From an uncultured Monoglobus sp. (GTDB lineage Bacteria > Bacillota > Clostridia > Monoglobales > Monoglobaceae), in NCBI GenBank assembly GCA_947628795.1, contig CANRBF010000002.1, forward strand, positions 1-64,000: 64,000 nucleotides of DNA, written 5' to 3'. How positions within the stretch are numbered: position 1 is the first letter of the stretch; each line of letters opens with the position of its first letter. A program made the translations under genes and the position numbers. Shown here piece by piece: positions 1 through 64,000 of the stretch. The notes below the pieces were generated by a model that saw only the letters and a program-made list of their open reading frames with translations, did not search any database and was not told where the DNA came from.

Positions 1-60
1 ATTTTATATACATAATTCTAAGTTATCCTTTATTTCTTAAGTGTAATCGTCAAAATATAC

Positions 61-88
61 TTGCAATTATAATAATTTGTGGTATAAT
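61..88 (+). promoter_or_regulatory. sigma-A-type promoter for the ATPase gene
   Basis: TTGCAA (61-66), a 16-base spacer and a consensus TATAAT (83-88), about 40 bases upstream of the chosen ATG at 128. Read directly from sequence; activity is inferred. Confidence 0.6.
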
Positions 89-127
89 AATTATAATGAC
101 TCAATAAAATATAAAGAGGTGACAAAC

Positions 128-1516
128 ATGAATAAATTTATAGACAGAGACAGCGAAATGGAAATCCTGCAAAATGAATATGACAGGAACGGTTCTTCCC
201 TTGTTATACTTTACGGTCGTAGGCGCGTGGGAAAAACTACATTGATTTCGGAATTTATAAAAGATAAATCGGCGCTGTTTTTCCTTGTAAGCGAGGAAAG
301 CGAGGTGCAAAACAGAGCGGATTTCAAGAACAAAGCCGCTGAATTTATTGACAATGATTTGCTGCGCGGAGCTTCGGTGCAGGACTGGAATATTATATTT
401 AAGGCGATTATGAACACGCCGTTTGCAAAAAAACCTATTATAGTTATAGATGAGTTCCAATATCTCGGAAAGTCAAATCCGGCATTCCCGTCCGTTTTTC
501 AGCGTATATGGGAAGAAACACTCAAGGATCGCTCCGTTATGGTGATTTTATGCGGCTCACTGATTTCTATGATGGAGTCACAGACGCTTGCCTATAACAG
601 CCCTTTATATGGTCGGCGTACCGCTCAGATTAGGCTTAAACAAATTCCGTTTCGGTATTACAAGCAATTCTTTCCTCAAAAAAGCGAAAGGCAGCTTATT
701 GAGATGTATTCCGTAACCGGCGGAGTTCCGAAATATATTGAGGCTTTTGCGGAATGTGATGATATTTACACAGCAATAGAAAAAAGCGTGCTGAATCCTA
801 TGAGCTATCTGTATGATGAGCCGCATTTCCTCTTACAGCAGGAGGTATCGGAAATAGGCAGCTATTTTTCCGTGATACGAGCCATAGCCGCCGGAAACAG
901 TAAGTTGTCAGCCATAGCGTCGCTGCTCGAGGTTAAATCCACGAGCCTTACGAAATATCTGAAAACTCTTATTGACTTGGATATTCTTGAGCGGGAAGTC
1001 CCGGTGACGGAAGATAATCCCCAAAAAAGTAAGAAGGGCTTGTATAAAATAAAGGATAACTATATCAGATTTTGGTTTGCGTTTGTCTATCCAAATATGA
1101 GTTTCATAGAAAGCGGTCATGCAGAAATTGCAGCGGGGAAAATACGCGATGGGCTCGTCAGTCGTCAAACCGCGTTCGTGTATGAGGATATATGTCGCGA
1201 GAGGATGTGGGAGCTAAATACCTCCGGCGCTTGGCCGTTCCTGTTCTCGAGAGTCGGACGATATTGGTCGGGAAACACTGAAATTGACATAGCCGCAATA
1301 GATCCGGATGACGCGAATATTATACTTGGAGAATGTAAATATTGGAACGAACCTGTAGGGTTAAATGTTCTGCGCGATTTGGAAGAGAAAACAAAAGATG
1401 TTGATTGGCACAGAAATACGAGGAAAGTTTGGTATGTTTTATTCAGTGTAAGCGGATTTACACCTGAATTGGAAGAACTGGCCGCAAAACGTGAGGACAT
1501 TTTGCTGGTAAGTTAA
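128..1516 (+). CDS. ATP-binding protein, archaeal-type AAA ATPase with DUF234 C-terminus
   Basis: A 462-residue P-loop ATPase of the family annotated as archaeal ATPase/DUF234. Walker A (GRRRVGKTT) is at about residues 30-38 and a Walker B-like stretch (IIVIDEFQYL) follows near 100. A winged-helix-like middle region leads to a C-terminal DUF234 domain, where an EID and a later GECK give the spacing of the PD-(D/E)xK nuclease fold. The start at 128 is preferred to an upstream ATG at 77 because an AGAGGTGA ribosome site precedes it and the family begins just before the P-loop. The cellular role of this family is not settled; such genes are common in accessory DNA. It has its own promoter and is followed by a terminator. 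Its position left of the serine recombinase suggests it may be element cargo, which is inference. Confidence 0.85.
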   Translation: MNKFIDRDSEMEILQNEYDRNGSSLVILYGRRRVGKTTLISEFIKDKSALFFLVSEESEVQNRADFKNKAAEFIDNDLLRGASVQDWNIIFKAIMNTPFAKKPIIVIDEFQYLGKSNPAFPSVFQRIWEETLKDRSVMVILCGSLISMMESQTLAYNSPLYGRRTAQIRLKQIPFRYYKQFFPQKSERQLIEMYSVTGGVPKYIEAFAECDDIYTAIEKSVLNPMSYLYDEPHFLLQQEVSEIGSYFSVIRAIAAGNSKLSAIASLLEVKSTSLTKYLKTLIDLDILEREVPVTEDNPQKSKKGLYKIKDNYIRFWFAFVYPNMSFIESGHAEIAAGKIRDGLVSRQTAFVYEDICRERMWELNTSGAWPFLFSRVGRYWSGNTEIDIAAIDPDDANIILGECKYWNEPVGLNVLRDLEEKTKDVDWHRNTRKVWYVLFSVSGFTPELEELAAKREDILLVS

Positions 1517-1647
1517 TATAAGCTAAAGTATATCCTGTTTATGACTCTCAATAATTATTTGCTGAAATTTTACAAGTCATTGTAGCAAAACAGTACTAAA
1601 AAAACACGAGTGCGAGTTTATATACAGCATTATGTGTTTAAATAAAT

Positions 1648-1682
1648 AAAGACGCAGTCGATTGAAATAGGACTGCGTCTTT
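1648..1682. terminator. bidirectional rho-independent terminator
   Basis: AAAGACGCAGTC (1648-1659) pairs with GACTGCGTCTTT (1671-1682), a 12-bp perfect stem with an 11-base loop. T-rich sequence on either side lets it serve the ATPase gene (+) and the converging secreted-protein gene (-). Confidence 0.8.
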
Positions 1683-1695
1683 TATGATAGTATGA

Positions 1696-2244
1696 TTATT
1701 TTGCGTCATGCAATATTTTTCTTGCCGTGGCTAGGATTGCCGGATCAATCGGTGTGTTTTCCCAATAACATTGATCAACGAACATTTGTAAAGTTGAAAA
1801 ATATTCGGGATATATAACGATATAGGCCTCAAGGACCGCTTCGGAATAATCTTTACCATTTTTAATTGCTGCAATCTGCTCGGAGAGCAGAGGTCTCAAC
1901 ATAGTTTCTGCCGTCTGATACACATTGGGACGCTGCATAATGTCAATTATTGTCCGTATAGAGTTTTGAGATATTGCCGAAAGCTCGGCGTAGCCGCAGC
2001 CGTTTGTTTCGCCTTTTGCCACCGCATGACGTATGAGAGTATTAGCTCGTCCGCTTGCGGGGCCGTAGCCCAAGCCGTTAAATACTTCGTCCAATATGCC
2101 GCCAATAATTTTTTCTGTGGTTTGAATTGCCTGCTCGGATGCGTCAAGAGGTGCGGCTTCCCTCGGAATATCCGCAGCGATCGATGTTGTTGAAAGCATA
2201 ACCGATAAAATGACCGTTAAACTCAGTGTAAATAATTTTTTCAT
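1696..2244 (-). CDS. secreted protein of unknown function
   Basis: A 182-residue protein I do not recognise. It opens with a classical signal peptide (MKK, a hydrophobic core of about 17 residues, then SIAA before Asp25), so it is probably exported by Sec and cleaved by signal peptidase I. The mature part is predicted mainly helical, with no recognisable catalytic motif, no lipobox and no membrane anchor. An AGGAGGTTTC ribosome site lies immediately upstream. The gene converges on the ATPase gene across a shared terminator. It may be cargo of the neighbouring integrase element, but nothing in the sequence proves that. The coding assignment rests on the signal peptide, ribosome site and terminator. 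Confidence 0.75.
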   Translation of the reverse strand: MKKLFTLSLTVILSVMLSTTSIAADIPREAAPLDASEQAIQTTEKIIGGILDEVFNGLGYGPASGRANTLIRHAVAKGETNGCGYAELSAISQNSIRTIIDIMQRPNVYQTAETMLRPLLSEQIAAIKNGKDYSEAVLEAYIVIYPEYFSTLQMFVDQCYWENTPIDPAILATARKILHDAK

Positions 2245-2888
2245 AATGAAACCTCCTTAAATTTTGATATTAATATTATAACATGTGCTCAAATTAAAGA
2301 CAAATTTGACCGTCAAAAAATTTTTTAAAAAATTTTTAAATACTCCGAAAAAACTGCGGAGTATAGGATATATAATGATTTTCGGTTGATAAAACCGATA
2401 CAAAGAAAGCGCGGAGGATAATGCCGCTGCATAATAAAGAGCTGACAAATACGTTCCGGTACGGACGAGCCTGCGGATAAATGCGCCATGACCCGGTTTC
2501 GGTGAGCGAGAAACATATTATCCCGAATTAAGCCGCAGCTTAAACGGCGATGACTCTGTATCGGGGGATACTTCTATTCAGTCACAGCATGAGCGGATAG
2601 CAATTCAGGGCTCCCGCAAAGCCATGTGCTTTGTGGGAAAAGGAGCAATCGCTTTTAAAGCGAAGTGTTTGCTTTTAAAGCAAATGCGAGCCCGTAAAGC
2701 GAATTGCGACGCCGTCGCACGCAATGAGGATAGTCCGGGCGGATGCCGGGAAGGTGAAACTCCAATGAGCGGTCTTGCAAACCGCTGTTTGTCGGGCTTA
2801 AATAAATATCAACAACAAAAATAGCATTGATCCTATGCTGATTTTGTTGTTGATATTGAAAATTCATAGGATAGGCAGGGATGTGTTA
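2245..2888. other. 644-base stretch without a recognisable gene
   Basis: The first 110 bases are A+T rich and probably hold the promoter of the minus-strand secreted-protein gene. From about 2400 to 2800 the sequence turns G+C richer. It holds short iterated words (GCTTTTAAAGCGAA at about 2650 and GCTTTTAAAGCAAA shortly after) and several small inverted repeats, ending in the strong hairpin at 2805-2857. Frames here on both strands lack ribosome sites and family similarity. It reads like a non-coding end module of the mobile element or a decayed gene. Confidence 0.5.
2805..2857. repeat. long imperfect palindrome
   Basis: AATATCAACAACAAAA (2805-2820) is the exact complement of the right arm ending at 2857. 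After two mismatches a further 5 bp pair (AGCAT/ATGCT), leaving a 7-base loop (TGATCCT). No T-run follows, so it is not an obvious terminator. It lies 31 bases before the small ORF and could be an operator, a leader structure or an element-end feature. Confidence 0.75.
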
Positions 2889-3068
2889 TTGAACGAAAAA
2901 GTCCAAAGAATTTCCGAAACCGAGTTTGTTATAGAAAAAGAAAAATATGAGCCGATCATATTGATCTTTAACGAAGCCGATAACAAAGAAGTTGAAAACT
3001 CGATACTGGAAAATTTATTGATTTCTTATGAAAACCGTTTAGGTAAAGAAGTAGCGAGCAGCGTCTGA
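2889..3068 (+). CDS. small accessory protein upstream of the serine recombinase
   Basis: About 59 residues from a TTG start at 2889, placed 8 bases after AGGCAGGG; a GTG at 2883 is the alternative. The product is acidic and soluble (an EKEKYEPIILIFNEADNKEVENS-type core, paraphrased here as alternating charged and hydrophobic residues), with no membrane segment or cysteines. A short ORF just ahead of the large serine recombinase is a recurring arrangement in clostridial elements of the Tn4451/TnpW kind. I cannot align this product with TnpW by eye, so the role stays open. Its stop codon lies inside the terminator stem that follows. Confidence 0.5.
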   Translation: MNEKVQRISETEFVIEKEKYEPIILIFNEADNKEVENSILENLLISYENRLGKEVASSV

Positions 3069-3087
3069 TAACAGGCGCTGTTTTTTT
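3059..3087 (+). terminator. rho-independent terminator between the small ORF and the recombinase
   Basis: CAGCGTCTG (3059-3067), loop ATAA, CAGGCGCTG (3072-3080), followed by seven T. The 9-bp stem has one G-T pair. It separates the small ORF from the recombinase, which has its own promoter just downstream. Confidence 0.85.
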
Positions 3088-3101
3088 ATGCAGAGGCAAA
3101 A

Positions 3102-3131
3102 TTGACATAAATATATTTGGTATAGTAGTAT
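3102..3131 (+). promoter_or_regulatory. promoter of the serine recombinase
   Basis: Consensus TTGACA (3102-3107), an 18-base spacer and TAGTAT (3126-3131), 75 bases ahead of the recombinase start and directly behind a terminator. Confidence 0.6.
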
Positions 3132-3205
3132 TTTAATATAAGATGTTTGAAAAGTTAATATGAATAATGACTTTGCATAATTAAATTATGTGGGGTGACA
3201 AAACC

Positions 3206-4840
3206 ATGAAAAAAGCATATTGCTTATACAGAGTGTCAACCAAAAAGCAGGTTGATGTCCAAAAAGACGATATACCTATGCAAAAATTAGCCTGTCATGA
3301 GTTTGCCGAGCAAAACGGCTGGATAATTACAAAAGAGTTTTATGAGAAAGGCGTATCGGGCTTTAAAGTATCTGCAAATGACAGAGATGCCATACAGGAT
3401 TTAAAAACGGCGGCTCAAAAACATGAGTTTGAGGTACTGCTTGTATATATGTTTGACAGGCTCGGACGAATCGACAGCGAAACGCCGTTTGTCGTTGAGT
3501 GGTTTATATCTCAGGGCATAGAAGTATGGAGCACACAGGAGGGGCAGCAAAAGCTTGAAACTCAGGGCGATAAACTTATGAACTATATCAGATATTGGCA
3601 GGCAAACGGAGAAAGTGTTAAAACATCAATGCGTCTAAAAACAAGGATGGCACAACTTACAGCCGAGGGAACATATCATGGAGGAGTGGTTCCGTTTGGC
3701 TACAGAGCCGTAAACAAAGGAAGGAAGAATAAGAAGGGTCAGCCGGTAAAAGACCTTGAACTTGATCCGGGCGAAGCCGAAATTGTAAAGACCATATTTA
3801 ATAAGACTCTGAACGAAGGCTACGGCTCATACAGATTAGCGGAATATATAAACAGCCTCGGCATAAAAACTCATAACGGCAGCTGCTTTCAATGCAATAC
3901 GATCAACAGAATATTAAAGAATAGGCTGTACTGCGGCTACTATGCCGCGGGTGATACGATCTCTCCAAAGCTTGAACACCTTGCGGTTATAGACGACAAT
4001 GTATTTGACAGCGTTCAGCATATCTTAAAACAGCGTTCGGGCATAAATGATGAAAAACAGCATATAGCCAGAACAACAAAGGGCAAAACGCTGCTTTCTG
4101 GAAATATTTATTGTGCGCATTGCGGCGGAGCGCTTAACGCTTCAAATAAAATCGAAAGCCATAAGAGAAAAGACGGAACGGTATGTTCACATCAGACTAT
4201 AAGATATATTTGCTATCATAAAGCCCGAAAATTAAATGAGTGCGATGGACAATCCGTATATATGGCAAATAAAATCGACAATGTTATTCTTGAAATCGTA
4301 GAGCATTATTTATCCGCGATCAAGCAAACGCCGAGAGATAAAGCTCTTGAGCTGCGCTACAGCCGAGAAATAGACGAAAAGAAAAAACTTAAAGCCGAGC
4401 TTGCAAGGCAGAAGTTTAAACTTGAAAATCGCCTGAACGAACTTGCCGCAGAGATCGGTAAATGTTTGAGCGGCGAAAGCGTGTTTACAATAGATGTGCT
4501 GTCGCTGTCTATTGACTCAACAAAGAAAGAGCTTAAATCAACAGCGGATAAATTAACGGAATGTGATACAGTGCTCTCGGAAAAGACAAAAATTTTCAAT
4601 AAACTCGACTATTACTATCAGCAGTTTGTGACATGGGCGGACGAATTTAAAAACGCTTCAAACGAGCGGAAGAAGATGATAATTTGCGGGTTGATAGACT
4701 ATGTAAAGGTGGGCAGAGGGTACAAGATAGAAATTAAGTTTAATATAAGCTACAGACAATTCTTCAGCGAAAACTGCCGCTATATTCCGAAATGTAATAA
4801 TTTAGCGGCAAACGTAACGGAGGAAACAACAGCAATATAG
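3206..4840 (+). CDS. large serine recombinase (site-specific integrase)
   Basis: A 544-residue enzyme of the large serine integrase family, which cuts and rejoins attachment sites with a phosphoserine intermediate. The N-terminal resolvase domain (about 1-150) starts with LYRVSTKKQ, placing the nucleophilic serine near residue 11. A recombinase domain follows (about 160-290), then a zinc-ribbon with CAHCGG and a later CYHK (about 305-350), and a charged coiled coil (about 395-440). The length fits the family. The start at 3206 is preferred to the ATG at 3188 because GGGGTGA sits just before it. The gene is the last one of the element and stops 61 bases before the residual tRNA-Asn sequence, the usual position for an integrase next to its attachment site. 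I see no frameshift and the enzyme looks functional. Confidence 0.95.
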   Translation: MKKAYCLYRVSTKKQVDVQKDDIPMQKLACHEFAEQNGWIITKEFYEKGVSGFKVSANDRDAIQDLKTAAQKHEFEVLLVYMFDRLGRIDSETPFVVEWFISQGIEVWSTQEGQQKLETQGDKLMNYIRYWQANGESVKTSMRLKTRMAQLTAEGTYHGGVVPFGYRAVNKGRKNKKGQPVKDLELDPGEAEIVKTIFNKTLNEGYGSYRLAEYINSLGIKTHNGSCFQCNTINRILKNRLYCGYYAAGDTISPKLEHLAVIDDNVFDSVQHILKQRSGINDEKQHIARTTKGKTLLSGNIYCAHCGGALNASNKIESHKRKDGTVCSHQTIRYICYHKARKLNECDGQSVYMANKIDNVILEIVEHYLSAIKQTPRDKALELRYSREIDEKKKLKAELARQKFKLENRLNELAAEIGKCLSGESVFTIDVLSLSIDSTKKELKSTADKLTECDTVLSEKTKIFNKLDYYYQQFVTWADEFKNASNERKKMIICGLIDYVKVGRGYKIEIKFNISYRQFFSENCRYIPKCNNLAANVTEETTAI

Positions 4841-4889
4841 AACAATCCATGGAAAAGTGCGAAAATTCATGCGCGAATTTATGGGTTGT

Positions 4890-4912
4890 TTTGTTGACGT
4901 ATGGCAGAGCAT
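4890..4912. other. candidate attachment-site junction (element/tRNA-Asn)
   Basis: Right of about 4902 the sequence is a good tRNA-Asn gene from the end of the D-loop onward (TGGCAGAGC...). Left of it the bases needed for the 5' acceptor strand and the first D-stem strand are absent and unrelated sequence stands instead. The crossover should therefore lie at about 4900-4910. No second copy of the core or of the 5' tRNA part was found in the window. Confidence 0.55.
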
Positions 4913-4961
4913 GCGGCTGTTAACCGCAGGGTCGTTGGTTCGAGTCCAACTGGAGGAGCCA
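4902..4961 (+). tRNA. tRNA-Asn(GTT), 3' fragment (5' part missing)
   Basis: The anticodon arm is complete: stem TGCGG/CCGCA with loop CTGTTAA and anticodon GTT at 4919-4921. The T arm is complete (GTTGG, TTCGAGT, CCAAC), followed by the 3' acceptor strand TGGAGGA, discriminator G and an encoded CCA at 4959-4961. A matching 5' acceptor strand (TCCTCCA) and the GCTC half of the D stem are missing upstream. The gene therefore appears split by the element and should not give a functional tRNA from this copy. Other tRNA-Asn copies presumably exist elsewhere. Confidence 0.85.
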
Positions 4962-4968
4962 AAAAAGT

Positions 4969-4997
4969 CTCGGAAAAAATCCGGGGCTTTTTATTTT
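4969..4997 (+). terminator. terminator downstream of tRNA-Asn
   Basis: CTCGGA (4969-4974), a loop of five A, TCCGGG (4980-4985), then GC and a T-rich run. This is the native terminator expected just after a tRNA gene, and supports that the host side begins at the tRNA. Confidence 0.75.
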
Positions 4998-5040
4998 ATA
5001 AAACGAGCGGGCGCGGATCGGATAAATAATTTATCGTCAA

Positions 5041-5541
5041 ATGCAATTAGGCGGTCCCAACGGCGAGCTCAGCGCGTCGCTCAGGTATTTGTCCCAGAGA
5101 TACTCGATGCCCGACGCGATGACAAAAGCGCTGCTGACCGACATAGGCACCGAGGAGCTGGCGCACCTTGAGATAGTTGGCACGATCGTTCGGCAGCTCG
5201 CCAAGTGCGCGAGCGACGAGGAGATCGAGAACAGCCCGTTTGGCGCGTATTTTATGAACCACGGCAGAGGCGTGTACCCCGCGAATTCAAACGGCATGCC
5301 GTTTGACGCCCTTGCCCTCGCCGTGACCTCCGACCCGATCGCCGACCTGACCGAGGATCTTGCGGCCGAGCAGAAGGCGAGAGTGGTCTACGACAATATT
5401 TTAAAGGTCTCCGACGATCCCGACGTGAACGACGTTGTGAAGTTCCTGCGTCAGCGCGAGATCGTGCACTTCCAGCGCTTCGGCGAGGCGCTCGATCAGA
5501 TACAGAACAAGCGCCTCCCCAAAATGTACTGCGGCAAATAA
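5041..5541 (+). pseudogene. cotJC: 5'-truncated CotJC-like spore-coat manganese catalase
   Basis: The reading frame encodes 166 residues matching CotJC, a manganese-catalase family spore coat protein normally of about 190 residues. The di-manganese ligand motifs are all present: GE in GGPNGELSAS, TEELAH, the Glu of AAEQKARV and the His of REIVHFQRF. The N-terminal 25-30 residues are missing: the match begins at about the fourth codon, a stop lies 15 bases upstream in frame, and no ribosome site precedes the ATG. The usual cotJA and cotJB partners are absent. This looks like a remnant whose 5' end was lost in a rearrangement next to the tRNA. It might still be translated weakly. A good terminator follows. 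Confidence 0.75.
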
Positions 5542-5544
5542 AAC

Positions 5545-5570
5545 AGAGCGGGTTTTGCCCGCTCTTTTTG
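5545..5570 (+). terminator. terminator after cotJC remnant
   Basis: AGAGCGGG (5545-5552) pairs with CCCGCTCT (5558-5565) across a TTTTG loop, with a T-run behind. Confidence 0.85.
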
Positions 5571-5610
5571 TATATTTCGTATAATTTATGTTACAAAATA
5601 ATAAAAACCC

Positions 5611-5639
5611 TTGCAATCGACATTTAGGTATGTTAATAT
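5611..5639 (+). promoter_or_regulatory. promoter of the surface-glycan operon
   Basis: TTGCAA (5611-5616), a 17-base spacer and TAATAT (5634-5639). It lies between the cotJC terminator and the first gene of the glycan cluster, leaving a leader of about 70 bases. It is the only clear promoter found before the long run of same-strand genes to 20993. Confidence 0.65.
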
Positions 5640-5715
5640 ATCTTAGTATGTATATTTGAAAATGCTGTGAAGACGCGTTTTGCGTTCTGAAGCAGAAAGG
5701 AATTTAATCTGATTT

Positions 5716-6495
5716 ATGAAAAAGCCGCTTATGGCGCGTATTAAGGATCCGGCTAAATTTTTGTTCAGGATCATTCTGGCGCCGATATATAAAAAAAGGA
5801 TAGACAAAAGCCGAGCGTATATCGAATTACTGCGAGGCATACATTCGGGTAAGCGTTGCTTTGTTATAGGCAACGGCCCAAGCCTCAAAGCCGAGGACCT
5901 CAATAAAATAAAGGGAGAGATCAGCTTTGGTGCGAACAGGATATATAATATATTTCCCGAGACCGATTGGAGGCCGACATATTATTTTATACAGGACCCC
6001 AATATACTCAGGAACGACAGAGAACTGATAAAAGAGCATATCAATTGTGATAAATTTGTCGGACTGATGGATTATCAGCCCACACCGCCTATAGACGGTG
6101 CGTATTACCTAAAGGTCATGCAGGAATTTTACACCGACGAGGTCGAGTTTTCCGATGATCTGACAAAAGAAATATGCGACGGTACAACGGTTACGTATTC
6201 GGCAATACAGATGGCTGTGTACATGGGGTTCAGCGAGATATTTTTGATCGGTGTCGATCACAGCTACACCGTGGAGCGTGACAAAGACGGCAAGATCATC
6301 AGAAATCAAGACGTGAAAGCCGATCACTTTTCCGCGAGCGACAAAGTCGGAAGCGTGCCGTGGGTATACAGAATGGAGCAGTCGTATGAAACCGCGAAAA
6401 AATACGCCGACGCTCACGGCATAAAAATATATAACGCCACCCGCGGCGGCAAGCTTGAAGTGTATGAAAGAGTAGATTTTGACAGTTTGTTTTAG
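5716..6495 (+). CDS. DUF115/MptE-like glycan-cluster protein, possible glycosyltransferase
   Basis: A 259-residue soluble protein with the GNGPSL motif at residues 52-57 and a later IFLIGVDHSY stretch, typical of the DUF115 (6-hydroxymethylpterin pyrophosphokinase MptE-like) family. The same GNGPSL signature occurs in GT42 sialyltransferases. In polysaccharide and flagellin-glycosylation loci these proteins are thought to act as, or with, glycosyltransferases using CMP-activated sugars. Two CMP-sugar-type cytidylyltransferases follow directly, which fits. It is the first gene of the cluster, 15 bases ahead of the next. The best ribosome site (AAAGGA near 5696) is about 14 bases from the ATG, a rather long spacing. 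The exact activity cannot be read from the sequence. Confidence 0.65.
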   Translation: MKKPLMARIKDPAKFLFRIILAPIYKKRIDKSRAYIELLRGIHSGKRCFVIGNGPSLKAEDLNKIKGEISFGANRIYNIFPETDWRPTYYFIQDPNILRNDRELIKEHINCDKFVGLMDYQPTPPIDGAYYLKVMQEFYTDEVEFSDDLTKEICDGTTVTYSAIQMAVYMGFSEIFLIGVDHSYTVERDKDGKIIRNQDVKADHFSASDKVGSVPWVYRMEQSYETAKKYADAHGIKIYNATRGGKLEVYERVDFDSLF

Positions 6496-6509
6496 GAGGA
6501 TTAACAGTT

Positions 6510-7316
6510 TTGAAAGTAACAGCTTTATTGACGGGACGCGGAAATAACACGCTCAAGGATAAAAACATTCTTGATGTATTGGGAAAACCCGTGTTATATT
6601 ATCCTGCTAATGCGGCCGCGTGTTCAAAAAAAATTGATGATTATTATTGCAGCAGCGACGATGAAAAAATACTCGGCGCAGCCGAGGCTCTCGGTTTTGA
6701 ACGTATAGTTCGTCCGGCTGAGCTTGCATTGCCTACCGCGCAGCATATTGATTGTATTATGCACGCGCTTGATGTTATGAAGGAAAGAGGAAAAGTCCTG
6801 CCCGATATACTGGTGGTTTTGCTTGCCAATAATGTTACGATTAAATCTGAGTGGATAGACGAATGTATTGACATTATGAAAAATGACATGTCAATTACAG
6901 CGGTCGTTCCGGTATATGAGGATAATGACCATCATCCCCTGAGAGCCAAGACTCTTAACAATGACGGAACTTTGGCAATGTATGAGAAGAATATAACGGG
7001 CAAAATTTCAACCAATCGTCAGGATCTGCCCGAGTGTTTGTTTTTGTCACATAATTTTTGGGTGTTGAGTACCGATTTTCTTTTGTCCGGAAAAGAGGGT
7101 CAACAGCCTTGGGGCTTCATGGGTGACAAGATAATACCGTATAAGATAGACGAGTCGATCGATATTCATAAGGAGATCGACCTGTATATAGCCAAAGAGT
7201 GGATAAAAGAGAACTACACTGACCCCTATTGCGTAGATGAAATTACGCAAACGGGGGGGGTAATATGCTCAATTAGTCTTTCAGGTTTATTTATCGGAAA
7301 GAAGGTGGCTGCATGA
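6510..7316 (+). CDS. CMP-sugar-type cytidylyltransferase (NeuA/PtmB-like), poly-G near 3' end
   Basis: A 268-residue member of the cytidylyltransferase family that activates nonulosonic acids or related sugars with CTP. The nucleotide-binding N-terminus is present (LTGRGNNTLKDKNI at residues 7-20), as is a central conserved core. The start is a TTG 9 bases behind TAGGAGGA. The C-terminal tail after about residue 247 is encoded through a run of eight G at 7253-7260. With eight G the frame runs to 7316 and overlaps the next ATG by four bases. With seven it stops at once, and with nine after a few codons. The tail beyond the tract looks non-conserved. No NeuB-type synthase is in the window, so the activated substrate is unknown. 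Confidence 0.75.
   Translation: MKVTALLTGRGNNTLKDKNILDVLGKPVLYYPANAAACSKKIDDYYCSSDDEKILGAAEALGFERIVRPAELALPTAQHIDCIMHALDVMKERGKVLPDILVVLLANNVTIKSEWIDECIDIMKNDMSITAVVPVYEDNDHHPLRAKTLNNDGTLAMYEKNITGKISTNRQDLPECLFLSHNFWVLSTDFLLSGKEGQQPWGFMGDKIIPYKIDESIDIHKEIDLYIAKEWIKENYTDPYCVDEITQTGGVICSISLSGLFIGKKVAA
7253..7260 (+). repeat. poly-G tract (G8), possible slippage site
   Basis: Eight consecutive G within codons 248-251 of the first cytidylyltransferase gene. Runs of this length are otherwise absent apart from the G9 at 18027. Such tracts are typical slipped-strand mispairing sites in surface-glycan genes. Confidence 0.8.
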
Positions 7317-7972
7317 AAACAGCTGCTTTTATACCGATAAAGGCCAATTCAGAAAGAGTACCCGGTAAAAATTTTCGTGTTCTTAACGGAAAAAAGCTTT
7401 ATGAATACATTATTGAGCACACAAAAGAGTCGGGAGTATTTGATGATATATTTATCGACACAAACAGCGATGAGATAAAGGAATATTGCGAAACGGCCGG
7501 GTGCGGCGTGATAGACAGAAAAGAAGTTTTGGCGAAAAATACGGCGAACGGAAATGATTTGCTTAATTATCATTTCGGGCTGTATCCCGATTATGATTAT
7601 TATTTTCAGCTTTTCGCCACCGCTCCGTATTTGCAACCCGAGTCCATCAGGATAAGCGCGGAAAAACTGATAGGCAGCACCGTGTATGATTCATGTTTTA
7701 CCGCGATAAGGCATCAGGGATTTTTCTGGCTGAATGACACCTCGATAAATTACAGACCGTGCATCCTGCCCCGCAGTCAGGATATGACCCCGGTCGTTGA
7801 GGAAACGACGGGAATGTACGGAATATCCGCCGAATCTTTAAGAAAATATCGCTGCAGGATCGGAGCGAGACCGTATATCCATTTTGTCAGCAAGTTTGAG
7901 GCGGTGGATATAAATACCGAGGAAGATCTGAAAATCGCCGAATATATAGGAAAGCATTATTGGAAATTGTAG
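7313..7972 (+). CDS. acylneuraminate/CMP-sugar-type cytidylyltransferase
   Basis: A 219-residue cytidylyltransferase, a second and separate member of the NeuA/KdsB superfamily. The N-terminal substrate loop IPIKANSERVPGKNF is well preserved (residues 7-21), closer to the CMP-sialic-acid synthetase consensus than the preceding paralogue. The length matches minimal single-domain enzymes. The ATG overlaps the stop of the previous gene (ATGA) and also has its own AAGGTGG site. The pair suggests two activated sugars or two steps on related substrates. No nonulosonate synthase is nearby, so the substrate may come from elsewhere in the genome or be a different acid sugar. Confidence 0.8.
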   Translation: MKTAAFIPIKANSERVPGKNFRVLNGKKLYEYIIEHTKESGVFDDIFIDTNSDEIKEYCETAGCGVIDRKEVLAKNTANGNDLLNYHFGLYPDYDYYFQLFATAPYLQPESIRISAEKLIGSTVYDSCFTAIRHQGFFWLNDTSINYRPCILPRSQDMTPVVEETTGMYGISAESLRKYRCRIGARPYIHFVSKFEAVDINTEEDLKIAEYIGKHYWKL

Positions 7973-8009
7973 TTTTTTTCTTGTAAATTTGAAAGGGGAA
8001 GAACGTCAA

Positions 8010-9146
8010 ATGGGTGAAATAAAATACGCACCGGTTATAATATTCACAATATGCAGGCACAAACATTTTAAAAATGAAATCGAGTCTCTCAAAAAGAACG
8101 CATGGGCAAAATACACCGATGTGTATATAGGGTTCGATTATCCCGCAAAAGCTGAGCACTGGGACGGTTACAAAAAAATATGCGAGTATCTTGAAATGGG
8201 TGACTTTTCGGTTTTTAAGTCATTCAACGTTATCAGGAGAGAAAAGAATTACGGTCCTGCCAAGAATCGTGACGCTTTGCTTAATGATATTATATATAAG
8301 CAATATGACCGTTGGATATATCTTGAGGATGATATTATTTTGTCGCCTAATTTTATTGAATATATCGACAAGTGCCTTGCGCTTTATGAGGATAATGATG
8401 ATATCTTAGCGGTCAACGCATATTCGCAGGAGCTTGATTGGCTATGCGACAACGACGCCAACATCATTTTTCAATCATCACAGTGTTCTGCTTGGGGCTT
8501 GGGGCACTGGAAGAAAAAATACGATGATATGCGTTTGGAAATGAAAAACGGATATTTGGTCAAAAATTTTGACCGTGCTTACAAAACCGGGTTGTTGAAA
8601 AATATGATCAAATGTGAGCGATATAAATACATTTTTGAAACTTTGATCGGCAAGGAGCCGTCTCTTATTCTTGCTCCGACCGATACCTCGCACGGCGCGT
8701 ATTTGGAACTTAAAAATAAATATGTCGTGACGCCGAGATTAACCAAAGCTCGAAATATGGGTTTTGACGGCAGCGGAGAGACATGCGTAAATATATCAAA
8801 TAAGAATAATCGTAGTTCAATGAATTATGACTATTCAAACCAGCCGATCGACACAGCCGCCGATTTTGAGCCAAGGCCCGACAGCGTGATTTGCCGCGAG
8901 GAGAACAAAAAGATATTGGATGATTTCAAACGGCTTTCGCGTAAACACATGTTTGTGACGCATATAGCATTTGCCGCGTATCGGATATTGGGAGTGAACT
9001 TATATAAAAAGCTGGTCGGCGGCCTGATGTCGTTTGTGAGAGGCATAGCCGGCAAAATCCACATATTTTCCAAATTCGCGAAATATTATAACAGCGTTTC
9101 GTATAAATATTTGGAAAAATATACCGGTGACAGGAAACAAATTTGA
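8010..9146 (+). CDS. glycosyltransferase, GT-A fold
   Basis: A 378-residue GT-A-type enzyme. The N-terminus PVIIFTICRHKHF begins the nucleotide-sugar fold and YLEDDIILSPNFI carries the acidic metal-binding motif (about residue 105). The family resembles GT2 or GNT-I-like transferases that act in the cytoplasm on lipid-linked or protein-linked acceptors. The start at 8010 is chosen over a TTG at 7989 because that codon precedes the GAAAGGGG ribosome site. A short hydrophobic C-terminal stretch may attach it to the membrane. It follows the two cytidylyltransferases and precedes the flippase. Donor and acceptor cannot be told. Confidence 0.8.
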   Translation: MGEIKYAPVIIFTICRHKHFKNEIESLKKNAWAKYTDVYIGFDYPAKAEHWDGYKKICEYLEMGDFSVFKSFNVIRREKNYGPAKNRDALLNDIIYKQYDRWIYLEDDIILSPNFIEYIDKCLALYEDNDDILAVNAYSQELDWLCDNDANIIFQSSQCSAWGLGHWKKKYDDMRLEMKNGYLVKNFDRAYKTGLLKNMIKCERYKYIFETLIGKEPSLILAPTDTSHGAYLELKNKYVVTPRLTKARNMGFDGSGETCVNISNKNNRSSMNYDYSNQPIDTAADFEPRPDSVICREENKKILDDFKRLSRKHMFVTHIAFAAYRILGVNLYKKLVGGLMSFVRGIAGKIHIFSKFAKYYNSVSYKYLEKYTGDRKQI

Positions 9147-9175
9147 TTATAAGTATAAATAAGGTGATAAATATA

Positions 9176-9214
9176 ATGAGCAAAACTATCATGCACGGAA
9201 TTCGCGGATCATGA
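9176..9214 (+). CDS. 12-codon ORF overlapping the flippase start
   Basis: ATG at 9176 behind a strong AAGGTGATAA site opens a 12-residue frame (MSKTIMHGIRGS) whose TGA at 9212 overlaps the flippase ATG at 9211 (ATGA). The flippase has no good ribosome site of its own, so this short frame could load ribosomes by coupling, or be the remnant of a deleted gene. No peptide function is implied. Confidence 0.4.
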   Translation: MSKTIMHGIRGS

Positions 9215-10650
9215 GCGCGGATTTAAAAAAACAGACTGTAACGAGCCTCTTGTGGCGGTACGGTGAGCGCTGCGGCGCGCAGGGAATACAATTTATTGTT
9301 TCGCTCGTGCTGGCAAGGCTTTTAACGCCCGCGGATTACGGAATAATAGGACTTATTACTGTATTTGTCACGATAGCGCAGGTGTTCGCTCAAAGCGGTC
9401 TGGGACAAGCGTTAGTGCAGAGAAAGAATGCCGACAATACCGACTTTTCCACAGTGTTCTTTTTCAGTATCTTTTTTTCACTGGTGCTGTATGCGGTGTT
9501 GTTTTTTGGCGCGCCTTTTATTGCCCGGTTTTATGATATGCCCAAGCTTACGCCGATCGTGCGCGTGTTGGGTCTGAGCGTGGTAATAGCGTCGGTCAAC
9601 AGCGTCCAGCAGGCGTATGTTCAGAAGACCATGCAGTTCAGGCGCTTTTTCTGGTCAACGCTTACCGGAACAATATTTTCGGCTTTTGCCGGAATAGGCG
9701 TGGCGTATAAGGGCGGAGGCGCGTGGGCGCTGGTGGCTCAGCAGCTTACCAATCAGGTAATAGACACGATTTTTTTGTGGTTCACTGTCAAGTGGCGCCC
9801 GAACTTTGTGTTTTCAATAAACCGCATGAAACGGCTTTTTTCATACGGTTGGAAGATTTTGTGCTCGTCTGTCCTTGATACGGTATATAACAATATATAT
9901 TCTCTTGTGATAGGCAAGTTCTATTCCGAAACAGAACTGGGATACTATAATCGCGGAAAACAATTTCCGTTTTTTATTATAGTAAACATTAACAGTGCTA
10001 TTGACAGCGTAATGTTTCCGGTTATGTCGCAGGCTCAGAGTAACAAAAAGCAGCTTAAAGACATAGTGCGCCGCTCAATTGTGACCGCCACGTTTTTTAT
10101 TTTCCCATGTATGGCGGGTCTGGCGGCGATCGCTAAGCCGTTGACTCTATTCATACTTACCGAAAAGTGGCTGCCCGCTGTGCCGTTTATACAATTTTGT
10201 TGCTTTACATACGCGTTCTGGCCTATACAAACCGCGAATTTGCAGGCGATAAAAGCTGTTGGACGCAGCGATATATTTCTCAGGCTTGAAATATTAAAAA
10301 AAATTATCGGAATTATTATCCTTATTGTGACATTGCCGTATGGTCTTTATGTCATGATGATCGGAAGCTGCGTTTCGTCATTGATTAACTCGTTTTTAAA
10401 CGCGTTTCCAAACAAGAGGCTGCTTGATTATAGTTATCTTGAGCAAATCAGAGACGTGCTGCCCGCGATGCTTTTGTCGCTGTTTATGTGCGGCGCTGTG
10501 CTTAGTATAAATTTGCTGGGACTGGGCAGATTGACAACTATGATAACACAGATCATTTTGGGAATTTTGATTTATGTGGCAGGAGCAAAGCTTTTAAAGT
10601 TTGAAAGTATGGACTTTATTATAAACACAGTTAAAGAATTTAAAAAATAA
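9211..10650 (+). CDS. Wzx-type polysaccharide flippase (MOP superfamily)
   Basis: A 479-residue integral membrane protein with roughly 12-14 hydrophobic segments throughout. The N-terminus (SLLWRYGERCGAQGIQF, LARLLTPADYGIIGL) is characteristic of the WzxC/polysaccharide-exporter branch of the MOP superfamily. It would flip undecaprenyl-linked glycan units across the cytoplasmic membrane. The length is normal and no frame damage is seen. It is the only transporter in the cluster and indicates that the glycan is built on a lipid carrier inside the cell. No Wzy polymerase is evident in this window. Confidence 0.9.
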   Translation: MSADLKKQTVTSLLWRYGERCGAQGIQFIVSLVLARLLTPADYGIIGLITVFVTIAQVFAQSGLGQALVQRKNADNTDFSTVFFFSIFFSLVLYAVLFFGAPFIARFYDMPKLTPIVRVLGLSVVIASVNSVQQAYVQKTMQFRRFFWSTLTGTIFSAFAGIGVAYKGGGAWALVAQQLTNQVIDTIFLWFTVKWRPNFVFSINRMKRLFSYGWKILCSSVLDTVYNNIYSLVIGKFYSETELGYYNRGKQFPFFIIVNINSAIDSVMFPVMSQAQSNKKQLKDIVRRSIVTATFFIFPCMAGLAAIAKPLTLFILTEKWLPAVPFIQFCCFTYAFWPIQTANLQAIKAVGRSDIFLRLEILKKIIGIIILIVTLPYGLYVMMIGSCVSSLINSFLNAFPNKRLLDYSYLEQIRDVLPAMLLSLFMCGAVLSINLLGLGRLTTMITQIILGILIYVAGAKLLKFESMDFIINTVKEFKK

Positions 10651-10664
10651 GTGGTGAAAAAGTT

Positions 10665-11819
10665 TTGAAGATATCAAAAATGGCGCGAAGCATTCAGCCG
10701 TCGTTGACGAGACAGTTGTTTGACAAAGCGAAAGAGTACAGCGATGTGATCGACTTCACTCTGGGTGACCCCGATTATATGACCCCGAGACATATTCGTG
10801 AAGCGGGTATCAAAGCCATTTCGGAGGGAAAGACAAAGTATTCCGCCAACGCGGGCATAGCCGATCTGCGCGAGGCGGTCGCCGACAATATATACCGCGA
10901 GACCGGGAAAAAATACGACGCCCAAAGCGAGACTATAGTGACGGTCGGCGCTATGGAGGCGCTTTATCTGAGCCTTTGCTGCATAGTCGACCCGGGCGAC
11001 GAGGTCATTATCCCCGCGCCCTACTGGATAAACTATGAGCACATGACATTAATGTGCGGCGGAAAGCCGGTTATCATAGATACCGATGAGGAGCACGACT
11101 TTATCGCGAGCGCGAAGCAGATCGAGGCGGTCCTCACCGACAGGACCGCGGCGATAATTTTAAATTCGCCGAGCAACCCGACGGGCATGGTGTATGACAA
11201 AAAGACCCTCGAGGATATATGCCGCCTCGCGAAAAAGCACGATATAACGATACTTTGGGACGAGTGCTACAAAACGATCGTCTATGATGAAAAATTTGTC
11301 TCGATTTTGGAGTGCGGTGATATTAAAGACAATTTGGTCGTTATCAACAGCTGCTCCAAAAAATATTCGATGACGGGCTGGCGTTTGGGTTACGCCGCCG
11401 CCCCCGCGGAGCTTATCGCCAATATGACAAAGCTTCAGGAAAACATTGTGGCCTGCGCGTCGCTGCCGTCTCAGTACGCGGCGATCGAGGCGTTTAAGGA
11501 CAGCACCGACGATACCGAGAAAATGCGTCTGGGATTTTTAAACAGAAGAAACATCCTGGTCGAGGGGATAAACAAGATAAAAAATCTCAGCTGCAAATAT
11601 CCCAAGGGCACATTCTACGCCTTTGTGAACATAAAAGACACGGGGCTTGACAGCGTAAACTTCGCGTATAAGCTGCTTGAACAAAAACAGGTCGCGGTCG
11701 TTCCCGGAATAACCTACGGGAAAAGCTGCGATGACCATATCAGGATAGCCTACACCATGGACGAGGATAAAATCATCGAGGGAATAAAGAGAATAAAAGA
11801 ATTTGTCGAAGAACTATGA
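10665..11819 (+). CDS. class I/II PLP aminotransferase
   Basis: A 384-residue fold-type I aminotransferase of the aspartate-aminotransferase group. Visible signatures are the substrate-binding N-terminus, NSPSNPTGMVY, the WDECYKTIVY segment, and the PLP-lysine motif SCSKKYSMTGWRLGY with its arginine. It starts at a TTG (10665) after GTGGTGAAAA. Although housekeeping by family, its position 10 bases ahead of an ATP-grasp ligase gene inside a glycan cluster suggests it makes an amino acid that the ligase uses. The 3' end overlaps the earliest possible start of that ligase. Amino-acid specificity cannot be read. Confidence 0.85.
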   Translation: MKISKMARSIQPSLTRQLFDKAKEYSDVIDFTLGDPDYMTPRHIREAGIKAISEGKTKYSANAGIADLREAVADNIYRETGKKYDAQSETIVTVGAMEALYLSLCCIVDPGDEVIIPAPYWINYEHMTLMCGGKPVIIDTDEEHDFIASAKQIEAVLTDRTAAIILNSPSNPTGMVYDKKTLEDICRLAKKHDITILWDECYKTIVYDEKFVSILECGDIKDNLVVINSCSKKYSMTGWRLGYAAAPAELIANMTKLQENIVACASLPSQYAAIEAFKDSTDDTEKMRLGFLNRRNILVEGINKIKNLSCKYPKGTFYAFVNIKDTGLDSVNFAYKLLEQKQVAVVPGITYGKSCDDHIRIAYTMDEDKIIEGIKRIKEFVEEL

Positions 11820-11829
11820 GAGGTGCAAT

Positions 11830-13026
11830 GTGAAAAGACTGTTAATGCTTGGCGGCTCGACATCTCAGGTCTGCGCCATAAAAAAAGCCAAAGAAATGGG
11901 CTGCTATGTGATTATATGCGACTATCTGCCCGATAATCCGGGTCAATACGAGGCCGATGAATTCTATCAGGTCAGCACCACCGACAAGAAGGCTGTGCTT
12001 GAGCTTGCCGAAAAACTGGAGCTTGACGGCGTTGTGTGCTACGCGTCCGACCCCGCCGCGCCCACCGCGGCGTACGTTTGTGAAAAGCTCGGATTTCCTA
12101 CAAATCCGTACGAATCGGTCATGGTTCTGTCAAATAAAGACACGTTCAGAAAATATCTGCGCGAGCATAATTTCAACACGCCTTACGCCGAGAGCTATAC
12201 CGACTTGGCGGCTATGAAAAAAAACGCGGATAAGTTTAAGTTCCCGGTCATGGTAAAGCCGGTTGATTCGTCGGGCAGCAAGGGAATTAATAAAATTTTG
12301 GGCCCGGATGAATATGATTTCGCCTTTGAGGACGCGATGAAATATTCACGCTGCAAAAGAATAGTCGTTGAGGAATTTATCGAAAAGAAGGGCTATCAGG
12401 TTTCGGGCGACGGATTCTCGGTCGACGGAAAGCTCGTGTTCCGCTGTTTCGGCAACGAGTTTTACAGCGCAAACGGAATAAAAGAGTATGTGCCTCTTGG
12501 CGAGTGCTGGCCGAGCGTGCTTGACAAAAAAACTCAGGACAAGATACATGCCGAGCTTCAGCGCCTGCTCACCGAGCTTGATATGAAAACCGGAGCCTAT
12601 AATATAGAAGTGATCTTGGATAAGGACGATAACGTGTATATTCTGGAGCTCGGCGCCAGAAACGGCGGAAGTCTGATCCCGCAGATAACGCAATACGCGA
12701 CCGGCGTCGATATGGTTGAATACACGATCAAAGCGGCGCTCGGCGAGGACTGCTCGGGTTTGCGCCCGGCGGAGCCAAAGGGTTTTTGGTCGAACTACAT
12801 GGTCCACAGCAAAAAGACCGGAAAGCTCAAAGAAGTGCATATAAGCGGCGAGCTTAAAGACAACTTTGTGGAATACCAAACCGATTTCAAGACCGGAGAT
12901 CAAGTGTACGCATTTGAAAACTCGGGTCACGCCCTCGGCACAATGGTGTTTAAATACGAGTCCGAAAAAGAAATGTTTGATAAAATATCAAGACTTACCG
13001 AATTGGTGGTTGTAGAAGTTGATTAA
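11830..13026 (+). CDS. ATP-grasp ligase A
   Basis: A 398-residue ATP-grasp enzyme related to carbamoyl-phosphate-synthase-like and amino-acid ligases. A pre-ATP-grasp domain starts LLMLGGSTSQVCAIKKA, the ATP-binding loop VKPVDSSGSKG lies near residue 150, and the metal-binding segment NIEVI...ILELGARNGG near 270. Such enzymes form an acyl-phosphate from a carboxylate and couple it to an amine. The GTG at 11830 is preferred because GAGAGGTG precedes it by a good distance. Placement between an aminotransferase and a DegT-like gene, and a paralogue at 14033, suggests amide-type decoration of a sugar. Substrate is unknown. Confidence 0.8.
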   Translation: MKRLLMLGGSTSQVCAIKKAKEMGCYVIICDYLPDNPGQYEADEFYQVSTTDKKAVLELAEKLELDGVVCYASDPAAPTAAYVCEKLGFPTNPYESVMVLSNKDTFRKYLREHNFNTPYAESYTDLAAMKKNADKFKFPVMVKPVDSSGSKGINKILGPDEYDFAFEDAMKYSRCKRIVVEEFIEKKGYQVSGDGFSVDGKLVFRCFGNEFYSANGIKEYVPLGECWPSVLDKKTQDKIHAELQRLLTELDMKTGAYNIEVILDKDDNVYILELGARNGGSLIPQITQYATGVDMVEYTIKAALGEDCSGLRPAEPKGFWSNYMVHSKKTGKLKEVHISGELKDNFVEYQTDFKTGDQVYAFENSGHALGTMVFKYESEKEMFDKISRLTELVVVEVD

Positions 13027-13067
13027 CAAATCTGATAAATCATTTGTTTAAAACGTAGAAGGGATAA

Positions 13068-14015
13068 ATGATCATGAGAGAGATCGGTGGATATATTGGG
13101 CTTGACAGAGCGCGCGGAAAAGAATATCATCAAGGTGCGGCCGCGTTAAACAGCGGGCGGCACTGCTTGGAATATCTGATAAAGGCGAAAGATATAAAGA
13201 AAATATATATACCGTATTTCCTCTGTGCCTCGGTAAAGGAACTTTGCGAAAAGCTAAAGTGTGAATTTGAATACTATCATATTGACAAGAGTATGCGACC
13301 GTTGTTTGACATGGTTTTAAGCGGCGGCGAGTATCTGTATATAGTAAATTACTATGGGCAGATAAAAAATGAAACTATAGAAGAATACAAGCAAAAATAC
13401 GGAAACATTATTATAGATAACGCTCAGGCTTTTTTTCAAATGCCAGTCAAAGGCGTTGACACACTATACACATGCCGAAAGTTTTTCGGCGTGCCGGATG
13501 GCGGCTATCTGTATACCGATGCGCGATTGAATGAGGAAATTGCGCAGGATACATCTTTCGCTCAAATTAATTATATTTTGGGCAGATTTGAAAGGGACGC
13601 TCAGTCGTTTTACGGCGAGTATCAAAATCACGAACATGAATTCGCACGCCGAGAAATGAGGGGTATGTCAAAGCTTACTCAAAATTTGCTGCGCGGAATT
13701 GACTATGATTTTGCAAAAAAAGCCAGAACCCGTAATTTTGAGTACTGTCATAAAATGCTTGGAAAAATAAACGAGCTTGATTTGGATGTTCCTGATGGCG
13801 CGTTTATGTATCCTCTGTTGATTCGCGACGGAAAAGATTTAAAGAAAAAGCTCATTGAAAACAAAATATATGTGCCGACGCTTTGGGATGATGTGTTTGA
13901 TATTTCCGGCAGTAATTTGCTTGAACGGGATTTTGCCGAAAATATTGTTCCGCTGCCCGTGGATCAAAGATACGATAAAAGCGACGTTGAATATGTTTTA
14001 ACTTATATATTGTAA
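13068..14015 (+). CDS. divergent DegT-like PLP protein A
   Basis: A 315-residue protein weakly resembling DegT/DnrJ/EryC1 sugar aminotransferases. It keeps an Asp-based motif IIIDNAQAF (Asp117, the PLP-pyridine Asp position) and a putative PLP lysine in CRKFFGVPDGG (Lys138). It is shorter than the family (about 370) and lacks the usual N-terminal G-T-AL motif. Its closest relative in the window is the protein at 15786, which shares the RK-hydrophobic-G-PDG motif and a C-terminal (P)IDQRYD-like ending (PVDQRYDKSDVE here). It alternates with ATP-grasp genes. The retained lysine and aspartate suggest a PLP enzyme rather than a structural relic. The gene is visibly more A+T rich than its left neighbours. 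Confidence 0.6.
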   Translation: MIMREIGGYIGLDRARGKEYHQGAAALNSGRHCLEYLIKAKDIKKIYIPYFLCASVKELCEKLKCEFEYYHIDKSMRPLFDMVLSGGEYLYIVNYYGQIKNETIEEYKQKYGNIIIDNAQAFFQMPVKGVDTLYTCRKFFGVPDGGYLYTDARLNEEIAQDTSFAQINYILGRFERDAQSFYGEYQNHEHEFARREMRGMSKLTQNLLRGIDYDFAKKARTRNFEYCHKMLGKINELDLDVPDGAFMYPLLIRDGKDLKKKLIENKIYVPTLWDDVFDISGSNLLERDFAENIVPLPVDQRYDKSDVEYVLTYIL

Positions 14016-14032
14016 GCAGACCGGAGGCATAT

Positions 14033-15256
14033 ATGAAGAAAATATTAGTTTTGGGAGCTGCCAAAGCGCAGGTCGCATTGATAAAAGAGGCGAAAAAAGC
14101 CGGATATTACGTTGTGCTTTGTGACTACACAACGACTAACCCCGGTATACCGTTTGTTGACAAGCATTATCAGGTCAGCACTCTTGACAGAGAAGCTGTT
14201 CTTGAAGTTGCAAAAAAGGAAAAGGTTGACGGAGTTATATCAAATTCGGAGCCGGCAATGCTAAACGTGGCATATATTTCCCAGGAGCTGGGATTGATAG
14301 GAAACAGTGTAAAAAGTGTTGAGAAATTACTCTCGAAAAATGAATTCAGAAAACTCCAAAAGGATGCCGGGGTTTTTTCACCCGAGTGCGCGATAGTTTC
14401 GTCGTTTAATCAACTGCTTAAAGCTGCCGAAACAATGAAGTTTCCGGTTATTATTAAGCCAACCGAAAGCTCGGGCACACGCGGAACGCAAAAGATCGAT
14501 TCTTTTGAACCTGACGAGATGCAAGCGGCTTTTGATATATGTATTGATTTTTCAAGAGACAACCATGTTTCGATCGAGGAATATGTTGAAATGAAAAGCC
14601 TGAGAGTAAATGATGCGGATATTTTTGTCTTGGGAGACGAAATAATTTGGGACGGCTGGCTGTGGCAGGACAGGTCACCGGATACGCCTATGCTTCCTAT
14701 GACTGAAATTTTCCCGATGGCATTACCGAAAGAGCAAAAGGAAAAAATCCGCAATACCGTAGCAAAGATCATGAAAGCATCGGGCGTAAGACACGGCGAA
14801 TATAATGTCGAAACATATTTTACCGAAACGGGAGATGTTTTCGTGATAGAAATTAATCCGAGACAAGCCGGTAATTATATTCCCGCGCTGATTGAAGAAC
14901 ATACCGGAGTGAACTTGACAAAATTGCTTGTAACTACTGCTGTAGGCGATATGAGTTACTATGAGTATTTAAAGTCATTCAAAAGAAAAAATAATTATGT
15001 GACATTGCAGATCGTTTTTTCTAAGAAAAAGGGCATATTTGAAAAGCTTTATATATCTCCGGAAATCGAAAAGTATGTCATGTGGACCGAGATATTGATC
15101 AACGAAGGAGAGATTGTTGAAAAAGGTGTAAATGCCGCTGACGCTATTGCCTTTGTTGATTTACATTTTGACTGTTTTGAGATACAGCATAAATATACGG
15201 ATGATATTGAGAAATATATTTATCCGATTTTGAAAGAGGCAGAGGATAATGAATAA
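14033..15256 (+). CDS. ATP-grasp ligase B
   Basis: A 407-residue paralogue of the ligase at 11830, sharing the N-terminal layout (ILVLGAAKAQVALIKEAKKAG, CDYTTTNPGIPFVDKHYQVST). It has ATP-grasp loop IIKPTESSGTRGTQKI and metal-binding EINPRQAGN. The two copies differ clearly in sequence and in base composition, so they are not a recent duplication and probably use different substrates. It follows the first DegT-like gene by 17 bases with a GGAGG site, and its stop overlaps the GNAT gene by 8 bases, implying translational coupling with the acetyltransferase. Cytoplasmic. Confidence 0.8.
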   Translation: MKKILVLGAAKAQVALIKEAKKAGYYVVLCDYTTTNPGIPFVDKHYQVSTLDREAVLEVAKKEKVDGVISNSEPAMLNVAYISQELGLIGNSVKSVEKLLSKNEFRKLQKDAGVFSPECAIVSSFNQLLKAAETMKFPVIIKPTESSGTRGTQKIDSFEPDEMQAAFDICIDFSRDNHVSIEEYVEMKSLRVNDADIFVLGDEIIWDGWLWQDRSPDTPMLPMTEIFPMALPKEQKEKIRNTVAKIMKASGVRHGEYNVETYFTETGDVFVIEINPRQAGNYIPALIEEHTGVNLTKLLVTTAVGDMSYYEYLKSFKRKNNYVTLQIVFSKKKGIFEKLYISPEIEKYVMWTEILINEGEIVEKGVNAADAIAFVDLHFDCFEIQHKYTDDIEKYIYPILKEAEDNE

Positions 15257-15743
15257 ATCAAATTTAGGAATTACTGCGGGTTGGATGAGTTGGGATGAGA
15301 TCGAGCCGTTTAAGAAACAGTTGATTGAGCTGGAACAAGTTTTATTGGTAAAATATCATTATCCCGACCGATACGACGGAAAATTGTATTGCGAAAAGCG
15401 CGTTAATATGCTTGAACAGTATTTGGCAAACGGTAATACTTATTTTTGGGGCGCCGTGCATGAGCAGACGCTTGTTGGATATTATTGGGCGTATACAACA
15501 CAGTTCATTGACAAAAAGCGTTGGTGTTTAAGTTCGTTGATGATAAGAGATGAATATAGAAAATTAGGACTTGGAACTCTGGCAATTAAAGAAGGATTGA
15601 AAATGGCAAAAGCTGTCGGATGTGATGAAGCGTCTACACATTATGTGCCATGGAACGAAGCTGCGGCTAAAGCTTATCAAAAAGCGGGGTATGAGATCAC
15701 TCGAATAGAAATTGTAAAACGATTGGACAAAGACAATAATTAG
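15249..15743 (+). CDS. GNAT-family N-acetyltransferase
   Basis: A 164-residue GNAT protein. The acetyl-CoA pyrophosphate loop is visible in DEYRKLGLGTLAIKEG (about residues 99-114), followed by the typical C-terminal AAAKAYQKAGYEI segment. It probably acylates an amino group on a sugar or a small precursor. It overlaps the preceding ATP-grasp gene. With an amino-sugar-forming VioA-like enzyme downstream, N-acylation of a 4-amino sugar is a reasonable but unproven role; a precursor amino acid is equally possible. Confidence 0.8.
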   Translation: MNKSNLGITAGWMSWDEIEPFKKQLIELEQVLLVKYHYPDRYDGKLYCEKRVNMLEQYLANGNTYFWGAVHEQTLVGYYWAYTTQFIDKKRWCLSSLMIRDEYRKLGLGTLAIKEGLKMAKAVGCDEASTHYVPWNEAAAKAYQKAGYEITRIEIVKRLDKDNN

Positions 15744-15785
15744 ATTCATGAGTTTTGATTTTGATAATAAATAAGGAGTAAAAAT

Positions 15786-16859
15786 ATGCAAAAGGAAATT
15801 GGCAGTATTTTTCCGGTATCGGATTATAATGTGAAAATAAACGATTATAGAGAATATTATAATGGCAGTTATTTTTTCTCTTTATGTCGTGAAGCATTAT
15901 TTTGTATAGCTGAAAATTACTCGACGGAGAAGAAGGTAATATTGATACCTGCATATACCTGTCAAACGGTTATTGAACCTTTTTTGCAAGCGGGTTGGGA
16001 ATTGCATTTTTATCCCGTTGACAAAAAACTGTGCATTTCTGAAAATGCTTTTTTGGCTTTACTGGAAAAGTTTTCTCCGAGCGTGATTCTGTTCCATCCA
16101 TATTATGGCAAGAAGCTTTTAAAATACGAGATTGACCTGTTGCGATATGCGAAAGAACGCGGCGCGCTGATTGTGCAGGATCTGACGCAGTCTATATTTT
16201 CTCAAAAAAATCCGAGTTATACGGATATCACTGTAGGCAGTATTAGAAAATGGTTAGGAATTCCGGACGGCGCGTTTTTGTCGGTTTCCGATAACTGCTC
16301 GCTGAATATTAAAGAAGGAGAAAGTTGTAATACAGCTTTTACGATCCCGCAGTTGGATGCAATGTATTTAAGAGGTGAGTATTTTCGTACCGACAATATG
16401 AATTATAAGCAGATCAGTATCAGATTAAACAAATACGCCGAGGGACTAATGCATACAGAACCGATTGTTATACACAAGATCAGTAACTATTCTTTAAGTG
16501 TTTTGAATAAGACGGATTTTGCTTTAATACAGAAAAAAAGATTTGAGAATTTCAAAACATTGTTGTCTAAGATCAAAAATAGCGACGGATGTTTCGGTGT
16601 TATTAATTCTATTGCGGAATTAGATGATGCTCCTTTGTATTTCCCGATATATGTCGAGAAAAGAGAGAAATTCCAAAGATCGCTTGCAGAAAAAAGCATA
16701 TATGCTCCCATTCTTTGGGGTGTGGAAAATAATGATGTTTTAGTCAATGAAACAACCAAGTATATCTATGAGCACTTGTTGGCAATACCGATCGATCAGC
16801 GTTATGACTATGATGATATGTCAAGAATAGCAGATGTGATAAATGAAATATGTGATTAG
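15786..16859 (+). CDS. divergent DegT-like PLP protein B
   Basis: A 357-residue relative of the protein at 13068. It retains the core pattern LIPAYTCQTVIEPF, the aspartate in LIVQDLTQSI (Asp132) and a lysine in SIRKWLGIPDGAF (Lys155) where DegT enzymes bind PLP. The C-terminus AIPIDQRYDYDD matches PLPVDQRYDKSD of its paralogue. This shared ending is absent from the orthodox DegT enzyme encoded next door, so the two form their own subfamily. AAGGAG precedes the ATG at 15786. The gene is A+T rich. Function unknown; a PLP-dependent step or a sugar-binding derivative are both possible. Confidence 0.6.
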   Translation: MQKEIGSIFPVSDYNVKINDYREYYNGSYFFSLCREALFCIAENYSTEKKVILIPAYTCQTVIEPFLQAGWELHFYPVDKKLCISENAFLALLEKFSPSVILFHPYYGKKLLKYEIDLLRYAKERGALIVQDLTQSIFSQKNPSYTDITVGSIRKWLGIPDGAFLSVSDNCSLNIKEGESCNTAFTIPQLDAMYLRGEYFRTDNMNYKQISIRLNKYAEGLMHTEPIVIHKISNYSLSVLNKTDFALIQKKRFENFKTLLSKIKNSDGCFGVINSIAELDDAPLYFPIYVEKREKFQRSLAEKSIYAPILWGVENNDVLVNETTKYIYEHLLAIPIDQRYDYDDMSRIADVINEICD

Positions 16860-16870
16860 GAGGGATCGGT

Positions 16871-17965
16871 TTGCAAATAAATGTAACGCGCTCGTCTATG
16901 GCGCCGATTGACGAGTATATAAAGGAGATAGAGCCCCTTTGGGAGAGCCGTTGGCTCACCAATATGGGTGTGAAGCATAAGGAGCTTGAAAACAAACTTC
17001 GCGAGTATTTGTCGGTGAAGAATATCTCGCTGTTCACCAACGGGCACATGGCGCTTGAGAGCGCTATCGCCGCGATGGGGCTTTCGGGCGAGGCGATAAC
17101 CACGCCTTTCACCTTTGCCTCGACAACGCAGGCGATCGTGCGCCGCGGCATGACGCCCGTGTTCTGCGATATAAAGCCCGACGACTTTACGATAGACCCC
17201 GACAAGATAGAGGAGCTTGTAACCGAAAAAACTTCGGCGATAATCCCGGTTCACGTCTACGGCAATATCTGTGAAGTCGATAAGATAGAAAAAATTGCCA
17301 AAAAGCATAACCTGAAGGTCATATACGACGCGGCCCACGCGTTCGGCGTGCGGGTCGGAGAAAGAGGAGCGGCTGATTTCGGAGACGCGTCGATGCTCAG
17401 TTTCCACGCCACCAAGGTATTCAACACTATCGAGGGGGGCGCGGTCGCGTATCATGATGATTCGGTGACTGACAAGCTGCGCCTTCAAAAGAACTTCGGC
17501 ATGGCTGCGCAGGAGAGTTATCCGGAGGTCGCGGGCAACGCCAAACTCGATGAGTTCCGCGCGGCTATGGGTCTCTGCAATCTGCGTCATGTGGACGATG
17601 AGATAGAAAAGCGCGGCAGGGCGGTCAAGCGCTATATCGAGCGTCTCGGTGGTGTTGACGGTATAAAGACATGGCAGCCGCAGGAAGGCGTTAAGCCCAA
17701 CTTCGCCTACTTTCCCGTGGTGTTTGACAAGGACAAGTTCGGCAAGAGCCGTGACGAAGTCGCGGCGGAACTTGCAAAAAACAATGTTTTCGCCAGAAAA
17801 TATTTTTATCCCATAACAAGCGAGCTTGAGTGCTACGCGGGCAGATTTGAGATACAGACGACGCCGATCGCCAAGCACGCTGCCGAGAACATTCTCACGC
17901 TTCCGCTCTACGCGGATCTTTCGCCCGATGAAGTTGACATGATCTGTGATATAATATTGAGATAA
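16871..17965 (+). CDS. DegT/VioA-like dTDP-4-keto-6-deoxyhexose aminotransferase
   Basis: A 364-residue orthodox DegT/DnrJ/EryC1 aminotransferase. PLP-binding Asp153 lies in VIYDAAHAFGV and the PLP lysine Lys182 in SFHATKVFNTIEGG. The N-terminus (NVTRSSMAPIDEYI, then RWLTNMG) and core read like VioA, which converts dTDP-4-keto-6-deoxy-D-glucose to dTDP-4-amino-4,6-dideoxy-D-glucose (dTDP-viosamine). RmlA and RmlB, which supply that ketosugar, are encoded downstream. TTG start at 16871 behind AGGAGGGAT. The sugar C4 versus C3 specificity is inferred from resemblance only. Much more G+C rich than the preceding gene. Confidence 0.8.
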   Translation: MQINVTRSSMAPIDEYIKEIEPLWESRWLTNMGVKHKELENKLREYLSVKNISLFTNGHMALESAIAAMGLSGEAITTPFTFASTTQAIVRRGMTPVFCDIKPDDFTIDPDKIEELVTEKTSAIIPVHVYGNICEVDKIEKIAKKHNLKVIYDAAHAFGVRVGERGAADFGDASMLSFHATKVFNTIEGGAVAYHDDSVTDKLRLQKNFGMAAQESYPEVAGNAKLDEFRAAMGLCNLRHVDDEIEKRGRAVKRYIERLGGVDGIKTWQPQEGVKPNFAYFPVVFDKDKFGKSRDEVAAELAKNNVFARKYFYPITSELECYAGRFEIQTTPIAKHAAENILTLPLYADLSPDEVDMICDIILR

Positions 17966-17995
17966 GATATAATATTAAAATAAGGAGATAAATAT

Positions 17996-19096
17996 ATGAG
18001 TAATGACGCTGTTGTAAAAATTGAACGGGGGGGGGTACGTGATTCGGGTATTGAGTTATTCAGGATAATAACCATGCTTGTTATCGTGGCCCACCATTAT
18101 TACGTGAACTCGGGCTTAATGGACTTGGTAAATAAAAGTCCCGAATTGACAGGAAACGCTATATTTCTTCTGCTGTTCGGCTGGGGCGGAAAAACGGGAA
18201 TAAACTGCTTTGTGCTTATCACGGGTTATTTTATGTGTAAGTCTAAAATAACGCTAAAAAAGTTTTTAAAGCTGCTTCTTTGGATGGAGTTTTATAAAAT
18301 ACTGTTTTTATTGATATTTACTGTATCCGGATACCAGAGCTTCACGGTAAAAGGCGCTGTTATGTCATTGCTTCCGATCAGTTTGATATCTACCGGATTC
18401 GGCTCGGCATATCTTGTCTTTTACCTATTCATACCGTTCCTCAATATACTGGTAAACGCGATGAATAAGAGACAGCACATTTTGTTGATGATGTTGTGCC
18501 TGTTTGTTTACACGGTCCTTGCCACCTTCAACATCAAGGTTGTGTTTAACTATGTGACATGGTTCTGTGTGATTTACATAATAGGATCATACATAAGGCT
18601 GTATCCCGAGAAATGGTTTGGCAGTAAAAAGATATGGGGCTTTGCCGCGCTGATATCGCTGGCGCTGTCCTGGGCGAGCATTATTGCGCTTGAGCATATG
18701 TTACCCAAAATTTCGAGTTACTACTTTGTATCTGACTCAAACAAAATATTAGCGGTTGCGACCGCGGTGTGCGCGTTTATGTTCTTCAAGAACCTGAATA
18801 TCGGATACAGCAGGTTTATCAATACCGTCGCGGCCTCGGCCTACGGCGTGCTGCTTATACACGCGAACAGCGACGCGATGAGAAAATGGCTTTGGAAAGA
18901 TACGCTGAATAACGTTGGAATGTATAACTCGCCGTGGCTGCCGCTTCACGCGGTATGCTCGGTGCTCGGCATATATATTGTATGCACGATTATAGATATG
19001 CTGAGAAGAATTTTTTTGGAAAAACCGGTTTTCAAATTGTATGATAAATGGTATGATAATAAAATAGAGAAAATCAAGAGAATTACGGAGGAATGA
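17996..19096 (+). CDS. membrane acyltransferase 3 family protein (O-acyltransferase), poly-G tract
   Basis: A 366-residue integral membrane protein of the acyltransferase-3 family with about ten hydrophobic segments. The family signature is at the start: [17 protein letters not shown] (residues 17-33), including the catalytic-type histidine. These enzymes transfer acetyl or other acyl groups to exported polysaccharides at the membrane. Codons 10-13 contain nine consecutive G (18027-18035). The tract is in frame here, so this copy reads ON; a gain or loss of one G would stop translation before the first membrane segment. AAGGAG precedes the ATG. Its stop overlaps the next reading frame. Confidence 0.85.
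18027..18035 (+). repeat. poly-G tract (G9), likely phase-variation site
   Basis: Nine consecutive G directly after GAAC in the acyltransferase gene, upstream of all functional motifs. It is the longest homopolymeric G run found in the window. Confidence 0.85.
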
Positions 19097-19098
19097 TC

Positions 19099-19971
19099 AT
19101 GAAAGGCATAATCTTGGCGGGAGGACGCGGGACGCGGCTTTATCCTATGACGCTCACCGTGTCAAAGCAGCTGCTTCCCATATACGACAAGCCGCTGATA
19201 TACTACCCGCTGTCGGTGCTGCTGCTTGCGCGCATCAGGGATATACTTATTATCTCGACGCCGCAGGATATCGACAACTATAAAAACCTCTTGGGCGACG
19301 GCTCGCGGATAGGCGTGCGCTTTGAATACGCCGTGCAGGACGAGCCCAGAGGTCTCGCCGACGCGTTTATATTGGGCGCCGACTTTATCGGAGACGACAG
19401 CGTTTGTCTGGTGCTCGGCGACAATGTGTTCTACGGCCAGGCTTTTTCGAGCATACTCAGCCGCGCGAAAACTCAGGCCGAGACCGTCGGAGCCGCGATA
19501 TTCGGATATCCCGTCAGGAATCCCAAGCAGTTCGGCGTGGTCGAGTTCGACGAGGACAACAATGTTATCTCGATAGAGGAAAAGCCTAAAAAACCCAAGT
19601 CGGGCTACGCGGTTCCGGGACTTTACTTTTACAATAACGATGTCGTGGAGATCGCGAAAAACGTCAAGCCCTCGGAGCGCGGCGAGATCGAGATAACCTC
19701 GGTCAACAACGAGTATCTAAAACGCGGAAAGCTCAAGGTGACGCTTATGGGACGCGGCATGGCGTGGCTCGATACCGGAACGCCCAAGGGCATGCACAAG
19801 GCGGCCGGCTTTGTGAAAACCGTCCAGGAGATGCAGGGCTTCTATATTTCCTGCATCGAGGAGATCGCCTGGCGCAGAGGCTTTATCGACGACAAGCGCC
19901 TCAGAGAGATAGGCGAGGAACTGAGCATGACGGACTACGGACAGTATCTGCTGTCACTTTTGGAGGAATAA
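19099..19971 (+). CDS. rmlA: glucose-1-phosphate thymidylyltransferase
   Basis: A 290-residue RmlA/RfbA, which makes dTDP-glucose from dTTP and glucose-1-phosphate, the first step to dTDP-deoxysugars. The N-terminal signature [14 protein letters not shown] and [18 protein letters not shown] are intact, as is the GDNVFYG motif. The length is normal. Start at 19099 rather than 19093, since GGAGGA ends directly before 19093 and gives correct spacing only to the second ATG. It lies two bases before rmlB. The gene is G+C rich relative to the DegT-like/ATP-grasp block, suggesting the cluster is mosaic. Confidence 0.95.
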
Positions 19972-19973
19972 TT

Positions 19974-20993
19974 ATGACGATCATAGTAACCGGCGGCGCC
20001 GGATTTATAGGCAGCAATTTTATATTTTACACGCTTAAAAACCACCCCGACTACCGCGTGATATGCCTCGACAAATTGACATACGCGGGCAATCTTTCGA
20101 CTCTGAAAGACGTTATGGACAAGCCGAATTTCAAGTTTGTCAAGGCCGACATCTGCGACCGCGATGCGGTATATGATCTGTTCGAGAGCGAAAAGCCCGA
20201 CGTTGTCGTGAATTTCGCGGCGGAATCGCACGTTGACCGCTCGATAGAGAGTCCGGATGTGTTTCTCAGAACTAACATTATCGGCACGTCGGTTTTGATG
20301 GACGCCTGCCGCAAGTACGGAATTGAGCGATTCCACCAGGTTTCGACCGACGAGGTCTACGGCGATCTTCCGATCAACCGTCCCGACCTGTTTTTCACCG
20401 AGGAAACGCCGCTGCACACTTCGAGCCCCTACAGCAGCTCCAAGGCGTCGGCCGACCTGCTGGCGCTGGCGTACCACAGGACCTATGGCCTGCCCGTCAC
20501 GATAAGCCGCTGCTCGAATAACTACGGCCCGTATCACTTTCCCGAAAAGCTGATACCGCTGATGATAGCCAACGCTTTGAACGACAAGCCGCTGCCCGTC
20601 TACGGCAAAGGCGAGAACATCCGCGACTGGCTGTACGTTGAGGACCACTGCAAGGCGATAGACCTGATACTCCAAAAGGGCCGCGTCGGCGAGGTGTACA
20701 ACATAGGCGGCCACAACGAGATGCGCAACATAGACATCGTGAAGATAATATTAAAAGAGCTCGGCAAGCCCGAAAGCCTTATAACCTTTGTGACCGACCG
20801 TAAAGGCCACGACCTGCGCTACGCGATAGACCCGACCAAGATACACAGCGAGCTGGGCTGGCTCCCCGAGACAAAATTCGCCGACGGAATAAAAAAGACC
20901 ATTAAATGGTACCTCGAGAACCGCTCATGGTGGGAGGAAATAATCAGCGGCGAATACATGGACTACTACGATAAAATGTACACAAACAGATAA
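19974..20993 (+). CDS. rmlB: dTDP-glucose 4,6-dehydratase
   Basis: A 339-residue extended short-chain dehydrogenase. It contains the NAD-binding VTGGAGFIGSNF motif, the catalytic YSSSKASAD (Tyr and Lys) and the STDEVYGD segment with the Thr-Asp-Glu dehydratase triad. It yields dTDP-4-keto-6-deoxy-glucose, the probable substrate of the VioA-like aminotransferase encoded three genes upstream. The start at 19974 follows TTTTGGAGGAATAATT. RmlC and RmlD are absent, which argues against dTDP-rhamnose as the product here. It is the last gene of the cluster, followed by a strong terminator. Confidence 0.95.
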   Translation: MTIIVTGGAGFIGSNFIFYTLKNHPDYRVICLDKLTYAGNLSTLKDVMDKPNFKFVKADICDRDAVYDLFESEKPDVVVNFAAESHVDRSIESPDVFLRTNIIGTSVLMDACRKYGIERFHQVSTDEVYGDLPINRPDLFFTEETPLHTSSPYSSSKASADLLALAYHRTYGLPVTISRCSNNYGPYHFPEKLIPLMIANALNDKPLPVYGKGENIRDWLYVEDHCKAIDLILQKGRVGEVYNIGGHNEMRNIDIVKIILKELGKPESLITFVTDRKGHDLRYAIDPTKIHSELGWLPETKFADGIKKTIKWYLENRSWWEEIISGEYMDYYDKMYTNR

Positions 20994-21016
20994 ATGAGCG
21001 ACTATATATAAAAATA

Positions 21017-21044
21017 GGAGACGGCGAAAACCGTCTCCCGTTTT
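21017..21044 (+). terminator. terminator of the glycan operon
   Basis: GGAGACGG (21017-21024) and CCGTCTCC (21031-21038), a perfect 8-bp stem followed by CG and TTTT. Confidence 0.85.
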
Positions 21045-21128
21045 ATCCAAATCAAATTTTATCTGAATGGATATTCGTCAAGTGATATAAACTTCCAGAA
21101 AAGCGGGTTTACCACTTTTTTCGGCTTG

Positions 21129-21344
21129 TTAGCCCTGCTGGTTCGCCGCGTCCTTCTCATACTTCTCAATCATCTTCTTGACCATCTGACCGCCGATGCT
21201 TCCGGCCTGTCTCGATGTCAGGTCGCCGTTGTAGCCCTTGTTCAGAGTTACGCCAACCTCGGAAGCCGCCTCCATCTTAAACTGATCCATGGCGGCTTTA
21301 GCCTGAGGTACAACCAGATTGTTAGAACTGTTTGAATTAGCCAT
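21129..21344 (-). CDS. alpha/beta-type small acid-soluble spore protein
   Basis: A 71-residue SASP that coats and protects DNA in the dormant spore. Both family motifs are clear: the germination-protease region FKMEAASEVGVTL and the C-terminal DNA-binding LTSRQAGSIGGQMVKKMI. The start at 21344 follows an AGGAGT site; an upstream in-frame ATG at 21374 lacks one. The gene is monocistronic on the minus strand and faces the glycan operon. Expression would be forespore-specific (sigma-G in known species), but I could not identify the promoter with confidence in the A+T-rich upstream DNA. It shows that the organism sporulates. Confidence 0.95.
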   Translation of the reverse strand: MANSNSSNNLVVPQAKAAMDQFKMEAASEVGVTLNKGYNGDLTSRQAGSIGGQMVKKMIEKYEKDAANQQG

Positions 21345-21517
21345 TTTATTTTTCACTCCTTTTTCATAAATCACATTTTTTTAAATATTAAATATTTAAA
21401 TTTCATGTGCGCAATAGTATTTTGTGAAACTTGCGTCCGATATATACAAGCAATTTTTTCAAATTTTATAGTTTTGATAGACCGTATAAAATTTTTAAAA
21501 ATTTTTTATAATAGGTA

Positions 21518-21546
21518 TTGCACAAATTTTTCAATTATGGTAAAAT
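21518..21546 (+). promoter_or_regulatory. promoter of pgi
   Basis: TTGCAC (21518-21523), a 17-base spacer and TAAAAT (21541-21546), 45 bases before the pgi ATG. The remaining sequence between the SASP gene and this promoter is A+T rich without other visible features. Confidence 0.6.
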
Positions 21547-21590
21547 ATTTTTAGTCAAATTATTTAATTTAATTTTAAGGAGATAAAGCT

Positions 21591-22928
21591 ATGAAAAAGA
21601 ATGTAACTTTCAACTATCGCAGAGCTCTCGGCTTCTTCTCTCAGGACGAGATCGACAACATGCAGGCGCAGATCGGCGCGGTCGATAAAGTCCTGATGGA
21701 CAAGAGCGGAGCGGGCAACGACTTCCTCGGCTGGATCGACCTTCCGGTTGATTACGACAAGGAAGAGTTTGCCAGGATCAAAAAAGCCGCCGAGAAAATC
21801 AGAAAGGACAGCGACGTGCTTCTGGTTGTCGGCATAGGCGGCTCATATCTCGGTGCGAAGGCTGCCTGCGACTTTTTGGGTGGTCCGTTTTATAATATGA
21901 CCGAGAAACCTCAGATCATATTCTGCGGCAACAACATCAGTCCCAATTATTTAAACGCGGTTTTAAAGACCATCGAGGGCAAGGACGTTTCGGTAAACAT
22001 TATTTCAAAGTCCGGCACGACCACCGAGCCCGCCATCGCTTTCCGTATCCTCAAGAACTATGTTGAGGAGAAGTACGGCAAGGAGGAGGCCAAGTCCAGA
22101 ATATACGCGACGACCGACAAGGCTCGCGGAGCGCTCAAGAACCTGGCCGACGAAGAAGGCTACGAGACTTTTGTTGTTCCCGACGACGTTGGCGGAAGAT
22201 ACTCCGTTCTGACGGCTGTCGGCCTGCTGCCCATCGCGGTTTCGGGCGCCGATATCGACGCCATGATGCAGGGCGCGGCGGACGCCAGAGAGATGTACAT
22301 GAGCGCAGACCTTAAAGAAAACGAGTGCTATCAGTACGCGGCTATCAGAAACATCCTGCTCCAGAAGGGCAAGACGATCGAGATGCTCGTCAACTACGAG
22401 CCCGAGCTCCAGTATTTCATCGAGTGGTGGAAGCAGCTCTACGGCGAGAGTGAGGGCAAGGACAAGAAGGGCATATTCCCCGCGGGCGCGTCGTTCTCGA
22501 CCGACCTGCACTCGATGGGTCAGTATATCCAGGACGGCAGACGTCAGCTGTTTGAGACCGTTCTGTATGTAAAGAACTCAAAGACCGACATAGAGATGAC
22601 GACCGATAAGGACAACGTGGACGGCTTGAACTTCCTAGCCGGTAAGACCATGGACTTCGTTAACAAAAAGGCGTTTGAGGGCACGCTGCTGGCGCATACC
22701 GACGGCGGAGTTCCCAATCTCATAGTAGAGCTTGAAGCGCTTGACGAGTACACCTTCGGCCAGCTTGTATACTTCTTTGAGAAGGCCTGCGGCATAAGCG
22801 GCTATCTGCTTGGCGTTAACCCGTTCAATCAGCCCGGAGTTGAGAGCTACAAGAAGAACATGTTCGCGCTTCTCGGCAAGCCCGGATACGAGGCCGACAA
22901 AGAGGCTCTGGAAGCGAGACTTAAATAG
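21591..22928 (+). CDS. pgi: glucose-6-phosphate isomerase
   Basis: A 445-residue phosphoglucose isomerase linking glucose-6-phosphate and fructose-6-phosphate in glycolysis. The phosphate-binding [12 protein letters not shown] and [10 protein letters not shown] motifs are intact, and the C-terminal [11 protein letters not shown] segment matches the short bacterial (Firmicute) form. AAGGAG precedes the ATG. It has its own promoter, and the next gene also has one, so it appears monocistronic. Cytoplasmic housekeeping enzyme. Confidence 0.97.
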
Positions 22929-22952
22929 TTTTTCGGATTCTGCAAATTGCGC

Positions 22953-22981
22953 TTGCATTCTATGAATATATGTGTTAGAAT
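22953..22981 (+). promoter_or_regulatory. promoter of the small P-loop protein gene
   Basis: TTGCAT (22953-22958), a 17-base spacer and TAGAAT (22976-22981), 43 bases upstream of the ATG at 23025. Confidence 0.5.
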
Positions 22982-23024
22982 GTGACTATAATCTAATTAA
23001 ATAACCGGAAAGGGGTAAATCAAC

Positions 23025-23441
23025 ATGATAAAAATACATATCGGTCTTAAGGGAAGCGGAAAGACCAAGAGGATAATTCAGGATGTAAACGAGGCCGTAA
23101 ACACCGAGCACGGCAACGTTGTGTGCATAACCGACGGCAACCGCCTTATGCACGATCTCTCGAGAAAGGCAAGAATGATAGACACCGAGGACTTTAATAT
23201 CCGCAACTTTGACATGTTCGAGGGCCTTATCTGCGGAATCTTAGCTCAGGACTATGATGTTACGCATATTTTTATCGACAGCATATTCAAAAACGTCAAG
23301 AGCGGCACAATGGAGACACTTGACAAATTTGTCGGCGACCTTGAGAAGTTTGAGAAAAAGTTTAATGTGTCGTTCACAATGATGGTCAGCGCCAAGGCTT
23401 CCGAAGCGGGCGAGAACGTTAAGAAGTACGCCGTCGAGTAA
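23025..23441 (+). CDS. small P-loop protein of unknown function
   Basis: A 138-residue protein whose N-terminus is a clean Walker A (GLKGSGKTK, residues 7-15). It also has a plausible Walker B (HIFIDS, near residue 85) and a strand order like a minimal P-loop NTPase. It lacks the extra domains of ATPases of known function and has no membrane segment. The ribosome site GGAAAGGGG is strong and the gene has its own promoter, followed by a hairpin with a T-run, so it is probably a stand-alone transcript. I do not recognise a named family. A nucleotide-binding regulatory role is only a guess. Confidence 0.75.
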   Translation: MIKIHIGLKGSGKTKRIIQDVNEAVNTEHGNVVCITDGNRLMHDLSRKARMIDTEDFNIRNFDMFEGLICGILAQDYDVTHIFIDSIFKNVKSGTMETLDKFVGDLEKFEKKFNVSFTMMVSAKASEAGENVKKYAVE

Positions 23442-23490
23442 ATTTAAGCGATATATTTGTTGACTTAATTTGTTTTTTGTGGTATTGTAT

Positions 23491-23521
23491 AGAGGTCGTA
23501 AAATATACGGCCTCTGTTTTT
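23491..23521 (+). terminator. terminator (or leader hairpin) before thrC
   Basis: AGAGGTCGTA (23491-23500), loop AAATA, TACGGCCTCT (23506-23515): a 10-bp stem with one G-T pair, followed by GTTTTT. It most simply ends the preceding P-loop gene. A promoter-like TTGACT-17-TATTGT (23460-23488) sits just upstream, so a transcript from there would begin inside the stem. Confidence 0.75.
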
Positions 23522-23554
23522 ATGAGATAATAAAATTTATGAGATAATAAAATT
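23521..23554 (+). repeat. 17-bp perfect tandem duplication
   Basis: The 17-base unit TATGAGATAATAAAATT occurs twice head to tail, directly after the terminator T-run and 23 bases before the thrC start. Each copy contains a -10-like GATAATAAAAT, so the duplication may affect thrC transcription. Confidence 0.8.
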
Positions 23555-23576
23555 TAATTGAAAGGTTTGATGAAAT

Positions 23577-25076
23577 TTGAAGTATATAAGCACGAGAAAC
23601 AAAGAACTCAAGCTGACGTCCGCCGAAGCGATAAAAAAGGGTCTCTCCGACGACGGAGGCCTGTTTGTGCCCGAGCAGTTCCCGAGGCTTAAAAAGTCCG
23701 ATTTTGCGGCTCTTGCGGAGAAAACATATATTGAGAGAGCCAAGTTTATACTAAAGAAATTCTTGACCGACTTCACCGACAAGGAGATAAGCGCCTGCGT
23801 TGAGGGAGCCTACGGCACCGGCAGCTTCGGCAGCGACAAGGTGGCGCCGCTTATAAAGATAAACGACAGCGAGTATATATTGGAGCTGTGGCACGGCCCC
23901 ACCTGCGCTTTTAAAGACATGGCGCTCCAGATCCTGCCCTATTTTATGACGACTTCAATGAAAAAGACGGGCGAAAACAAGACGGTAGTGGTGCTGGTCG
24001 CCACGTCGGGAGACACGGGAAAGGCCGCTCTCGAGGGCTTTAAAAACATTGACGGAACAAATATAATCGTGTTCTATCCCAGCGACGGCGTCAGCGACAT
24101 GCAGAAGCTCCAGATGATAACTCAGGAAGGAAATAACGTCGCCGCATACGGAATTCGCGGCAATTTCGACGACGCTCAAAACGGAGTTAAAAAAATATTC
24201 ACCGACGATAAGATAATAAAAGAGCTTGATGACAAGGGCTTTGTTTTCTCGTCGGCGAACTCGATCAACTGGGGACGCCTCGTTCCGCAGATCGTGTATT
24301 ACATCTCGGCGTACTGCGATATGATATCGGGCGGCGAGATCGAAAACGGTGAAAAGATAAACATCTGCGTGCCTACCGGAAACTTCGGCAACATTCTGGC
24401 GGCCTACTACGCCAAGAAAATGGGTCTGCCTGTCAACATGTTCATCTGCGCCTCGAACAAAAACGACGTTTTGACCGACTTTATCAGAAGCGGCGAGTAT
24501 GACAGGAACAGAGAATTCTATCAGAGCATTTCGCCGTCGATGGATATCCTTATCTCAAGCAATCTCGAGCGCCTTTTGTTCGACGTGTCGGGAAAGGACG
24601 ATAAAAAGATATCCGAGCTTATGGAAAAGCTCGCCAAAGACGGAAAATACGCCGTGACAAAAACGATGCACAACAAGATAGGCAAGCAGTTCTGGGCGGG
24701 CTGCTGCGACGATTATTTCACAAAGGTGCGCATCTGGAAAACCTTCGCTGAGGACGGCTACACGCCCGACACACATACGGCCGTGGCGATCGACGTATAC
24801 AAGCAGTATGTGGAGCAGACCGGAGACATGACAAAGACCGTCATAGCCTCGACCGCAAGCCCCTTCAAGTTCGGCGGCTCGGTGCTGTCGGCGCTGGGAG
24901 TTGAGCCGTACGGAAAGAATGATTTTGAGCAGCTTGACCTTTTAAGCGAGAAGAGCGATATGGATATACCCAAGTCTCTCCGCGGTCTCAAGGGAAAGAA
25001 GATACGCTTCGGCGAGGTCATAGAGTCGGCAGATATGTACGGCGCGATAAAAAAATCGCTGAATATTAAAAAATAA
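23577..25076 (+). CDS. thrC: threonine synthase
   Basis: A 499-residue PLP enzyme converting O-phosphohomoserine to threonine. The N-terminus is typical (YISTRN, then GLSDDGGLFVPE), the PLP lysine lies in GPTCAFKDMALQ, and the phosphate-binding loop is ATSGDTGKAA. The length fits the longer ThrC class. The start is a TTG at 23577 with AAAGG upstream; the nearby ATG at 23570 is out of frame. It stands alone, with no hom or thrB nearby. The leader carries a 17-bp tandem repeat; no T-box was seen. Confidence 0.95.
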   Translation: MKYISTRNKELKLTSAEAIKKGLSDDGGLFVPEQFPRLKKSDFAALAEKTYIERAKFILKKFLTDFTDKEISACVEGAYGTGSFGSDKVAPLIKINDSEYILELWHGPTCAFKDMALQILPYFMTTSMKKTGENKTVVVLVATSGDTGKAALEGFKNIDGTNIIVFYPSDGVSDMQKLQMITQEGNNVAAYGIRGNFDDAQNGVKKIFTDDKIIKELDDKGFVFSSANSINWGRLVPQIVYYISAYCDMISGGEIENGEKINICVPTGNFGNILAAYYAKKMGLPVNMFICASNKNDVLTDFIRSGEYDRNREFYQSISPSMDILISSNLERLLFDVSGKDDKKISELMEKLAKDGKYAVTKTMHNKIGKQFWAGCCDDYFTKVRIWKTFAEDGYTPDTHTAVAIDVYKQYVEQTGDMTKTVIASTASPFKFGGSVLSALGVEPYGKNDFEQLDLLSEKSDMDIPKSLRGLKGKKIRFGEVIESADMYGAIKKSLNIKK

Positions 25077-25097
25077 ATTACGATAGCGTGCAAACAA

Positions 25098-25125
25098 AAG
25101 CTCTCCCCAAATCACGGGAGAGCTT
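25098..25125 (-). terminator. terminator of the DUF1540 gene, possibly shared with thrC
   Basis: AAGCTCTCCC (25098-25107) pairs with GGGAGAGCTT (25116-25125). On the minus strand the stem is followed by TTGTTTG; on the plus strand no T-run follows. Confidence 0.7.
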
Positions 25126-25145
25126 GCGGATAAATTTGAGAGGAA

Positions 25146-25307
25146 TTACTCGCCGCGCTGCTTGAATGTCACGCACTCGGTATCGCAGGAACTGCAGCAA
25201 TTATCCGTGCAGCTGACCTCGACACAGTTCGCGCTGCATACGTCGTCCGAGGTGTGATACTCGCAGTCGCTTACTCTGCATACGATTTTGTTGTTGTGTC
25301 CGTCCAT
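25146..25307 (-). CDS. DUF1540-type cysteine-rich small protein
   Basis: A 53-residue protein with nine cysteines, including the paired pattern VCRVSDCEYH, VCSANC, SCTDNCCSSC and DTEC. This matches the DUF1540 family of short Cys-rich proteins of Firmicutes, presumed to bind a metal. AAGGAGG precedes the ATG by 8 bases. It is monocistronic on the minus strand between thrC and a divergent phosphoesterase gene. Function is unknown; some relatives are linked to sporulation by expression. Confidence 0.8.
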   Translation of the reverse strand: MDGHNNKIVCRVSDCEYHTSDDVCSANCVEVSCTDNCCSSCDTECVTFKQRGE

Positions 25308-25417
25308 GGTTAAAAACCTCCTTGAAATTTTATTTCGGTACGGGTATATTTTAACCGAAAAGCGCGTTTGTATACGGATTTATATATAATTTTAGAATTT
25401 GGAACAGGGGTATTAAA

Positions 25418-26131
25418 ATGTCGGTATTTGCAATTTCTGACCTGCATTTGCCGCTGGGGATCGACAAACCGATGAACGTGTTCGGCCCGCGGTGGGAAAA
25501 TTATGTTGACAGACTGAGGGAGAACTGGCAAAAAATTGTCGGTGAAAACGATGTTGTCATCATGCCCGGCGATATTTCATGGGCGACATATCTTGAGGAT
25601 TCGCTCAGAGATTTTGAGTATCTGAGCGCGCTCAACGGCGTTAAGATAATTTTAAAGGGCAATCACGATTATTGGTGGACGACGATGAACAAGCTCAATG
25701 TCTTTGCCGAAAAAAACGGATTTGACACGATAAAGTTCGTTCACAACAATTGCTATATACACAGCACGGGCGGCAAAACTTTGGCGATCTGCGGCACAAG
25801 AGGCTGGAACATCGCGAAAGAGAACTCGACCGATGAGGACAAGCGCCTGTTTCTCAGAGAAAAGGAGCGCATGATCTTGTCTCTCGAGAGCGCGACGTCC
25901 GCAAAGCCGGACGAGATAATCGCGGCAATGCACTATCCGCCTGTTGAGAAAAACGGCCTGAACCGCGACTTTATTCAAATTTTTAAAGAGTACGGCGTCA
26001 AGACCTGCGTCTACGGACATCTCCACGCCGCGGCTCAGGATTTCGCTGTGCAGGGCGACGTCGACGGCGTTAAGCTTATACTTGTCGCCAGCGACTATCT
26101 CAAGTTTGTGCCGAAGCTGATTTGCGGATAA
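25418..26131 (+). CDS. calcineurin-like metallophosphoesterase
   Basis: A 237-residue enzyme with the full metallophosphoesterase motif series: SDLHLP (D-x-H), PGDISW (GD), GNHDYWW (GNHD) and YGHLHAA (GHxH). Two metal ions would be held in the cytoplasm. The substrate is unknown, because the family includes nucleotidases, phosphodiesterases and protein phosphatases. The region before the P-loop-free N-terminus shows no signal peptide. ATG at 25418 follows AACAGGGG. It stands alone between the divergent DUF1540 gene and the tig promoter. Confidence 0.9.
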   Translation: MSVFAISDLHLPLGIDKPMNVFGPRWENYVDRLRENWQKIVGENDVVIMPGDISWATYLEDSLRDFEYLSALNGVKIILKGNHDYWWTTMNKLNVFAEKNGFDTIKFVHNNCYIHSTGGKTLAICGTRGWNIAKENSTDEDKRLFLREKERMILSLESATSAKPDEIIAAMHYPPVEKNGLNRDFIQIFKEYGVKTCVYGHLHAAAQDFAVQGDVDGVKLILVASDYLKFVPKLICG

Positions 26132-26196
26132 TCAAATTTACAATAAAATCCCGACATATGCAAGGTAAAATTTGTTAATATTTTTTATAAAAACCC

Positions 26197-26225
26197 TTGT
26201 CTAACCGGAATACCTGTGTTATAAT
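26197..26225 (+). promoter_or_regulatory. promoter of tig
   Basis: TTGTCT (26197-26202), a 17-base spacer and consensus TATAAT (26220-26225), 48 bases before the tig ATG. Confidence 0.7.
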
Positions 26226-26272
26226 TAAAAAACATGTAAAGAATACATTTAGATTTAGTGAGGTAATTATTA

Positions 26273-27550
26273 ATGGCTAATGTAACAAGAGAGAACAACA
26301 CTGTGACCTTTGAGTTCTCGGTAACGCCCGAGGAGTTTGAAAAAGCGCTTGAGAGGTCATACAGAAAAAACGTAAAAAAGATCAATCTGCCGGGTTTCAG
26401 AAAGGGCAAGGCCCCCAGATTTCTGATTGAAAAAACCTACGGCAAGGAAATATTTTATGAGGACGCCGTGAACTTTGTGCTGCCCGACGCGTATGATAAA
26501 GCGGTGGACGAAAACGGCGTGTATCCCGTGGCTCAGCCCGAGATAGACATCAAGGAGGATTCGATCGACCCCACAAAGGATATTGTTTTCACGGCCAAGG
26601 TCGTTGTAAAGCCCGAGTTCGAGCTCGGCAAGTATAAGGGTGTCAAGGCCGAAAAGCCCGAGTATCCCGTGACCGACGCTGACGTTGAGGACGAGATCGA
26701 GAAAATAAGAGAAAGAAACTCAAGACTTGTTCCCGTTGAGAACAGACCTGTTCAAGCTGACGATATCGCCAATATCGACTTTGACGGCTCGGTCGACGGC
26801 GTTCCCTTCGAGGGCGGCAAGGGTGAGAACTTTGATTTGACAATCGGCTCGGGACAGTTTATTCCCGGCTTTGAGGACCAGCTGCTCGGCAAAAACGTGG
26901 GCGACGAGGTCGACGTTAAGGTAACATTCCCCGAGGAGTACCACGCCGAGGAGCTCGCCGGCAAGGACGCTGTCTTTAAAGTAAAGATCAACTCGCTCAA
27001 GTTTAAGGAGCTGCCCGAGGTCGACGACGACTTCGCTATGGACGTCAGCGAGTTCGACACCCTTGACGAGTACAAGGCCGATATCCGCGAGAAGCTTGAA
27101 AAGACCAATGAGGACAAGGCGAAGCACGAGACCGAGCAGAACGTGGTAGACGCGGTTTGCGAGGGCACCGAGATCGACATTCCCGACGAGATGATAAACA
27201 GCCAGATCGACAACATGATAAGAGACATGGATATGCAGATGCGCTATCAGGGAATAGACCTTCAGACATACATGAAGTACACCGGCCAGACCATGGACGC
27301 CATCCGCGCTCAGTATAAGCCCGAGGCCGAAAAGCGCGTAAAGACCACTCTGGTGCTTGAAAAGGTCGCCGAGGTCGAAAAGGTCGAGGTCACAGACGAC
27401 GACATCAAGGCCGAGTATGAGAACATAAGCAAGGACAACGGCATGAAGGTTGAGGATATTGAAAAATATATTCCCCAAAACGAGATAACCGAGCGTCTCA
27501 AGGCGCAGAAAGCTATCGCGCTTCTTGTAGAAAACGCTGATTTTGAATAA
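26273..27550 (+). CDS. tig: trigger factor, ribosome-associated chaperone
   Basis: A 425-residue trigger factor that binds the ribosomal exit tunnel and folds nascent chains. The ribosome-binding N-terminal domain carries the signature GFRKGKAPR (residues 41-49). A central FKBP-type PPIase domain (about 160-245, with GQFIPGFEDQLLG) and a C-terminal helical chaperone domain follow. The length is normal. It begins the conserved tig-clpP-clpX order, though a hairpin separates tig from clpP, so the two protease genes may be partly independent. Confidence 0.97.
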   Translation: MANVTRENNTVTFEFSVTPEEFEKALERSYRKNVKKINLPGFRKGKAPRFLIEKTYGKEIFYEDAVNFVLPDAYDKAVDENGVYPVAQPEIDIKEDSIDPTKDIVFTAKVVVKPEFELGKYKGVKAEKPEYPVTDADVEDEIEKIRERNSRLVPVENRPVQADDIANIDFDGSVDGVPFEGGKGENFDLTIGSGQFIPGFEDQLLGKNVGDEVDVKVTFPEEYHAEELAGKDAVFKVKINSLKFKELPEVDDDFAMDVSEFDTLDEYKADIREKLEKTNEDKAKHETEQNVVDAVCEGTEIDIPDEMINSQIDNMIRDMDMQMRYQGIDLQTYMKYTGQTMDAIRAQYKPEAEKRVKTTLVLEKVAEVEKVEVTDDDIKAEYENISKDNGMKVEDIEKYIPQNEITERLKAQKAIALLVENADFE

Positions 27551-27578
27551 TCAACACAATTTTTGGCTATTTTACAAT

Positions 27579-27608
27579 AAGGTTGGTTTGAATTGTCAAA
27601 TCAACCTT
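27579..27608. repeat. 13-bp inverted repeat between tig and clpP
   Basis: AAGGTTGGTTTGA (27579-27591), loop ATTG, TCAAATCAACCTT (27596-27608), with one G-T pair. No T-run follows on the plus strand, so it may be a weak terminator, a processing site or a repressor operator. It does not match the tandem heptad site known for CtsR. Confidence 0.65.
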
Positions 27609-27639
27609 AACATTTTATAATATAATTGGAGGTAGTATT

Positions 27640-28242
27640 ATGGACAGCAAAATTATCACAAACAGTCTTGTGCCCTACGTTATCGAGCAGACAGGCAGAG
27701 GCGAGCGTTCATACGACATTTTTTCGAGACTTTTAAAAGACAGGATCATATTTTTATCCGATGAGGTGAACGACGCGACCGCCAGCCTTGTTGTTGCTCA
27801 GCTCTTGTTCCTCGACAGCGAGGATCCCGACAAGGACATCAATCTGTACATCAACAGCCCCGGCGGCTCTGTCACGGCGGGCATGGCGATATATGACACA
27901 ATGCAGTACACCAAGGCGGACGTTTCCACGATCTGTGTCGGCATGGCGGCTTCGATGGGCGCGTTCCTGCTCTCGTCGGGAGCGAAGGGCAAGCGTTTCG
28001 CGCTTCCCAACAGCGAGATCATGATTCATCAGCCCTTGGGCGGCGTTCAGGGTCAGGCGACCGATATGAAAATTCATGTTGACAGAATGATAAAAATAAA
28101 AGAAAATCTGAACAGGATTTTAAGCGAGAATACCGGTCAGCCCCTCGACATAGTAAAGAGAGACACCGAGAGAGATAACTTCATGGACGCCGAGGAAGCG
28201 CTCAAATACGGCCTTATTGATAATATAGTAACCAAACGCTGA
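27640..28242 (+). CDS. clpP: ATP-dependent Clp protease proteolytic subunit
   Basis: A 200-residue ClpP serine peptidase that forms the tetradecameric chamber. The catalytic serine is in [11 protein letters not shown] (Ser105), the histidine in MIHQPLGG (His130) and the aspartate in the later KRDTERDNF segment. The length is standard. GGAGG precedes the ATG. ClpX, its unfoldase partner, starts 18 bases downstream. Confidence 0.97.
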
Positions 28243-28260
28243 TTTTCCCGGAGGTAAAAA

Positions 28261-29535
28261 ATGGCAGGTAAGAAAGCTGAAAACGAGGAAAGATGCGCCT
28301 TTTGCGGAAAAGCCGAATCTCAGGTGCGCAAAATGGTTCACGGCCCGGTCGCGAATATTTGCGACGCGTGCGTTGAGCTTTGCATTGATATTTTGAATAT
28401 TGAGTTCGGAGAGCCCGATATTGACGACAACGGAATAATTGAGCTCGAAAAGCTCAGCGAATTGCCCAAGCCGAAAGAACTTCATAAATTCCTTGACGAG
28501 TATATTATCGGGCAGGACGAGGCCAAAAAAGCGCTTTCCGTCGCGATATACAATCACTATAAGAGAATAGAGCAGGATTCGGCCCGCGCGGTCGATGACG
28601 TGGAGCTTCAAAAGAGCAACATATTGATGATAGGCCCAACGGGCTCGGGCAAGACATTTCTGGCTCAAACGATGGCGAAGCGGCTTAACGCTCCGTTCGT
28701 TATAGCGGACGCCACCTCTTTGACCGAGGCCGGATATGTCGGTGAGGATGTTGAGAACATCCTGCTCAAGCTTATTCAAGCGGCGAACTATGACGTTGAG
28801 CTTGCCGAGAAGGGCATTATCTATATAGACGAGGTCGACAAGATATCACGCAGGTCCGAGAATCCGTCCATCACGCGCGACGTGAGCGGAGAGGGCGTGC
28901 AGCAGACGCTGCTCAAAATTCTTGAGGGAACAGTAGCAAACGTTCCTCCCAACGGCGGACGCAAGCACCCGCAGCAGGATTTCATTCAGATAGACACAAC
29001 AAATATTCTGTTTATCTGCGGCGGCGCCTTTGAGGGGCTTGAAAAGATAATAGAGTCACGCGTCGCGTCAAAGACATTGGGCTTCGGCGCCAAGGTGGAA
29101 AGCAAGAAGGACAAAAACAGAGGCGACATGCTCAAACAGGTAACGCCCGACGATTTGATAAAGTTCGGCCTGATACCCGAGCTTATCGGCAGACTTCCGA
29201 TCGTCACCACGCTTGAAACATTGAACGTTGAGGCGCTCAAGCAGATTTTCAGCGAGCCCAAAAACGCGCTTTTAAAGCAGTACAAAGCCCTGCTTAAAAT
29301 GGACGGCGTGGAGCTTGAGTTTGAGGACGACGCGGTGCAGCTGATAGCCGAGAAGGCCGCCGCGCGCGAGACAGGCGCCCGCGGACTCAGGACGGTAGTC
29401 GAGGACATCATGCTTGACATCATGTACGAGATACCATCGGCGGCGGGTGCCGAAAAGGTTATAATAACCCGCGAGTGCGTTGAAAAAAAGACCGCTCCGC
29501 TGATAGTTTACAGAACGAAATCAAAAACGGCTTAA
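28261..29535 (+). CDS. clpX: ClpX unfoldase, ATP-binding subunit of ClpXP
   Basis: A 424-residue AAA+ unfoldase. The N-terminal zinc-binding domain has CAFCGK and CDACVELC. Walker A GPTGSGKT lies near residue 125, Walker [10 protein letters not shown] near 185, and a C-terminal small domain follows. It feeds tagged substrates to ClpP. GGAGG precedes the ATG. A strong terminator follows, closing the tig-clpP-clpX group. Confidence 0.97.
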
Positions 29536-29580
29536 AGATTTAATTTGATTTGTTGGGGACTGCTGCACGGCGTCCCGTCT

Positions 29581-29607
29581 GCTCCCCGCAAAGCAGGGGA
29601 GCTTTTT
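29581..29607 (+). terminator. terminator after clpX
   Basis: GCTCCCC (29581-29587) and GGGGAGC (29596-29602), followed by five T. Confidence 0.85.
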
Positions 29608-29623
29608 ATAAGGAGTTGAAAAT

Positions 29624-30331
29624 ATGGCGCTTATAACTTGCGAGAACGTGTCTTTGGGCTACGAGGGCCTGACCGTCGCCAAAGATATCAGTTTTTCGAT
29701 AAATAAAGGCGATTACCTGAGCGTGATCGGCAGAAACGGCAGCGGCAAAAGCACGCTGCTTAAAGCGCTGCTCCGAATCAAAACTCCCGAGCGCGGCAGA
29801 GTTGTGTACGGCGACGGCCTCAAGCAGTCCGAGATAGGATGCCTTGCGCAGCAAACGCCCGTGCAGAAGGACTTTCCCGCCTCGGTTTTCGAGGTGGTGC
29901 TGTCGGGCCGCGCTCCCAAAAGAGGAATAATGCCTTTTTATTCAAGAGTGGACAAAAAACAAGCTCTTGACAAAATGGAGCTTTTAGGCATAACGAATCT
30001 CAAGGAAAGATGCTTCCGCGAGCTCAGCGGCGGCCAACAGCAGCGCGCGCTTTTGGCGAGAGCCATGTGTGCCGCCGAGAAAATACTGTTTCTTGACGAG
30101 CCGGTGACAGGGCTTGATCCCGTTGTCACGACCGAGTTTTTTAATATAATAAACGAGATGCACAAAAACGGCATGACGATAGTCATGGTCTCTCACGACA
30201 TACACTGCGCGGTCAAATATTCGGGCAGGATAATACACATGGACGGCGGGATCTTGTTTGACGGAACGGTCGACGAGTATAAAAAATCCAAAATCGGCGC
30301 GGAATTTATCGGAGGGCACAAGCATGACTGA
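29624..30331 (+). CDS. metal ABC transporter ATP-binding protein (Zn/Mn type)
   Basis: A 235-residue ABC ATPase of the ZnuC/MntB type. It contains Walker A GRNGSGKST, signature LSGGQQQR, Walker B KILFLDEPVTGLD and the switch histidine in MVSHD. It powers import through the membrane permease encoded next, whose start it overlaps by 8 bases. No substrate-binding lipoprotein and no Fur/Zur-type regulator is found nearby, so the receptor must be encoded elsewhere. Zinc versus manganese cannot be decided from these two subunits. Confidence 0.9.
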   Translation: MALITCENVSLGYEGLTVAKDISFSINKGDYLSVIGRNGSGKSTLLKALLRIKTPERGRVVYGDGLKQSEIGCLAQQTPVQKDFPASVFEVVLSGRAPKRGIMPFYSRVDKKQALDKMELLGITNLKERCFRELSGGQQQRALLARAMCAAEKILFLDEPVTGLDPVVTTEFFNIINEMHKNGMTIVMVSHDIHCAVKYSGRIIHMDGGILFDGTVDEYKKSKIGAEFIGGHKHD

Positions 30332-31145
30332 TCTGTTCGAATACATAAGCGTTATGTTTTCATACACATTTATTCTGCGCGCTCTTATCGCGGGAGCGCT
30401 GGTTTCGCTGTGCGCCGCGCTTTTGGGCGTCAGTCTGGTGCTCAAAAAATATTCAATGATAGGCGACGGTCTGAGCCATGTTGGATTCGGCGCGATCGCG
30501 CTTGCCACGGCCCTTAATTTTGCGCCCATGAAGTTCACGGTCCCGGTCGTTATCGTCGCGGCAGTACTGCTGCTCAGAGTCAGCGAGAGCAGCAAGATAA
30601 AAGGCGACAGTGCCATAGCCATGATCTCGACGGGCGCGCTGGCGGTCGGAATTTTGGTGGCGTCGATGACGACCGGAATGAACACCGACATCAACAGTTA
30701 TCTGTTCGGCAGCATTCTGGCGATGACAAAGGAGGATGTTATTTTAAGCGCGATACTCTCGGTTGTTGTTATTATTCTGTTTATCGTGTTTTATAACAAA
30801 ATATTCGCCGTCACTTTTGATGAAAATTTTGCCGCCGCGACAGGAACAAATGTTAAGGCCTACAACATGCTTATCGCCGTGCTGACCTCGGTGACGGTGG
30901 TGCTCGGAATGAGAATGATGGGCGCGCTGCTCATATCGAGCCTTATAATTTTTCCGTCGCTCACAGCCATGAGAGTGTGCAAAAAATTCAAGTCGGTGAT
31001 CTTAGTCTCGGCAGTCGTGTCGGTCCTGTGTTTTGTTATCGGACTGATAATCTCTTATATAGCGTCAACTCCAACGGGCGCGACTGTAGTGGTACTAAAT
31101 ATAGTCGTATTTTTGGTTTTTGCCCTGCTCGGAAAATTAATATAG
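30324..31145 (+). CDS. metal ABC transporter permease (ZnuB-like, ABC-3 family)
   Basis: A 273-residue membrane protein with about eight hydrophobic segments, of the ABC-3 family that includes ZnuB. The motif LKKYSMIGDGLSHVGFGAIA (residues about 38-57) and the GMRMMGALLISSLIIFPS segment are characteristic. The start at 30324 follows GGAGGGC and overlaps the ATPase gene; an earlier in-frame ATG at 30258 lies too far inside that gene. The pair makes an importer core for zinc or manganese lacking a local binding protein. Confidence 0.88.
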   Translation: MTDLFEYISVMFSYTFILRALIAGALVSLCAALLGVSLVLKKYSMIGDGLSHVGFGAIALATALNFAPMKFTVPVVIVAAVLLLRVSESSKIKGDSAIAMISTGALAVGILVASMTTGMNTDINSYLFGSILAMTKEDVILSAILSVVVIILFIVFYNKIFAVTFDENFAAATGTNVKAYNMLIAVLTSVTVVLGMRMMGALLISSLIIFPSLTAMRVCKKFKSVILVSAVVSVLCFVIGLIISYIASTPTGATVVVLNIVVFLVFALLGKLI

Positions 31146-31300
31146 GTACCGCATTTGCCTCGCCCCTTGGGGATAATTAGCAAGCTTGCTTGCGGGTTCA
31201 AAGCTATCTTTCAAAATTGCTTGCAATTTTGACCAAGAGCTTCCTTAAAGGTGCTCGTTTGCGGGCGGAGAGGGGTTTCTGCGTTTTTTGAGAACAAACA
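31146..31300. other. intergenic segment rich in short palindromes
   Basis: No gene. It holds several hairpins, such as AAAATTGC/GCAATTTT (about 31213-31230) and GCAAGC repeats. The outer ends (CGCATTTGCCTCGCCCC and the complement of GAGGGGTTTCTGCG) are loosely complementary, giving an overall fold of about 130 bases. It resembles a decayed miniature repeat element; no transposase is present. Confidence 0.4.
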
Positions 31301-31307
31301 TATTGAT

Positions 31308-31333
31308 AAGGCTCGCCTAAATGGGCGAGCCTT
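31308..31333. terminator. terminator between converging operons
   Basis: AAGGCTCGCC (31308-31317) pairs with GGCGAGCCTT (31324-31333). It sits 20 bases downstream of the AMP-ligase stop on the minus strand and 160 bases after the permease gene. The T-run is weak on both strands. Confidence 0.65.
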
Positions 31334-31353
31334 ACTCAAATTATATTGAACTT

Positions 31354-32850
31354 TTACTTCAAATTCGGGCGTATAATTTTGTGCGACGATGTTTTGGGGA
31401 AGGGCCTGTCTCGATATACGACCGCATTTATCCGCTTGTACATCGGGATGCCTCTGTTTATTTCCGTTATTTTTCTGTCTGTGCTGAGCTTAGCCTCGTC
31501 TTTATCCATGTCGGGGTTAAGATAAATTTCCGCGGTTATCACGTCGTCATTTCCGTAAACGACGATCTCCGCCACCTCGGGAAAGCCGTCGAACTTATTT
31601 TCAAGCTCCTCGGCGGAAACGTTTTCGCCGTTTGAAAGGATAATCAGGTTTTTTGCTCTGCCCGTCATAAACAGGAAATTGTCCTCATCCAAAGTACCCA
31701 GGTCGCCCGTCCTGAGCCAGCCGTCCTCGGTGAATGCCTCGCGGGTGCGCTCCTCATCTTTGTAATATCCGAGCATAACGCTGGAGCCGCGCACCTGTAT
31801 CTCTCCGTCTTTTATCCTTGCCTCACAGTTGGGAACGACTTTTCCCAGCGAGTTAGGCTTTGACTCGAATTTTGAGTTAAAGCTGATCCTGGGCGAACAC
31901 TCGCTCATGCCGTAGCCCTGGAGCACTTTTATTCCGAATTCGTTAAATCCCGTGACAATGTTGGGATTAAGATAGGCGCCTCCGCTGTACAGCGTTCTGA
32001 GGCAGCCGCCGAACGCGGCCTTGGCGATGTCGGGCTTGGGTGTTTTCGGCTTTTGCTCAGCAGCCGCTTGAACTCCCTTGAGCATTGACGCGAAAATCAT
32101 GGGTACCGCCAGCATGATATGCGGTTTAAACAGCAGCAGGTTCCGCGCCACCCTCATGATCGAATCGTTGACGCATACGCACATTCCGCCGTGCATGCCG
32201 AGCAGTATGTCGCAGGTGAAGCAAAACGCGTGGTGTATGGGCAGCACGGTCATCATTCGATCTCCGGGCTGTTCGCCCGCGTCTATGCAGGTCGCGTTGT
32301 CTGCGATGTTCCTTTGGGTCAGCATAACGCCCTTGCTCTTTCCGGTGGTTCCCGACGTGTAGAGAATGGCGCACAGCTTGTCGCAGTCGATGTCCTTGTT
32401 CGGGGCTTTCCCGTCAAAGGTCTTTATAAAATTATACAGCTCGTCTCTCATGTTAAGAGTAAGCTCGATTTCAGGACATTTGACCGCGGCGCTCAGCGCT
32501 TTTTCTTTATACGCGTTGTCGTATACCATAACGTTTACGTCCGCTCTCTGCATCATGTCGTCGATGCTCTCGGATTCCTTGTCGAGAGGCACTATTACAT
32601 TGCCGCTTATCGCGGTTCCCAGGAAAGTGATTATCCACTCATAGCTCGTTCCGCCGATCACCGCCACATGGATCGGCTTGTCTCCGAACTTTTTCAGCAG
32701 AGCGGCGCCGAAAGCGTCGCTGTCTCTTTTGGTGCGGTTAAACGACTTGTCAATGATCTCTCTGCCCGATTTGTATCTGAGATAGGGGTTGTCGCCGTAT
32801 TTTTCGGCGGCGTCGTACACGATATCTTTTATCGAATTTATCCCGTCCAA
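31354..32850 (-). CDS. AMP-forming acyl/amino-acid ligase
   Basis: A 498-residue adenylating enzyme of the ANL superfamily (acyl-CoA synthetases and NRPS adenylation domains). The core motifs are clear: ATP loop YTSGTTGKSKGVML, adenine-binding LQGYGMSECSP, hinge-region LRTGDLG and the C-terminal catalytic lysine in KTSSHKIIRPNLK. It would activate a carboxylic acid and load it onto the adjacent carrier protein. The TTG start at 32850 follows GGAGGG. It is the last gene of a four-gene operon: hydrolase, condensation-like protein, ACP, ligase. Fatty-acid versus amino-acid substrate cannot be decided by eye. Confidence 0.88.
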   Translation of the reverse strand: MDGINSIKDIVYDAAEKYGDNPYLRYKSGREIIDKSFNRTKRDSDAFGAALLKKFGDKPIHVAVIGGTSYEWIITFLGTAISGNVIVPLDKESESIDDMMQRADVNVMVYDNAYKEKALSAAVKCPEIELTLNMRDELYNFIKTFDGKAPNKDIDCDKLCAILYTSGTTGKSKGVMLTQRNIADNATCIDAGEQPGDRMMTVLPIHHAFCFTCDILLGMHGGMCVCVNDSIMRVARNLLLFKPHIMLAVPMIFASMLKGVQAAAEQKPKTPKPDIAKAAFGGCLRTLYSGGAYLNPNIVTGFNEFGIKVLQGYGMSECSPRISFNSKFESKPNSLGKVVPNCEARIKDGEIQVRGSSVMLGYYKDEERTREAFTEDGWLRTGDLGTLDEDNFLFMTGRAKNLIILSNGENVSAEELENKFDGFPEVAEIVVYGNDDVITAEIYLNPDMDKDEAKLSTDRKITEINRGIPMYKRINAVVYRDRPFPKTSSHKIIRPNLK

Positions 32851-32864
32851 AACTATCCCTCCAA

Positions 32865-33092
32865 TCAGCCTTGCTTTGACTTAACGTACTCGACAACGTC
32901 GCCCAGGGTCCGCATGCCGGCGACGTCGCTTTCGTTTACCTCAATGTCAAAAGCGTCCTCAAGGTCGCCGACCGCGCACATGATGTTGTACGAGTTCATG
33001 CCCAAGTCCTCAATGAATTTTGATTCCTCGGTGATCTCGTCGGGCTCTGTCTCGGTGTACTCCAGAATTATTTCTTTGATTTCGTCAAACAT
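32865..33092 (-). CDS. acyl carrier protein
   Basis: A 75-residue carrier protein, acidic and helical, with the phosphopantetheine attachment motif DLGMNSYNIM (Ser34). The ATG at 33092, 8-9 bases behind AAAGGTTG, is preferred to a TTG at 33101. It lies 14 bases ahead of the AMP-ligase gene and 28 bases after the condensation-like gene, so it is almost certainly dedicated to this operon rather than to housekeeping fatty-acid synthesis. It would need a phosphopantetheinyl transferase encoded elsewhere. Confidence 0.9.
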   Translation of the reverse strand: MFDEIKEIILEYTETEPDEITEESKFIEDLGMNSYNIMCAVGDLEDAFDIEVNESDVAGMRTLGDVVEYVKSKQG

Positions 33093-33120
33093 ATCTATCA
33101 ACCTTTCTTAATATATATAA

Positions 33121-34518
33121 TTATACCGTTTCAATTATTTCGTTTATGGTGCGCTCGTCGTCCTCGATAACCTCGAACAATATCTTGCAGAGATAATAGT
33201 ATATGTACTCCAGCTGCTCGGGCGTCACCGCGCCTTTTTGGTATTCCCAGAAAAAGTCCAGACCGCGGGTCTCGGGGTTGTGCATTACGGTCAGATAATA
33301 CGGCTGCGCCGCGACTCCGTTTGACAGCCACTTGGCCTCATAATCTATGTCCTTGAGCATATCGTTGCTCTCGCGGAAAGACATGGGCTGATATGTGAGC
33401 GAGACCGAATCGTAGCTCTCGCCGGGCTGATTCCCGAACCGCTTGCAGATCTCGCCGTTAAGCTTTATCGGGTCATAGTTGGCATGCCTGAAGATCTTGT
33501 TCTGCATCTCCTGTATCTTTCTGATCGAGTCGATATACTTCATGCTGTTGCTGAACTTCATTCGGAATGGGAAGAAGTGTATCCTTGTGCCGCCGCTCTT
33601 TTTCTCAAGCACTGTTCCGCGCCGTGACACAGTCGTCTTTATGCTTATGTCTTCGGCGTATCTGTTGAATTTTGAGAGGTAAGTACGAAGCGCCGAGATC
33701 AGCAGACAGACCATGGGAACGTTCTTTTGTTTGCAGTATTCCATCAGTCTGTTTGAAGGCTCCTCCTCAAGGGAAAAATTGCATATGTCCGCAACAACGG
33801 TCTGAGACGTGACCTTCGCGCTGCGCTTGTCGGGATCGCCGCTTTCCTTGCGGGCCTTATCCAGCCTTGACGGGCCGAGAATATCGGTGAATATCGGCTC
33901 GTCCGACAGCACCGTTTCCTCCCAGAACTGCCTGTCGCGCTCCTCGGCTTTGCTGCCCGCGTACTTTAAGTCCTTTTCAAGTGACTGAATATACGAGCGT
34001 AATTCCTTGGGGTACGGCGTGTCATACAGTGCGTTGCAGTATATCTCGATAACGTCGCTTATAAACACGATGATCGACGATGAATCCCACGCCATGTGAT
34101 CGACCAAAAAGAACACGCCGGTGTAGCCGTTGGGCATCCTAACGTAGTAGAGCCGAAACATCTGGGAGTCAAAGCGTTCCATGGGTATTGTTGTCAGGCG
34201 CTTGAGCTCCGCCTCGGCCTCCTCCTGAGTTTTTCCCCATGAGGCGAAGTCTAAGAACTCGGACTCATTCATCGGCTCACTAGAGAGATACTGGCATATA
34301 TCGCCGTTTTTATCCTTGCGGAACCTGATGTGCGCGGCCTCGTACCTGTCGTATGATTTCAAAAACGCGTCGCGCAGCGCTTCAAAATCCATTTCGCCGT
34401 TCATAAAAATGCTTGTTCCTATGTTGAGTACCTCGGGATGTCCCGAGCATTGCAGCTGTGTGTAAAAGTGCATTTTTTGAGCCGGAGTTAAGGGATAAGT
34501 TTTTGTTTTCTCAGCCAA
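33121..34518 (-). CDS. stand-alone condensation-domain (NRPS C-like) acyltransferase
   Basis: A 465-residue protein with the two-lobed chloramphenicol-acetyltransferase-like fold of NRPS condensation domains. The catalytic motif HHxxxDG appears as VDHMAWDSS (His141, Asp145). The essential second histidine and the aspartate are kept, while the first histidine is Asp and the glycine is Ser. The N-terminal segment YPLTPAQKMHFYTQL matches the C1 motif of such domains. It would join the ACP-bound acyl group to an amine or hydroxyl. The TTG at 34518 lies 5-6 bases after AAGGTGA; a GTG at 34527 falls inside that site. No adenylation or reductase domain is fused. Confidence 0.8.
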   Translation of the reverse strand: MAEKTKTYPLTPAQKMHFYTQLQCSGHPEVLNIGTSIFMNGEMDFEALRDAFLKSYDRYEAAHIRFRKDKNGDICQYLSSEPMNESEFLDFASWGKTQEEAEAELKRLTTIPMERFDSQMFRLYYVRMPNGYTGVFFLVDHMAWDSSSIIVFISDVIEIYCNALYDTPYPKELRSYIQSLEKDLKYAGSKAEERDRQFWEETVLSDEPIFTDILGPSRLDKARKESGDPDKRSAKVTSQTVVADICNFSLEEEPSNRLMEYCKQKNVPMVCLLISALRTYLSKFNRYAEDISIKTTVSRRGTVLEKKSGGTRIHFFPFRMKFSNSMKYIDSIRKIQEMQNKIFRHANYDPIKLNGEICKRFGNQPGESYDSVSLTYQPMSFRESNDMLKDIDYEAKWLSNGVAAQPYYLTVMHNPETRGLDFFWEYQKGAVTPEQLEYIYYYLCKILFEVIEDDERTINEIIETV

Positions 34519-34542
34519 AATAATCACCTTGCCTTATTAAAA

Positions 34543-35481
34543 TTATAAATTTTTTGTCTTGTCAATGAATTCCGCGACAGCTTTTCTGTAGCTTTCGGTG
34601 TCGATAAAATAGCTCTCCGCGTGAGCCGCGTTTTTTATTATCAACAGCTTTTTGTATTTTGAATCAGACACGTCATATATCTCGGGTGCCATGTAAGACG
34701 GCACAAACGTGTCGTTCTCGCCGTGTATAACGAGCAGAGGAAGGGTCGAGCTTTTGACCGCCTCAACCGAGCTCGCGTCCTTGTAGCCGTACTTCGCGAA
34801 AACGCGGCAGTACAGATTCGATATCTGCAAAAGCGGAAACGACGGCAGGTGGTACCATTTGTTTAACACGTGCTTAAACACGTCGTATGCCGATGTGTAG
34901 CCGCAGTCTGCGATGATGCCCTTGACCGAATCGGGTAGTTTAAGCCCGCTCGTCATCAGCACGGTCGCAGCTCCCATGGAAACGCCGTATAAGTATATCT
35001 TTCGTTTGCCGCCGAATTTTTTGTCAAGATATTCGGCCCATTTTTGACAGTCATACCTGTCGAGCGCTCCGAAACCGACATATTTTCCGCCACTTTCGCC
35101 GTGGGCCCTGTCGTCAATCAAAGCAACGTCAAAGCCGAGCCCGTTTAAGTACCGCGTTATATGGCTGAATTGGCTCCTCGAATCCGAGCGATAGCCGTTA
35201 AAGGCCGCAATCAGGCAGCCGTTCGAATTTGCCGCGGGATAATAAAACCCCGCGAGCTTTATTCCGTCAAAGCTCGAAATGCTCATATTCTCGCACCCGG
35301 CCGCGTCGAGCCATTCGCGGCTCTCTTTAAGCAAAAGCCTGTGTTTGTCCCATGAGCCGCCCGACATTTTGGTTGCCGACGCGCTGCTGCCGCTGCGCGG
35401 TATGGTTTTTATAAACAGCACTCCCGCCCCAATCATAAAGCCGAGAGCGATCAGAATAATTGCTCCAAAAATATATAACAT
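34543..35481 (-). CDS. membrane-anchored alpha/beta hydrolase
   Basis: A 312-residue alpha/beta hydrolase. The N-terminus is a single hydrophobic segment (about residues 2-27) placing the catalytic domain outside the membrane or anchored to it. The nucleophile elbow GVSMGA (GxSxG), a later VIHGENDTFVP with the acid, and NAAHAESY with the histidine complete a triad. It is the first gene of the ligase/ACP/condensation operon. It might release, transfer or degrade the product, or act as an independent esterase. The predicted location differs from a classical cytoplasmic type II thioesterase. Confidence 0.85.
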   Translation of the reverse strand: MLYIFGAIILIALGFMIGAGVLFIKTIPRSGSSASATKMSGGSWDKHRLLLKESREWLDAAGCENMSISSFDGIKLAGFYYPAANSNGCLIAAFNGYRSDSRSQFSHITRYLNGLGFDVALIDDRAHGESGGKYVGFGALDRYDCQKWAEYLDKKFGGKRKIYLYGVSMGAATVLMTSGLKLPDSVKGIIADCGYTSAYDVFKHVLNKWYHLPSFPLLQISNLYCRVFAKYGYKDASSVEAVKSSTLPLLVIHGENDTFVPSYMAPEIYDVSDSKYKKLLIIKNAAHAESYFIDTESYRKAVAEFIDKTKNL

Positions 35482-35596
35482 AATTTCACCACTGCTAAAT
35501 TATTTGACAGATAAACAATGTTCGATATTAACCGACTATATGCAGTATCTGTTAATGTATATTATATTTTATAAGAATTTGTTTGTCAAGTATAAA

Positions 35597-35622
35597 ATAA
35601 AAAAGACCCGATCACGGGTCCT
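35597..35622 (-). terminator. terminator of the flavoprotein gene
   Basis: On the minus strand GACCCG, loop TGAT, CGGGTC (35605-35620 on the plus strand), then six T. Confidence 0.85.
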
Positions 35623-35638
35623 TGAAGAGATGTACATA

Positions 35639-36262
35639 TTATCTGATAAAATTGGTTTTTTCTTTCGGCACGGGGTCGGGGTGGTTTATACCGCTTTGCT
35701 TGCCGGCGTCGATCGCTTTGACGAGCCATGCCATATTTCTGCCGAGCAGCCGCATTGTCTGAACGCCCTCGGCGTCCCGCATTACCTCGTCGGGAGTGTT
35801 GCCGTGAACCATGTTCCAGTAGTTCGAGCTGACAACAGGCATCTGGTTGATCGTGAAATATTTGCTCAGCTGATCGAGAGCCGCCGACGCGCCGCCTCTG
35901 CGGCAGCTTGCGACAACCGCGCCGGGCTTGTATGTAAGCTTGCTTCCGGCCGAGTAGAAAAGTCTGTCGGTGAACGACTTTATAGCGCCCGATGACGCCG
36001 CGTAATGCACAGGCGTTCCTATGATTATACCGTCGGCCTCGGCGCACTTTGCTGCAGTCTCGTTGACAGGGTCGCTGTCGAATTGGCATTTGCCGAGCTT
36101 TGCGCACGCGCCGCAGCCGATACAGCCGACGATCGGTTTCGCGCCGACCTGAATTATCTCGGTCTCAACGCCGTTTTTGTTGAGTTCTTCGGCCGCTATC
36201 GAGAGCGCGGTGTATGTGCAGCCCTTCGCGTGGGGGCTTCCGTTGATCAATAAAACTTTCAT
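35639..36262 (-). CDS. NADPH-dependent FMN reductase / iron-sulfur flavoprotein family
   Basis: A 207-residue flavodoxin-fold protein. The N-terminal FMN phosphate loop is INGSPHAKGCTYTAL. A compact cysteine motif CIGCGACAKLGKCQF follows (about residues 47-61), as in iron-sulfur flavoproteins and multimeric flavodoxin WrbA relatives. GTPVHYAASSGAIKSF supplies the flavin ring site. It likely moves electrons from NAD(P)H or ferredoxin to small acceptors in the cytoplasm. It has its own terminator, and is transcribed divergently from the gerA homologue. Partner and substrate unknown. Confidence 0.88.
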   Translation of the reverse strand: MKVLLINGSPHAKGCTYTALSIAAEELNKNGVETEIIQVGAKPIVGCIGCGACAKLGKCQFDSDPVNETAAKCAEADGIIIGTPVHYAASSGAIKSFTDRLFYSAGSKLTYKPGAVVASCRRGGASAALDQLSKYFTINQMPVVSSNYWNMVHGNTPDEVMRDAEGVQTMRLLGRNMAWLVKAIDAGKQSGINHPDPVPKEKTNFIR

Positions 36263-36380
36263 GTATATCTTCCTTTCAATAACAAATTTTGTATATCTTT
36301 ATTATATACAAAAACTTGGGATTAGTCAACCTAAATGTATAATTATGGGAACGAAGGCAAAAATATATTTGGTGATACAA

Positions 36381-37898
36381 GTGATCAACGCGTCAATATC
36401 CGAAAACAAAAGAATAATTAAAGAAATGTTTGACCCCGACAACAACATGGACTTTAATCTGCGCGAGTTTAAGATCGGGTTTAAAAATGAGACAGCCGAC
36501 GGTTTTTTGATATACTACGACGGCATGACGAACCAGAACTACTTAAACCGCGATATTATGCGCTCGCTTTTGACCTGCGATAAGTTTGACGCGTCCGAGC
36601 GCGGACGTAGGGCGGTCGTGACCGAGAGGATAATTTCGGTGGCGCCGCTTTCGATAGTTAACGACTACGACGAGGTCGGCCAAAAGGTGTCGTTCGGCGA
36701 CTGCGCGGTGTTTATCGACGGCTGCGCCTGCTGCTTTTCGGCCGATGTCAAGGGCTGGGACAACAGAGGCGTGGACGCGCCGACGCAGGAAGTCAGCCTC
36801 GCGGGGCCGCAGGAGGCGTTCTCCGAGTCGATTATGACAAACATAGCGCTTGTGCGCAAGATATTGCGCTCGCCGAATACTACAGCCGTGAATATTCCGG
36901 TCGGGAACAGCAACAAGGTCCCGTGCGCCGTGATGTATCTTCGCAATATAGCAAATCCCGATATTGTGGCGGAGGTCAAGCGGCGGCTGAAGGGAATCGA
37001 CACCGAGTATATTTTCTCGTCAAGCGACGTTGAGATGATGATCGAGGACTCGACGTATTTCCCGATGACGCGCACGCTCAAGACCGAGCGCCCTGATAGA
37101 GTGGCGGCTATGCTCGCCGACGGAAAAGTCGCGGTCGTGGTGCAGGGCAGCCCGTTTGCGCTGATATTACCAACCACGACAATGGACCTTATCGAGGCCA
37201 CCGAGGACAACTATGTCAGGGTCCCCGAGGCAAATCTTATGCGTCTGGTGCGCTTGTTCGGTATGGCCGTGTCTGTGCTGCTGTCCGCGCTGTTTATTGC
37301 TGTTATGCTCTACCATCAGGAAGTGCTGCCAACAGATCTGCTGATTGCCATATCCGCCACCCGCGAAAAGGTCCCGTTCCCTCTGATACTTGAGCTCTTG
37401 CTTATGGAGCTGTCGTTTGAACTTATCAAAGAGGCGTCGGTCAGAGTGCCGAACCCGATAGGCAGCACGCTCGGTATAATCGGCGGCCTTATTTTGGGTC
37501 AGGCCGCAGTCGAGGCAAGCATTGTCAGCCCGCTGCTTATAATTATAGTCTCGCTGGGAGGCATAGGCTCATTCTCGACACCGACTCTGTCGCTGTCGCG
37601 CTCGCTCAGTGTGCTTAAATTCATATATATTTTCGCCGCGTACTTTTTCGGTTTGCCCGGTCTCACAGCCGCGGTCATAGCCACGCTCAGCCTGCTGGCG
37701 TCCACCACGACCTTCGGAGTTCCGTTCCTCAGCCGATACAGGGCGGGCGGGCACAGCTCAGAGTCGGTGCTGGTAAAGCCGATCTGGAAAAAGGAAAAGC
37801 GGCCGCCCGAGCTGATGCCGCAGGACGAGATCAAACAGCCCGAGATCAGCCGAAAGTGGAAGTATGACAAAAATAATAAGCGTGGCGATAAGGATTGA
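36381..37898 (+). CDS. GerA-family spore germination protein (A subunit)
   Basis: A 505-residue GerA-family subunit of a nutrient germinant receptor, in the inner spore membrane. A soluble N-terminal domain (to about residue 270), with NREFKIG-like opening and VMYLRNIANPDIVAEVKRRL, leads to a cluster of hydrophobic segments. PFPLILELLLMELSFELIKEASVRVPNPIGSTLGIIG is the family hallmark. The GTG at 36381, 5 bases behind GGTGA, is preferred; an in-frame ATG at 36345 lacks a ribosome site. Five bases separate it from the fused gerB-gerC gene, so the receptor is encoded by two genes. Forespore expression is expected. Germinant unknown. Confidence 0.88.
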   Translation: MINASISENKRIIKEMFDPDNNMDFNLREFKIGFKNETADGFLIYYDGMTNQNYLNRDIMRSLLTCDKFDASERGRRAVVTERIISVAPLSIVNDYDEVGQKVSFGDCAVFIDGCACCFSADVKGWDNRGVDAPTQEVSLAGPQEAFSESIMTNIALVRKILRSPNTTAVNIPVGNSNKVPCAVMYLRNIANPDIVAEVKRRLKGIDTEYIFSSSDVEMMIEDSTYFPMTRTLKTERPDRVAAMLADGKVAVVVQGSPFALILPTTTMDLIEATEDNYVRVPEANLMRLVRLFGMAVSVLLSALFIAVMLYHQEVLPTDLLIAISATREKVPFPLILELLLMELSFELIKEASVRVPNPIGSTLGIIGGLILGQAAVEASIVSPLLIIIVSLGGIGSFSTPTLSLSRSLSVLKFIYIFAAYFFGLPGLTAAVIATLSLLASTTTFGVPFLSRYRAGGHSSESVLVKPIWKKEKRPPELMPQDEIKQPEISRKWKYDKNNKRGDKD

Positions 37899-37903
37899 TG
37901 TTT

Positions 37904-39859
37904 ATGAGAAAATTTAATTTTAGTCTGAGCTGTTTGATACTAAACTGCGTTACGGCAAAGCTGTTCCTTGATTATTCGGGATTTCTGCTGCATAAAAACG
38001 GCAGCGGCGCCGCTCTTGCAATGGCAATATCCGCTTTGCTTTTTTCGATCATTGCGTCAGTAATATATCCGCTGTGCGGCGCGATCCTCAAATTTATTGA
38101 GAGGCGCGCGGTTAAAAAACCTTTGTTCGCCGTTTTGGCGGCGTATTTTATATGTGAAGCGATTTATTATTCATATTCGCTGATAAACGATCTCGGAAAA
38201 AGCGAGTATTTAAACACAACCTGGATACTGATACTTATTGTGTTTGCCGCGGCTGTGTTTATAATTACGCGCGGAGGCAAGGGAGCGCTGTTTAAGCTGC
38301 ACGGCCTGTGCGTTCCCGTTATTGCTGCGGGCCTGATTTTTATTATATTAAACGCCCTGCCTCGCTGCGACGTGTATAACGCGGCGCCGGTCTTGGGAAA
38401 CGGAGGAAGAACCGCCGCTTTATCGGCTTTCAGAAATATTTTCGCGTTTTCGGGGATCATATTGCCCGCGGCATATTTGCTTTTGTTTGACGAAGAGCGA
38501 AAATCAAAGCATATTTTAGCCGCGTCGATGATCGGAGCGTTTCTTTATGCCGTATACTATATCGTTTTATTTTTGTCGATAAACGCGGAATACGCCGCGC
38601 TCGGCGGCGCGGACCTGACGCGCTGCATGGCGGGATTCTCGGGAATGAGCCGCCTCAACATGCGCCTTGACGCGCTTTATATAATTATCAAGACCGCGGC
38701 TGCGATACTTTATATATCGGCGCTTTTGACAGCGGTCAAAAAACTGCTCGCGAACTTAGGATTTCGCGGCAAAAAATTAGGTAAAAGTGCCGCGGCTGTT
38801 TTGCTCTGTGCCTTAATGATAACTCCGCTCGCCGGCTGCGGAGACGCGCGCGATGTTGAAAACACCGCTTATATCATAGCGGCGGGCGTTGATCGTGCGG
38901 ATGCCGCCGACGGCTATAATTTCACGCTCCAGTTTTCAAATCCTCTTAAAAACGGCTCGGACACAAGCGCGGGAACATCGGATGAGGCTGATGATGAAAG
39001 CGGCGGCGGTTCCGAAAAAAAGGCGGTCAGCAATATAACCGTCGATGCGCAAAATATTTTTGAGGCGCTTGAAAAATCAAAGTCATATCTCGGCAAGTCG
39101 GCGGATTTGTCACACATGAAACTTTTGGTGATCTCGGATGACTTGCTGAGCGTTGGGCCGACAGAGGCGGAGGAAATATGCAAAAGCTTTTTGAGCGCCG
39201 ACGAGGTCAGACCCGAGACAAAGCTGTGCGCCGCGGAAAGCGCGAGAGAATATTTGACGTCGGTCGAGCCGGCGATGGAGGAAAGTCCTGCCAGATATTA
39301 CGAGCTGTTGTTTTCCGAAAAGTCGGCGGTTGTCAGCTTTGAAACCAATCTGCTGGAGTTTGTGACCGCTACAGGCGGTTCGGCGCGTATGGCTGAGGTG
39401 ACTGCGAGCGGACTGAACGGCGGCATACTTTTTCCCGTCGGCGCGCCTCCGATATATCTCGGCGGCGATGAATGCAGTCTTTTAAACACCGCGCTCGGAA
39501 AAACCGATGAGCCGATATTTTTTAATACGGCGGAAGGCGCTCCGTATTATGTCCGAGGAAAATGCAGAGCAAAAGCGCGTTCTGACATTGAAAACGGCTG
39601 CATATACGGAAATATAAGTCTGCGCCTCGCTTGCCCGAGAGACGCCTCGGGAAATATCTCACAAAGCGGGCGCGGGCATTTTGAGGAAAGTCTCAGAGAG
39701 ATAATAAAACGTCTGTACGCCGAAGGCGTCGATATATTCGAGTTCAGAAAGCGGGCGAAAATGAATTTCCTGACCGAGACACAATACAATGATTTTATCG
39801 GATCTTCGCCGCCTGTTTTTATCGAAAATCCCGAAATAAAATTTTATTCTATAAATTGA
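37904..39859 (+). CDS. fused GerB-type permease and GerC-type lipoprotein
   Basis: A 651-residue single frame. Residues 1 to about 290 are a GerAB/spore-germination permease-like membrane part with 8-10 hydrophobic segments, a little shorter than free GerAB (about 365). Residues about 293-651 match Ger(x)C: charged KK..GK, a hydrophobic stretch, then the lipobox LAGC (Cys312), DVENTAYIIAAGVDRAD, and a long soluble domain ending in FRKRAKMNFL. In known operons GerAB and GerAC are separate proteins. I see no stop or convincing new start between them. The internal lipoprotein signal could serve as a membrane segment or be cleaved to release GerC. Start 37904 gives 9 bases from AAGGA; 37898 is possible. 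Confidence 0.82.
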   Translation: MRKFNFSLSCLILNCVTAKLFLDYSGFLLHKNGSGAALAMAISALLFSIIASVIYPLCGAILKFIERRAVKKPLFAVLAAYFICEAIYYSYSLINDLGKSEYLNTTWILILIVFAAAVFIITRGGKGALFKLHGLCVPVIAAGLIFIILNALPRCDVYNAAPVLGNGGRTAALSAFRNIFAFSGIILPAAYLLLFDEERKSKHILAASMIGAFLYAVYYIVLFLSINAEYAALGGADLTRCMAGFSGMSRLNMRLDALYIIIKTAAAILYISALLTAVKKLLANLGFRGKKLGKSAAAVLLCALMITPLAGCGDARDVENTAYIIAAGVDRADAADGYNFTLQFSNPLKNGSDTSAGTSDEADDESGGGSEKKAVSNITVDAQNIFEALEKSKSYLGKSADLSHMKLLVISDDLLSVGPTEAEEICKSFLSADEVRPETKLCAAESAREYLTSVEPAMEESPARYYELLFSEKSAVVSFETNLLEFVTATGGSARMAEVTASGLNGGILFPVGAPPIYLGGDECSLLNTALGKTDEPIFFNTAEGAPYYVRGKCRAKARSDIENGCIYGNISLRLACPRDASGNISQSGRGHFEESLREIIKRLYAEGVDIFEFRKRAKMNFLTETQYNDFIGSSPPVFIENPEIKFYSIN

Positions 39860-39884
39860 CAAAATATTTAAACTGTGATATACT
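39856..39884 (+). promoter_or_regulatory. strong promoter of the AbrB-type regulator
   Basis: Consensus TTGACA (39856-39861), a 17-base spacer and TATACT (39879-39884), beginning inside the stop codon of the gerB-gerC gene. Confidence 0.75.
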
Positions 39885-39915
39885 TTGAGAAATTTATTTT
39901 TCGGAGGATCAATAT

Positions 39916-40197
39916 ATGAAAAAAGCTATCAGCAGAGATATGGATATAAACGGCAGGCTTGTCGTTCCGAAAGAGATGCGCAGAGAGCTGATGCTGCGCA
40001 AGCTTGAGGATCCGAACAATCTTGACAAGGACACGGGAGCCGTTGAGGTAAACATGTATATGGACGGCGACCGATTGATCATAGAGAGAAAAAATCCCGC
40101 CTGCGCCTTTTGCGGCACCGAGGATGACATAGCCGTAAAATACAGAAAAAAATATGTCTGCAAATATTGTCTGCATGAGATAAGCGCCAAAAGATAA
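39916..40197 (+). CDS. AbrB/SpoVT-type regulator with C-terminal zinc ribbon
   Basis: A 93-residue swapped-hairpin (AbrB/MazE/SpoVT) DNA-binding protein. The N-terminal barrel motif is RDMDINGRLVVPKEMRREL. A zinc-ribbon tail follows, with CAFCG and CKYC, as in the group of clostridial AbrB regulators. It probably binds as a dimer or tetramer to control transition-phase genes. GGAGG precedes the ATG, and a strong promoter and bidirectional terminator make it monocistronic. Its location between germination genes and the iron/oxidative-stress operon is no proof of what it regulates. Confidence 0.9.
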   Translation: MKKAISRDMDINGRLVVPKEMRRELMLRKLEDPNNLDKDTGAVEVNMYMDGDRLIIERKNPACAFCGTEDDIAVKYRKKYVCKYCLHEISAKR

Positions 40198-40200
40198 AGC

Positions 40201-40229
40201 AAAAGCTCCGCTCGATCGGCGGAGCTTTT
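40201..40229. terminator. bidirectional terminator
   Basis: AAAAGCTCCGC (40201-40211) and GCGGAGCTTTT (40219-40229), an 11-bp perfect stem with T-runs on both strands, ending the AbrB gene (+) and the rubrerythrin fusion (-). Confidence 0.9.
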
Positions 40230-40241
40230 ATATATGAAGAA

Positions 40242-42335
40242 TCAGTAATTCTCGCAGTTTATTTCAAAAAAACTTTGCGGATGAAGGCATACGGGGCAAA
40301 GTTCGGGCGCTTTTGTGCCGACAACGATATGTCCGCAGTTTCTGCACTCCCACACCTTGACTTCGCTTTTTTCAAACACCTGCGCGGTTTCGACATTTTT
40401 GAGCAAGGCTCTGTAGCGTTCCTCGTGGTGTTTTTCAATCGCCGCGACCATTCTGAATTTTTTGGCGAGCTCCGGAAAACCTTCCCTGTCGGCGGTAACA
40501 GCAAATCCCTCGTACATATCGGTCCACTCGTAGTTTTCGCCGTCGGCCGCCGCTTTGAGATTTTCGGGCGTGTTTCCGATACCGTCAAGCTCTTTGAACC
40601 ACAGTTTGGCGTGCTCTTTCTCATTTTCGGCGGTCTTTAAAAACAGAGCCGCCATCTGCTCGTAACCCTCTTTTTTGGCTATCGAGGCGAAATAAGTGTA
40701 CTTGTTTCGCGCCATCGATTCGCCCGCGAACGCCTCGTGCAGATTTTTCTCGGTCTGAGTTCCCGCGTATTTTCCCGATTTGGGAGCGTCTTTGATCTCT
40801 TCAAGCTTGTCGCCCGTCGATTTGCAGAGCGGGCAGACGGGCTCGGTTCCCTCGGGAACCTCAAAAATTTCTCCGCATACTTTGCATTTATATTTTTTCA
40901 TTGATTTTGCCTCCTTTGGTTTGTTTATATTCTCTGTTTCGGTCGGCAGTCCGCCGTGGGCGATGCCTGTGTATTTGGCGATATCCTCGTCGATAGTGAT
41001 AATATCGTCAAGCGACAGATCGTGCATGGACTTATGTCCGGTAACTCTCGCGAAGGTTTTAAGCTCCTCCAGCGAGACGTTCAGGAAATTCGTCACTCTC
41101 TGCGCCGCCGCGTTGACATTGAGCCTTTTGCGCAGCTCGGGGTCCTGAGTGGCGACGCCCACGGGGCAGTTTCCGCTGCCGCATATTCTGTACTGCTGGC
41201 AGGCCGCCGCGATAAGCGCCGCGCTTGCTATAGCCACAGCGTCTGCTCCCATGGCAAGAGCCTTAGCGAAGTCGGATGATACTCTCAGCCCGCCCGTTAT
41301 AATAAGCGCAATGTCCGAGCCGACCGAGTCAAGATATTTTCTTGCGCGGCTCAGCGCGTATATCGTGGGCACGGTCGTTGAATCGCGGAGCATCAAGGGG
41401 CTTGAGCCGGTGGCGCCGCCGCGTCCGTCTATCGTGATAAAATCGGGATTCGCGTACACGCAGTGCTCAAGGTCTCGCTCTATTCTGCCCGCCGCTATCT
41501 TTATGCCTATCGGTCTGCCGCCCGAGCGTTCGCGCAGCATATCGACCATTGCTTTTAGATCCTCTTTTGAATTGATCTCGGGGAATTTGCTCGGGCTTTG
41601 GATATCCTCGCCCGGTTTTTTGCCGCGAATCTTTGCGACCTCGGGCGTCACCTTTTCTCCGGGAAGGTGGCCGCCCATGCCGGGCTTGGTGCCCTGTCCG
41701 ATCTTGATCTCTATCGCGTCGGATGTTCGGAGATTTTCGTCGGTCACGCTGTATTTGTTGGGTATATACTCAAATATGTACTTATATGCCGCGGCCTTTT
41801 CTTCGGGCAGGATCCCGCCCTCACCGCTGCACATGGCGGTTTTCGCCGCGGCGGAGCCTTTTGCCAGCGCGATTTTTACTTCTTTTGAGAGGGCGCCGAA
41901 CGACATGTGTGAAATATAGACCGGGCTTTCAAGAACCATCGGGCGCTTGGCGTGCTTGCCGATAACGGTCTTTGTGTCAATTTCGTCTGCGTCGTTCATT
42001 GGCGGCGGATCCAGCTGCGCGCCGAGCAATAAAATATCATCCCACGAAGGCAGCGGAAGAAGGGTGCCCATCGCGGCGCTGATATACTTGCCGCTGACCG
42101 CCATTTGGTGTATCTCGTCCATGTAGCGGCTGTCGGTCCCGGCGCGGAGATACGCGGGATCGTAGGCGAGATCACCCTCAAACGCGGCAGCGGGCGCGGG
42201 CTTTGCTTTCTCGGCCAAAAGAAAATTTGATGCGGGCTGTTTGCAAACCGGGCAGACCGATATTTCGGATATCGATTTGCCTTCCTTTTCCTCGTCGAAA
42301 ATCGCGCCGCATACCGCGCATTTGTAGATTGCCAT
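40242..42335 (-). CDS. rubredoxin / glutamate-synthase-like FMN / rubredoxin / rubrerythrin / rubredoxin fusion
   Basis: A 697-residue protein in one frame. Residues 1-40 carry a rubredoxin-like pair CAVC and CPVC. Residues about 55-455 match the FMN-binding glutamate-synthase domain ([38 protein letters not shown]). A second rubredoxin-like domain with CKVC and CPLC starts at 479, followed by a rubrerythrin diiron domain ([28 protein letters not shown]), and a third CRNC/CPVC centre closes the protein. The first part and the rubrerythrin normally are separate genes. AAGGAGG precedes the start. It would link a flavin to peroxide reduction through several iron centres. It lies 42 bases after feoB. 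An internal start could also give free rubrerythrin (40242-40901). Confidence 0.85.
40899..40917 (-). promoter_or_regulatory. internal ribosome-binding site and ATG for stand-alone rubrerythrin
   Basis: On the minus strand AAAGGAGG is followed by 8 bases and an in-frame ATG (codon 479) opening [10 protein letters not shown], a typical rubrerythrin/rubredoxin start. The site is read in frame as Lys-Pro-Lys-Glu-Ala and has no stop, suggesting two adjacent genes joined when the first lost its stop codon. Both a long and a short protein may be made. Confidence 0.65.
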
Positions 42336-42377
42336 AAAATTACCTCCTAACTTTATTTATTTTATATTAAATTATAT

Positions 42378-44381
42378 TCAGAAAAGAGAGCCAATTTGGT
42401 AGATCAGAAAAGCTATTATGTAGGCGAAGCCTGTCTGATAGGCTAGCGCGAAAGCTGTCCACTTTTTGCTAGACATCTCTCTGGCGATAGCCGCCATAGC
42501 CGCGACGCAGGGCGCGCACAGCAGATTGAATATCAGAAACGCAAACGCCGAAACGGGTGTGAAAGCGGTGCTCAGCGCCGCGCTCAAATCGGTGCCCGAG
42601 TACAGCACGGCGAGGGTGCTGACGACGTTTTCTTTAGCGATAAGCCCCGAGAGCACGGCAACCGCGGCTTCGCGGTTCCCAAAGCCGAGAGGCACGAAGA
42701 ACCAAGAGAAACCTTGACCGATGTATGACAGTATAGACTTTGAGAAATCGTCGATAAAGCCAAACCTGCCGCCGCTGAAGCCGAGATTTGACAAAAGCCA
42801 GATCACAACGGCCGAAAGAAGTATAACGGTGCCCGCCTTTTTCACGAACGACGATACGCGGTTCCACATGCTCTTAAACACGTTTTTCGGGATCGGCAGA
42901 TGATAGGGCGGAAGTTCCATAATAAACGGAGTAGAGTCGCCCGAAAACAGCTTTGTTCTTTTGAGTATCAGGCCTGAGACTATGATAGCCAGAGCGCCGA
43001 TCAGATACGAAAGGGGAGCCGCCCACCAAGCGCCGCCGAGAAACACGCCCGAAAACAGGGCGATCATCGGCAGCTTCGCGCTGCACGGTATAAAAGTCGT
43101 TGTAATTATCGTGAGCCTTCGCTCGGCGGTGTTTTCGATAGTGCGCGAAGCCATAATTCCGGGCACGCCGCAGCCGGTTCCGATTATTATAGGAATGAAC
43201 GACTTGCCCGAAAGTCCGATTTTCCTGAATATCCCGTCCATTATGAAGGCCACGCGGGACATATATCCGCAGTCCTCAAGAAACGCCATAAAGATAAACA
43301 GCAGCATGATTTGCGGAACAAAGCTTAAAACCGAGCCGACGCCCGCAATAATTCCGTCGATTATAAGCGAGATCAGCGCCTCGTGTGTGCCGATATTTGT
43401 CAAAAAAGCGCGGAGAGCCACGGGGACAACGCCCGATTCACCAAAAATATTATCCTCGATTATGCCCGAAAACATCGCGCCCAGCGAGGTCACCGAGACG
43501 TAATACATCAGAAACATAACAACTGCGAAAACGGGCAGAGCGGCGAATCTGTTCGTGAGCACGCTGTCTATCCTCTCGGAGACCTTGTCGCCTATCCTGC
43601 GTTTAACATAGCATTGCTTGATGATCGACGAGATTTTCGCGTATCTCTCGGTTATTATTATGCTCTCGCTGTCGTCGCCCATTTTCTTTTCGGCCTTTTT
43701 GATTATGCCTTCTATTTTGTCGTTTTGCGGAACATCGCCTATAAGCTCGTTGAGCCGCTCGTCGCGCTCAAAAATTTTCACGGCGAAAAAGCGCCTCTGC
43801 GCCTTGGGCGCGTCGGGGATCAGTTTTTTTATCGCGAGGACCGCTTCCTCGGCGGGAGCCGAAAAGCCGAGAGGCTTAACGTTCGACGGTTTTCCCGCCA
43901 GTTCCGCCGCGGCGTCTATCGCGCGTCTTAATCCGCCGCCTTTGAGCGCCGACGTCTCAAACACCGGGCATCCGCCCAGAGCCTTTGAAAATTTTTTCAG
44001 GTCAATGATATCACCGCGTTTTTCGATAACGTCCGCCATATTGATAACGACCACGACCGGTATCCCGAGCTCCAGTATCTGGGTAGTGAGATACAGATTT
44101 CGCTCAATGTTTGTGCCGTCCAGTATATTTAAAATAACGTCGGGCGGTGATTTTATAAGATAGTTGCGCGCCACGACCTCCTCGGGAGTGTAGGGCGAGA
44201 GCGAGTAGATCCCGGGCAGATCAGCGATCGTGATCTCGGGATCATAGATAAGCCGTCCCTCTTTTTTCTCAACGGTGACGCCCGGCCAGTTTCCCACATA
44301 CTGGTCGGAGCCCGTCAGAGCGTTAAATATAGTGGTTTTTCCGCAGTTGGGATTCCCAGCGAGAGCAATAGTCACAGCCAT
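42378..44381 (-). CDS. feoB: ferrous iron transport protein B
   Basis: A 667-residue FeoB, the inner-membrane Fe(II) importer. The N-terminal GTPase domain has G1 GNPNCGKTT, DLPGIYSLSPYTPEE and the NMAD guanine motif. A helical linker and a C-terminal membrane part with two Gate-like halves follow (GTGCGVPGIMASRT, PCSAKLPM). The length is normal for Firmicute FeoB. No feoA precedes it in this window, which is unusual for clostridial loci. It is followed on the same strand by the rubrerythrin fusion, suggesting co-transcription of iron import with iron-linked peroxide defence. No obvious Fur box was recognised upstream. Confidence 0.95.
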   Translation of the reverse strand: MAVTIALAGNPNCGKTTIFNALTGSDQYVGNWPGVTVEKKEGRLIYDPEITIADLPGIYSLSPYTPEEVVARNYLIKSPPDVILNILDGTNIERNLYLTTQILELGIPVVVVINMADVIEKRGDIIDLKKFSKALGGCPVFETSALKGGGLRRAIDAAAELAGKPSNVKPLGFSAPAEEAVLAIKKLIPDAPKAQRRFFAVKIFERDERLNELIGDVPQNDKIEGIIKKAEKKMGDDSESIIITERYAKISSIIKQCYVKRRIGDKVSERIDSVLTNRFAALPVFAVVMFLMYYVSVTSLGAMFSGIIEDNIFGESGVVPVALRAFLTNIGTHEALISLIIDGIIAGVGSVLSFVPQIMLLFIFMAFLEDCGYMSRVAFIMDGIFRKIGLSGKSFIPIIIGTGCGVPGIMASRTIENTAERRLTIITTTFIPCSAKLPMIALFSGVFLGGAWWAAPLSYLIGALAIIVSGLILKRTKLFSGDSTPFIMELPPYHLPIPKNVFKSMWNRVSSFVKKAGTVILLSAVVIWLLSNLGFSGGRFGFIDDFSKSILSYIGQGFSWFFVPLGFGNREAAVAVLSGLIAKENVVSTLAVLYSGTDLSAALSTAFTPVSAFAFLIFNLLCAPCVAAMAAIAREMSSKKWTAFALAYQTGFAYIIAFLIYQIGSLF

Positions 44382-44483
44382 AATATTTCTCCGTGTAAAA
44401 GTTTTTTTGAAATTTTGGGAACAAAATCTTGCGTTTTGTCGTCATATAAAACATAAGGACAAAATCCGAAAGGACTGAATTAT

Positions 44484-47057
44484 ATGAAAACAAAATTTAT
44501 TAAGATCCCGTTTCCCAAAGCGGCCGTGTTCGCGGCCTTTATACTATCTATTATACTGTTTATGCCGGGCTTGTCAAGTATATGCCGCGCGGAAGAATTA
44601 AAACCCGCGGAATTATATTTCGAGCCCGTCGGTGGCGGAAAGTTTATATATTGTAACAACACAGAAGGAATATTCAGAGAATATCTTGCCGACTCGTCGA
44701 ATCCGAATCCGAGATACACCATGTCAAACTTTGATTTGACACCCGACAGGTATTACATATATCTGTCGCATATCAATTATACCTACGGCTACGACGAGAG
44801 CTATAATCCCCACGGCCTCGGGTTTGATGTTGAGCTTGATCTTGAGATAACGGCGAAAGAAGACTCGGTCCTCAGAATAAACAGAGCCGCGTTTGAAACC
44901 CCTAAGGTCAAAAGATATCTTGACGAAAGCGGAAATATGAAATACGTTTTTCCCACATGGGGCGCGGAAAACGCGGTCGCTACCATGATGAATCACGATA
45001 TTTATATGCTGAATTCCGACATTGTGTTTAAAAACAACGGTTACTCGCCCAAAACCGTCAGCATCAAAAAGGGCGAGACGGTTTGGCTCAGCGAGTTTAT
45101 CGACAACTATTCGGCGTGCGCCATGATACTGCCGGTATTTATGACTGCCGACATCGAGCTGCTTTCGGGAAAAGTCGATATGAACGTTGCAGAGCTCCGC
45201 TCAAAGGACGGAAAGATCGGAGACCGATCGGATTTTAACAGAGATAACGTCGCGTTCGGCTCATATCTCAGAGACAGATGCTTAAAGGGTGTTGCCGACA
45301 GCCTGCCGGAGGTCGAGACAGAGCTTGAATACGAGATTGACGACACTATAGCCGACGGAACATATCTTCCCGTAAAATTCAAAAACCAGTACACGCCTGA
45401 TGAGGTCGTTTTGGACTCTTGGGTCACGAATTTAAATCCGCAGGATGATATATGGGCAAAGTATACAACCGCCGAATCCGACATGCTGGCGCTAAAGTAT
45501 TACGACCCGTCAAAGCTTGAATTTTACGGTTCAAACGTGCCTAAAGGCAGGCGAAGCGACACATGGATATTTGACACGCGGCACAGCGATACCCGCGAAT
45601 ATGTGTCAGAGTCGGATTTCTCAAAGGAAAACTATATCCCGAATTACGAGCTGTCACCCGAAAAGGACAATCAGGGTTTCGGCTGCAGCATGGGAAACTA
45701 CGGCGTCACCACGAGGTATAACCTCAAAATCACAAATAACGGAGAAAAGACGAGATACTTTAATTATGACGCGTCGACCGCGGCCGATATTATCGTTACC
45801 ATGAAAAATAAGGACGGCAGCCTTTGGCGCGGACAAGAGCATCCGATCATAGCCAAAGGCGGCCACGGCACAAATATCGTGACAGACACCTGCGCCTATG
45901 CCGAGCTGCCGGCGCGCAGTACGACCGAGTTCACGCTTGAGACGCTGCTCCCGGTAAACTATTTGGGCGGAGTGACAAACGCTTTCAGAATTTCCGACGC
46001 AAAGCCGAAGATGACATTTTTGACGAGCTACAGAACGATGCTACCCGATTATGACACCATATACAATAAATATTTTGACGAGTACAGCGAAAAGGCTGAC
46101 GACGCGACACAGAAATTGTTGTCGGGCAACCTCGATAATTTCGAGGTGACAAAGACCAACAGAGGTTATATGCTGCGCTTCAAGGCCTGGGACGCGAACC
46201 CGAATTTTCAAGGAAACTTCAAAACGGTAGGCAGCGACATATATTTCCTGGACAATAATTTTTGTTATACCGGAAAAAGCCGGTTTGACGAGTTTCCGTT
46301 GAAAGCTGTAGAAAGCGACGGCAAATGTACGGTAACGCTGCAAAGCGGCAGGCGTCTGTTCAGCGCCGACGAAAAAACCTGGCACGAGCCGCTTTGGCCC
46401 GCCGATGAAGACGAGAGCCTTGATAAAATACTGGTATCATTAAACGGAGAATTTTTGGAATTTGACGTCGACCCCATATTGGTCAGCGACCGCACGCTTG
46501 TTCCGATGCGAAAGATTTTTGAGACTCTAAAATTAAGTGTAAACTGGAATGACTTTACACGAACGGCAACGGCGTATGACGAGAACCGCGTGATTTCGTT
46601 TACTTTAGGCAGCAATACCGCTGTTGTAAATGGAAAAGACTTTACACTTAATGTTGCTCCCGAGCTGTGCCGTGACCGCACTATGATACCGCTCAGATTC
46701 TTGAGCGAGACGCTCGGATACAAGGTGAGCTGGGACGATGCCTCAAGATGCGCGTATATTGACGACTATCCGAAGCTTCCCGACAGCGGTTCAAAGTATT
46801 ATGTTATATACAGAGAAGGCTATAGAGACGATCGAGTCGAAGCGGTCATGTTTGACACGAATGTTTCCGAGCCGCGCATTATATGGAACGGGGCTGCAGC
46901 GATAGAGGGCGACAATTCTCAGGTTTTGAACGACAAAAAATATTACCTTGATGAGGAAACAAACAGCTGGGTGCTTTTTGAGGAAAATTTCGGCACGATC
47001 AGCAACAACGCCTCGATGATAATAAAAGCCAACCTCCCTACTGACATCCCCCGTTAA
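44484..47057 (+). CDS. large secreted protein with C-terminal copper-amine-oxidase-N-like domain
   Basis: An 857-residue exported protein. A signal peptide spans about residues 1-33 (KTKFIK, then a hydrophobic stretch ending SSICRA-E). Most of the protein (40-640) is unrecognised, with repeated beta-rich segments. Residues about 650-775 show the PF07833-type copper amine oxidase N-terminal repeat: DRTLVPMRKIFETL and DRTMIPLRFLSETLG. Such domains are usually wall-anchoring or binding modules in Clostridia. The last residues read into a palindromic element (47031-47104), so the true C-terminus may be altered. GAAAGGA precedes the ATG. It stands alone. Function unknown. Confidence 0.8.
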   Translation: MKTKFIKIPFPKAAVFAAFILSIILFMPGLSSICRAEELKPAELYFEPVGGGKFIYCNNTEGIFREYLADSSNPNPRYTMSNFDLTPDRYYIYLSHINYTYGYDESYNPHGLGFDVELDLEITAKEDSVLRINRAAFETPKVKRYLDESGNMKYVFPTWGAENAVATMMNHDIYMLNSDIVFKNNGYSPKTVSIKKGETVWLSEFIDNYSACAMILPVFMTADIELLSGKVDMNVAELRSKDGKIGDRSDFNRDNVAFGSYLRDRCLKGVADSLPEVETELEYEIDDTIADGTYLPVKFKNQYTPDEVVLDSWVTNLNPQDDIWAKYTTAESDMLALKYYDPSKLEFYGSNVPKGRRSDTWIFDTRHSDTREYVSESDFSKENYIPNYELSPEKDNQGFGCSMGNYGVTTRYNLKITNNGEKTRYFNYDASTAADIIVTMKNKDGSLWRGQEHPIIAKGGHGTNIVTDTCAYAELPARSTTEFTLETLLPVNYLGGVTNAFRISDAKPKMTFLTSYRTMLPDYDTIYNKYFDEYSEKADDATQKLLSGNLDNFEVTKTNRGYMLRFKAWDANPNFQGNFKTVGSDIYFLDNNFCYTGKSRFDEFPLKAVESDGKCTVTLQSGRRLFSADEKTWHEPLWPADEDESLDKILVSLNGEFLEFDVDPILVSDRTLVPMRKIFETLKLSVNWNDFTRTATAYDENRVISFTLGSNTAVVNGKDFTLNVAPELCRDRTMIPLRFLSETLGYKVSWDDASRCAYIDDYPKLPDSGSKYYVIYREGYRDDRVEAVMFDTNVSEPRIIWNGAAAIEGDNSQVLNDKKYYLDEETNSWVLFEENFGTISNNASMIIKANLPTDIPR

Positions 47058-47104
47058 ACGGGGATATATACTCTTGCCTCCCTCTGTGAAAAGAGGGAGG
47101 TTTT
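47031..47104. repeat. palindromic intergenic element overlapping a gene end, with terminator
   Basis: The outer arms are AACCTCCCT (47031-47039) and AGGGAGGTT (47094-47102). An inner hairpin ATCCCC...GGGGAT (about 47046-47064) and the terminator CCTCCCTCT/AGAGGGAGG (47077-47100) with TTTT lie inside. The first 27 bases provide the last eight codons and stop of the secreted-protein gene. Nested symmetry suggests a mobile REP- or MITE-like unit that also acts as the terminator. Confidence 0.6.
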
Positions 47105-47242
47105 AAATATTGCCGATCTATCGGGCAAGCCGAAATTTCCGCGCTTTGATCGTGTGTTTTTATGAAGTTTTTTTATTGACAACAACTGTTCTTTATGTTA
47201 ATATTTATTAATTGCAAATTTAAGTAAAGGACAGGGATAAAA

Positions 47243-48637
47243 GTGATCAAAATGAAGTTTGAAAAGGCGGCGCCCGAAAGCGTCGGCATAAGCCCGAAGG
47301 GCATAGAAGGTTTTATAAAAAGGCTCGAAAAAGACGAGCTTGACATGCACAGCATTCTTATCATGCGCGGCGGAAAGCTGGTTTTTGAGGGATATTACGA
47401 GCCTTACGGCAAAAACTCGCTCCACCGCATGTTTTCCATAAGCAAGAGCCTGACGTCGATCGCGATCGGAATGATGATATTTGACAGGGATATCGGGCTT
47501 GACGACAAGATATGCGATTATTTCCCCGAGTTTATTCCCGAGGACGGCGTCCATCCGTATATTCGTGAAACGACGATACGTCATATGCTTACGATGACGA
47601 CGCCCCACGACGGCACGACCTATGACAAATACAGCGGCAAAGGCTGGGTCAAGAGCTTTTTCACAAAAACTCCGTCGCACAAGCCCGGCACGGTCTTTTC
47701 ATATGATACGAGCGCTTCTCATGTTTTGGCGGCTCTGGTTGAAAAACGGACCGGAAAGCGGCTTATCGACTATGTGCGCGATAAGGGACTGATGATTTCC
47801 GACGAGGCGTATTTTATCCCCGACGGCGAGGGCGTGAGCCAGGGCGGATCGGGACTGCTGGCGCTTCCCTATGATCTGCTTATTATTGCCGATATGCTGA
47901 TGCGGGGCGGCGTTTCGGGCGATAAGCGGCTTTTGACCGCCGGATATGTGCAGGAGATGACCTCGTTTCAAGTGCCGAACCATGCCAAGGGATATTTTCC
48001 CGCCGAGCAGCAGGGCTACGGCTATCAGATTTGGCGCACACAGCGCGGCGGTTTTATGATGTACGGTCTTGCGGGACAGCTTGCTGTGTGCTTCCCCGAA
48101 AAAGATTTGATTTTTGTTACAACAGCCGATCTGACCGACAGAAAAGGCGGTATCCAGCGCATATTTGACGCGTTTTTCGACGAGGTGTATGACACTTTGG
48201 ACGGCAAACTTGAGCCTTCGGATCTGCCGGCACTTGAAAAAGGTCTCGCGGTCATGCCCCTTGAGAATAAAGATACATATGATATTGATAAAATATATGA
48301 ATTTACCGACAACAAGCCGGGGCTCAAGGCTATGCGCATAGTCGCGAACTCTGACAGCGGTTCAATAAACCTTGAGTTTTCCGACGGTATACAAAGCATC
48401 GGATTCGGGTTCGGCGAGCTGAGATTCGGCGGATTTGTCAAATATAACTGTCCGTACGCGGCTTCGGCCGGCTGGTGCGGAGAGAATATCCTGATAATAA
48501 AAGCTAATCTTATCGGCGAATGCGCGGGAAAAATATTTATAGAGCTTTCATTCAGCGGCAGCGAGGTAACGGTGTTTATGAGAAAAACCGAGGAAACGCT
48601 GTTTAACGAATTCAACGGATTTGCTCAAAGCAAATAG
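47243..48637 (+). CDS. beta-lactamase-family serine hydrolase
   Basis: A 464-residue class C beta-lactamase-like hydrolase. The Ser-x-x-Lys motif lies in FSISKSLTS (Ser near residue 70), YDTSASH supplies the Tyr-x-Ser/Asn element, and a C-terminal extension follows. There is no signal peptide, so it would act in the cytoplasm, unlike true penicillin-binding proteins. Members include esterases and D-amino-peptidases. The GTG at 47243 follows AGGACAGGG; an ATG at 47252 is the alternative. Neighbours give no clue to substrate. Probable monocistronic gene. Confidence 0.85.
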   Translation: MIKMKFEKAAPESVGISPKGIEGFIKRLEKDELDMHSILIMRGGKLVFEGYYEPYGKNSLHRMFSISKSLTSIAIGMMIFDRDIGLDDKICDYFPEFIPEDGVHPYIRETTIRHMLTMTTPHDGTTYDKYSGKGWVKSFFTKTPSHKPGTVFSYDTSASHVLAALVEKRTGKRLIDYVRDKGLMISDEAYFIPDGEGVSQGGSGLLALPYDLLIIADMLMRGGVSGDKRLLTAGYVQEMTSFQVPNHAKGYFPAEQQGYGYQIWRTQRGGFMMYGLAGQLAVCFPEKDLIFVTTADLTDRKGGIQRIFDAFFDEVYDTLDGKLEPSDLPALEKGLAVMPLENKDTYDIDKIYEFTDNKPGLKAMRIVANSDSGSINLEFSDGIQSIGFGFGELRFGGFVKYNCPYAASAGWCGENILIIKANLIGECAGKIFIELSFSGSEVTVFMRKTEETLFNEFNGFAQSK

Positions 48638-48664
48638 CAAACAGAAAAAATTTGAGGTGATCAA

Positions 48665-49741
48665 ATGCGCTTAAAAACAATAATTTCCGTATCGGTGGTC
48701 TGTCTGTGTCTGGCTCTCGCGGGCTGCGGAAAAACCGCCACCGACAGCGGCGCTCTGACCGAGCGCGCTAAAACGCAAATCGCGTCCGAACACAGCGATG
48801 CTTCCGCTCCTTCCGCTTCGGTATCGGCGGACGCCGAAAACAGCGCCGACCTTCCGTCCGGAGTGGCGGCGGTCGTAAACGGTGAAGAGTTACGGCCCGA
48901 GGATTTCGGTTACTATATCTACAACGAGGCGGTCGTTCAAATGTACGCGGCGGATACAAACGCGGATTTTTCGACATTTGACTGGAGCGCTCAATCGGAC
49001 GGCAGACCTATCTCGGATAAAGTTACGGAAACAGCCATAGCCGACGCGGTCGCGGATACGGCCTTCAGGCAAAAAGCGCAGGAATCGGGTTATTCCGTCT
49101 CCGAGGCGGAAAAGACGGCCTCCGGACTTGTCGATGACGCGATCGAAAGAAGCGGAGAGGACGGTTTTAAGAAAACCGCCAACGCGTTGGGAATAAGCGG
49201 CGCGGAACAGTATAAAAAAGTATATACGAATATCGCCGTTTTTGACGACGTGGCAGAGGATTTTCAAAAGAATCCGACAAGATATATATCCGATCCGTCG
49301 GTCCTCTCCGGGTACGCCGATGACAAAGGCGCATCGGTGCGCCAAATTCTCATACTTAATGACACCTCAAAGGGCGACGCTATGACAGTCGCGGCCGAGG
49401 TCAATCAAAGAGCCAAAAGCGGCGAGGATTTCACCGCGCTTATGAGTGAATATAACGAGGATTCGGTTAGCGATAAGAATTATGTGTATACTTTTACGCG
49501 CGGTGAGATGGTCAGCTCTTTTGAGGACGCTGCGTTTGCGCTCGGCATTGATCAAATAAGCGACATAGTGCGATCGGATTACGGATATCACACCATTAAG
49601 CGTGTTTGCGGCGCGTATGAGCTCAGAAATTACTGGAAGGCGCAGTCGGATATAAAAATCGCGGAAAACGCTGCCGAGATGCTTGATTTTAACAGCGTAA
49701 TAAAAATGGCAAAAGAGGCGGCAGAATCTTCCGAAGAATAA
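48665..49741 (+). CDS. PrsA-like lipoprotein with PpiC/parvulin domain
   Basis: A 358-residue lipoprotein. The signal peptide ends at lipobox LALAGC (Cys21). A linker rich in Ala/Ser follows, then a SurA/PrsA-type helical region (from AAVVNGEEL), and a parvulin-type peptidyl-prolyl isomerase domain at about 215-320 (VRQILI...SGEDFTALMSEYNED, FTRGEMVSSFEDAAF). PrsA helps exported proteins fold outside the membrane in Firmicutes. It is adjacent to a cyclophilin gene 40 bases downstream, making a small PPIase pair. GAGGTGA precedes the ATG. Confidence 0.88.
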   Translation: MRLKTIISVSVVCLCLALAGCGKTATDSGALTERAKTQIASEHSDASAPSASVSADAENSADLPSGVAAVVNGEELRPEDFGYYIYNEAVVQMYAADTNADFSTFDWSAQSDGRPISDKVTETAIADAVADTAFRQKAQESGYSVSEAEKTASGLVDDAIERSGEDGFKKTANALGISGAEQYKKVYTNIAVFDDVAEDFQKNPTRYISDPSVLSGYADDKGASVRQILILNDTSKGDAMTVAAEVNQRAKSGEDFTALMSEYNEDSVSDKNYVYTFTRGEMVSSFEDAAFALGIDQISDIVRSDYGYHTIKRVCGAYELRNYWKAQSDIKIAENAAEMLDFNSVIKMAKEAAESSEE

Positions 49742-49780
49742 GAAAAATAAAATGAATAATCAAAAAGCGAGGTAGAAAGT

Positions 49781-50281
49781 ATGAGTGAAAAAAACATTGT
49801 AAAGTTCGAGATGGAAAACGGCGGTGAGTTCACGATAGAACTTTATCCCGAGTACGCGCCCAAGACCGTGGAAAACTTCATAAACCTCGTGTCGAACGGG
49901 TTTTATGACGGATTGACGTTTCATCGCGTGATCGACGGTTTTATGGCTCAGGGCGGCTGCCCAAACGGAAACGGCACGGGCGGCAGCGGTGAGAACATTC
50001 CCGGTGAGTTCGCTATGAACGGTTTTGCCGACAACACTCTCAGCCACACCAGAGGCGTTGTATCAATGGCGCGGGCGATGAACCCGAATTCGGCCAGCAG
50101 TCAGTTTTTTATCTGCTACGATAACGCGGATTTTCTTGACGGCCAATACGCCGCGTTCGGCAAGGTTATCGACGGCATGGATGTGGTCGACGGTTTTTTG
50201 AGTGTTCGCAGGGTAGGCCCCGAGGGCGGAACACCCACCGAGCCTATCGTTATAAGCCGCGCCTATATTGCGGAGCAGTGA
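49781..50281 (+). CDS. cyclophilin-type peptidyl-prolyl cis-trans isomerase
   Basis: A 166-residue cytoplasmic cyclophilin. The family core is visible: APKTVENFINLVSNGFYDGLTFHRVI with the Arg of FHRV, GGCPNGNGTGGSG, and SASSQFFICY near residue 107. It catalyses proline isomerisation. GAGGTAG precedes the ATG at 49781, following the PrsA-like gene by 40 bases. The stop overlaps the GTG of the CCA-transferase gene by four bases (GTGA), so the two are translationally coupled. Confidence 0.95.
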   Translation: MSEKNIVKFEMENGGEFTIELYPEYAPKTVENFINLVSNGFYDGLTFHRVIDGFMAQGGCPNGNGTGGSGENIPGEFAMNGFADNTLSHTRGVVSMARAMNPNSASSQFFICYDNADFLDGQYAAFGKVIDGMDVVDGFLSVRRVGPEGGTPTEPIVISRAYIAEQ

Positions 50282-51651
50282 GCCTGATAAGCGTTCCCGA
50301 AGCGCTCGGGCGTATTATTTCCGCGATCAATGACGCGGGATATGAAGCGTATCCGGTTGGCGGCTGCGTGCGCGACAGTCTCATGGGAAAAATTCCCAAG
50401 GATTGGGACGCGGCGGTGTCGGCAAAGCCCGAGCAGGTCAAGCGGGCTCTTGATAGGCTGAATTGCAGGATAATTGACACAGGCATCAAGCATGGTACCG
50501 TGACCGTTATTGCGGACGGCGCGCCGTATGAGATCACCACGTTCAGAACAGACGGCAGCTATTCCGACAACAGGAGACCCGATTCGGTGGAGTTCGTGTC
50601 AGACATAAGAGACGATATTTCAAGGCGCGATTTTACGATAAACGCCATAGCATATGACCGCGCTGCGGATCGGATAATCGACCCTTTTGACGGCAGTCGC
50701 GATATTGAAGCGGGGATAATTCGCTGCGTCGGTGAGCCCGATAAGCGTTTTATAGAAGACTCGCTGCGCATACTGCGGGGGCTCAGATTTGCCTCGGTCC
50801 TCGGTTTTGATATAGAGGAAAGCACGTCCGCTTCAATGAAAAAGCACGCCGATCTGCTTAAAAATGTTTCATATGAAAGAATTTACGCCGAGCTTAAAAT
50901 GATAATATGCGGAGAGCATATCGGTCCTGTTTTGAGAGAATACAGAGATATTTTCGCATGCGCGGTACCTGAGATCAAGCCCATGTTTGATTTCCCGCAG
51001 AGAAATCCTTATCATTGCTATGACGTGTGGGAGCACACGATACATGTTGTTGAGAATGTTCCGCCCGAGCCGGTGCTGCGGTTTGCGGCGATGTTTCACG
51101 ACAGCGGAAAGCCGGGAACGCACAGCTCGGAGATTTTGCAAGACGGCAAAGTGATCGACCATTTTTATAATCACGGAGCATTGTCGGCAGAGCTTGCGGA
51201 TTCGGCGCTCTCAAGGTTCAAGGCCGATAATCTCACAAAAGACACGGCGGTATACCTCGCCGCGCATCACGGCGATATGACCGCGCCGACTAAAAAGAGC
51301 GTGAGGCGCAAACTGGCAAAGCTCGACGCTGAGTTTAAAGACGGCAAAGCGATATTCGACATGCTTATAAAAATCAAGCTTGCCGATGTTTCGGCGCAGG
51401 CTGAGCATGTCAGGCAGAAGCGCAAAAAAGAGCTTGACGAAACTGCGAGGCTTGCCGACGAGATAATAGCCGAAAAGGAGTGCTTGACATTAAAAGATCT
51501 GAGCGTAAACGGCAGAGACGTCATGAGCCTCGGATTTTCGGGTCCCGATATCGGCAGGATACTTAATGATGTTCTCGATAAGGTAATATCCGAAAAGCTG
51601 AATAACGACCGCGAAGCAATTATTGAGTATATAAACAAAAATTATTTGTAA
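50278..51651 (+). CDS. cca: CCA-adding tRNA nucleotidyltransferase with HD domain
   Basis: A 457-residue class II CCA-adding/poly(A)-polymerase-type nucleotidyltransferase. The catalytic part has YPVGGCVRDSLMG and the DxD pair in KDWDAAV, followed by RRDFTINAIAYD and RILRGLRFAS. The C-terminal HD domain carries MFHDSGKPG. It repairs or completes tRNA 3' ends. The GTG start overlaps the cyclophilin gene. The HD extension is usual in clostridial forms. Note that the nearby tRNA-Asn fragment encodes its own CCA. Confidence 0.93.
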   Translation: MSLISVPEALGRIISAINDAGYEAYPVGGCVRDSLMGKIPKDWDAAVSAKPEQVKRALDRLNCRIIDTGIKHGTVTVIADGAPYEITTFRTDGSYSDNRRPDSVEFVSDIRDDISRRDFTINAIAYDRAADRIIDPFDGSRDIEAGIIRCVGEPDKRFIEDSLRILRGLRFASVLGFDIEESTSASMKKHADLLKNVSYERIYAELKMIICGEHIGPVLREYRDIFACAVPEIKPMFDFPQRNPYHCYDVWEHTIHVVENVPPEPVLRFAAMFHDSGKPGTHSSEILQDGKVIDHFYNHGALSAELADSALSRFKADNLTKDTAVYLAAHHGDMTAPTKKSVRRKLAKLDAEFKDGKAIFDMLIKIKLADVSAQAEHVRQKRKKELDETARLADEIIAEKECLTLKDLSVNGRDVMSLGFSGPDIGRILNDVLDKVISEKLNNDREAIIEYINKNYL

Positions 51652-51677
51652 ACAGCGTTAATAATTATTAATTATAC

Positions 51678-51706
51678 TTGATTTATGTATATTTTTTATA
51701 TATAAT
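51678..51706 (+). promoter_or_regulatory. promoter of araB
   Basis: TTGATT (51678-51683), a 17-base spacer and consensus TATAAT (51701-51706), 35 bases before the araB ATG. No AraR-type operator was recognised. Confidence 0.6.
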
Positions 51707-51740
51707 ATAAGTAATAATTTCATTTGAAGGAGTGATACCT

Positions 51741-53414
51741 ATGGGTAAGAAATACACGATCGGCATTGATTACGGCTCATTGTCGGGCAGAGCTGTTCTT
51801 GTTGACGTCGAAAACGGGGCGGAGCTTGCCTCGTCGGTATATGAGTATCCTCATGAGGTAATGTATGAATATCTGCCCGACGGGACGACAAAGCTTGGCG
51901 ATGACTGGGCGCTTCAGCATCCGCAGGATTATCTTGACGTGCTAAAACACACAGTCCCCGATGTTATCAAACAGTCCGAAGTCGACAAAAACGATATTAT
52001 CGGCCTCGGTATTGACTTTACCGCCTGCACCGTTCTTCCGGTAAAATCCGACGGAACGCCGCTTTGCTTTATGGATGAGTACAAGTCGGATCCCCACGCC
52101 TATGTGAAGCTTTGGAAGCATCACGCGGCGCAGAAGTACGCCAATAAATTGAACGAGATCGCCGAAAGCTCCGATGAGAATTTCCTCTCAAGATACGGCG
52201 GCAAGATCTCATCCGAATGGATGATCCCCAAAGCGTGGCAGATCGCCGAGGAAGCACCCGAGATATACGACGCGATGGATAAGTTCATCGAGGCTGGCGA
52301 CTGGGTGGTATGGCAGCTCACCGGCCGTGAGACCAGAAACAGCTGCACCGCCGGATACAAGGCGCTTTGGAGCAAGTCCGAGGGATTTCCGCTGAACAGC
52401 TTTTTTAAATCGCTCCATCCGAAGCTTGAAAACTTTGTCGATGAAAAAATCGGCTGCGAGATCACGCCGATCGGCTCAAAGGCGGGAGAGATAACTCCCG
52501 AAATGGCGAAGCTGACGGGCCTCAAAGAAGGCACAGCGGTCGCGGTCGCGAATGTTGACGCGCACGTGGCGCTGCCCGCCGTCGGAGTTACAGAGGCCGG
52601 AAAAATGCTTATGATAATCGGAACCTCGACCTGCGATATACTTTTGGGCAATGAGGAAAAGATCGTGCCCGGCATGTGCGGAGTTGTTGAGGACGGCGTT
52701 ATTCCCGGATTTCAAGGATACGAGGCAGGACAGTCCTGCGTCGGCGATCACTTTGACTGGTTCGTGAAAACCTCGGTTCCCGAGAGCTATTACCGCGAGG
52801 CAAAGGCTCTGGGAATGAATATACATCAGCTGCTGAGAACCAAGGCCGGAAAGAAAAAGCCCGGCGAAACGGGGCTTGTCGCGCTTGATTGGTGGAACGG
52901 AAACCGCAGCGTGCTTGTTGATGTTGATCTGACCGGAATGATCCTGGGTATGACGCTTCTGACGCGCCCCGAAGATATATACCGCGCGCTTATCGAGGCT
53001 ACGGCATACGGCACGCGAATGATAGTCGAGACGTTCCGCGAAAGCGGAGTGCCTATAACCGAACTGTACGCGGCGGGCGGAATAGCGCAGAAGGATTCGT
53101 TTATGATGCAGATCTACGCCGATGTCATGAACATGAATATAAAGATCGCCGAGTCAAAACAGGCCGGAGCTCTCGGCTCGGCTATGTTTGGAGCGGTCGC
53201 GGCGGGCTCAGCCGCGGGCGGTTACGACAGCATCAAAGACTGCGCCAAGAAAATGGGCAGAGTAATGACTAGATATTATAAGCCGATTCCCGAAAACGTT
53301 GAGATATACAACGAGCTTTACGCCGAGTATAAACAGCTACACGACTATTTCGGCAGTGGCGGAAACGATGTTATGAAGCGTCTCAAGAATATTAAAAAAT
53401 CGGTAAAGGAATAA
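51741..53414 (+). CDS. araB: L-ribulokinase
   Basis: A 557-residue FGGY carbohydrate kinase of the ribulokinase type. It has the N-terminal ATP-phosphate motif [16 protein letters not shown], catalytic Asp region GIDFTAC, and the C-terminal [19 protein letters not shown] segment. It phosphorylates L-ribulose in arabinose use. The ATG at 51741 follows GAAGGAGTG; the GTG at 51732 lies inside that site. AraD follows 26 bases later, whereas no araA isomerase is present nearby. Confidence 0.93.
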
Positions 53415-53440
53415 ACACATTAGTATAATGAGGATAAATT

Positions 53441-54151
53441 ATGTATGACAAACTGAAAAAAAGAGTATACGAGGCGAACATGCTGCTCCCGAAGCACGGA
53501 CTTGTGACGTTCACCTGGGGCAACGCCTCGGAGATCGACAGAAAGGCGGGAGTTGTGGCGATAAAGCCCTCGGGCGTTGAGTACGATAAGCTGAAGCCCG
53601 AGCATATAGTGGTTCTGGATCTGGATTCAGGCGATATTGTCGACGGCAAGCTGAATCCCTCATCCGACACGCCGACCCATCTGGAGCTTTATAAGCGTTT
53701 CCCGAATATAGGCGGAGTTGTGCATACTCACTCTACACACGGAACGGCTTGGGCGCAGGCGGGAAGAGATCTGCCCGCGTACGGCACGACCCATGCCGAT
53801 TACTTCTACGGTCCGATCCCCTGCACAAGACCGCTCGCGAAATTCGAGGTTGAGGAAGCTTATGAACTGAACACAGGCAGGGTCATCGCCGAGACTTTCG
53901 AAAATAAAGGAATTGATCCCGACGCGATCCCAGGAGTTCTGGTGTCAAATCACGCGCCGTTTTCCTGGGGAACCGACGCGAAGAACGCGGTCCATAACGC
54001 GGTGGTGATTGAGGAAGTCGCGAAGATGGCGTTTATGTGTGAAATTATAAATCCCGAAATTCCGGTCATGCCCTCTTATGTGCTGGACAAGCATTATAAT
54101 CGCAAACACGGAAAAAACGCGTATTACGGACAGGGTGGAGCCAATGGGTAG
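53441..54151 (+). CDS. araD: L-ribulose-5-phosphate 4-epimerase
   Basis: A 236-residue class II aldolase-type epimerase. The zinc histidines are in [14 protein letters not shown], and later ANHAPFSWG-type SNHAPFSWG; the phosphate-binding GNASEID and KPSGV stretches are intact. It converts L-ribulose-5-phosphate to D-xylulose-5-phosphate, feeding the pentose phosphate route. It is preceded by AGGATAA. Its stop overlaps the ATG of tmk, so a sugar-utilisation operon runs directly into tmk and metK. Confidence 0.93.
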
Positions 54152-54761
54152 GTTTATCGTGATAGAGGGGCTTGACGGCAGCGGAAAGTCGTCGCAGATC
54201 GAGCTGCTCAAACAAAACCTCGAGAGCAGAGGCGAGAAAGTGCATATGACACATGAGCCGACCTCTTATGAGACGGGCGCTTACCTGAACCGTATTTTAT
54301 CCGAAAGCGATTATAAGGACATACATCTGCAGGCCGCGCTGTTCCTCGCCGACAGGATCGAGCATGTGACAAATCCCGAGTTCGGCATAAAAAAATACTT
54401 GGACGATGGCTATACAGTGATCTGTGACAGATATTACTACTCATCTCTTGCTTACCAAGGGACCGATCCCGAGTGTGACTATGAGTGGGTCAGGAACATT
54501 AACCTTGGCTGCTCAAAACTGCTAAAACCCGACCTGTGCATATTTCTTGACGTTAAGCCGGAAGTCTGCAAGGACAGGATCGACTCGGGTCGAGACAATA
54601 TAGAACTGTACGAGCAGAGCGCGGCTCAGCTGAGCGGAATAAGAGACGGTTTTATGACTGTTCTTGATGATCTTAAAAATAACTGTGGACACAATATTGT
54701 GATTATAGACGGCGGTCGAGACATTGATGTTATTTCAAAGGAGATATTAAGCTATGTATAA
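54144..54761 (+). CDS. tmk: thymidylate kinase
   Basis: A 205-residue dTMP kinase. The P-loop is [12 protein letters not shown] (residues 7-18), the [12 protein letters not shown] motif binds dTMP, and a LID region follows. It supplies dTDP to dTTP for DNA and, here, to dTDP-sugar synthesis. The ATG overlaps the araD stop (ATGGGTAG), and GTGGAG lies upstream. Its stop overlaps metK by eight bases. The start within araD at 54078 is too early. Confidence 0.93.
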
Positions 54762-55896
54762 GAGATTATTTACATCCGAATCGGTGACAGAGGGTCATCC
54801 CGATAAAATTTCCGATCTTATTTCCGACGCGATATTAGACGCGATCTTAGAGAATGACCCGAAAGCGAGAGTAGCGGTCGAGGTGACCGTGACGACGGGA
54901 CTTGTTTTGATAGTCGGAGAGATCACTACGACCACTTATGTCGATATGAAAACCATCGCCCGCGAGACGATACGCGAGGTGGGTTACGACAGAGCAAAAT
55001 ACGGCTTTGACTGTGACACCTGCGCTGTGCTTTTGGCGATAGACGAGCAGTCGGGCGACATAGCTCGCGGCGTTGATGACGGCGGAGAAGGCTTGGGCGC
55101 GGGCGACCAGGGCATGATGTTCGGCTTTGCCTGCGATGAGACAGAGGAATACATGCCCCTGCCTATATCACTTGCGCACAAGCTTACAAAGCGTCTGACC
55201 GAGGTGCGCAAAAAGAATATTTTAAACTATCTACGTCCGGACGGAAAGGCTCAGGTCACGGTAGAGTATAACGAGGACGGCAGCTTTAAGCGCGTTGACG
55301 CTGTTGTTGTGTCCACCCAGCACAGCGAGGCTGTGTCTCAGGAGCGGCTGCAGAGGGATATAAAAAAATATGTCATCGACGAGGTTATAGGAGATGATCT
55401 GAAAGACGAGAACACGACCATATATATAAATCCCACCGGCAGATTTGTGGTCGGAGGCCCGCAGGGTGACAGCGGCCATACCGGCAGAAAGATAATTGTT
55501 GACACATACGGCGGATACGCGGGTCACGGCGGCGGGGCCTTCTCGGGCAAGGATCCCACAAAGGTCGACAGAAGCGCCGCTTACGCCGCAAGATATGTTG
55601 CTAAAAACGTTGTGGCGGCGGGACTCGCAAAGGCGTGCGAGATACAGCTTGCCTATGCTATCGGCGTCAGCAAACCGGTGTCGGTGCGCGTTGACACGCG
55701 CGGCACGGGCATTATTCCCGAAAGCGAGATCGCCGAAAGAATTTTAAAGGTGTTTGACCTGACGCCGAGCGGCATTATAAAAAGTCTTGATTTGCAGCGC
55801 CCGATTTACAAGCAGACCGCGGCTTACGGCCACTTTGGCAGAAACGATCTCGATCTTCCCTGGGAGAGAACCGACAAAGCGGAATTGCTTAAATAA
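54754..55896 (+). CDS. metK: S-adenosylmethionine synthetase
   Basis: A 380-residue MetK, which makes SAM from methionine and ATP. The motifs are intact: [10 protein letters not shown]-like [20 protein letters not shown], and [25 protein letters not shown] precedes the ATG, inside the end of tmk. It is the last gene of the araB-araD-tmk-metK run and ends in a terminator; no SAM or S-box leader is possible here because of the gene overlap. Confidence 0.97.
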
Positions 55897-55910
55897 ATGA
55901 AAAATTACTG

Positions 55911-55934
55911 ACTCCCCCGTTTCGGGGGAGTTAT
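55911..55934 (+). terminator. terminator after metK
   Basis: ACTCCCCC (55911-55918), loop GTTTC, GGGGGAGT (55924-55931), followed by TATCTT. Confidence 0.75.
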
Positions 55935-55971
55935 CTTCGAAAAAGATATTAATATTTTTGAGGTGTAAATT

Positions 55972-57714
55972 ATGTCCTATGACGGATTTGTGACGCGAAG
56001 CGTTGTCTGTGAGCTCAGCCAAAAGCTGCTCGGCGGAAAGATCGACAAGATATATCAGCCCGAGAGCGACGAGATAATACTCAATGTGCGGACATTTGAC
56101 GGAAACTATCGTTTGCTGCTTTCGGCGAGCGCTTCAAACGCACGAGTGCATCTGACAAACACGAAAAAAGAAAACCCGATGACGCCGCCCATGCTGTGCA
56201 TGCTTATGCGCAAACATCTGAGCGGAGGCAGAATAACGGCCGTTTCCCAGCCGGGATGCGACCGCGTTGTAAGGGTCGACGTTGAATGCCTGAGCGAACT
56301 GGGCGATCTTGAGACAAAGTCGATAATCACCGAGATCATGGGGCGCCACAGCAACATAATTTTTATTGATCAGACAAACAAGATATTGGACAGCGCCAAG
56401 CATGTGGATTTTACCGTCAGCAAGGTGCGTCAGATCCTGCCGGGCTTTATTTACGAGGCGCCTCCGGCGCAAAATAAAATAACACCGGATAAGTTTGAAC
56501 TTGTGGGATTCATGAACGAGTTTTCCCGTCAAGATTCTGACACGCTGCTTGACAAGTTTCTGCTTGATCATATCATGGGCATGAGCCCCCTTGTGGCGCG
56601 CGAGCTTGTGTATAAGTTCGCCGGCCATACGAAGATAACAAGATCAGAGGTCGACGACGCCGAGTTTGTCACGTTTATAGGCTCCTTTATTGACGATATC
56701 AAAAACGCTCGGTTCACTCCCTGCGTTGTATATGAAAAGCCAACCGGAAAACCGATGTCGTTTTCGTGCGTATCGCTTGAGCAGTACGGCGATATTGCCG
56801 ATGTAAAGCCCAAGGATTCGATATCCGAGGCGATCGACGAATACTATGTGACCCGCTCAATGCGCGAGAGTATGCGCCAAAGAAGCGCCGATATTTTAAA
56901 ACTCGTCAACAATAATATCGACAGATGCGCGAAAAAGCTTGCAATGCACAGAGAAAATCTCCAAAAATCCAAAAACAGAGATAAGTATAAAATAAAAGGC
57001 GATCTGCTCACCGCGAACATGCACAGGGTCAAATACGGCATGGACAGCATAACCGTAGAAAATTTTTATGATGATAACAAAGAAATCAAGATCTCGCTTG
57101 ACCCGACAATTTCGCCGGCGCAGAACGCCCAAAAATTTTATAAAAGATACAACAAAGCAAAGGTGACCGAAAAATTTGCAGCCGAGCAGATCGCCGAGGC
57201 GGAGGAAGAGCTCGCGTATCTTGAAACAGTGCTCGAAAGCATCCGAAACGCGGAAACTCCACGCGATCTTTCCGAAATAAAGCAGGAGCTTCGTGAGCAG
57301 GGTTATATTAAAACGACCGGCCCGACAAACAAAAAGAAAAAGCCGAAAAACACGGCATCAAAACCCATGAGATTCACCTCAAGCGACGGATATGAAATTC
57401 TTGTCGGACGCAACAACAAGCAAAACGATGAGCTGACGATACGCATGTCGTATTCGACCGATATCTGGCTCCATACAAAAGAGATACCGGGCTCGCATGT
57501 GTTGATTCGAACCGAAGGCACCGGAGAGGCGCCCGATCAAACAATTTTGGAGGCCGCCCGTCTCGCGGCGTACTACAGCAAGGCGAGGGAGTCGGCGCAG
57601 GTCCCGGTCGATTATACGCGTGTCAAAAACGTGAAAAAGCCGAACGGCGCAAAACCCGGATTTGTGATATACGAAAAGAACCGAACGGTTTATGTTGAGC
57701 CGTCGCTTATATAA
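55972..57714 (+). CDS. rqcH: NFACT-family ribosome quality-control protein (RqcH)
   Basis: A 580-residue NFACT protein, formerly annotated as fibronectin-binding. The N-terminal NFACT-N region has GGKIDKIYQPESDEIIL, a HhH and coiled-coil middle follows (lysine-rich near 300-430), and the NFACT-R core includes IWLHTKEIPGSHVLIR. In Bacillus subtilis RqcH adds alanine tails to stalled chains on 60S-like large subunits. Length and domain order are those of bacterial RqcH. GAGGTG lies before the ATG. No signal peptide, so the adhesin name would be misleading. Confidence 0.93.
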   Translation: MSYDGFVTRSVVCELSQKLLGGKIDKIYQPESDEIILNVRTFDGNYRLLLSASASNARVHLTNTKKENPMTPPMLCMLMRKHLSGGRITAVSQPGCDRVVRVDVECLSELGDLETKSIITEIMGRHSNIIFIDQTNKILDSAKHVDFTVSKVRQILPGFIYEAPPAQNKITPDKFELVGFMNEFSRQDSDTLLDKFLLDHIMGMSPLVARELVYKFAGHTKITRSEVDDAEFVTFIGSFIDDIKNARFTPCVVYEKPTGKPMSFSCVSLEQYGDIADVKPKDSISEAIDEYYVTRSMRESMRQRSADILKLVNNNIDRCAKKLAMHRENLQKSKNRDKYKIKGDLLTANMHRVKYGMDSITVENFYDDNKEIKISLDPTISPAQNAQKFYKRYNKAKVTEKFAAEQIAEAEEELAYLETVLESIRNAETPRDLSEIKQELREQGYIKTTGPTNKKKKPKNTASKPMRFTSSDGYEILVGRNNKQNDELTIRMSYSTDIWLHTKEIPGSHVLIRTEGTGEAPDQTILEAARLAAYYSKARESAQVPVDYTRVKNVKKPNGAKPGFVIYEKNRTVYVEPSLI

Positions 57715-57735
57715 TTTTTAAAGGGAGTGTTATTT

Positions 57736-58314
57736 ATGAATGTCAATTCCGAGATCTCGGCGCGCGAGGCGCTTGAAAAATTAAAGCGGGGAAACGCCGC
57801 GTATTTAAACGCAGTCTTGCCCGGTGGCGATATTTCGCCGTCCGTGCGCCAAAAGACCTGTAATGAGGGCCAAAAGCCATATGCGGTCGTTATCACATGC
57901 TCGGATTCGAGAGTTATGCCCGAGAGCATTTTTTCGGCGGGAATAGGCGAGCTGTTCGTGATAAGAGTCGCGGGAAACGTTATGGACAGAACCCAGCTTG
58001 GCAGCGTGATTTACGCAGTGTCGCATCTGGGCTGTAAACTTGTTGTTGTCTTGGGCCATACCCATTGCGGAGCTGTTCACGCGGCGATACATGACGAGCC
58101 TGACGGATGCGTTAAATTTCTTACCGATGAGATCCGCCTCGCTATCCGCGATGAGCAGGACGAGAACAAGGCGTGCCGCTTAAATGTTGAGCGCAGCGTC
58201 CGCGTTACGAAAGACGCTTTGGGCGTATCCGAGGGCGATGAAAGCGGTTTGGGGGTAATTGGAGCAATATACAGCATTGACAGCGGAAAAGTTGATTTTT
58301 TAAACGAGATTTAA
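57736..58314 (+). CDS. beta-class carbonic anhydrase
   Basis: A 192-residue zinc enzyme interconverting carbon dioxide and bicarbonate. The zinc-binding cysteine with Asp-Arg dyad lies in ITCSDSRVMPE, and the second cysteine and histidine in LGHTHCGAV. The RVAGN motif is also present. The ATG at 57736 follows AAGGGAGTG; an upstream in-frame GTG at 57727 falls inside that site. The gene follows rqcH by 21 bases and may be co-transcribed. Cytoplasmic. Confidence 0.95.
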   Translation: MNVNSEISAREALEKLKRGNAAYLNAVLPGGDISPSVRQKTCNEGQKPYAVVITCSDSRVMPESIFSAGIGELFVIRVAGNVMDRTQLGSVIYAVSHLGCKLVVVLGHTHCGAVHAAIHDEPDGCVKFLTDEIRLAIRDEQDENKACRLNVERSVRVTKDALGVSEGDESGLGVIGAIYSIDSGKVDFLNEI

Positions 58315-58354
58315 ATTTCAAAATTTATAAAATATTCACAAATTATCTATATTT

Positions 58355-58382
58355 TTGCAATTATTTTATATTAAAATATAAT
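58355..58382 (+). promoter_or_regulatory. promoter of the PepSY-domain protein gene
   Basis: TTGCAA (58355-58360), a 16-base spacer and TATAAT (58377-58382), 30 bases before the ATG at 58412. Confidence 0.55.
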
Positions 58383-58411
58383 AAATGCTATATAGATAGG
58401 AGATGTATATT

Positions 58412-59011
58412 ATGAAAAAGCTGAACAACAAGATCTCGATAACCGCCGCTGCTCTGTTGTGCGTTTTATGTGTTGCGGTCGGAGGCTGCGCGGCGACGAT
58501 CGTGCAGAACATTCAAGCCGAGCTCAGACCGGATTTTACGATAGTTATTGACGGAACCGAACAGACATTCAAAAATGTCAACGGCGAAGTTGTTGACCCG
58601 ATTTTGTATAACGGCTCGACCTATCTGCCCATCCGCGCCATCGGAGAGATAATGGGCAAGGAAGTCACTTGGTACGAGGATCAAAAGAGGGTTGAACTCA
58701 GCGACAAAAAGACCACCGTTACCGATGCCGACAATATTGTGACGGGAACGTCTCCCACGGCAAAGCCTGCGCCGCAGAATAATCAAAACACGCAGCAAAA
58801 CGCGGACATAACGCTTGACAAGGCGAAGGAGATAGCACTTCAAAAAGCCGGACTCAATGCGGCGGATGTAAAATTTACCGAAGCGAAAAAAGATTTTGAT
58901 GACGGAAGAGAGGTATATGACATAGAGTTCCGCATGGGCAGGACAGAATATTCCGCGGAAGTTTTGGCAAGCGACGGAACAATAGTTTCATGGGAAGTTG
59001 ACAACGATTAA
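58412..59011 (+). CDS. exported protein with copper-amine-oxidase-N-like and PepSY domains
   Basis: A 199-residue exported protein. The N-terminal hydrophobic stretch ends in VGGC (Cys26), a weak lipobox. Residues about 38-92 match the PF07833 pattern (FTIVIDG, LYNGSTYLPIRAIGEIMGKEVTWYED). A Q/N-rich linker follows, and residues 128-199 form a PepSY domain (ITLDKAKEIALQKAGL, YDIEF..., AEVLASDGTIV). PepSY domains often restrain peptidases in the cell envelope. AGGAG precedes the ATG at 58412 by 10 bases. The domain type is shared with the 857-residue protein at 44484. Role unknown. Confidence 0.85.
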   Translation: MKKLNNKISITAAALLCVLCVAVGGCAATIVQNIQAELRPDFTIVIDGTEQTFKNVNGEVVDPILYNGSTYLPIRAIGEIMGKEVTWYEDQKRVELSDKKTTVTDADNIVTGTSPTAKPAPQNNQNTQQNADITLDKAKEIALQKAGLNAADVKFTEAKKDFDDGREVYDIEFRMGRTEYSAEVLASDGTIVSWEVDND

Positions 59012-59017
59012 ATTTTA

Positions 59018-59042
59018 AAGCCGCCCTCGGGCGGCTTTTGTT
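59018..59042. terminator. terminator between converging genes
   Basis: AAGCCGCCC, loop TC, GGGCGGCTTTTG (59019-59040). It ends the PepSY gene on the plus strand and touches the folC stop on the minus strand. Confidence 0.85.
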
Positions 59043-60279
59043 ATGTGAGAAGTTTTTTTATCTCGCCCGCCAGATACAGTGATCCGCACACGCATATTGT
59101 TCCGTCAAAATTTTTAAGAGCGCTTAAGGCCGCTGCCGGTGATCCGGCGGTTGTCGCGGTTATGCCGCGGCGCGTAAACTCATCCGCGAGTTTGTCTGAG
59201 CTGAGGCAGCGGGGCATATCAAGCTGCGTTACCGTGACCTCGGAATTATGTTTTTTGCAAAATTGCGAGATCAAGCTTGTTATCTCGGCGTGATCTTTGT
59301 CATTCATGACAGCGGTGATAAAATGTATCGGCTCGCACTGCCTTTCTAGTTCGTTAAGCAGCGCGCTGACAGCATGCGGATTATGCGCGCCGTCTATCAA
59401 TACGTTCCCTATCCTCTCAAGCCTGCCGCCGATTTTTGCTCGTGACAAGCCGTGTTTTATATTATTTGCGTTAATTCTATAGCCGATATCCGATAGCTTT
59501 ATTGCGGCTTCGATAGCGGTCACCGCGTTCAGCGCCTGAAACTCGCCGCTCATTGCGAGAGTGTATTTTTCGTCTTTATAATTGAATGACCTGCTGTTTT
59601 GATCATACTCGTACGGAAGCTCCGGAATAATCAACTCGGAGTTTAGCTTAATACAGGTATCTTTGGCGTTTTTAAAAACGATATCGTCTTGTTTTGGGTA
59701 CATAACAAGAGGCGAGCCGCGTTTGACTATACCCAGCTTTTCACGTGAAATACTGTCGAGGGTGCCGCCCAGATATTGGCAGTGATCAAGTCCTATGGAG
59801 GTCAGCACAGTGACCTCTGATCTCTCAATAACGTTTGTTGCGTCAAGTCTGCCGCCCAGACCGACTTCAAGCACGACAATATCACAGTTTTCTCTGAGAA
59901 AATAAACCATTGCCGCTGCGGTAATAAACGCAAACTCCGATACCTCGGCGTCGTATTTTTCGGAAAATTTTTTTATATAAGCTATAATTTCCGCAAGGCC
60001 GCTGTCGCATATAGGTTCGCCGTTTAGTCTGATCCTTTCGTTGAAGCGCACGAGATAGGGCGATGTGAACAGTCCGGTCTTATATCCCGCCGATTGCAAA
60101 ATTTCTGAGAGCATAGTCGCGGTGCTGCCCTTGCCGTTTGTGCCGCCGATATGAATAAATTTAAGCTTTTTATGCGGGTTACTCAGCTTGCCGAGCAGAA
60201 CGCGCAAAAGATCATTTCCCAAAACGCGGCTGAATTTTGGTATTGAGTGAATATATTTGATCGCTTGGTCGTATGTCAT
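59041..60279 (-). CDS. folC: folylpolyglutamate/dihydrofolate synthase
   Basis: A 412-residue Mur-ligase-type enzyme adding glutamate to folates. The P-loop GGTNGKGSTATML lies near residue 45, followed by LFTSPYLVRFNERI and VLEVGLGGRLDATN, then IDGAHNPHA in the second domain. The length is normal. It is the last gene of the hisH-hisF-folC minus-strand operon, 4 bases behind hisF. Whether it also has dihydrofolate synthase activity cannot be read. Confidence 0.95.
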   Translation of the reverse strand: MTYDQAIKYIHSIPKFSRVLGNDLLRVLLGKLSNPHKKLKFIHIGGTNGKGSTATMLSEILQSAGYKTGLFTSPYLVRFNERIRLNGEPICDSGLAEIIAYIKKFSEKYDAEVSEFAFITAAAMVYFLRENCDIVVLEVGLGGRLDATNVIERSEVTVLTSIGLDHCQYLGGTLDSISREKLGIVKRGSPLVMYPKQDDIVFKNAKDTCIKLNSELIIPELPYEYDQNSRSFNYKDEKYTLAMSGEFQALNAVTAIEAAIKLSDIGYRINANNIKHGLSRAKIGGRLERIGNVLIDGAHNPHAVSALLNELERQCEPIHFITAVMNDKDHAEITSLISQFCKKHNSEVTVTQLDMPRCLSSDKLADEFTRRGITATTAGSPAAALSALKNFDGTICVCGSLYLAGEIKKLLT

Positions 60280-60283
60280 TATA

Positions 60284-61060
60284 TCAGCTCCGTCTTACGG
60301 GCACTCCCTCTGATTCGAGATAATCTTTGAGGTCTCTTATTTCAATTTCGCGAAAATGGAATAGGGATGCGGCAAGCGCGGCATCGGCTTTTCCTTCGGT
60401 TAGTGCGTCTTTAAAATGCTCCATGGTTCCCGCGCCGCCCGACGCTATAACGGGTATCGAAACACTTTCGGCAATAGTGCGCGTCAGCTCAATGTCATAG
60501 CCGGCCTTTGTTCCGTCGCAGTCCATGGATGTCAGCAAAATCTCGCCCGCGCCGAGTGATTCGGCGCGCTTTGCCCACTCAACCGCGTCAAGTCCGGTGT
60601 CTATCCTGCCGCCGTTTATATATACGTTCCATCGCGGCTCGGCAGCGTTCCCGTCCTCGCGCCGCTTCGCGTCTATAGCGACAACAACGCATTGACTGCC
60701 GAATTTTTCGGCGGCGTCCGATATCAGCCGCGGATCTCGTATCGCCGAAGAATTGATCGAGATCTTATCGGCACCTTGAAGCAGCAGTTCTCTGAAGTCT
60801 TCAACGGTTTTTATACCGCCGCCGACTGTGAACGGAATAAAAACAGTCTCGGCGACTCTTTTGGCCATTTCAATTACCGTGCCGCGCGCCTCATGAGTGG
60901 CGGTTATATCCAGAAAAACAAGCTCGTCCGCGCCTGCTTTGTTGTAAACCTTCGCTACTTCCACCGGATCTCCCGCGTCTATTAGATTTATAAAGTTAAC
61001 TCCCTTTACAACCCGTCCGTTTTTAACGTCAAGACAGGGGATAATGCGTTTTGCAAGCAT
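60284..61060 (-). CDS. hisF: imidazole glycerol phosphate synthase subunit HisF
   Basis: A 258-residue TIM barrel that uses ammonia from HisH to make imidazole glycerol phosphate and [23 protein letters not shown] carries the catalytic Asp11; the second Asp is in VVAIDAKR. Both phosphate-binding loops ([15 protein letters not shown]) are present. AGGAGG precedes the ATG. It lies directly behind hisH, as expected for the heterodimer. No other his genes are in this window. Confidence 0.97.
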
Positions 61061-61074
61061 AAAGTAAACCTCCT

Positions 61075-61680
61075 TTACAGCTCTCCGAAGTTTTTAAGAA
61101 TTATAAGTCCTGTGTCGCCGCTTTTTTCCGGATGGAATTGAGTGGCAAAAATATTATTTTTATGCACCGCAACGGGAATTTTTGTGCCGTATTCGGTGTG
61201 CGCGCAGACTATACTCTCATCTTTCGGAGCGATATGATATGAGTGTACAAAATACATATAAGGCTCATCTCCGATCCCTTCAAAAACCGGGCAGTTTTTG
61301 TCATATGTTATCGAGTTCCAACCCATATGCGGAATCTTGAGACCATCTGCCGCGGGTATCTTTTTGTTTCCGCCGCCGAATACAGAAAGGCCTTCTGAGC
61401 CCGGCGACTCGTCGCTTTTGTCAAAAAGCAGCTGGAGCCCCAAACAAATGCCGAAAAACGGCTTTTCCCGCGCGATCCCCTCGCGTATGCAGTCGTCAAG
61501 CCGCGCTTTTTTGATCGATTCCATACAGACGCCGAATGCTCCGACGCCCGGAAGGATCATTTTGTCAGAATTTAATATTTCTTTCGGGTCGGATGTGATT
61601 TTAGCTTTAAACCCGAGATACTCCAAAGCCTTCTCAACGGAGCGCAGATTGCCCGCTCCGTAGTCAATTATAGCAATCAT
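61075..61680 (-). CDS. hisH: imidazole glycerol phosphate synthase subunit HisH
   Basis: A 201-residue class I glutamine amidotransferase. The nucleophile is in [12 protein letters not shown] (Cys near residue 81), with His and Glu in THFHPEKS-type [10 protein letters not shown]. It supplies ammonia to HisF. The ATG at 61680 follows GAGGTGA; an upstream GTG at 61689 lies inside that site. First gene of the minus-strand operon, 14 bases before hisF, with a promoter facing away from fmt. Confidence 0.95.
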
Positions 61681-61698
61681 CAGTCTCACCTCAGGTCT

Positions 61699-61728
61699 AT
61701 ACTACCACATTTTTAATAAAATTGTCAA
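61699..61728 (-). promoter_or_regulatory. promoter of hisH-hisF-folC
   Basis: On the minus strand TTGACA, an 18-base spacer and TAGTAT, the start point falling close to the hisH ribosome site. It is divergent from the fmt promoter, the -35 boxes being 17 bases apart. Confidence 0.6.
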
Positions 61729-61744
61729 TAATAGTATAATTGTC

Positions 61745-61773
61745 TTGATAAATTTATTTAAGTGTAGTATAAT
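61745..61773 (+). promoter_or_regulatory. promoter of fmt
   Basis: TTGATA (61745-61750), a 17-base spacer and consensus TATAAT (61768-61773), 47 bases before the fmt ATG. Confidence 0.7.
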
Positions 61774-61819
61774 ATATTATTAATATCAGAAAATAAGAAA
61801 ATTCACACCGGAGGTAAAC

Positions 61820-62743
61820 ATGAGAGTACTGTTTATGGGAACGCCGGATTTCGCGGTGCCGTCGCTTGAGGCGATAGCCGAGGCCGGACATGATATAGTT
61901 GCCGCGGTTTCTCAGCCTGACAGGCCGAAGGGCAGGGGCCACAAAACTCAGCCGACCGATATTAAGATCGCCGCTCAAAAAATCGGGATCCCGGTCTATC
62001 AGCCCGAAACCCTGAAAAACAACGCTTTTCTTGATAAGCTCGAGGAACTTGGCCCCGATATAATTATTGTGGCCGCTTACGGAAAAATTCTGCCCGGATA
62101 CATTCTGGATTACCCGAAATACGGATGCATAAACGTTCACGGCTCACTTCTTCCGAAATACCGCGGCGCGGCGCCTATTCAACGCTGCGTGATAAACGGT
62201 GACAAGATAACCGGGGTCACCACAATGTATATGGACAGAGAGCTTGACACCGGAGATATTATTCTTAAAGAACAAGTTGAGATAGGCGAAGCCGAAACCG
62301 CGGGAGAGCTTTTTGACCGTCTCGCGCGGCTTGGAGGAAAGCTTATTGTCAAGACGATCGAAGCTTTGGAAAACGGTACTGCGCCAAGAATAAAGCAGGA
62401 TGATGACGCTGCAACTTACGCGCCGATGATGGAAAAGTCCACGGGCCATATAGACTGGACCAAAACAAGCGGGGAGATCATAAATCTGATCCGAGGCGTC
62501 AATCCCTGGCCGATCGCTTACTCGGAGTATAAAGGCGATGTTATGAAAATCTTCAGAGCGTCCGCCTCCGACGGTGACGGCGCTCCGGGCGAAGTTCTCG
62601 GACTTCGTGACAAAAAAATCGAGATCGCGTGCCGAGGCGGCAGCGTTCTGATCGAGGAGCTTCAGATGAGAGGCGGAAGGCGAATGTCCGCCGAAAGCTA
62701 TTTAAACGGGCACAGCATAGAGCCGGGCGAGATATTAAAATAA
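61820..62743 (+). CDS. fmt: methionyl-tRNA formyltransferase
   Basis: A 307-residue Fmt, which formylates initiator Met-tRNA using 10-formyl-tetrahydrofolate. The N-terminal FMGTPDFAVPSL, the folate-binding SLLPKYRGAAPIQ with preceding NVHG, and the C-terminal tRNA-binding domain are all present. CCGGAGG precedes the ATG. It opens the fmt-yugP-rsmB order common in Clostridia. Confidence 0.97.
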   Translation: MRVLFMGTPDFAVPSLEAIAEAGHDIVAAVSQPDRPKGRGHKTQPTDIKIAAQKIGIPVYQPETLKNNAFLDKLEELGPDIIIVAAYGKILPGYILDYPKYGCINVHGSLLPKYRGAAPIQRCVINGDKITGVTTMYMDRELDTGDIILKEQVEIGEAETAGELFDRLARLGGKLIVKTIEALENGTAPRIKQDDDAATYAPMMEKSTGHIDWTKTSGEIINLIRGVNPWPIAYSEYKGDVMKIFRASASDGDGAPGEVLGLRDKKIEIACRGGSVLIEELQMRGGRRMSAESYLNGHSIEPGEILK

Positions 62744-62787
62744 CTAAATTATAACGATTACAGAAACAAAAGCGAAGGAGGATAATT

Positions 62788-63495
62788 ATGTATTTGGGAT
62801 ATTTTGACCCTACGGTAATTTTACTCATACCTGCGATCATATTGGCTATGTGGGCGCAGGCCAGGGTGTCAAGCACATTTAATAAATATTCAAAAGTTAT
62901 AAACACGCGCGGATTGACCGGAGCCGAGGCGGCTCGTTTAATCCTTGACCGCAACGGTCTAAGGAACGTGCGCGTTCAGCATATTCAGGGAAATCTGACC
63001 GATAACTTCGACCCGCGCACCAATGTTGTGAGTCTGTCCGATTCGACTTACGCGAGCAACAGTATCGGTGCTATCGGAGTTGCCGCGCACGAGTGCGGAC
63101 ACGCTGTTCAATATGCCACAGGATACGGACCGATACGCGTCAGAAACGGCATATACCCCGCTGTAAACATATGCAGCAAACTGTCGATGCCGATCATTCT
63201 GATAGGGTTTATACTGACCGCTTTCGGAGGCATCGCGCCGATAATCATTGATATCGGGATTTTGCTATACTGCGCTACGGTCGTTTTTCAACTTATCACG
63301 CTGCCCGTTGAGTTTAACGCCAGCGGCAGAGCCCTTAAAACGCTTGAATCATACAACATGCTGAGCCCGCAGGAGCTAAGCGGAGCGAAAAAAGTTTTAT
63401 CGGCGGCTGCGATGACCTATGTTGCCGCGGCTTTCAGCGCGCTTATGACTCTGCTGCGCTTGATACTAATCTCGCGCAACTCAAGACGGGATTGA
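62788..63495 (+). CDS. YugP-family membrane zinc metallopeptidase
   Basis: A 235-residue membrane protease of the YugP family (PF04298). An N-terminal hydrophobic segment precedes the catalytic HExxH in AAHECGHAVQYATG (His near residue 106), and two or three hydrophobic segments follow, the last near the C-terminus. Function is unproven. AAGGAGG precedes the ATG. It stands between fmt and rsmB, as in many Clostridia. Confidence 0.9.
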   Translation: MYLGYFDPTVILLIPAIILAMWAQARVSSTFNKYSKVINTRGLTGAEAARLILDRNGLRNVRVQHIQGNLTDNFDPRTNVVSLSDSTYASNSIGAIGVAAHECGHAVQYATGYGPIRVRNGIYPAVNICSKLSMPIILIGFILTAFGGIAPIIIDIGILLYCATVVFQLITLPVEFNASGRALKTLESYNMLSPQELSGAKKVLSAAAMTYVAAAFSALMTLLRLILISRNSRRD

Positions 63496-63499
63496 TAAT

Positions 63500-64000
63500 A
63501 TGAACGGAAGAGAGGCCGCGTTTTTGGCTTTACTCAAATTTGAGCGCGGGAAAACATATATAAACCTGGCGCTGAACGAAGTGTTTTCGAAAAACGATGT
63601 AAGCGAGCTTGAGCGCTCGTTCGCCACCGAATTGACCTGCGGCTGCCTAAAAAACAGGCTTCTGCTCGATTATGTAATTTCCCGATTTTCGAAAATAAAG
63701 ATCAGGAAAATGTCGGCTCAGGTCAGAACAATACTCGAGATCGGCGCGTTTCAGATAATCATGCTTGACCGCGTTCCCGATTCGGCGGCATGCGACGAAT
63801 CCGTGAAGCTTGCGCGCAAATTCGCGGGCCGCTCCCGCGGTTTTGTGAACGGGGTGCTGCGGAGTTTGTGCAGAGGCAAAAATGATATCGTATATCCCGA
63901 TCGAGCCGATGACGAGGCCGAATATTTATCGGTTATGTTCTCCTTCCCGAAATGGATGGTCGAGCATATCATATCCGATTACGGGATAGATACCTGCGAG
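63500..64000 (+). CDS. rsmB: 16S rRNA (cytosine-5) methyltransferase RsmB, N-terminal part
   Basis: The open frame from ATG 63500 continues past the window end, giving 167 residues. This is the NusB-like N-terminal RNA-binding domain of RsmB: REAAFLALL, then ELTCGCLKNRLLLDY, ILEIGAFQIIMLDRVPDSAACDESVKLARKF and GFVNGVLRSL. The catalytic methyltransferase part lies outside. It starts five bases after yugP without a strong ribosome site, hence probably coupled. Gene name rests on domain and gene order. Confidence 0.88.
   Translation, partial: MNGREAAFLALLKFERGKTYINLALNEVFSKNDVSELERSFATELTCGCLKNRLLLDYVISRFSKIKIRKMSAQVRTILEIGAFQIIMLDRVPDSAACDESVKLARKFAGRSRGFVNGVLRSLCRGKNDIVYPDRADDEAEYLSVMFSFPKWMVEHIISDYGIDTCE

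Follow-up and report, generated by a model that had tools for sequence, protein, structure and literature searches.

The closest described systems are the fatty acid amide (FAA, N-acyl amine) clusters of gut Clostridia, a family founded, according to the citations in PMC13142362 and PMC13060934, by Chang et al. 2021 (doi 10.1038/s41564-021-00887-y). In the OaaA/OaaACP/OaaC system of Coprococcus eutactus, associated with oleoyl aminovaleric acid, OaaA attaches a fatty acid to OaaACP, from which OaaC transfers the acyl group to a free amine such as aminovalerate or GABA. The three proteins produce fatty acid amides in vitro (PMC13142362). The family is marked by a DHxxxDS motif as well as a free-standing A protein and ACP, and its published enzymes accept free amines and exclude amino acids (PMC13142362). 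Condensation proteins of the family best match starter condensation domains in structure, and OaaC carries a helix, Gln214-His224, described as inserted when compared with a modular C domain (PMC13142362). The same set, in the gene order condensation protein, carrier protein and ligase (C-T-A) and named the CTA operon, is present in 36 Lachnospiraceae species; in Blautia it has been linked to oleoyl dopamine and acyl ethanolamines (PMC13060934). Acyl amines were higher in CTA-positive than in CTA-negative isolates of Blautia and Coprococcus, and a role in fatty acid detoxification has been suggested (PMC13060934).

The locus analyzed here lies in a 64-kb window, the whole stretch of 64,000 nucleotides taken from a contig of an uncultured Monoglobus sp. 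It consists of four minus-strand open reading frames running from 35481 down to 31354 in the order H-C-T-A, together with the following features.

35623-35602, minus strand: terminator closing the upstream FMN-reductase gene (sequence scan)
35589-35561, minus strand: promoter TTGACA-17-TATAAT, 12/12 match (sequence scan)
34543-35481, minus strand: H, alpha/beta hydrolase of S33/Hydrolase_4 type, 312 aa (Pfam Hydrolase_4, 8e-18)
33121-34527, minus strand: C, stand-alone condensation protein, OaaC-like, 468 aa (Pfam Condensation PF00668, 6.9e-39)
32865-33101, minus strand: T, acyl carrier protein (ACP) with a GMNS phosphopantetheine site (Pfam PP-binding PF00550, 1.7e-10)
31354-32850, minus strand: A, free-standing AMP-ligase, fatty-acyl-ligase-like, 498 aa (Pfam AMP-binding PF00501, 1e-57)
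31335-31306, minus strand: intrinsic terminator 3' of the ligase, 12 pairs (sequence scan)

The sigma-70-type promoter is located 80-108 bases 5' of H, directly past the FMN-reductase terminator, and is one of two perfect TTGACA-N16-18-TATAAT matches in the whole window. The second such match is found at 44577 on the minus strand. Given the promoter and the flanking terminators, H, C, T and A look like one transcription unit. Close packing of a hydrolase, a condensation protein, an ACP and an AMP-ligase had been proposed in an earlier note on this DNA, and the reading frames, the Pfam assignments and the operon's own promoter and terminators confirm it. With the listed starts the intergenic gaps are 15, 19 and 14 bases. 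The gaps of 14-28 bases given in that note are reproduced if the ACP begins at the ATG at 33092, which sets the distance between C and the ACP at 28 bases. This ATG is probably the true start, as its spacing from AAGAAAGG is better. The FMN-reductase gene was considered as a further operon member and rejected, since a terminator and a promoter intervene and since the gene is distant or absent in the stretches read for loci L027-L030.

The likeness to the C. eutactus system extends across the three core genes, with a free ligase, an ACP and a stand-alone condensation protein. Against PDB sequences, C has a sole match, 12KH (OaaC of C. eutactus), to which it is 36% identical along its full length (E 7e-97). 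The extra OaaC helix aligns gap-free in the window protein and corresponds to a helix at residues 220-229 of its model, the absence of this helix from the modular C domain being taken from PMC13142362. Residues 143-149 read DHMAWDS, as had been pointed out earlier, in place of the HHxxxDG of canonical condensation domains, and this fits the FAA hallmark (D/H)HxxxD(S/A). The AlphaFold model of C (pLDDT 90.5) has starter C domains (CDA C1, RzmA Cs) as its best folds among the solved structures listed, with 12KH absent from the matches listed for the model. Starter condensation domains belong to modular NRPSs, with an HHxxxDG motif and an aminoacyl-PCP acceptor. The partner proteins score with fatty acid rather than amino acid families. 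The ligase scores best with a long-chain acyl-CoA ligase model, by a wide margin over amino-acid adenylation, but reaches the curated cut-off of no named acyl ligase model. The ACP scores best with ACPs of fatty acid synthesis and retains the phosphopantetheine serine, and a phosphopantetheinyl transferase gene (PF01648) is found in the same genome. Elsewhere, a 4'-phosphopantetheinyl transferase gene adjoins the C-T-A genes (L038:4179-4856 on the minus strand, L039, L048, L050, L071, L200 and L203; PF01648 confirmed in the two scanned loci, L038 and L203), an arrangement that a dedicated activator of the ACP would lead one to expect.

We consider the locus to be an FAA biosynthesis operon of the CTA family, with a probability of about 0.88, the reactions and the product class being judged by analogy with OaaC and Blautia. 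By kinship with OaaC, the ligase would activate a free fatty acid and load it on the dedicated ACP, and C would move the acyl group from the ACP onto a freely diffusing small amine, followed by release of an N-acyl amine, the most likely product. The earlier idea of a short NRPS-like route, with acyl loading of the ACP and transfer to a free acceptor, was thus essentially right, since the ligase scores as acyl-CoA-type and OaaC, the nearest protein to have been characterized, performs such chemistry. The same note had left the product and acceptor wide open, with a lipid, a peptide or a surface decoration as options. This was too open because the FAA class is known and its acceptor is a free amine. 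The pathway class has already been described, and the Monoglobus operon adds to an existing family. A close match to a characterized cluster, which the earlier note had said would refute its proposal, holds at the family level, with the same gene set and the 36% identity to OaaC. The C-T-A order is shared with the operon of Blautia wexlerae and other Lachnospiraceae, compared here by its description (PMC13060934). That study reports CTA from Lachnospiraceae only, whereas the window operon comes from Monoglobaceae. The window operon starts with an S33 hydrolase, and OaaC was compared as a protein rather than by its gene neighborhood.

The hydrolase is the least explored part of this arrangement and is not mentioned in the main texts of PMC13142362 and PMC13060934. 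Its catalytic triad is intact, with the nucleophile S168 in GVSMG, D257 and H287, and is invariant in all 58 H homologues. Of the membrane-anchored alpha/beta hydrolase suggested in the earlier note, the fold stands by Pfam, and the anchor takes the form of a predicted N-terminal hydrophobic helix (residues 2-25 of the model) that would fit this role. By a simple hydropathy cut-off, only 25 of the 58 hydrolases carry a membrane helix at the N-terminus, with many others just under the cut-off, and membrane anchoring is thus not claimed for every H. Directly upstream of C, H is found in 9/9 Monoglobus operons (the window and 8 other genomes) and in all 38 loci of a second, large Lachnospiraceae clade. 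The spacing between H and C in the latter ranges from -121 to +99 bases, most commonly as a 4-base overlap. Distances among H proteins correlate with those among C proteins (r 0.83 within Lachnospiraceae, 0.94 overall; none of 2000 permutations as high), a weak proof of interaction because linked genes share ancestry. The Monoglobus and Lachnospiraceae hydrolases are close (group HS33m), and neither the C tree nor the H tree decides for or against a sister relationship. Other CTA lineages place different enzymes in the same position. An esterase of PF00756, unrelated to H, is directly upstream of C in 28 named loci (by clustering; Pfam-confirmed in four), and a separate S33 branch holds this position beside C in further CTA loci. 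That hydrolases of several kinds have repeatedly been paired with C suggests that they have a genuine function. The PF00756-type esterase is ~425 aa long and is seen at L051:3582-4859 and in 27 other loci of Lachnospiraceae or Oscillibacter type.

On these sequence grounds, the presence of H in the operon is not accidental. We tentatively suggest, at somewhat less than even odds, that one major gut FAA branch (H-C-T-A) has H as its own dedicated fourth member, which would act at the membrane to liberate fatty acids from esters of dietary or membrane origin and couple this step to amine conjugation. On several occasions CTA lineages would have recruited a different esterase to this position, and the acceptor of the Monoglobus branch may be one not previously encountered in the family. 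The presumably membrane-anchored H, most likely an esterase or lipase, would free the fatty acid from esters for the ligase, and FAA output would then depend on ester lipids besides free fatty acids. H might instead serve in editing or product turnover, clearing wrongly loaded acyl groups off the ACP or degrading the amide rather than supplying fatty acids. Such a role is compatible with the alpha/beta-hydrolase fold and with the thioesterase DcsB appearing among the structural matches of the model beside monoacylglycerol lipases. We regard it as rather unlikely, since the best sequence and structure matches of H are esterases (Pf2001), cinnamoyl/feruloyl esterases and monoacylglycerol lipases, the Pfam scan gave no match of H to the thioesterase family PF00975, and a membrane anchor suits lipid substrates. 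H might also be a passenger without any part in FAA metabolism, as the silence of the two main texts and the C-T-A operons without a neighboring hydrolase in the Ornithomonoglobus/Roslinia clade and some Lachnospiraceae could indicate. The unchanged triad, the fixed position 5' of C in both Monoglobus and the Lachnospiraceae clade, and the esterases of other origin found there in other CTA lineages make this improbable.

The four-gene order is repeated in 8 further Monoglobus genomes, so the arrangement is not due to chance. Among named records, the nearest are MAGs of "uncultured Monoglobus sp." whose isolate names include "Lapin", which we read as rabbit. Conservation of the order in other gut genomes, a point on which the earlier note had made its proposal depend, is borne out in Monoglobus and the large Lachnospiraceae clade. 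The C-T-A order is likewise widely kept, with 54 of 55 named loci and 54/59 Lachnospiraceae loci. In the Lachnospiraceae sample, 82 of 396 genomes had any match and ~63 had a strong stand-alone C homologue (E below 1e-40). The first scan of named loci used two peptide patterns and left out the whole Lachnospiraceae DHMTMDA clade. In that first sample H seemed confined to Monoglobus, with independent recruitments elsewhere, a view overturned by the wider Lachnospiraceae sample, in which H-C-T-A is common. Within Monoglobus the operon is accessory, as the near-complete, single-contig genome G005 of the same genus has the flanking FMN-reductase and spore-germination (GerA) genes with no H-C-T-A beside them (G005:C1:264000-283000, L103). 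A TetR-family regulator gene lies convergent beside many OaaC-type operons (L080:5488-6063 on the minus strand, L077, L078, L083, L084, L087 and many of L145-L160) and is possibly a fatty acid or amine sensor.

Monoglobaceae are a lineage of pectin degraders, and the range of FAA operons is here extended to this family, with a large branch of these operons consisting of four genes rather than three. At the family level, FAA operons make signaling lipids able to act on the host. FAAs of gut Clostridia act on human GPCRs (PMC13142362), and those of Blautia appear to detoxify free fatty acids (PMC13060934). Both the conserved H and the acceptor of the deep branch to which the window belongs are worth following.

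The acceptor of the window operon might differ from those of described systems. In the trees of C, which drew on OaaC and the homologues collected here rather than on the 127 published sequences, with just four modular C domains as the outgroup, the clade of the window forms a deep branch outside the OaaC clade. OaaC itself is nearer to Ornithomonoglobus and many Lachnospiraceae proteins than to the clade of the window. Almost all OaaC-type proteins have DHxxxDS as their motif, and the second Lachnospiraceae clade has mostly [DHNS]HxxxDA, a pattern of serine and alanine that agrees with the shares published for the FAA family. A methionine follows the catalytic histidine in the window's clade, compared to an arginine in OaaC-type proteins (DHMAWDS versus DHRLMDS in OaaC), a difference that might, or might not, matter for the acceptor. 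With 36% identity and a deep branch outside the OaaC clade, the acceptor and even its class could differ, and the altered residue beside the catalytic histidine may point to an acceptor in the Monoglobus branch other than those seen in the FAA family. Taken further, the same operon could use a hydroxyl, an amino acid or an envelope component as acceptor, and its product would then be a lipid of structural or envelope type instead of an N-acyl amine that is released. The deep divergence of C from OaaC, the motif interior (DHMAW against DHRLx) and the membrane-anchored partner expected from the predicted helix of H would suit such a product. However, every core mark of the FAA family is present, and published FAA enzymes take free amines and exclude amino acids, which makes an envelope product very unlikely.

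The condensation protein is also clearly separated from modular NRPSs. A 100/100 branch splits all OaaC-like proteins, including the one in the window, from the HHxxxDG-bearing C domains of this genome's modular NRPSs. The tree placement called for in the earlier note puts the condensation protein with OaaC. That the operon is a fragment of an ordinary modular NRPS can be dismissed as extremely improbable: modular NRPSs with C domains do occur in this genome, but the operon has no multi-domain line, HHxxxDG motif, amino-acid-type A domain or PCP fusion, its C is far from those domains in the trees, and its free-standing genes keep a conserved order. The modular NRPS frames of the genome (G000, contigs C10 and C14; L001-L003 and L005) comprise 2462 and 2998 codons and carry the canonical HHxxxDG. 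Two loci stand apart on long branches. An Oscillospiraceae C-T-A locus without a hydrolase (L049:5649-8828, HHMTMDA) is located near the base of the family tree. At L203:5757-9717, a divergent gene set in the order C, A, T and phosphopantetheinyl transferase, with the motif NHMIQDS and a very long branch, does not constitute a standard CTA operon.
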